Part shown: positions 1-22,757 of the stretch, one piece after another
Numbering within the stretch: position 1 is the stretch's first letter
Layout: each line of letters opens with the position of its first letter
Source of the DNA: a virus
IMG/VR virus record: IMGVR_UViG_3300043444_000307
Span: 1 to 22,757 of that record
Length of the DNA stretch: 22,757 nt
Direction: 5' to 3' (one strand)
Program-made: the position numbers and the translations under genes
Notes under the pieces: generated by a model
Seen by the model: only the letters and a program-made list of their open reading frames with translations
The model's database searches: none
What the model was told of the DNA's origin: nothing

Positions 1-8
1 TTCAGAAA

Positions 9-497
9 TTAGTATTCTAAAATTGCGTAATCATAGCTTAAAGTTAATTCTATTGTTACGGGGTCATTTGTACTCCAATCTAATTGTCCGAAGTTTGCTG
101 ATTGAATAAATGCACCTTTTAAAGTCCATTGTTCAACCTTATCACCAACTGGTCCTAATAGATAGAATGTTACATCTTTCTTATAGAAAGCTGCGTATCC
201 ATCTCTACCTGTCACAGATTCGTGTGCAGTTCTTACCCACTCCATTACGGCTTGTGCACCTGATGGTACGATTGGGTCGTAAAGAGTGATAGTTACATCA
301 TCCCAAGTTGTTTTACCTTTTATTTTTCTTTGTACGTTGATATGGTCTAATACAACTGGTTCCGATGTTACAGTAGGTCTATTGATAGCCTTTACCATAT
401 ATGATTTTATACCATCAACCTCCATTATAAATCTATTGGCTAACTTTGGTTCAAAGTTGGTATAAAACATTTTATCAAACTCTAATACTTCTGGCAT
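9..497 (-). CDS. 19: Tail tube protein, T4 gp19-like
   Basis: This 162-residue protein probably polymerises to form the inner tube of a contractile tail, through which DNA passes. Its length nearly equals that of T4 gp19 (163 residues). The N-terminal segment FEPKLANRFIMEVDGI and the C-terminal strand pattern ending VTIELTLSYDYAILEY are typical of the gp19/Hcp-like tube family: a small beta-barrel with no catalytic residues. It lies directly downstream of the sheath gene, the order also found in T4 (18 then 19). The ATG at 495-497 has no good Shine-Dalgarno sequence, only an A-rich leader, and an ATATTTATA box lies 25 bases upstream. The window ends 8 bases after the stop, so the next gene is not visible. 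The family call rests on remembered family patterns and synteny. Confidence 0.87.
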   Translation of the reverse strand: MPEVLEFDKMFYTNFEPKLANRFIMEVDGIKSYMVKAINRPTVTSEPVVLDHINVQRKIKGKTTWDDVTITLYDPIVPSGAQAVMEWVRTAHESVTGRDGYAAFYKKDVTFYLLGPVGDKVEQWTLKGAFIQSANFGQLDWSTNDPVTIELTLSYDYAILEY

Positions 498-522
498 TTT
501 ATTCTCTATTTAAGTTATTTCT

Positions 523-531
523 TATAAATAT
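523..531 (-). promoter_or_regulatory. ATATTTATA box upstream of tail tube gene
   Basis: An exact coding-strand ATATTTATA lies 25 bases before the tail tube start, in the 46-base sheath/tube gap. It is one of eight exact copies placed upstream of starts in this window. I interpret it as a candidate phage late promoter element. No -35-like element accompanies it. Confidence 0.45.
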
Positions 532-543
532 TTGTTTTTGAAA

Positions 544-2799
544 TTATCCGTTAAAAGCTGCCCCAGTTGGTAAGATGTTGAAATCAATTTGAATGAATTC
601 AGCTGTCTTAGTTGGTTGTAAGTAGATAGCCCCTTTAAGGATATTTCTATCGATTACATCTGGTGTATTGTTTGTTTCATCCATTACTACTCTGAATGCG
701 TACAAACCTTGTCTTTGTTGGATTGATTCTAAATATGGATTTACAATATTTAAGAATCTATTTCTTGTTTCTGAACTATTTTGTTCGAACACTAAATATC
801 TCGATGTAGAAGCGATATATTTTCTTACAGTCAATAATAATCTTCTTACATTGATTCTATCTAATGCTGATGGTTTATCTTGTAATGTTTTTTGTCCGAA
901 TACCACAATACCTTGTCCTGGGAATTGTACAATTGGATTTACTTTACCATCATATAATTCATCTTTTTCAGATTGAGTTAATCTATTCAATACACTAACT
1001 GCTCCTACTAAACCACCTCTATTTAAACCGGCTGGTGCGAACCATTCTGCTGCTACTCTATCGTTTGCAGCGAATACGCCAGGCAATAATACTGATGGTG
1101 GTACAGTGATTAATTTGTTTGTGTTAATATCAATTGTTTTAATCCAAGGATAGTAAGTTGCTGCGTAGTTAGTATCTAATTCACCTGCTTTAGTGATTGT
1201 TGCATCTTTACTCAAATCGGAATCACCCATTTCAGTAATGAAGAATGCATCTGCTCTAGCTTCAGCCATATCAACAATCGCTGTATGTACATAAGAATGG
1301 TCATTCTTTGTAATACCAGGTGCTACAATCATATTAATATCCCACTCATCTGAATTAGATAAAGCGTTGATTTGTTTCATATATGCTACTGAACCATTTG
1401 ATGTTGAGGTCGAACAATCAAATCCTTGTGTATTTCCAGGTGCAATATCACTTCCTTTATAAATTGGAGTTGCCGGACTCATTCCATCAAATCCACTTTG
1501 AAATGCTACAATAAATTGTGCTCTTGTGTCTCCAACTGATAATGAATTTTGAGATGCGATATCCAATCCAAATACCGAATTAGCTCCCACACCTGCTCCC
1601 GTTGGGATTGGTTTTAAATAAATTGCGTTATCAGTATTACCATCTAAATCAATACCAGGAACTAAAGTTGAACCCGATTGCGCTACCGAACCTGTTGAGA
1701 ATGTTACTGCTGGAATTAATGAACCAATTACAGATGATGCAGATATTGGTAATGTATAAGCTGCGTGTCCAAACGGAACTGCTTGTACTGGTGCCAATTC
1801 ATTTAAATTTGCAACTCTAACATATTTTGAGTTATTTACCCAATCACCACTTTCAGTTATTTTACCATCAGATGCAATTGTTAATTTTCTATCACCTATA
1901 ACTCTACTAATAAAGTTTGGAGAGTTAGGGTCTAAGTTTACATTAGCAAATGTTTCTAATACTATTTTTTTCTTATCAGTATCAGAATAATCTCTTACAA
2001 CAACAGTGAATGTACCATAATCAGTACCATTTACACTACCTGCTGCTTTAATGTTTGTGATACCAATTTTAACTTTAGTGTTTGCTGCGTTACCCGCTCC
2101 TAATGTTTCCAATTGGAATAAATCATATCTATCACCACTAATCGTTTGCGATTTAATCATTGGTGTTAATGCTTCTTGTGCATTATCTGTAAAATCTTGG
2201 TTACCCAAAACAGTTACAGATGCAGTGGTTGCAGAACTCATTCCAACATTATGATTTTTGAAAAATCCATAAACATATGCTGTTTTAGCCCCCAATGCGG
2301 ATGTTCCAAATACTGCTTCAATATCATTTGTATCAGTTGAATCCAAAGATGCTGATAATGATAAACTACCACTATTTGTTCTTAATACGAAATCACCCTC
2401 TCCAGCCGCCGAAGCAGTTACATTTGCTCCGTAGAAACCGGCGTTTGAATTTGTAGATGTATTAAATAATATACCTAAAGATGCTGATACAGAACCTGAA
2501 GTTACACTTAATAGTAAAGGTGCAGTTTCGGTATATCCACCAACTCCAGCAACTCTACATATAGTTGCCGTTCCTGCTTCTCTTAAATAATTTTGTACTG
2601 CTAAAGGAGTATAATAAGTTCCATCAGCTTTTCCAAACAATGTTTCAAATTCAGCTTGTGAATTTACGATTGTTGGAGTTAAAGGACCTTCTAAAAAAGG
2701 ACCGATAAATGCTGCACCTATTTCTGCTACACCTTGTTGTAAAAATGAAAGGTCGTTTTCTTTTGTAAATACGCCTGGTGATACTATTTTCTCTGCCAT
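544..2799 (-). CDS. 18: Contractile tail sheath protein, T4 gp18-like
   Basis: This 751-residue protein is the likely sheath subunit that surrounds the tail tube and contracts on infection. The N-terminus (EKIVSPGVFTKENDLSF, then a GPFLEGP segment) matches the sheath signature 'SPG.. KE' followed by a G-P-rich strand. The last ~140 residues (DRINVRRLLLTVRKYI, then a segment around RFLNIVNPYLESIQ and a terminal beta hairpin near LQPTKTAEFIQIDFNI) match the conserved polymerising core of gp18-like sheaths. T4 gp18 has 659 residues. The extra ~90 residues appear to lie in the serine/threonine-rich middle (about residues 90-450), the surface-exposed and variable part in this family. The gene is followed after 46 bases by the tail tube gene. 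The start ATG at 2797-2799 has no Shine-Dalgarno sequence. Confidence 0.92.
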   Translation of the reverse strand: MAEKIVSPGVFTKENDLSFLQQGVAEIGAAFIGPFLEGPLTPTIVNSQAEFETLFGKADGTYYTPLAVQNYLREAGTATICRVAGVGGYTETAPLLLSVTSGSVSASLGILFNTSTNSNAGFYGANVTASAAGEGDFVLRTNSGSLSLSASLDSTDTNDIEAVFGTSALGAKTAYVYGFFKNHNVGMSSATTASVTVLGNQDFTDNAQEALTPMIKSQTISGDRYDLFQLETLGAGNAANTKVKIGITNIKAAGSVNGTDYGTFTVVVRDYSDTDKKKIVLETFANVNLDPNSPNFISRVIGDRKLTIASDGKITESGDWVNNSKYVRVANLNELAPVQAVPFGHAAYTLPISASSVIGSLIPAVTFSTGSVAQSGSTLVPGIDLDGNTDNAIYLKPIPTGAGVGANSVFGLDIASQNSLSVGDTRAQFIVAFQSGFDGMSPATPIYKGSDIAPGNTQGFDCSTSTSNGSVAYMKQINALSNSDEWDINMIVAPGITKNDHSYVHTAIVDMAEARADAFFITEMGDSDLSKDATITKAGELDTNYAATYYPWIKTIDINTNKLITVPPSVLLPGVFAANDRVAAEWFAPAGLNRGGLVGAVSVLNRLTQSEKDELYDGKVNPIVQFPGQGIVVFGQKTLQDKPSALDRINVRRLLLTVRKYIASTSRYLVFEQNSSETRNRFLNIVNPYLESIQQRQGLYAFRVVMDETNNTPDVIDRNILKGAIYLQPTKTAEFIQIDFNILPTGAAFNG

Positions 2800-2835
2800 T
2801 TTGTATGCTTAATTTTAATAATGTTAATTTCTCAA

Positions 2836-2844
2836 TATAAATAT
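2836..2844 (-). promoter_or_regulatory. ATATTTATA box upstream of tail sheath gene
   Basis: An exact coding-strand ATATTTATA lies 36 bases before the sheath start. A second candidate, TATAAATA in the classical T4 late-promoter orientation, lies a little upstream at 2872-2879. It overlaps the stop codon of the preceding gene. Either could start a sheath-tube transcript. Confidence 0.45.
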
Positions 2845-2870
2845 AATTTTTTATTTCAAAACATCAACTA

Positions 2871-4601
2871 TTATTTATAAGTTGGTGAGAAATAATCATA
2901 TATTTGTGTTATTTCAGTTCCGCTTAACTGTCTATTGTAAAATAATACTGGTCCTATTTGTCCATTGAAATAGTATCCGTTTTCTATATAATTACCACCG
3001 ATTTGTATCAAACCGGATGTCGTATATGTTTGAGAACCATTTGATACAGTTCCTCTCGATGTAGTATCTGTGTATGCCACATTTGTACCATCTGCTTTTG
3101 CTGTATAGGAAATCATATACCAAGTATTCGTATTTAAAGTAAATGTATTACTATTAAATTGGATAGGAGTTCCATCATGTATAAAATATGTACCACTACC
3201 ATTTGAATTCAAATATAATGATATTAATCTATTAGCCGTTCCTGATGTGTTTTGTTTGTTGAAAAAGCTATAATATCCATTAGCGGGATGCGATGCAAAT
3301 CTAACCCAAGTTACAACAGTGTATTCCGATGCATTAAATTGAGTATAACCACCATTGATATTAGTTGTACCATCTTTATACCAAAATGCATCAGTAGCAC
3401 CTTGCCAATATTTTTCTTTTCTAGTACCTCCGGCATTATATGCAGGATTTGCTTTACCACTAATACCAGCCGCATTTGATACGCCGGCAGGTCTCATACC
3501 GGTATTGTATCCACTTAAATCTAACCAATCCGTAGTTGCCGTACCATTTGTTGATGCTGCTTTGGATGGGTCTAAGTACATTCTTAAACCTGAAGATGGA
3601 ATAAATGGTTGTGCAGTTGTACCTTTGTTATGCGAAATTAAACCATTTGCTATATAAACGTCAGCATCTTCCACATTTACAGTTACAATTTCAACATCTT
3701 CTCTAACTAATTCAATATTAGTTACTTCTACTTCCGTTTCATCTTCCATAATTAACTTATCGCCAATTATGATATCTCCTATATTTTTAAATTTATATTT
3801 TTGAATTTCAGAATCCCAAACATATAATGGGTGAGTTTCCGTTGCTTTGATTAAACCATCGTTCAATGAAACATATCCTTCTGCAAAATTAAAGGTAACA
3901 TCCTTAACAGTCACATTTTGTGCAGTTCCTTCTAATGATGTTGAAAAATGGAATCTCCAATCAACTTGGTCAGATTCTGCGTCTTGAGTTTCATCAGGTA
4001 ATCCTGCTGGCACCCAAGATTTAATTTGGTCACCAACATTTAAATCTTCTACATTTACTTCAGTACCATCTGCTAATTCAATCTTTGTTCCAAATAATAA
4101 ACAAAAATCAGGTTCATTGATTGTATTGTAAACATCAACTGCGTATAATACTTTTGTTGTTACACTACCATAGTTGGTTGCATTAACATTATAACCATCC
4201 TGATATTTCATTGTTAATGTTGCAGATGCTTCCGAATAATTAGATTGTGCAATTGAAGCTGCGTTAATTGGAAATACCGATGGTCCTGTTGTTTTTGTAG
4301 CAGAAGATGCGTTAAAATTCGCATTATTAAATGAACAAGTAAAATTTGCGGTTTGTGATTGTACTTTGTTGTAAAATTGAGAACCAGTTGAAGAAAATGA
4401 AAATTGTGCATTTTCCGTTGTACTCTCTACTATATAAGTATATGTTGGTGGAGTTACAGTGATTGCATCAGTTGCAAATCCCAACATATTGATATTACTA
4501 CCACCTCCATTTAACTGTCCTAATGAAACGGCTTGAGATGTTCTAACTGAACCACTAACCGCTCTATGTAAATTTCCTAATGATAAGTTTGTTCTTGCCA
4601 T
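2871..4601 (-). CDS. Fibre/adhesin with internal Hint (intein-like) domain and C-terminal LamG-like domain
   Basis: This 576-residue protein has three parts. Residues 1-166 begin with a fibre-like segment containing SLGNLHRAVSGSV and SLGQLN, then a Ser/Thr/Asn-rich beta region. Residues 167-325 form a Hint domain: Cys167 opens block A (CLLFGTKIELADG, then VEDLNVGDQI), a T254-x-x-H257 motif followed by Pro marks block B, and the end reads YIANGLISHN with His324-Asn325. The next residue is Lys326, not the Cys/Ser/Thr needed for canonical intein splicing, so it resembles A-type bacterial intein-like (BIL) domains. There is no room for a homing endonuclease. Residues ~335-576 look like a LamG/concanavalin-type jelly roll, with a final FNGQIGPVLFYNRQLSGTEI segment typical of LamG_3 folds, suggesting glycan binding. 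The gene lies between a glycosyltransferase and the tail sheath. It is probably a self-processing virion adhesin, but its exact virion location is unknown. Confidence 0.8.
   Translation of the reverse strand: MARTNLSLGNLHRAVSGSVRTSQAVSLGQLNGGGSNINMLGFATDAITVTPPTYTYIVESTTENAQFSFSSTGSQFYNKVQSQTANFTCSFNNANFNASSATKTTGPSVFPINAASIAQSNYSEASATLTMKYQDGYNVNATNYGSVTTKVLYAVDVYNTINEPDFCLLFGTKIELADGTEVNVEDLNVGDQIKSWVPAGLPDETQDAESDQVDWRFHFSTSLEGTAQNVTVKDVTFNFAEGYVSLNDGLIKATETHPLYVWDSEIQKYKFKNIGDIIIGDKLIMEDETEVEVTNIELVREDVEIVTVNVEDADVYIANGLISHNKGTTAQPFIPSSGLRMYLDPSKAASTNGTATTDWLDLSGYNTGMRPAGVSNAAGISGKANPAYNAGGTRKEKYWQGATDAFWYKDGTTNINGGYTQFNASEYTVVTWVRFASHPANGYYSFFNKQNTSGTANRLISLYLNSNGSGTYFIHDGTPIQFNSNTFTLNTNTWYMISYTAKADGTNVAYTDTTSRGTVSNGSQTYTTSGLIQIGGNYIENGYYFNGQIGPVLFYNRQLSGTEITQIYDYFSPTYK
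2872..2879 (-). promoter_or_regulatory. Possible T4-type late promoter core (TATAAATA)
   Basis: The coding strand reads TATAAATA here, identical to the T4 late promoter -10 element. It is 72 bases upstream of the sheath ATG and overlaps the TAA stop of the Hint/LamG gene. The same octamer also occurs inside coding sequence (for example 4781-4788 and 17748-17755), so chance occurrence in this AT-rich DNA is quite possible. Confidence 0.25.
3627..4103 (-). other. Hint / bacterial intein-like domain coding segment
   Basis: This is the part of the preceding gene encoding Cys167 to Asn325 (159 residues), a minimal Hint module without an endonuclease. The Cys codon is at 4101-4103 and the Asn codon at 3627-3629. 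All hallmark residues for N-terminal thioester formation and Asn cyclisation are visible: Cys1, TxxH and the terminal His-Asn. Only the +1 nucleophile is replaced, by Lys. From the family, cleavage at one or both ends or inefficient splicing could be expected. Which of these occurs cannot be read from sequence. Confidence 0.8.
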
Positions 4602-4611
4602 TTAATTTTGA

Positions 4612-5610
4612 TTATAATCTATTATAAATATCTAAAAGTTTTTGTTTCCACATTTCTTTATTAGAAAAGTGTTGAATCATCCAACTTTTAAGTTTTTCAA
4701 ATTCATTTTTACGGGTTTCGTAATCATCCTCACATATCGTTTCGTAGGTCTTACTAAACGATATCTTGTCAATCGCTTTGTATTTATAATCAAGTGGTAG
4801 GTGCCATTTTTGGTGTAGTATTGGAAGTTTCCCCCAATCCACAGCTTCAAATATTCCGTATCCAAATGGTTCAAATTCAAAGCAAGAATGAGAGATTCCC
4901 CAATCAAGTCCATAGAACCTTTCTTTATATTTGTAATCAAATTTGTAAACCTTTGATTTTTCAAATTTATATCCATATTTCTGTTTATAATATTTGTTGA
5001 ATGTTTCGGAATTGGTAGAAATATAACTTTCCAATCCATCAATATATTCAACATTTTTTCTACCCTCTACTCTAGCTGCAAATCCAATTTTGGTAGATTC
5101 TGATAAATCTTTATTTTTTATAAATTCGTAATAGTTTGGAATATGGTATAAGTTTTCCGTTTCATATGGAAAATGATATAATCCTATCCAAATTTTATTT
5201 TTAATTTTATTTATTAATTCTGTTTCCCATTCCCAATTACCATACCAATGCAAATATTCATCTTTTTGCATTTGTCCAATCATCGATACTTTTGTCAAAT
5301 TATGGAAAACAATTGAATCAATTTTCTCTAAATTATTATGTATTGCCGTTGTTGGTGTATAGTGACCATGTAAGATATGAATTTTTCTAGCTCCTTTCAT
5401 AATCTCATCTATTTCCAATTCATTGGTTTCCCAAATATGGTCTATGTTAATTGGAAATTGTTCGTAGTTATTGGGCTTCTTTCTATGGAACAAAAGAAGT
5501 GGTTTCACTTCTAAATGTGGCGCCACTTCTTCTATCCATTTTGTTACCCATATATCAGCACCGCTGTTAAACCAAGGTCCTCCAGCGGTGGTGTAGTAAA
5601 CATCATACAT
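4612..5610 (-). CDS. GT-B fold glycosyltransferase (GT4-like)
   Basis: This 332-residue protein looks like a retaining GT-B glycosyltransferase of the 'glycosyl transferase group 1' type, which transfers a sugar from a nucleotide-sugar donor. The C-terminal Rossmann half carries two landmarks: IGFAARVEGRKN at residues 175-186, where the family has 'GR...KN', and E247-x7-E255 in FEFEPFGYGIFEAVDWGK, the classical EX7E donor-binding motif followed by the 'G.P' turn (GKLPI). The N-terminus (MYDVYYTTAGGPWFNSG) fits the glycine-rich first strand-loop. It starts only 3 bases after an S74-type fibre gene and is probably co-transcribed with it. Its neighbours suggest it may glycosylate a fibre or other virion protein, but the acceptor could equally be phage DNA or a host surface molecule. 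There are no membrane segments. Donor and acceptor are unknown. Confidence 0.75.
   Translation of the reverse strand: MYDVYYTTAGGPWFNSGADIWVTKWIEEVAPHLEVKPLLLFHRKKPNNYEQFPINIDHIWETNELEIDEIMKGARKIHILHGHYTPTTAIHNNLEKIDSIVFHNLTKVSMIGQMQKDEYLHWYGNWEWETELINKIKNKIWIGLYHFPYETENLYHIPNYYEFIKNKDLSESTKIGFAARVEGRKNVEYIDGLESYISTNSETFNKYYKQKYGYKFEKSKVYKFDYKYKERFYGLDWGISHSCFEFEPFGYGIFEAVDWGKLPILHQKWHLPLDYKYKAIDKISFSKTYETICEDDYETRKNEFEKLKSWMIQHFSNKEMWKQKLLDIYNRL
4623..4631 (-). promoter_or_regulatory. ATATTTATA box upstream of the Hint/LamG gene
   Basis: An exact coding-strand ATATTTATA lies 21 bases before the Hint/LamG start. It sits inside the last codons of the glycosyltransferase gene, so that gene's 3' end appears to double as the promoter region of the next one. 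Confidence 0.42.
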
Positions 5611-5613
5611 TAA

Positions 5614-7611
5614 TTATAACCCTTTTTGTTTCTTTAAATTTTCTACTTCAACAGTTAAATTATCTATTTTGATTTGTTGCTCTTTGATTGCTTCAATCAA
5701 TAAACCTACCATTTTAGCGTAATCCAAACCTAAGTATCCATCTTCTTTCTCCTTAACAACCTGTGGTAATACTTCTTGTACTTCCTGTGCTATTAAACCA
5801 GTTGTTGGAGCTGCTTTAGTTACTTCGTTTACATTTTCATTCCATTCCCAAGTTACACCATTTAATTTTTTAACTTTATCTAATGCGTTTGGAATAGTTT
5901 GAATAGTATTCTTATATCTTCTATCCGAAGAATAGTATGCTGTAATATCACCCGTTGCTGTAATTGCTCCATTGATTGTTAAACCTGCGAAAGTTGGAGA
6001 TGCCGATGTTGCTACCGATTGTCCAATTGAAATCGTATGTGCAATACCTTCACCGGTCGTTGCGCCTGTTGAAGAAACCCCCGTTCCAGCGGTTATAGTT
6101 GCTACATAGTTTCCAGATGTTCTACTTCCTAATGCAATATCTCCTGTTGTAGATGCGACATCTATTTGAGATGAACCGGAAACAATTCCATTAGTTGCGT
6201 TTATTGTACCATTGAATGAAGTACCCGTTATCACTCCAGCTTTAAATGGTGCTAAAGTAAATCCGGTTCCGGATGTATTAACAGTTCCAATTGTTTCATC
6301 TTGCAAACTATTGAATACCTTCCATGTATGCCCATCACTTGCATCCATAAACACACCAGCGTGTCTATAAGTTCCATCATTATAATGTCCAACGATACCT
6401 AAATCGTTATCAGATGATGCAGTTGGTGCTAAATAAAGGATATTATCTGCAATTTCAACATTTTGTGAATTGATTACAGATTGAGTTCCCCAAACTACAA
6501 TATCTCCTAAGAAATTAACTTTAGAACCTGTCACTTGAAAAGCCCCAAGTAATGAACCAGTATATGCGTTTAAATTAGTTTGAGATGATAACAATGATGC
6601 CGTTACACTAGCCAATGTAGAGTTTTTAGTTTCTAATGATGCAGTGTAAGTTCCTAATGTTGAAAATTTAGTATCAACCGATGCAGTATATGTTGCTAAT
6701 GTAGAATTTTTAGTTTCTAAACTCGCAGTATATGATGCTAGTGTTGAAAATTTAGTATCAACCGATGCAGTATATGTTGCTAATGTAGAATTTCTAGCTT
6801 CTAATGAACCCGTTTCTGCTTCTAATGAAGCTAATCTCGCATTTTGTTCGGATTGTTCGATTGCAATAGAACCTGTTTTGGTTTCTAATGCAGCTAATCT
6901 ATCATTTTGTGTATTGTTTGTGTTTGTACTTGATGTATAAAATGCGGCAAAAGCGTTATCGTTTGTAGTATCAACTGAATTGATTAATGTTACGATTTCA
7001 GCAAATGAATCTTTATCCGCATCTGCCGCTGATAAAATGGCATCAACTCTTCCTTTTTCAGTTAAAATTCTACTATCAACCGAAGAAGAATAAGAACTAA
7101 ATCCCGTTGTATTTGTTATAGTAATTTGAGATGAACCAGAAACTACATTTTCAGAATTTAATTTATCTTTAACTCTATTATCCGTATAGTAAAGATATGT
7201 GCCTTCCGATACATTCGTTGTGGTATTTCCCGTTACATCTGCTAAATTAACTTGCGATGAGCCAGATATTACAGTATTTGCGTTCAATTCGGTTTTTACT
7301 CCCGATGCAAAGTTTGTTGTTGCGGTTGCATCTATTTGCGATGAACCACTAATTAATCCATCTATATTAAATAATGTATCAATTTGTGCGGATGATGAAA
7401 TAATACCTCTACCCTGTGTTTCATATCTTTCATCATATGAGCTTGTGAATTGAGATGAACCAGAAATAATACCAGCTGCGGATGCAAGTGTTACATCTCC
7501 GGTATCAAGTCCGATTTGTAGAGTTCCTAATGATGTATTTACATACGGCTCTCCGAATGCTAACGAACCTGATTTTTGTGCGGTTGTCCCACGTCTAAAT
7601 TTAAGTGCCAT
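5614..7611 (-). CDS. Tail fibre with C-terminal S74 intramolecular chaperone
   Basis: This 665-residue protein is a likely trimeric tail fibre or spike. The N-terminus (MALKFRRGTT ... LAFGEPYVNT ... LQIG) resembles the Mtd/T4-like fibre attachment domain. Next come several SGSSQ/SSSAQ junctions, then a Ser/Thr coiled-coil region with 28-residue tandem repeats (about 270-353). Residues ~372-483 form a beta module almost identical to one in the upstream fibre. The C-terminal ~105 residues are a Peptidase_S74 chaperone: YYSSDRRYKNTI places Ser562 and Lys567 five residues apart, as in the endosialidase Ser-Lys dyad. This is followed by GLIAQEVQEVLPQVV and a terminal coiled coil. In that family the chaperone trimerises the fibre and then cleaves itself off before the Ser. 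An AAGG-containing leader lies about 10 bases before the ATG, one of few Shine-Dalgarno-like sites here. Confidence 0.85.
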   Translation of the reverse strand: MALKFRRGTTAQKSGSLAFGEPYVNTSLGTLQIGLDTGDVTLASAAGIISGSSQFTSSYDERYETQGRGIISSSAQIDTLFNIDGLISGSSQIDATATTNFASGVKTELNANTVISGSSQVNLADVTGNTTTNVSEGTYLYYTDNRVKDKLNSENVVSGSSQITITNTTGFSSYSSSVDSRILTEKGRVDAILSAADADKDSFAEIVTLINSVDTTNDNAFAAFYTSSTNTNNTQNDRLAALETKTGSIAIEQSEQNARLASLEAETGSLEARNSTLATYTASVDTKFSTLASYTASLETKNSTLATYTASVDTKFSTLGTYTASLETKNSTLASVTASLLSSQTNLNAYTGSLLGAFQVTGSKVNFLGDIVVWGTQSVINSQNVEIADNILYLAPTASSDNDLGIVGHYNDGTYRHAGVFMDASDGHTWKVFNSLQDETIGTVNTSGTGFTLAPFKAGVITGTSFNGTINATNGIVSGSSQIDVASTTGDIALGSRTSGNYVATITAGTGVSSTGATTGEGIAHTISIGQSVATSASPTFAGLTINGAITATGDITAYYSSDRRYKNTIQTIPNALDKVKKLNGVTWEWNENVNEVTKAAPTTGLIAQEVQEVLPQVVKEKEDGYLGLDYAKMVGLLIEAIKEQQIKIDNLTVEVENLKKQKGL
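6163..6498 (-). repeat. Duplicated fibre module, copy B
   Basis: This segment encodes about 112 residues (372-483 of the 665-residue fibre) that are near-identical to 8226-8555 in the neighbouring fibre gene. Shared runs include DNDLGIVGHYNDGTYRHAG and GTGFTLAPFKAG. DNA identity is also high by eye, pointing to recent duplication or gene conversion between the two fibre genes. Confidence 0.8.
6553..6804 (-). repeat. Three tandem 84-base coding repeats
   Basis: Three consecutive 28-residue units (fibre residues 270-297, 298-325 and 326-353) begin LEARNSTLATYTAS, LETKNSTLATYTAS and LETKNSTLASVTAS. The first two are nearly identical at DNA level and the third has diverged. They look like heptad-based trimeric coiled-coil units (4 x 7 residues) that lengthen the fibre shaft. 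Confidence 0.75.
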
Positions 7612-7646
7612 CTAGTTTACCTTTTTTTTAGTACGGTTATAATATG

Positions 7647-7655
7647 TATAAATAT
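7647..7655 (-). promoter_or_regulatory. ATATTTATA box upstream of the 665-residue fibre gene
   Basis: An exact coding-strand ATATTTATA lies 35 bases before the fibre start, immediately after the stop of the previous gene. It overlaps a perfect 12-base palindrome (ATAAATATTTAT, 7648-7659), so both orientations of the AT core are present. Confidence 0.42.
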
Positions 7656-10514
7656 TTATTTGTTTTCCAAATCCTTAACTTTTGCTGATAATTCTTTTAT
7701 AGCTTCAATTAATACTGGAACTAATTTAATATAATCCACTGCTAAATAACCTGTTTCTCTTTCAGTTACGATTTCAGGCAATATTGATTGAACTTCTTGT
7801 GCAATTACTCCTAAATCATTTCCTATGTGAGAATGTATATTTTCAAATCCTTCTTTCCAATCATAAGTGTTACCACTAATTGCTTCAACTTTTGATAAAG
7901 CATTTTGGATAGGTTGGATATTTTCTTTTAATCTTTCATCTGATGAATAGTATGCGGTAATATCACCAGTTGCTCTAATCTCACCACTCACACCACTAGC
8001 TGCCGTTCCGATTCCTAATGAACCAAATTGAACATCGGAAGTTGTAGAACCACCGGTTGTTGATGAAAGTGTAATTTGAGATGAACCACTAACTACTCCC
8101 AATGAATTATTATATGCTAAAACATTTGCATCAAAGTTAGTAATTGAATCGGCATTTACTTGAGATGAACCACTAAATAATGTGTGCGTTGCACTAGCTT
8201 TTTCTTCAAATACCGATGTGATTTGTGCAGATGATGATATGACACCATTGGTTGCATTAATTATACCATCGAATGAAGTAGCAGTTATTGCACCTGCTTT
8301 AAATGGTGCTAAAGTAAATCCGGTTCCGGATGTATTTACTGAACCCGTTGTTTCATCTTGTAAACCATTAAACACCTTCCAAGTATGCCCATCACTAGCA
8401 TCCATAAAAATACCAGCGTGTCTATATGTACCATCATTATAATGTCCAACGATACCCAAATCATTATCAGTAGAAGCCGTTGGTGAAAGATATATAATAT
8501 TATCATTTACTGATAAATTTTCCGAATTAATTACAGATTGCGTTCCATAAACAGTAATACTTCCTAAAAATACAGTGTTTGAACCTGTAATCTGAATTGC
8601 TTCTCTAATGGATGCAGTGTAAGTATTTAATCCACTTAATGATGTATTAACACTTGATGTATAACTTTCTAATGTTAAGTTTTTACTTTCTTGTGATGAA
8701 GTAAATGAATTCAATGAATCCAATACTCCAACGATTTGCGCAGAAGATGAAACTAATGTATGTGTAGCAGATGCTCTTTCTTCATATGTGGTTGATATTG
8801 AAGAACTCCAAACATTTATCGATGCCGATGTTGATTCTAAATTATTTAATCTAATTGCAGCAGATGCGGTAAATGCTTCTAATTGTGAGAAAGCAAGTTG
8901 TGCTCCAGAACCTAAATTTATGGAAGTTGTATATTCCAATTCATCTAATCTAGAATCAACCGATGTACTGAAATTTGAATAAGTTGATGCTGTAAATTGA
9001 TTTAAAGATGAAGTGTGAATGTTATATGATGCGGTTATACTTTCAATTATTGTAAATTTATTATCAATACTTGAAGTATAAGTTTCTAAGGTCGTTGCTT
9101 TACTTTCTAAATCATCAATTCTTATTTCGTGATTTGATGCGGTAGAAAATAATTCAACTAAACTTGCGGTTACTGAACCTGTAAATCCGTTGTAAGATGC
9201 AGTTATGTTTGATATAATTGTATCTTTTTCATTTTGAGATGAAGTCCAACTATTTAAATCCAAAATATGACCATTAACACTTTGTGTAAATGTGTTTAAT
9301 GATGCGGTAGCACTATTATATGATGCAGTTATTTCACTAATAATTGCAAATTTATTTTCAAATGAACCCGTTTTTATGTTTATATCGGATATATGTCCGT
9401 TAAAACTAGCCGATTCAATTTGTAAATGTTTTAATCTATCATCAACAGACCAAGAATATTCAGTTACACTTGCACCATTCAATCCAACGATTGTAGAAGA
9501 ACTAATTGAACCCAAAATTCCTAAATTCGTATTTATTCCGAATCTATTATTTGAATCTTCCCAACTCATCGAAACATTTGCACCAGCTACTTCAAATCCC
9601 GCTCCATCAGCTGCTGCTGAATTTGATGAACCACTTGCTACTGTTATTTTATAATCTTCAATATAAACATTTGTGGTATTTAATGATGTTTGAGTACCAT
9701 CTACTATTAAATTACCCTTTATTCTCGTATCACCCCCGGCTACATCTATTGCAGTTTTTAATGAAGCAGTATATAATTCAATTTCATTCAAACTAATATC
9801 AGTAGATGCTGTAAATAAATTCATAGAAGCAGTGTATGCTCCAATAATTACATCTTTAGCTTCTTGTGAAGATGTGAATATATTCATTGAGGATGTATAG
9901 TTTCCTATGATTATATCTTTAGCTTCTTGCGAAGATGTGAATGATTGTAAAGAAGCAGATGCTAATTGTAATTGGTCTAATCTATCATCAACCGATGCAG
10001 TATAAGTTTCTAAAGTATCAGCTTTATCTTCTAAAGTTGTAATTCTTGTATTTTGAGAACCACTATCAGATTCTAATTGGTCTAATCTATTATCAACAGA
10101 AGAACTAAATGTAGTTATGTTGATTCCATTAACATCACCATTAAGTGAACCTGTAAATGATGTAGCGTAAACATTTTTCCAAACTTTTGATGTAGAACCA
10201 ATTGAATATGTATTAGTTGGATTTGGAATTAAATCGGATGTAAATTCACCCGTAGCGGTAATTGTATCAGATGTTTGATTACCCAAAAATAAATTACCCG
10301 AAACATTCAAATTACCACTCACAAACATATGAGATGCGGTAATTTCTCCAATTAAATTTATGTTACCTTCAACCGGCGCATCTAAAGTTAAAACATTATA
10401 ATTTGCAGAACCACTACCTATTTGTAATGAACCAGAACCCTGGTGTAAGTATAATTCACCTTCCGCAAGTGATACATTTGTTGTTCCCCTTCTTATTTGA
10501 AATATTGCTGCCAT
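7656..10514 (-). CDS. Long tail fibre with C-terminal S74 intramolecular chaperone
   Basis: This 952-residue likely trimeric fibre starts with MAAIFQIRRGTTNVSLAEGE, the 'RRGT ... GE' N-terminal signature shared with its neighbours. The shaft is a long series of Ser/Thr-rich coiled-coil units (YTASVDDRLDQL, FTSSQEAKD, GHISDIN). These are interrupted by two beta modules: residues ~267-318 (with AADGAGFEVAG), shared with the 729-residue fibre, and residues ~654-763, shared with the 665-residue fibre. The last ~100 residues are an S74 chaperone: AYYSSDERLKENI gives Ser858 and Lys863, the five-residue-spaced catalytic dyad, then LGVIAQEVQSILPEIV and a terminal coiled coil. Autocleavage would be expected just before Ser858, based on the family. 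It is the longest gene in the window and the likely long fibre, though its virion location is inference. Confidence 0.85.
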   Translation of the reverse strand: MAAIFQIRRGTTNVSLAEGELYLHQGSGSLQIGSGSANYNVLTLDAPVEGNINLIGEITASHMFVSGNLNVSGNLFLGNQTSDTITATGEFTSDLIPNPTNTYSIGSTSKVWKNVYATSFTGSLNGDVNGINITTFSSSVDNRLDQLESDSGSQNTRITTLEDKADTLETYTASVDDRLDQLQLASASLQSFTSSQEAKDIIIGNYTSSMNIFTSSQEAKDVIIGAYTASMNLFTASTDISLNEIELYTASLKTAIDVAGGDTRIKGNLIVDGTQTSLNTTNVYIEDYKITVASGSSNSAAADGAGFEVAGANVSMSWEDSNNRFGINTNLGILGSISSSTIVGLNGASVTEYSWSVDDRLKHLQIESASFNGHISDINIKTGSFENKFAIISEITASYNSATASLNTFTQSVNGHILDLNSWTSSQNEKDTIISNITASYNGFTGSVTASLVELFSTASNHEIRIDDLESKATTLETYTSSIDNKFTIIESITASYNIHTSSLNQFTASTYSNFSTSVDSRLDELEYTTSINLGSGAQLAFSQLEAFTASAAIRLNNLESTSASINVWSSSISTTYEERASATHTLVSSSAQIVGVLDSLNSFTSSQESKNLTLESYTSSVNTSLSGLNTYTASIREAIQITGSNTVFLGSITVYGTQSVINSENLSVNDNIIYLSPTASTDNDLGIVGHYNDGTYRHAGIFMDASDGHTWKVFNGLQDETTGSVNTSGTGFTLAPFKAGAITATSFDGIINATNGVISSSAQITSVFEEKASATHTLFSGSSQVNADSITNFDANVLAYNNSLGVVSGSSQITLSSTTGGSTTSDVQFGSLGIGTAASGVSGEIRATGDITAYYSSDERLKENIQPIQNALSKVEAISGNTYDWKEGFENIHSHIGNDLGVIAQEVQSILPEIVTERETGYLAVDYIKLVPVLIEAIKELSAKVKDLENK
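8226..8555 (-). repeat. Duplicated fibre module, copy A
   Basis: This segment encodes residues ~654-763 of the 952-residue fibre, including DNDLGIVGHYNDGTYRHAG and GTGFTLAPFKAG. It is almost identical to 6163-6498 in the adjacent downstream fibre gene. Confidence 0.8.
9561..9716 (-). repeat. Shared 'ADGAG' beta module, copy 1
   Basis: This encodes residues ~267-318 of the 952-residue fibre (NLIVDGTQTSLNT ... ADGAGFEVAG). A diverged copy is at 12361-12516 in the 729-residue fibre (DLVVQGNTTTLNT ... ADGAGLEIAG). The similarity is clearer in protein than in DNA, so this duplication is older than the 6163/8226 pair. Confidence 0.6.
9816..9941 (-). repeat. Two tandem 63-base coding repeats
   Basis: Two consecutive 21-residue units (residues 192-212 and 213-233 of the 952-residue fibre) both begin FTSSQEAKD and continue I/VIIG.YT.SMN. 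The unit of 3 x 7 residues fits a coiled-coil shaft that grows by heptad-multiple duplication. Confidence 0.7.
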
Positions 10515-10533
10515 CTAATACTTTTATGTTTCT

Positions 10534-10542
10534 TATAAATAT
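10534..10542 (-). promoter_or_regulatory. ATATTTATA box upstream of the 952-residue fibre gene
   Basis: An exact coding-strand ATATTTATA lies 19 bases before the fibre ATG, in the 30-base gap after the 266-residue gene. This is the shortest spacing among the eight exact copies. Confidence 0.45.
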
Positions 10543-10544
10543 GT

Positions 10545-11345
10545 TTAAATATTAAAATCCAAATCCCCTGTCGTTGTTATATATTTTGCTAAATGCATGT
10601 AGTTTGCAGTTATACTTCCAGTTGTTACATTAATAGCAGATGAACTAATCGATAAATGAGTATTTCCAGCAATTAGAACATCAAATGAACCTGTTCTTGC
10701 TACGGCTTGTGTATTTCCCGTTGAATCTTCTATGAAGTTTACAGTACCTGCTGCATCGGGGTCTAAATTAAAATCAAATGTGTTTGGTCCAGCTGCCACA
10801 CCTACTTCAGTTCCATTAACTAAAAATGAACCTGTAATTGAAACTGAACCTGTAAATGAATGTGTATCATCTGTTGTATCACCAAATTTGGTAGAACCAC
10901 TTTGATATATTATAGATGATGAAATTACATTGATATTGAATTGTTTTGCATTTACATTCCCTAAAACAACTAAATCATTTGTAATAGTTTGAGAGCCGGA
11001 AAGGATTAAACTTCCACTCAATAATGCAGAACTACCGGTTATGTTACCACTAATATCAATATCTCCGGCTGATATTATATCTCTTGTTACATATAAATCT
11101 TGTCCAATATGAGCATCATTTGATACGATTGTTTCTCCAAACGAACCTGTTTCGGTTATACTAATAGAACCGGTTGTAATTGAATTTGTTACCAATATTC
11201 CTTCTATCGAATCTACATTTCCGGAACGTTTAACAAATAATTTACCATCGTAGGTATTTATTGCAATTTCACCTACATTTAGAGAACCGGTATCAGGAAC
11301 TTTACCAGGTACCGAAGAGCGTTTCAGTATAATGCTTTGTGCCAT
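10545..11345 (-). CDS. Short fibre-like structural protein (paralogue of the 212-residue protein)
   Basis: This 266-residue protein begins MAQSIILKRSSVPGKVPDTG and continues LNVGEIAINTYDGKLFVKRSG, an N-terminal domain common in tail fibres of T4-like environmental phages. The rest is a run of beta strands with TGS/SGS turns, consistent with a trimeric beta fibre. Residues ~75-115 (SFGETI ... IGQDLYVTRDIIS) match the same part of the neighbouring 212-residue protein, so the two are paralogues. There is no S74 or lectin domain, so it may be a connector or short fibre. It is separated from its upstream neighbour by a rho-independent terminator, and its own ATATTTATA box abuts that terminator. 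The function is inferred only from domain style and context. Confidence 0.7.
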   Translation of the reverse strand: MAQSIILKRSSVPGKVPDTGSLNVGEIAINTYDGKLFVKRSGNVDSIEGILVTNSITTGSISITETGSFGETIVSNDAHIGQDLYVTRDIISAGDIDISGNITGSSALLSGSLILSGSQTITNDLVVLGNVNAKQFNINVISSSIIYQSGSTKFGDTTDDTHSFTGSVSITGSFLVNGTEVGVAAGPNTFDFNLDPDAAGTVNFIEDSTGNTQAVARTGSFDVLIAGNTHLSISSSAINVTTGSITANYMHLAKYITTTGDLDFNI

Positions 11346-11380
11346 ATGTATGGACTATAATTTATTTAAAGTTATATAAC

Positions 11381-11407
11381 AAAAAAAAGGTACTATGTAG
11401 TACCTTT
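11381..11407 (-). terminator. Rho-independent terminator after the 212-residue fibre gene
   Basis: On the minus strand, AAAGGTACTA-CA-TAGTACCTTT forms a perfect inverted repeat with 10-base arms (11386-11395 and 11398-11407), followed directly by a run of T (11381-11388 read in reverse). It starts about 30 bases after the stop of the 212-residue gene. Its upstream arm touches the ATATTTATA box of the next gene. Confidence 0.8.
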
Positions 11408-11415
11408 ATAAATAT
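11407..11415 (-). promoter_or_regulatory. ATATTTATA box fused to a terminator, upstream of the 266-residue gene
   Basis: An exact coding-strand ATATTTATA lies 61 bases before the start of the 266-residue gene, the longest spacing of the set. It shares one base with the terminator hairpin at 11381-11407. If it acts as a -10 element, the start point would fall within the hairpin's first arm. Confidence 0.42.
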
Positions 11416-11436
11416 ATAATATTTTTATTATCGTAA

Positions 11437-12075
11437 TTAAAACTCACCGGCATCTGAACCGGCTTCCAAAGCTGCTAATCTATTTGCTACCGAACCACTA
11501 AATGCTAATACATCACCTATTCCGTAAAGAGAACCACTAAATCCATTTGTTGTAGTGAATGTTCCTCTAACTACATCATTATATCTGAATTCTACCGCCG
11601 AAGGTGTGGATGCTACTTTATAAAGTGAACCACTGCCTTGCAAATATCCAATCGTTCCTGCAAATGGTTCTGAATTGAAATCAAAATCATCAGGTCTCAT
11701 TGAAGCGGTGATTCCTGTCAATCCACTACCATCTCCAATAAATAAAGATGCTGATACAATTGATGCAGAAACTGCTCCAAATATATCAATATCACCATTA
11801 CCAATTATATCTCTTGTTACATATAAATCTTGTCCAATATTTGCATCAAAATCTATATTTGCTTCACCAAATGAACCTGTTCCTGTTAATGCAATAGAAC
11901 CAGTTGTGGTAGAGTTTGTGGTAACTAATGTTTCAATAGTTTGCGATGAGCCCGATTTATGCAAATAAACCTTACCATCATATATGTTTATACCTAACTC
12001 ACCTACTAATAATGAGCCGGTATCAGGAACTTTTCCCGATATTATCGACCTTTTATGTAATATTTTTTGAGCCAT
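11437..12075 (-). CDS. Short fibre-like structural protein
   Basis: This 212-residue protein begins MAQKILHKRSIISGKVPDTG and continues LLVGELGINIYDGKVYLHKSG, the same N-terminal attachment-type domain as its 266-residue paralogue. It then has a shared middle (SFGEANIDFDANIGQDLYVTRDII is the equivalent region), a GDGSGLTGITAS turn common in phage fibres, and a short C-terminus with SVANRLAALEAGSD, the start of a coiled coil. It is flanked on both sides by rho-independent terminators, so it is probably a single-gene transcription unit. No exact ATATTTATA box is visible upstream of it, unlike its neighbours. It could be a truncated fibre whose C-terminal domains were lost, or a genuine short fibre or adaptor. 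Confidence 0.7.
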   Translation of the reverse strand: MAQKILHKRSIISGKVPDTGSLLVGELGINIYDGKVYLHKSGSSQTIETLVTTNSTTTGSIALTGTGSFGEANIDFDANIGQDLYVTRDIIGNGDIDIFGAVSASIVSASLFIGDGSGLTGITASMRPDDFDFNSEPFAGTIGYLQGSGSLYKVASTPSAVEFRYNDVVRGTFTTTNGFSGSLYGIGDVLAFSGSVANRLAALEAGSDAGEF

Positions 12076-12108
12076 TTTTTATTGATATTTTAGATTCATT
12101 TAATAATT

Positions 12109-12138
12109 TAAAAAATTCCCCCCTAATCGGGGGGATTT
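12109..12138 (-). terminator. Rho-independent terminator after the 729-residue fibre gene
   Basis: On the minus strand, CCCCCC-GATTA-GGGGGG forms a strong six G:C-pair stem (12129-12134 with 12118-12123), extended by one A:T pair and followed by AATTTTTT. It begins about 7 bases after the stop of the 729-residue fibre gene. The G/C run stands out strongly in this AT-rich DNA. Confidence 0.85.
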
Positions 12139-12144
12139 AATATT

Positions 12145-14334
12145 TTAGAATGAACCACCATCAATTACATTGCTCATTACAAAATCACTACCATCCCATT
12201 GTAGTAAATCTCCTGCAGTTGAAGGCGCTGTTACAAAATCTAAGTTACCAGCTGCGTTTCTAAATGCTGCTCTCTTCGAAGTACCAAATCCAGGAACATT
12301 TACTGAACCTGTTAAGTTTGCTGCAACTGCTAGTGAAGAACTGAATTCATTAGTAGTGCCATTATATGTAAACTTAGCGGATGTACCAGCGATTTCTAAT
12401 CCAGCTCCATCTGCAGTTGCGTTTGAAGTTGAACCACTTGCTAATGTAATTATTTTATCTTCAATTACTAATTGTGCGGTATTTAATGTAGTTGTATTAC
12501 CTTGTACTACTAAATCACCACCAACGATTACATCTCCGGTTGTAGTTACTTTAGCGAAAGTTACATTGTTACCTGTACCTACACCTTGTATTGTACCAGT
12601 TCCTTCTAATGTATCTAATCTACTATCTACTGAAGTTGAGAAAGATGTTCCAAATGATGAAGTAAATGCTTCAATATTTGATAATCTACTACTTTGTGCA
12701 GTATTTGTAGTATCGTTGGATGCAGTATATGCGTTTATGTCAGAAATATGGCCTTTAACTGATGCTGACCATGTGTTGATATCAGAAATATGTCCATCAA
12801 CCGATGCAGTGTAAGTTTGTAATGTTCCTGCTTTTGTTTCTAAATTAGTTATAGAAGTTTTTGCAGAACCACTCCATGTATTGATATCAGAAATATGTCC
12901 GTTTACCGATGCAGATGTAGATTCTAAATTATTTAATCTAATTGCTGCAGATGCAGTAAATGAATTTAATGATAAAGATGAACTTTCCAATGATTCAACT
13001 CTACTTCCCAATGAACCACCACCACCAATTGAAGCTTCGATTGTATCGATTCTACTTTCGTGGTCAGATGAAGTTGCGAATAATTCTACTACATTTGTTG
13101 CAATTGATGAACTAAATGTTGAATATCCAGTTGTATCGGAAATTGTAATTTGTGATGAACCAGAAACTACACCACCTTTTAAGTTTGCGGAAATACTTCC
13201 ACCACTAATAATCATATCAACATTAGCCGTATCGGATGATGATGAGATGATATTTGCTGAAATTCCACTTAATTCGGTAAAGTTTATTTGAGATGAACCA
13301 CTAACTACTGAATCACCACCTGCTAAAAGAACTTTAATTTCAGAACCTTTAACACCTGCTTTCCAATAATCATTTGTAGAATCCCAAACTAATGAACCTG
13401 TTGCCGTATTTGGTGCGGTTGGGTCTTTAATCCACAATCCACCATTTGCTGCACCATTACCATTTAATTCTAAAATATTATCTCCTAATTGGATAGTTGT
13501 AGAATCTACAATAGTTTGAGTTCCGGCTACTGTTAAGTTTCCAGGTATAGTTACATCACCACTAAATGTTACATCAGCACCACTTGCAGTTAATGCCGCT
13601 CTTAATGATGCGGTATATGAATGTATTTCACTAAATTTAGAATCAACTGATGCAGTATAAGTTCCTAATGTAGAAAACTTAGTCTCAAATGAACCAGTCT
13701 TAGTATTAATATCTGAAATATGACCATTAATACTTGCTATTGAAGTATTAACACTTGCAGATGTAGATTCTAAATTGGTTAATCTATTATTTTGTGCGGT
13801 ATTAGCCGTATTATTAGAAGCAGTATATGCATTTATGTCAAAAATATGACCATCAACACTTGCAGTATAAGTTGCTAAAGTTGTATTTTTAGCTTCTTGT
13901 GAACCTGTAAATGTATTTAATGCTGATACTGAACTACCAATAGTACCACTTCCAATCGATGCAGATAATGCATTAATTGAAGTTGCTACCGATGAACTGA
14001 ATGGTTGGATGTTACCAACTAAATTAATAGCGGTATTTTCACCACTACCAAGTAAATATAATGTACCACTTCCACTATCGTAGAAAGGAACACCATTTAC
14101 CATTCCGTTATAAGTTCCAGCTGCAAATGTAGCAGGTGCGGAACTACCAATTAAGAATCGGTTTACCGCTTGAACTTGTCCATCTTGTGGAACTGCAAAT
14201 ACAATAGATGAGCCGTTTGTTGTGGTTAAATTGGATGAACCCGATGCTATTACAATTTCACCTTTTACTAATGATGAGGTTACTGCTGATAGGGATTCTA
14301 AACTACCACGTCTGTGTTTAATGATTTGTGCCAT
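12145..14334 (-). CDS. Large tail fibre, coiled-coil and beta-module mosaic
   Basis: This 729-residue fibre-like protein has the N-terminus MAQIIKHRRGSLESLSAVTS, with VKGEIVIASG downstream, matching the 'RRG ... GE' attachment-type domain of nearby fibres. The shaft has many YTAS/GHISDIN coiled-coil units; GHI(S/F)DIN occurs five times. Two beta modules are visible. One is at ~264-330 (NLTVAGTQTIVDST ... SLVWDSTNDYWKAG). The other is at ~607-658 (TTTLNTAQLVIEDKIITLAS, ADGAGLEIAG), shared with the 952-residue fibre. Two SGSSQ junctions occur at ~345 and ~391. The C-terminus (AAGNLDFVTAPSTAGDLLQW, then DGSDFV near the end) resembles a typical terminal beta strand segment of phage structural proteins, without an S74 chaperone. 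Expression is probably from the ATATTTATA box 38 bases upstream, ending at the strong terminator just downstream. Confidence 0.8.
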   Translation of the reverse strand: MAQIIKHRRGSLESLSAVTSSLVKGEIVIASGSSNLTTTNGSSIVFAVPQDGQVQAVNRFLIGSSAPATFAAGTYNGMVNGVPFYDSGSGTLYLLGSGENTAINLVGNIQPFSSSVATSINALSASIGSGTIGSSVSALNTFTGSQEAKNTTLATYTASVDGHIFDINAYTASNNTANTAQNNRLTNLESTSASVNTSIASINGHISDINTKTGSFETKFSTLGTYTASVDSKFSEIHSYTASLRAALTASGADVTFSGDVTIPGNLTVAGTQTIVDSTTIQLGDNILELNGNGAANGGLWIKDPTAPNTATGSLVWDSTNDYWKAGVKGSEIKVLLAGGDSVVSGSSQINFTELSGISANIISSSSDTANVDMIISGGSISANLKGGVVSGSSQITISDTTGYSTFSSSIATNVVELFATSSDHESRIDTIEASIGGGGSLGSRVESLESSSLSLNSFTASAAIRLNNLESTSASVNGHISDINTWSGSAKTSITNLETKAGTLQTYTASVDGHISDINTWSASVKGHISDINAYTASNDTTNTAQSSRLSNIEAFTSSFGTSFSTSVDSRLDTLEGTGTIQGVGTGNNVTFAKVTTTGDVIVGGDLVVQGNTTTLNTAQLVIEDKIITLASGSTSNATADGAGLEIAGTSAKFTYNGTTNEFSSSLAVAANLTGSVNVPGFGTSKRAAFRNAAGNLDFVTAPSTAGDLLQWDGSDFVMSNVIDGGSF
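12361..12516 (-). repeat. Shared 'ADGAG' beta module, copy 2
   Basis: This encodes residues ~607-658 of the 729-residue fibre, with the N-T-x-x-(L/V)-x-IED pattern followed by ADGAG. It is a diverged copy of the module at 9561-9716 in the 952-residue fibre. Confidence 0.6.
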
Positions 14335-14372
14335 ATTATTTGGTTATTCTCTGTTATTTCTGATTAATCTCT

Positions 14373-14381
14373 TATAAATAT
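14373..14381 (-). promoter_or_regulatory. ATATTTATA box upstream of the 729-residue fibre gene
   Basis: An exact coding-strand ATATTTATA lies 38 bases before the start of the 729-residue fibre, within a 109-base gap that is the largest gap in the window. The rest of that gap is AT-rich, with a run of nine T on the coding strand near 14407-14415. I see no convincing hairpin there. Confidence 0.45.
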
Positions 14382-14443
14382 AAAATTGTAAAGTAAACCA
14401 TTAAATAAAAAAAAATGAATTTATATATTTTTTATTATTATAT

Positions 14444-14890
14444 CTACCACTCACCCATATCCACATTCAAATTAGATTGAGAAAGAGCAAGTTCTGCATC
14501 AGTAGCGTATGTATTATCTAATGATGAAGTAAATTGATTTAATGGTTCTAAAATTGAAATTACTTGCGATGAGCCGGATACTAATGTAGGTAATCCTATA
14601 ATATCTTCATAATTTACTGAAGTTGCCGCAATATCTCCAATAACTTTTGAACCTGATAATTGTCCACTTGTTTGTTGCAATACAACTTGCGCCGATGAAC
14701 TTATTACCCCATCAGGCAAAACTGCTCCAACATTATTTGTAATAATTTGAACAATTGATGCCGAAAAAGTTGTTTCTAAAGATTGTGATACTATTCCGTT
14801 TACAGATGCACTGAAATCTGCTCCAACACTTGCTGCTGTATTTAATTGTGAACCACTTTCTATTTGTTTTAATCTTATAAATGTTGCCAT
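14444..14890 (-). CDS. Small SGSSQ-type fibre-like protein
   Basis: This 148-residue protein begins MATFIRLKQIESGSQLNTAA. It contains one SSSAQ and one SGSSQ junction (GVISSSAQVVLQ and LVSGSSQVISI) linked by short coiled-coil-like stretches, and it ends NLNVDMGEW. It is built from the same parts as the large fibres but lacks any recognisable C-terminal tip. It could be an adaptor, a fibre-attachment piece or a relic of a longer fibre. It follows the fibrinogen-like gene after 13 bases and is probably co-transcribed with the neck operon. A one-mismatch copy of the box (coding-strand ATATTTATC, 14894-14902) lies only 3 bases before the ATG, too close for the usual arrangement. Confidence 0.65.
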   Translation of the reverse strand: MATFIRLKQIESGSQLNTAASVGADFSASVNGIVSQSLETTFSASIVQIITNNVGAVLPDGVISSSAQVVLQQTSGQLSGSKVIGDIAATSVNYEDIIGLPTLVSGSSQVISILEPLNQFTSSLDNTYATDAELALSQSNLNVDMGEW

Positions 14891-14903
14891 ATTGATAAAT
14901 ATG

Positions 14904-15668
14904 TTATTTTATATAAACTGCTAATGTATTAAAGTTGGATGTAATTGCATTAGTTGTTGTATTAACATTTGCCAATCCATAAACAGTATTATTCAATCTA
15001 TTTGTCCAACCTCCCGTTCCTAAAGCATTTCCACTTCTACCATAAGGTGCATCGGGATAAACATTTGTAGGGCCGTTTGTAGTCCACCAGTTTGCGGTAT
15101 CGTACAACCAATCACAAGGTGCTGCGACGGGCAATGAACCTGTCATAAATGTATATCCTTTTAATGCAGTCCAACTACCTGTCAGAGGTGCTGAAAGTTT
15201 TAAGATTTGTGTTGCTCTTGTATCAATATCCAATACATTCGGATTATTATAAACAGTCTGATGTGCAATACTACAATTTGATAAATGTGGTTGAACCGAT
15301 GCAGTTGATGCCATTCTCATTACCGAATTACATTGTGCAGAACCCGATGTTGAATACCAAAGATTTTCTGCATTTCTATAATGTTTAATAAATGATGGAG
15401 TTTGTAAACTTCCACTATCTGCATTTGGGTATGGATAACCCAATTGTGTTGAACCCGATGGATTATATGATATCAACATCCAACCACCACCATTGTCCGT
15501 TTGGTTACAATAAACTTGCACCGAACTTGTCATCATATTTGTCTTTATCCAATACCAACCATTTGTTCTAACTCCGGCATTGTATAATTGAACGGCAGAT
15601 AGGGCAGGATTTGAGAATGTTCCCAAATTTGCACCTATTGTTACCCCATTTACAAATGTTATTGCCAT
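14904..15668 (-). CDS. Fibrinogen C-terminal-like adhesin
   Basis: This 254-residue protein resembles a fibrinogen-related (FReD-type) carbohydrate-binding domain. The key segment is RTNGWYWIKT (34-43), then VQVYCNQTDNGGGWMLIS (50-67). This matches the family pattern 'G.Y.I .. V.C....GGGW.L', with Cys54 and the GGGW at 60-63. Three other cysteines (113, 132 and 185) could form disulfides. The first ~30 residues (ITFVNGVTIGANLGTFSNPA) look like a beta-strand connector. It starts 1 base after the stop of the 883-residue fibre, so the two are translationally adjacent and may act together, with this protein as a separately encoded tip binding host surface glycans. This is a family-pattern call by eye, and specificity is unknown. 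Confidence 0.7.
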   Translation of the reverse strand: MAITFVNGVTIGANLGTFSNPALSAVQLYNAGVRTNGWYWIKTNMMTSSVQVYCNQTDNGGGWMLISYNPSGSTQLGYPYPNADSGSLQTPSFIKHYRNAENLWYSTSGSAQCNSVMRMASTASVQPHLSNCSIAHQTVYNNPNVLDIDTRATQILKLSAPLTGSWTALKGYTFMTGSLPVAAPCDWLYDTANWWTTNGPTNVYPDAPYGRSGNALGTGGWTNRLNNTVYGLANVNTTTNAITSNFNTLAVYIK

Positions 15669-15669
15669 A

Positions 15670-18321
15670 TTAGTATAATCTCTCTATTGAAATAAAGTTG
15701 TTGTTATAAGATGCACCAATCATAAGTGTAACACGATACATTCTATTGTTTGTTTTATCTACAATTGTATAGTATGAACCATCTCCCTCCGCAGTAAAGT
15801 GCCAAGAGAATGCTGATGTAGATGCGGTTGTTGTATATGAAATATTGTTAGTTGCAGTTCCAGCCATACCACCACTCATAGCATAATATGCTGATATATT
15901 TGCACTAAAGTTTGTCGATACTGCACCGATACTTAATCCCCTATTACCCGATGTGGTTACTGTACATTTTAAATTATCTAATTGAACAAATGTTCCGGCG
16001 TTTACTAATCCACTTACTTTCCAAATCAATTCACCTGCAACTCCACCTGGTGTTTTTGATAAATCTATATGAACACCTCTTGCATCACCACCTTGTTCAA
16101 ATACTCTTAATCTATCTCTATATATATCAACAGTCACTGCACTACCAGTTAAAGTTGTGTTTGTTACTGCCTTTGCTAATTGAATTTCACCACCTTCATC
16201 ACCACTACCCGTTCCAATTTGTAATACAGGAACTATTAAGTTTATATTATTTGAACCACTTACAACTATTGAACCCGTTATTTCTACCAATCCATTATTT
16301 TGAACATACATATTACTTCCACTTGTCAAATAAAGCGATGAAGTGTTTGCAAGTATTTGAGAACCAATAAATGAACCAGTAGTTACAATTAACGAACCCG
16401 TAATTGTTTGTGTTCCGTTAAATGAATTTGAACCGGTTGTTACCGCTTGTGCAGATGCTGTAAATGAGTTGAATGATGCGGTTGTTGTATAACTACCACT
16501 AACAAATCCAAATGCTGAAATTTGTGAAGAACCACTAATAGTTCCGGCAGGAGTTGTTCCACTTACCACACTACCACTTAATGTATAACGAGTATCATAT
16601 GAAGATGTAAGTTGTGATGAACCACTTATTAAACCAGATGGTAATGGTTGAACACTACCACTTAATGTATATCGTGTATCATATGAAGAAGTTAATTGTG
16701 AAGAACCACTAATAAGACCCGATGGTAATTGTGTATTACTTTTTAATTCTACTGCTGTTAATAAAGGACCAGTGTATTCACCAAAATCAAAAATACCTGA
16801 CATTGAATCAACAGTCCTCATACTATATGTGTAAGTTCCTGCAGATGGTGTATCTATTACATTTAAACAATATGGAACATTTAGATTAGAACTATTTTCA
16901 ACCTGAATAACATTTCCAATTCCATTTCCATCTCTAAAAATTTGTAATCTAGCCCAACCCGAACCTCCTATTGGATTTGCATCACCGGTAACCATAATTT
17001 GAACGGGATTACCCGTTGCAGTGATACTTCCACTTACTATGGATGTACCTACTGATGTAATTCCGGTTCTTCTATTTCCTAACACTTGTGTATAATTCAT
17101 AGTACCGGTTATAATAGATGCTTCTAATGTATCCAATCTACTATCTACTGATGAAGAGAAAGAAGTTAAAACACTACCACTCAACGAGTATCTACTATCA
17201 TATGAAGATGTTAATTGAGAACTTCCACTTATTAATCCAGATGGTAATGGTTGAACACTTCCACTTAATGTGTATCTTGTGTCAAATGAAGATGTCAATT
17301 GTGATGATGAAGTTATTGCACCATCTAATGTTGTCAAATATGATGAAGTTGATGATTCCAAACTATCAACTCTACTATCTATACTTTGTGTAAATGAATT
17401 AAGTTGTGATAAATCCGTAGATTGTGAAACTATACCTGATGGAATGTTTGTCAAATCTAAATAAGAAACACTACCACTCAAAATACCACTACCTTTTGTT
17501 TCGTATGAAGATGTTACATTTTCGATTGTATCCAATCTATCTACTAAACTTGCAGTTGATTGTGATGCAGTATATTCATTAAAAGAAGATGTAGAAACTA
17601 AACCAGTATTTTGTGAAATTACACCAATTGTTGCTGCTACTGAACTACTTACAATCGAAACTTGCAAATCGGTTGCGAATGTTGAATCTAACGATGAACT
17701 CCAACTTTCTAAATTATCTACTCTACTGTCTATTGATTGAGTAAATGTATTTATAGAACTTAAATCAGTAGATTGAGAAACTAATCCAGAAGGTTTTCCA
17801 CTTATATTATCCCAAGTTGTTTGAGTAATTGAACCACTAATTACATATCTTTCATCATAGGAAGATGTTAATTGAGAGCTTCCACTAATCAATCCGTTAA
17901 AAGATTGTTCGTTTGTTGCTGCAACAATTTCAGAATGAACTGATGCTGAAAACTCATTAAATGAAGATGTTTGCAATCTTGCATTTATACCATTTGTAAA
18001 CGCAGTATTTAATGTGGTTTGTGAAGATGTGTATGAATTTAATGCTGATATATCTACCGATGTTGATACAAATCCTAAATTGGAAATTTGTGCAGATGAA
18101 CTAACTAAACTTCTACCTTTGATTTCAAACGAAGATGTTACATATTCTAAAGATGATAATCTACTTCTATCTAATATATTAACTCGAGAAGTAACTGCAT
18201 CGGCAAGAACATCTAATTCTATTTTATAAGTTGTTCCATTATCTACACCAACTATCACTGTATCCAATGATGCCGATGTTAATGCCGTTAATTCTGATAT
18301 CTTTTTTCTTACGTTTGCCAT
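15670..18321 (-). CDS. Large SGSSQ-repeat tail fibre
   Basis: This 883-residue fibre starts with MANVRKKISELTALTSASLD and GTTYKIELDVLADAV, an N-terminal motif common in T4-like environmental phage fibres. Residues ~55-400 and ~530-690 are repeats built from SGSSQLTSSYD.RY.LSGSV, VSQSTDLS and SVDSRLDTLE units. Seven SGSSQ/SSSAQ/TSSSQ-type junctions are visible. Between them, ~404-526 is a globular beta insertion (GTMNYTQVLGNRRTGITSVG onward). The C-terminal ~180 residues are a distinct tip containing GDEGGEIQLAKAVTNTTLTG and VDIYRDRLRVFEQGGDARGV. I recall similar sequence at the tip of other marine phage fibres, but no function is known to me. There is no S74 chaperone. It starts 3 bases after the 183-residue gene, so it is part of the neck operon. 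Confidence 0.82.
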   Translation of the reverse strand: MANVRKKISELTALTSASLDTVIVGVDNGTTYKIELDVLADAVTSRVNILDRSRLSSLEYVTSSFEIKGRSLVSSSAQISNLGFVSTSVDISALNSYTSSQTTLNTAFTNGINARLQTSSFNEFSASVHSEIVAATNEQSFNGLISGSSQLTSSYDERYVISGSITQTTWDNISGKPSGLVSQSTDLSSINTFTQSIDSRVDNLESWSSSLDSTFATDLQVSIVSSSVAATIGVISQNTGLVSTSSFNEYTASQSTASLVDRLDTIENVTSSYETKGSGILSGSVSYLDLTNIPSGIVSQSTDLSQLNSFTQSIDSRVDSLESSTSSYLTTLDGAITSSSQLTSSFDTRYTLSGSVQPLPSGLISGSSQLTSSYDSRYSLSGSVLTSFSSSVDSRLDTLEASIITGTMNYTQVLGNRRTGITSVGTSIVSGSITATGNPVQIMVTGDANPIGGSGWARLQIFRDGNGIGNVIQVENSSNLNVPYCLNVIDTPSAGTYTYSMRTVDSMSGIFDFGEYTGPLLTAVELKSNTQLPSGLISGSSQLTSSYDTRYTLSGSVQPLPSGLISGSSQLTSSYDTRYTLSGSVVSGTTPAGTISGSSQISAFGFVSGSYTTTASFNSFTASAQAVTTGSNSFNGTQTITGSLIVTTGSFIGSQILANTSSLYLTSGSNMYVQNNGLVEITGSIVVSGSNNINLIVPVLQIGTGSGDEGGEIQLAKAVTNTTLTGSAVTVDIYRDRLRVFEQGGDARGVHIDLSKTPGGVAGELIWKVSGLVNAGTFVQLDNLKCTVTTSGNRGLSIGAVSTNFSANISAYYAMSGGMAGTATNNISYTTTASTSAFSWHFTAEGDGSYYTIVDKTNNRMYRVTLMIGASYNNNFISIERLY
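16570..16725 (-). repeat. Tandem 84-base coding repeat (two units) in the 883-residue fibre
   Basis: Residues 533-560 and 561-584 repeat the unit PSGLISGSSQLTSSYDTRYT (continuing LSGSV) with a 28-residue period. The protein repeat is exact, and DNA differs mainly at third positions by eye. The 28-residue period is the same as in 6553-6804, though the unit sequence is different. Confidence 0.75.
17170..17316 (-). repeat. Second pair of 84-base coding repeats in the 883-residue fibre
   Basis: Residues ~336-384 repeat the same SSQLTSSxDxRYxLSGSV unit twice at a 28-residue spacing. This is a dispersed copy of the pair at 16570-16725. The two pairs flank the globular insertion at residues 404-526. 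Confidence 0.7.
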
Positions 18322-18324
18322 TTA

Positions 18325-18876
18325 TTATATTATTAAATCTAAATCATTTTCGGTTGATAAAATTGTGTTATTTTCTGCGGCAATTGGAACATCTACCAAT
18401 TTACCTATAACATAAATATCGCTTACTAATGTATTTTCAAAATCTATATAACTATTTCCTAATGTAATGACTACATCATTTTGAGTATCTTCTATTATAT
18501 AATCACCCGGTATATGCAATCCAAAAACCAATACTTCAAAATTATTAGGAGATGCACCTTCAGTTCCATAATCAGTATGAACATTATATATTGTTAATGT
18601 ATTAGAACCACTATCAAATTCATTAACTTGTCTAACAATTGTTCTTGCACTATGTTCTAATATTTCTTGATGAAAATTTTCAATAGTTTTTTTATTATTT
18701 ACTATTTTTGTGGAAGCTGAATTGGATTTTGTTTTTGAATTAAACTTATTTGAAGTTGGTAATTCTATATTCAATAAACTGCCTGTGATGTATAAATCAT
18801 CATTTAAATTATTAGGATTTATTTTTGGAATAATCCTATTTAATTTTCTAGCATTTGAATTAAATCTATTAAGCAT
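18325..18876 (-). CDS. Unrecognised structural protein in neck operon
   Basis: I do not recognise this 183-residue protein. The first ~70 residues are Asn/Lys/Ser-rich and probably flexible. Residues ~112-163 (FEVLVFGLHIPGDYIIED, then VVITLG and SDIYVIGKL) show a small beta domain resembling the C-terminal parts of the next two upstream genes. The start overlaps the upstream gene by 8 bases. An AAAGGAGAT sequence, the best Shine-Dalgarno match in the window, lies about 12 bases before the ATG, inside the end of the upstream gene. Position between the neck genes and a fibre suggests a connector or fibre-attachment role, which is inference. Confidence 0.7.
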   Translation of the reverse strand: MLNRFNSNARKLNRIIPKINPNNLNDDLYITGSLLNIELPTSNKFNSKTKSNSASTKIVNNKKTIENFHQEILEHSARTIVRQVNEFDSGSNTLTIYNVHTDYGTEGASPNNFEVLVFGLHIPGDYIIEDTQNDVVITLGNSYIDFENTLVSDIYVIGKLVDVPIAAENNTILSTENDLDLII

Positions 18877-19198
18877 ATTGTTCGATATCTCCTTTTATTT
18901 CAATATAATCTTCCGAATCCAATTCATATTGAAAGTTAGTTTTTATAAATTTAACTAATAATCCGGTTGGAGATTCTTCTACTAAAAAATCTCTATTACT
19001 TATTGCTTGAGAATTTATGTAAAGAGTGATTCTATCTTGCGTACTTCTTAATTCTATTTCTCTCAATAAATCTACAAATTTATAACCTACTGCTTCAAAA
19101 ACCCAATATGTAGAATCGTTTAAATTCTTTGCAGTCAATATAGCTTTTCCAGGTTTTCTACTAATTTTTTGAGTTATATCTAATAAATTCCTTTTCAT
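18869..19198 (-). CDS. Unrecognised small structural protein in neck operon
   Basis: I do not recognise this 109-residue protein. It begins MKRNLLDITQKISRKPGKAI. Residues ~55-105 (RITLYINSQAISNRDFLVEE, then LLVKFI and SEDYIEIKGDI) form a probable beta domain like the C-terminus of the gp15-like protein immediately upstream. Its ATG overlaps the upstream stop (TAATG) and its own 3' end overlaps the downstream gene by 8 bases, so all three are probably translationally coupled. Its expression with the tail-completion proteins suggests a virion or assembly role. Confidence 0.7.
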   Translation of the reverse strand: MKRNLLDITQKISRKPGKAILTAKNLNDSTYWVFEAVGYKFVDLLREIELRSTQDRITLYINSQAISNRDFLVEESPTGLLVKFIKTNFQYELDSEDYIEIKGDIEQYA

Positions 19199-20319
19199 TA
19201 TAAATTTATAAATTTACCAGTTATAGCTATTTCATCCCCACTATCCACATCAAACCCCAAATTTACTGAATTGAAATTTATTGTAAGAGTATTCGATGTT
19301 ATTGATACTGTGAAATGTGTTGTTTGATAGTATCTAACACCATTTATATAAATTCTAACATCGTATGATATATCACCAACAATTAATCCGGAAGTTACCA
19401 CCGAATTCAATGTTGTAGGTGTTTTTATTAATTTTATATCACTAAATGTTATTGTATTATTTGTTATTGGATTTTGTGATAAACTATTATTTAATGATAA
19501 GAAATCGATTAAATCTTTATTATCATAGTAAGCTGATGGTGTTGTAAGTAATCCTTCCAATCTACCATTACCACTCGTTACATCAACTTCGGTTGCAACT
19601 ACAACTCGCTTAGTTGACATAGATTTTATCGTAGTATTTTCTCCATCAAATTTTTCCGGTAATAAGTAAGCCTTTGTATTTAATGTAAATTCAACTCTAT
19701 TAATCCTTTGACTACCTTCACCAACTTCATTTATTACATTATAATCAGAAACTTCTGTTCTGAATTTAAATTTATTTTTATCTCCCCAATATTGTGATGT
19801 GAAATTTAATTGCTCAATTACAGAATTTAATTGTTCTGTGAATGAAGTCCATACCATACATTCATAGTTTATTTCTACATATTCAGGCATTCTTATATTA
19901 TATAACTCATATTTTGGAGTTACATTTCCACCTAATGCAGTAAATCTATCGTATCTATTATCTTTGGAATATTTTGTAACAGTTGGATAGAATGTATGTC
20001 TTTTTAACATCGGCATAGACTCATCTTTTGCGATAGATGTTCTACGAATCATCATTATTGGTAGTTGTAATTGCCCTTTTTTATCTCTATAAACACCTTC
20101 TCTTCTTGCACCATTCCATCTTTCCGAATTACCATATATAACCGGAATTTTTACTGTTTTACCATCTCCATCTTCTAATTCAGGCAATACAACATCTTCC
20201 AAATAAGACATCATAGCATAATCAACATCAAACAATGTTATGCTATGCTTTACATCGGAAGTTGATGATTTTAATTGCTTTCCTCTGTTTAAATCTTCTC
20301 TTATTGGATTTTTTGCCAT
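19198..20319 (-). CDS. 15: Tail completion / sheath terminator protein, T4 gp15-like
   Basis: This 373-residue protein is probably the tail terminator that caps tube and sheath and joins the tail to the neck. Segments that match the gp15 pattern are HSITLFDVDYAMMSYLEDVV (25-44), VKIPVIYGNSERW (56-68), the YELYNIRMPEYVEINYEC stretch (137-154) followed by SVIEQLNFTSQYW, and INRVEFTLNTKAYLLPEKF (206-224). In T4 gp15 the corresponding parts are a hydrophobic N-terminal helix, the 'IxVPITYxxKE' strand, 'VEQILPYF' and 'RRIEWSLTFEVNGWMYPP'. T4 gp15 has 272 residues. The extra ~100 here include an added C-terminal beta domain (about 293-373) related to the next two genes. It is coupled at both ends by TAATG overlaps. 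Confidence 0.72.
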   Translation of the reverse strand: MAKNPIREDLNRGKQLKSSTSDVKHSITLFDVDYAMMSYLEDVVLPELEDGDGKTVKIPVIYGNSERWNGARREGVYRDKKGQLQLPIMMIRRTSIAKDESMPMLKRHTFYPTVTKYSKDNRYDRFTALGGNVTPKYELYNIRMPEYVEINYECMVWTSFTEQLNSVIEQLNFTSQYWGDKNKFKFRTEVSDYNVINEVGEGSQRINRVEFTLNTKAYLLPEKFDGENTTIKSMSTKRVVVATEVDVTSGNGRLEGLLTTPSAYYDNKDLIDFLSLNNSLSQNPITNNTITFSDIKLIKTPTTLNSVVTSGLIVGDISYDVRIYINGVRYYQTTHFTVSITSNTLTINFNSVNLGFDVDSGDEIAITGKFINL

Positions 20320-20774
20320 TATTTAACTCTTTCTTCTATGTTTAAATCTGATTTTCTAATCATAAATGTTGTACAAATTATACTATAATTATTAGTAGGT
20401 TGCCCTCCAATAAATTGTACTTCATTTGTATTATCTATCTCATAATACGAATCATCAAATAAAATAATATCTCCTATTTCAGGGTATATTCCGATTTCTT
20501 CGCATTTAGATTTATCTATTTTAAAGGTCATATTCTGATTTGTATCAGGACCAAACCCTTCATATCTTGCAGTTTCATCATCTTTATCTATTAAGCAATA
20601 CAATTCAACTCCTCTATGATAGGATTTGTTCATTGCTTCACCATAGATGTTCACTTTTGTATCGTAGATATTTAATTTATAAAATATAATAGCCGTTTGG
20701 ATGACTGTATCAACCAATTCTCTACTTATACTTTTAAAAAAATCTACATCTCTACCTAATAAAAACTTTGGCAT
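20319..20774 (-). CDS. 14: Neck protein, T4 gp14-like
   Basis: This 151-residue protein is a likely head-tail neck component. Two segments align with T4 gp14: HRGVELYCLIDKDD (53-66; T4 has 'RGVECYYVPRE') and EIGDIILFDDSYYEIDN (99-115; T4 has 'EGDLIYFPMDNSLFEIN'). T4 gp14 has 256 residues, so this form is shorter and lacks the C-terminal tail. It lies between the gp13-like and gp15-like genes, the same order as in T4. It is 1 base from the upstream stop and overlaps the downstream ATG by one base, consistent with co-translation. Confidence 0.75.
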   Translation of the reverse strand: MPKFLLGRDVDFFKSISRELVDTVIQTAIIFYKLNIYDTKVNIYGEAMNKSYHRGVELYCLIDKDDETARYEGFGPDTNQNMTFKIDKSKCEEIGIYPEIGDIILFDDSYYEIDNTNEVQFIGGQPTNNYSIICTTFMIRKSDLNIEERVK

Positions 20775-20775
20775 A

Positions 20776-21984
20776 TTATCCTACATATAATTTTAAAGGT
20801 ACTTTTCTTAACATTTCTTGCTGATGTTCAGCTTCATGTGCTTTATTTTCCATCACATTTTTTCTACTCATTTCTTCCAAATTTTCTCTCAATTGTTGAA
20901 TTAAAGCATCTTTTTCAACCTGTGCTTCTGCTCTTAATGCAGCACCATCCAATGATACTTCTCCATCTGGAATAGGTACTGAACTATATTTTTCTCGAAT
21001 CGCACCTAGTAATTCCTTTGCTAAAGCTAAAGTATATTTTCTAATCCATTGTTTTCCAACTTCATTTATTTTACTATATTGAATAAAGTTATACGGGATA
21101 TCAGAATAATCCGAAAGTGAATCAGCTTGAACTGTTTGAGAATCATGTTCAAACTCATCTCTATTCATATATTCAAAATATATTCTCGCAGGTGAATTTT
21201 GCGTTGGAACTGGAAATATTTCCAATCTATTATCAACTATATTAAAAGTATGCGCTGATTTACGAATATGGTCATTAAATTCAATTTGTTGCATTCTCAA
21301 CACATCTTCATAAAGAGGCATCATTAAGAATTGTGCAGCCGGAGAATAATTACCAAATCCTAATTCTGAAATTAAATTTAAAGTTCCTTGTGCACCAACT
21401 GAATATGGGTCAAAGAAACGAGTGATAGCAGGAACTGCTTCGTGATATACTCTTGTTACATCCACAGTAGAACTGCCTGTAAACATTGTTGCAAAACTTT
21501 CTCCACTCTCAACATCAACTGCTCCAGACATTAAATTATATATTTGAACAGATGATGTCAACTCTATATATGCTTTTTTAATAGGAGTACTTCCACCAAC
21601 TCCAGCCAATGTTCCATATTGTTGGGACATACGAATTGTTGTTGGTAAAAATGAACCATCTACCAATGTTTGAGAATAGTTTGTAACTTTACCCTTTGGC
21701 TGTCCTCTTAAAATATCTAAGTTATTACGAAGATTGAATTGATTAACTTGTGCAGAATATTCTGAAGTTGATTCTTCAAAACATGCCCAAATTTGCTGAT
21801 TATCCAATTCAATATTTACAATCGGATATCCCAATCGTTTTGCAACCCATGTTGCTGTTTTTGGAGCATCGGTTTTAAAATCGGAATCACTATCGTAAAT
21901 ACCAAATGGAGTAGCATCCATAGATGCGGATGCCGATAAAAATGATTCGTAAGTTGAGCCGGACCAATATGTGTTTACTGACAT
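20776..21984 (-). CDS. 13: Neck protein, T4 gp13-like
   Basis: This 402-residue protein is probably the neck/head-completion protein that sits on the portal and receives the tail. The segment VAKRLGYPIVNIELDNQQIW (47-66), then ACFEESTSEYSAQVNQFN, and the later region around ITRFFDPYSVGAQGTLNL and LYEDVLRMQQIEFNDHIRKS resemble neck proteins annotated as gp13 in T4-like environmental phages. T4 gp13 is shorter (309 residues). The C-terminal ~50 residues (about 350-395) are a charged coiled coil. Position first in a gp13-gp14-gp15 cluster supports the call. An ATATTTATA box lies 24 bases upstream, and no Shine-Dalgarno sequence is seen. Confidence 0.7.
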   Translation of the reverse strand: MSVNTYWSGSTYESFLSASASMDATPFGIYDSDSDFKTDAPKTATWVAKRLGYPIVNIELDNQQIWACFEESTSEYSAQVNQFNLRNNLDILRGQPKGKVTNYSQTLVDGSFLPTTIRMSQQYGTLAGVGGSTPIKKAYIELTSSVQIYNLMSGAVDVESGESFATMFTGSSTVDVTRVYHEAVPAITRFFDPYSVGAQGTLNLISELGFGNYSPAAQFLMMPLYEDVLRMQQIEFNDHIRKSAHTFNIVDNRLEIFPVPTQNSPARIYFEYMNRDEFEHDSQTVQADSLSDYSDIPYNFIQYSKINEVGKQWIRKYTLALAKELLGAIREKYSSVPIPDGEVSLDGAALRAEAQVEKDALIQQLRENLEEMSRKNVMENKAHEAEHQQEMLRKVPLKLYVG

Positions 21985-22008
21985 ATCTAAAATTTATAGT
22001 TTTACTAC

Positions 22009-22017
22009 TATAAATAT
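22009..22017 (-). promoter_or_regulatory. ATATTTATA box at head of the neck operon
   Basis: An exact coding-strand ATATTTATA lies 24 bases before the gp13-like start, just after the upstream fibre gene. It would head an apparent operon of up to eight genes reaching down to about 14444, within which no further exact copy was seen. Confidence 0.48.
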
Positions 22018-22036
22018 AAGAATAAAAAAAGAAGTG

Positions 22037-22757
22037 TTATCCTATTTGTGTCAAAGTTGCAATTACCGATGGAACTGCTGGTCTATTTGGATTTGTTTGT
22101 GTTCCAAATGCTGCTAATTGACCCGTATCTGCATTACAACTCCACATTAATTCAACATAATCATTTGCATGGATTGGTAACATAAAATTCCAAGCTGCAA
22201 CTACTCTACCCAACTGTCCTGAGGTTTTACTACAATCAATTTGAGTGTTTGTATTTGCAACATTACTACCCGTATATGCTAACCATATATCAAATGTAAT
22301 ATTTGTGTTTGCCGTATTTGCTAATTGAGTTGAGAATTGTAAATTGTAAATACCAGTATTATCTACTTTAATTTTAGTTCCATCAACAATTGAAACATTA
22401 TGTGCAAAATCAATTGTGTTTAGTTTTTTTGCATATGCAGTATTTGCAGAACCACTTTGTGTAGTTGTATCGCTAAATTGTCCGTAGTTAAATAATTTGT
22501 TTCCTGCTAAGTAAAAATCAGAACCACTTGCTACATTTACATTTCCTTTAATATCCAATGAACCAGTGATAGTTTGTGAACCACTTGTGTACATTGAACC
22601 AGTCATTGTAATAGTATGATTATGGAAATTGGTCGAACCACTTACATCAATATCACCATATAACCATGTATTACCTGTTAATGTATTATTACCTATTTGA
22701 GTTGTCGAACCACTTACTAAAAATGAACCGGTCATAGTTGAACTACCAATTGTATTT
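22037..22757 (-). CDS. Fibre protein with C1q/TNF-like jelly-roll tip (5' end missing)
   Basis: The reading frame stays open to the window edge. The codons before the first in-window Met (22733-22735) read NTIGSST and continue the same repeat, so that Met is internal and the gene starts outside the window. About the first 90 visible residues are short beta repeats (TGSFLVSGSTTQIGNNTLTG, SGSQTITGSLDIKGN). The last ~140 residues (from about FSDTTTQSGSANTAYAKKLN) look like a C1q/TNF or BclA-type jelly roll: IKVDNTGIYNLQFSTQL, ITFDIWLAYTGSNV and HANDYVELMWS follow the family's 'GiY.i.fs', 'iWl..nG' and 'gDyvel.w' pattern. Such domains form compact trimers at fibre tips and can bind receptors. The gene ends 52 bases before the gp13-like start. 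Confidence 0.75.
   Translation of the reverse strand, partial: NTIGSSTMTGSFLVSGSTTQIGNNTLTGNTWLYGDIDVSGSTNFHNHTITMTGSMYTSGSQTITGSLDIKGNVNVASGSDFYLAGNKLFNYGQFSDTTTQSGSANTAYAKKLNTIDFAHNVSIVDGTKIKVDNTGIYNLQFSTQLANTANTNITFDIWLAYTGSNVANTNTQIDCSKTSGQLGRVVAAWNFMLPIHANDYVELMWSCNADTGQLAAFGTQTNPNRPAVPSVIATLTQIG

Follow-up and report, generated by a model that had tools for sequence, protein, structure and literature searches.

In a Hint domain that begins with Cys1 and carries a block-B His and a terminal His-Asn pair, Cys1 can become a thioester and cyclization of the Asn can break the bond at the C-terminal end; no branched intermediate arises when the +1 residue is not Cys, Ser, or Thr. The absence of a +1 nucleophile defines the type-A bacterial intein-like domains (BILs), for which the reviews consulted describe the behavior in vitro rather than the role in the host. 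Type-A BILs that end in His-Asn without such a nucleophile mostly undergo cleavage and sometimes splicing, and for splicing an attack of the free amine of the released fragment on the thioester has been proposed (PMC4031507). In polymorphic toxins, HINT domains immediately precede C-terminal modules that are exchangeable, and their presumed role is to set these modules free (PMC3482391). For BIL2, an isopeptide linkage to the ε-amine of a Lys has been reported, the reactive Lys being part of the following ubl domain and not stated to occupy +1 (PMC8616854). In the open-access literature, to which the search was confined, no paper was found that joins intein, LamG, and phage, and the papers found do not describe the adhesin Hint analyzed here.

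The DNA analyzed is a viral stretch of 22,757 nucleotides (IMG/VR record IMGVR_UViG_3300043444_000307), referred to as the window, in which the preliminary description had recognized an intein-like Hint domain with Lys at +1 inside a virion adhesin. We are moderately confident that this is an active autoprocessing domain, which would work like a type-A BIL and cut between Asn325 and Lys326, and which has become a permanent part of a tail adhesin in T4-like phages.

Domain architecture and genomic setting

In the 576-aa protein, Cys167 starts the sequence CLLFGTKIELADG as the first Hint residue, T254-x-x-H257 sits within KATETHPLYV, and H324-N325 are the last letters of YIANGLISHN, directly followed by Lys326 (Table 1). 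Pfam matched the protein to PT-HINT (0.0024) and Intein_splicing (0.0064), in neither case reaching the gathering cut-off, and found no homing endonuclease match in the 159-residue Hint. The score against PF07591, the polymorphic-toxin HINT family, was 18.5 bits for the window protein (cut-off 27.7), and a relative in G009 reached 28.5 bits by six-frame search and 26.1 bits as protein; the phage members thus score around or below this cut-off. A profile search by sequence with the phage Hints retrieved 6TMM (2.5e-10) and 2LWY (5.2e-10). In addition, Foldseek against the PDB retrieved 6Y75 (BIL2 from the Tetrahymena thermophila BUBL1 locus; 8.1e-9, target TM ~0.74–0.75) and 2LWY (a C. thermocellum BIL; 2.0e-7, target TM 0.79). 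Together with blocks A, B, F, and G, these matches firmly assign the domain to the Hint (Hedgehog/intein) superfamily. The position and motifs first proposed for it were confirmed to the exact coordinate, and the analogy to A-type BILs held, given the HN terminus, the lack of Cys, Ser, or Thr at +1, and BIL domains as the nearest solved relatives. An AlphaFold2 model of the adhesin, built from 27 family members, had a mean pLDDT of 78.9. Its confidence fell below 50 at residues 158–164 and 326–330, near both Hint ends, where the model presumably marks flexible joints on either side of the domain.

Table 1. Position of the Hint domain, its key residues, and neighboring features in the window.
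Feature	Position	Strand	Basis
Putative Hint-containing tail adhesin, 576 aa	2871–4601	−	ORF; 45 distinct homologues; flanked by glycosyltransferase and tail sheath in all contigs of sufficient length
N-terminal anchor domain, residues 1–166	4104–4601	−	Conserved; never found without Hint
Hint domain, residues 167–325	3627–4103	−	Pfam, profile search, Foldseek; 177 distinct relatives
Cys167 codon, position 1, block A nucleophile	4101–4103	−	177/177
T254-E-T-H257, block B	3831–3842	−	His 177/177, Thr 176/177
His324-Asn325, block G	3627–3632	−	177/177
Lys326, +1 residue	3624–3626	−	177/177; codons AAA and AAG
Gly327, +2 residue	3621–3623	−	174/177
C-terminal exchangeable cassette, residues 326–576, LamG/ConA-like (Pfam match 418–564)	2874–3626	−	Pfam and structure match; exchange at HN/K boundary
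Predicted GT-B-type glycosyltransferase gene, 332 aa, constant neighbor of the Hint gene	4612–5610	−	Model pLDDT 88.6; Foldseek probability 1.00
Tail sheath gene (context)	544–2799	−	PF04984, PF17482, phrog_23
Tail tube gene (context)	9–497	−	PF06841

The N-terminal half is conserved and mostly beta, with a repeated SLGNL-like motif, and Pfam assigns nothing to it in the window protein; its earlier label, fibre-like, is a loose one. The C-terminal half matches LamG (PF13385, 1.7e-13). Structurally it resembles ConA-like lectin domains, with Z ~21 to the AbnA C-terminal domain and 19.4 to a cyanophage tailspike chain, matches that reflect a common fold only.

The gene is flanked by the tail sheath and tail tube genes on one side and by the 332-aa gene and long fibre genes on the other, and it is this position, together with the LamG domain, that makes the product a putative virion adhesin. 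Wherever the contig reaches, the order glycosyltransferase, Hint protein, sheath, and tube is kept without exception in this large T4-like tail-module family, and a gp23 T4-like major capsid protein was found in six of seven long contigs searched. The 332-aa gene lies directly upstream on the same strand, usually at a gap of ~10 nt. Sequence libraries, Pfam and PHROGs among them, gave no name for its product; its AlphaFold2 model showed a GT-B fold in Foldseek, matching BshA, WaaG, PimA, and T4 beta-glucosyltransferase (query TM ~0.55–0.70), which points to a GT-B glycosyltransferase by fold. As a reasonable guess, this enzyme may add sugar to the adhesin or the fibres. Moreover, in LR756508, a distant phage of 484 kb, a Hint protein ending in HNKH adjoins a homologue of the glycosyltransferase (36% identity), indicating that the pairing is old. 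No relative turned up when the LR756508 Hint protein served as query, or when cellular genome contigs were scanned with either the glycosyltransferase or the Hint.

Besides the Hint, the tail module in the window encodes another type of self-processing domain, an intramolecular chaperone of the Peptidase_S74 family (2e-17) in a long fibre protein (5614–7611, minus strand). The C terminus of another long fibre protein (7656–10514, minus strand) is like that of the first by eye. A small protein (14904–15668, minus strand) has a weak fibrinogen C-terminal-like match (1.8e-5) and is another likely binding module. In a 237-kb contig, a gp23 major capsid match (G005:C1:95809-97233) contains one internal TAA stop, possibly an error or a recoded stop.

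Conservation of the Hint domain and of Lys326

Viral contigs were searched with the whole protein, the Hint, the neighboring gene, and the N-domain alone, which gave 356 usable loci, some on the same contigs. Removal of identical sequences left 177 complete distinct Hint domains; the +1 residue was not a selection criterion, and loci from a search whose pattern contained HNK were left out of the +1 statistics. C167, T254, H257, H324, N325, K326, and G327 were invariant in 45 distinct homologues, in which the neighbors of T254 vary, and the same set was invariant in 125 distinct Hints with pairwise identities down to 26%. In the full set of 177, C167, H257, H324, N325, and K326 were each retained throughout (Table 1), and the three exceptions to Gly327 were Ser twice and Asp once. 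Strict invariance was found at 15 of 185 aligned positions in the 125 sequences, Lys326 among them. At most invariant positions the codons vary synonymously (CAT or CAC for His, AAT or AAC for Asn, and for Lys AAA in 119 and AAG in 6 of the 125), a pattern indicative of selection at the protein level. The residue preceding Cys1 is Phe, Leu, or Tyr.

Loss of the catalytic Cys, His, or Asn in homologues had been named beforehand as evidence against the proposal; these residues proved to be conserved in all 177 distinct domains of the family, each of which also has Lys at +1. Lys326 is therefore as invariant as the catalytic residues and is likely functional, beyond a mere missing nucleophile. 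Its earlier portrayal as non-canonical is correct in that no Cys, Ser, or Thr is present, and falls short in treating the residue as a simple lack, since it never varies.

The +1 residue was also compared with Hints outside the family. In a small sample of 12 plasmid-borne Hints of soil and environmental bacteria, most of which bear a polymorphic-toxin annotation, it was Cys in five, Ala in three, Ser in two, Thr in one, Asp in one, and Lys in none, which shows, within the limits of this small sample, that Lys at +1 is not a general Hint feature. Other phage Hints carry Thr, Val, Ala, or Lys. Detectable sequence relatives occur in tail modules of large phages (Erwinia pEa_SNUABM_32, Yersinia fHe-Yen9-02, NCTB, and LR756508); unlike the adhesin Hint, they form the C-terminal end of virion proteins, with ~2–10 residues after HN and T, V, A, or K at +1. 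HNK is found near the very end of three distant or paralogous phage Hints, namely those of NCTB (HNKVD), LR756508 (HNKH), and a tandem-Hint protein (HNK).

Collagen-like virion proteins of Erwinia and Yersinia phages (L067:5104-6543 and L068:4083-5525) have the Hint at their end and ~10 residues from HN to the stop. The tandem-Hint protein, of ~755 aa, is a second protein with three tandem Hint-like stretches on two contigs, 245 kb and 198 kb long, where the Hint adhesin is encoded as well (L286:1860-4124 and L287:3665-5932); its first stretch ends in THN right before Cys1 of the second, and its last ends in VHNK at the stop. Two ~240-aa genes near it on both contigs are sugar-transferase-like by eye, and in L286 a 2OG-Fe(II) oxygenase-like gene follows it.

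Block F differs from that of the known BILs. Position 307, the probable counterpart of the Asp that class-1 inteins such as Mtu RecA have in block F, is Thr or Ser only in the 177 domains, and in the profile alignment 2LWY has Asn there. Position 314 is Asp in 158 of the 177 and His in 19, and both BIL structures have His. This departure, and the fact that autocleavage would disconnect the adhesin, are in favor of a Hint that is catalytically silent in the virion, a folded spacer whose residues are kept for folding or assembly. We regard such a spacer as improbable: Cys1, the block-B His, and the terminal His and Asn stay invariant while most positions change, and a spacer has no need for Cys1, HN, and a fixed +1 residue together.

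A canonical mobile intein that recently lost its +1 nucleophile would have the same fold and the same blocks A, B, F, and G. That origin is extremely improbable, given Lys at +1 in all distinct domains, the lack of an endonuclease domain, a position that parts the anchor from non-homologous, exchangeable partners, and the absence of an intein-less allele from 343 loci. The Hint was present in 343 of the 345 loci that have the glycosyltransferase gene, the remaining two being cut by the contig end, and none of the family loci has the N-domain without the Hint apart from two fragments cut in this way. As no Hint-less allele was found, the Hint is a module fixed in the family rather than a mobile intein. 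The S-PM2 protein p090 was considered as a Hint-less version and rejected, because it has a LamG domain and lacks a related N-domain.

Membership in the described intein classes was likewise rejected. A canonical (class 1) intein is contradicted by Lys in place of Cys, Ser, or Thr, by the lack of an empty-site allele, and by the missing endonuclease. Class 3 inteins have no Cys1 or Ser1 and use a block-F Cys for catalysis, whereas all the phage domains have Cys1 and a block F with Thr or Ser. Hedgehog-type Hints have no HN and are followed by an adduct recognition region, whereas HN is present in all phage domains and a LamG or Fn3-like domain follows.

Four single contigs carry an interrupted reading frame: an in-frame TGA lies inside the Hint in L101 (5962-5964), and L040, L047, and L081 have frameshifts in the LamG domain or the Hint. 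Programmed events were rejected as their cause since they are isolated and lie in differing places; they are probably sequencing errors or decayed copies.

Exchange of the C-terminal cassette

In most relatives the partner after the Hint is a LamG domain; several LamG types occur, and their identities fall as low as 23%. Another branch of the family has an Fn3-like C-terminal domain of ~100 aa (fn3 3e-4 in L203, below the cut-off). The Hint and the HNK motif are retained while the partner changes. In two loci, L080 and L083, a stretch of 2,507 nt that covers the last part of the glycosyltransferase gene and the whole of the N-domain and Hint is 97% identical at the DNA level. This identity extends up to the HNKG codons (CACAAyAAAGGAACAACAACACAACCA) and then drops to 66%, the two lectins being ~40% identical as proteins. 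This drop indicates that the lectin was exchanged as a cassette, with an edge no more than ~25 nt away from the predicted cut. The opposite pattern occurs in other pairs, with Hints ~60% identical and the lectins behind them ~90% identical. That the Hint separates the N-terminal half from a lectin half can thus be put more strongly than at first, as the lectin is exchanged at the HN/K junction itself. The idea that HNKG is invariant only because its DNA gives recombination a stretch of homology was discarded as a sufficient cause, because its codons vary and the motif is kept down to 26% domain identity.

This arrangement resembles several known systems in part. With the A-type BIL of C. thermocellum (2LWY), the phage Hint shares the Hint fold, Cys1, the block-B T-x-x-H, a C-terminal His-Asn without a nucleophilic +1 residue, and variable partners; it differs in belonging to a phage tail protein, in having always Lys at +1, and in that its activity is predicted. 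A-type BILs are set in variable, non-conserved bacterial proteins, whereas in the phage genes only the C-terminal partner is variable and the N-terminal anchor is conserved. As in the polymorphic toxins (PF07591), the predicted processing domain is preceded by a conserved stalk and followed by a C-terminal module that is exchanged, but the module is of adhesin type (LamG or Fn3-like) and not a toxin, and Lys+1 was never seen in the sampled bacterial Hints. BIL2 (6Y75, 6TMM) is the best profile and structural match among Hints; it dispenses a ubiquitin-like domain in a ciliate, whereas the phage Hint is flanked by anchor and lectin. Lysine amine chemistry is reported for BIL2 itself, and the phage Hint has an invariant Lys at +1.

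Predicted processing of the adhesin

For the BIL-like autoprocessing that we favor, the following course is proposed. Once translated, the Hint would fold, and Cys167 would attack the carbonyl of Phe166 to form a thioester by an N–S acyl shift, with help from T254 and H257. Transthioesterification of the intein type would be impossible because +1 is Lys. Asn325, aided by His324, would cyclize and cut the Asn325–Lys326 bond, releasing the receptor-binding cassette with an N-terminal Lys-Gly, and the anchor thioester would then be hydrolyzed or captured by an amine. The cut at this bond is expected from the Cys1, His, and His-Asn set, from Hint chemistry, and from the behavior of type-A BILs (PMC4031507).

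The invariant catalytic set, a fold nearest to that of BILs, joints modeled as flexible, and cassette exchange at HN/K all argue for autoprocessing, whereas the departure of block F from known BILs, with Thr or Ser at 307 and mostly Asp instead of His at 314, argues against it; an active domain is what the conservation would predict. By analogy, release alone may be expected as the commonest BIL outcome, which is also the role of polymorphic-toxin HINT domains (PMC3482391). Against release, it is hard to see what a phage would gain from parting the adhesin from its anchor, unless both parts remain in contact or become ligated again, and the distant phage Hints end ~10 residues or fewer after HN, so that a cut there would free only a short tail. 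The interpretation first offered is supported in part: BIL-like autoprocessing is the best reading, and a mixture of products or two adhesin states from one gene is speculation.

Since Lys at +1 is invariant, ligation via a lysine amine has to be considered beside cleavage. Here, the Phe166 thioester would be captured by the amine of Lys326, either the α-amine after Asn cyclization or the ε-amine before or after it, so that the Hint is excised and anchor and lectin are joined by a peptide or isopeptide bond into a continuous mature adhesin. We hold this possibility tentatively, as a minority reading. In its favor, the +1 residue is as fixed as the catalytic ones whereas +2 varies, Lys is absent from +1 in the sampled bacterial Hints (C, A, S, T, or D), and the phage would gain little from loss of the lectin. 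Attack of a free amine on the thioester is moreover a published proposal for type-A BILs (PMC4031507), and BIL2, the closest solved Hint, reportedly forms an isopeptide bond to a Lys ε-amine (PMC8616854). However, that Lys is described in the following ubl domain and not stated as +1 (PMC8616854), and the three distant or paralogous phage Hints ending in HNK and 0–2 residues have almost nothing to join. A novel splicing chemistry, in which the amine (ε or α) of the invariant Lys replaces the Cys, Ser, or Thr nucleophile at +1 and captures the anchor thioester, with excision of the Hint and joining of anchor to cassette, possibly via an isopeptide bond, seems to us unlikely. The invariant Lys at +1, in place of Cys, Ser, or Thr, suggests adhesin processing through a variant form of protein splicing.

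This natural phage family, represented by hundreds of sequenced loci, has a BIL-like domain that is obligatory, a +1 residue fixed as Lys, and a predicted cut at the very boundary where recombination exchanges the receptor-binding cassette. It therefore makes testable both the natural role of Hints without a +1 nucleophile and the post-translational processing of an adhesin at the joint where its binding modules are exchanged. If splicing through the lysine amine is true, phages could swap receptor-binding cassettes at a chemically defined joint.
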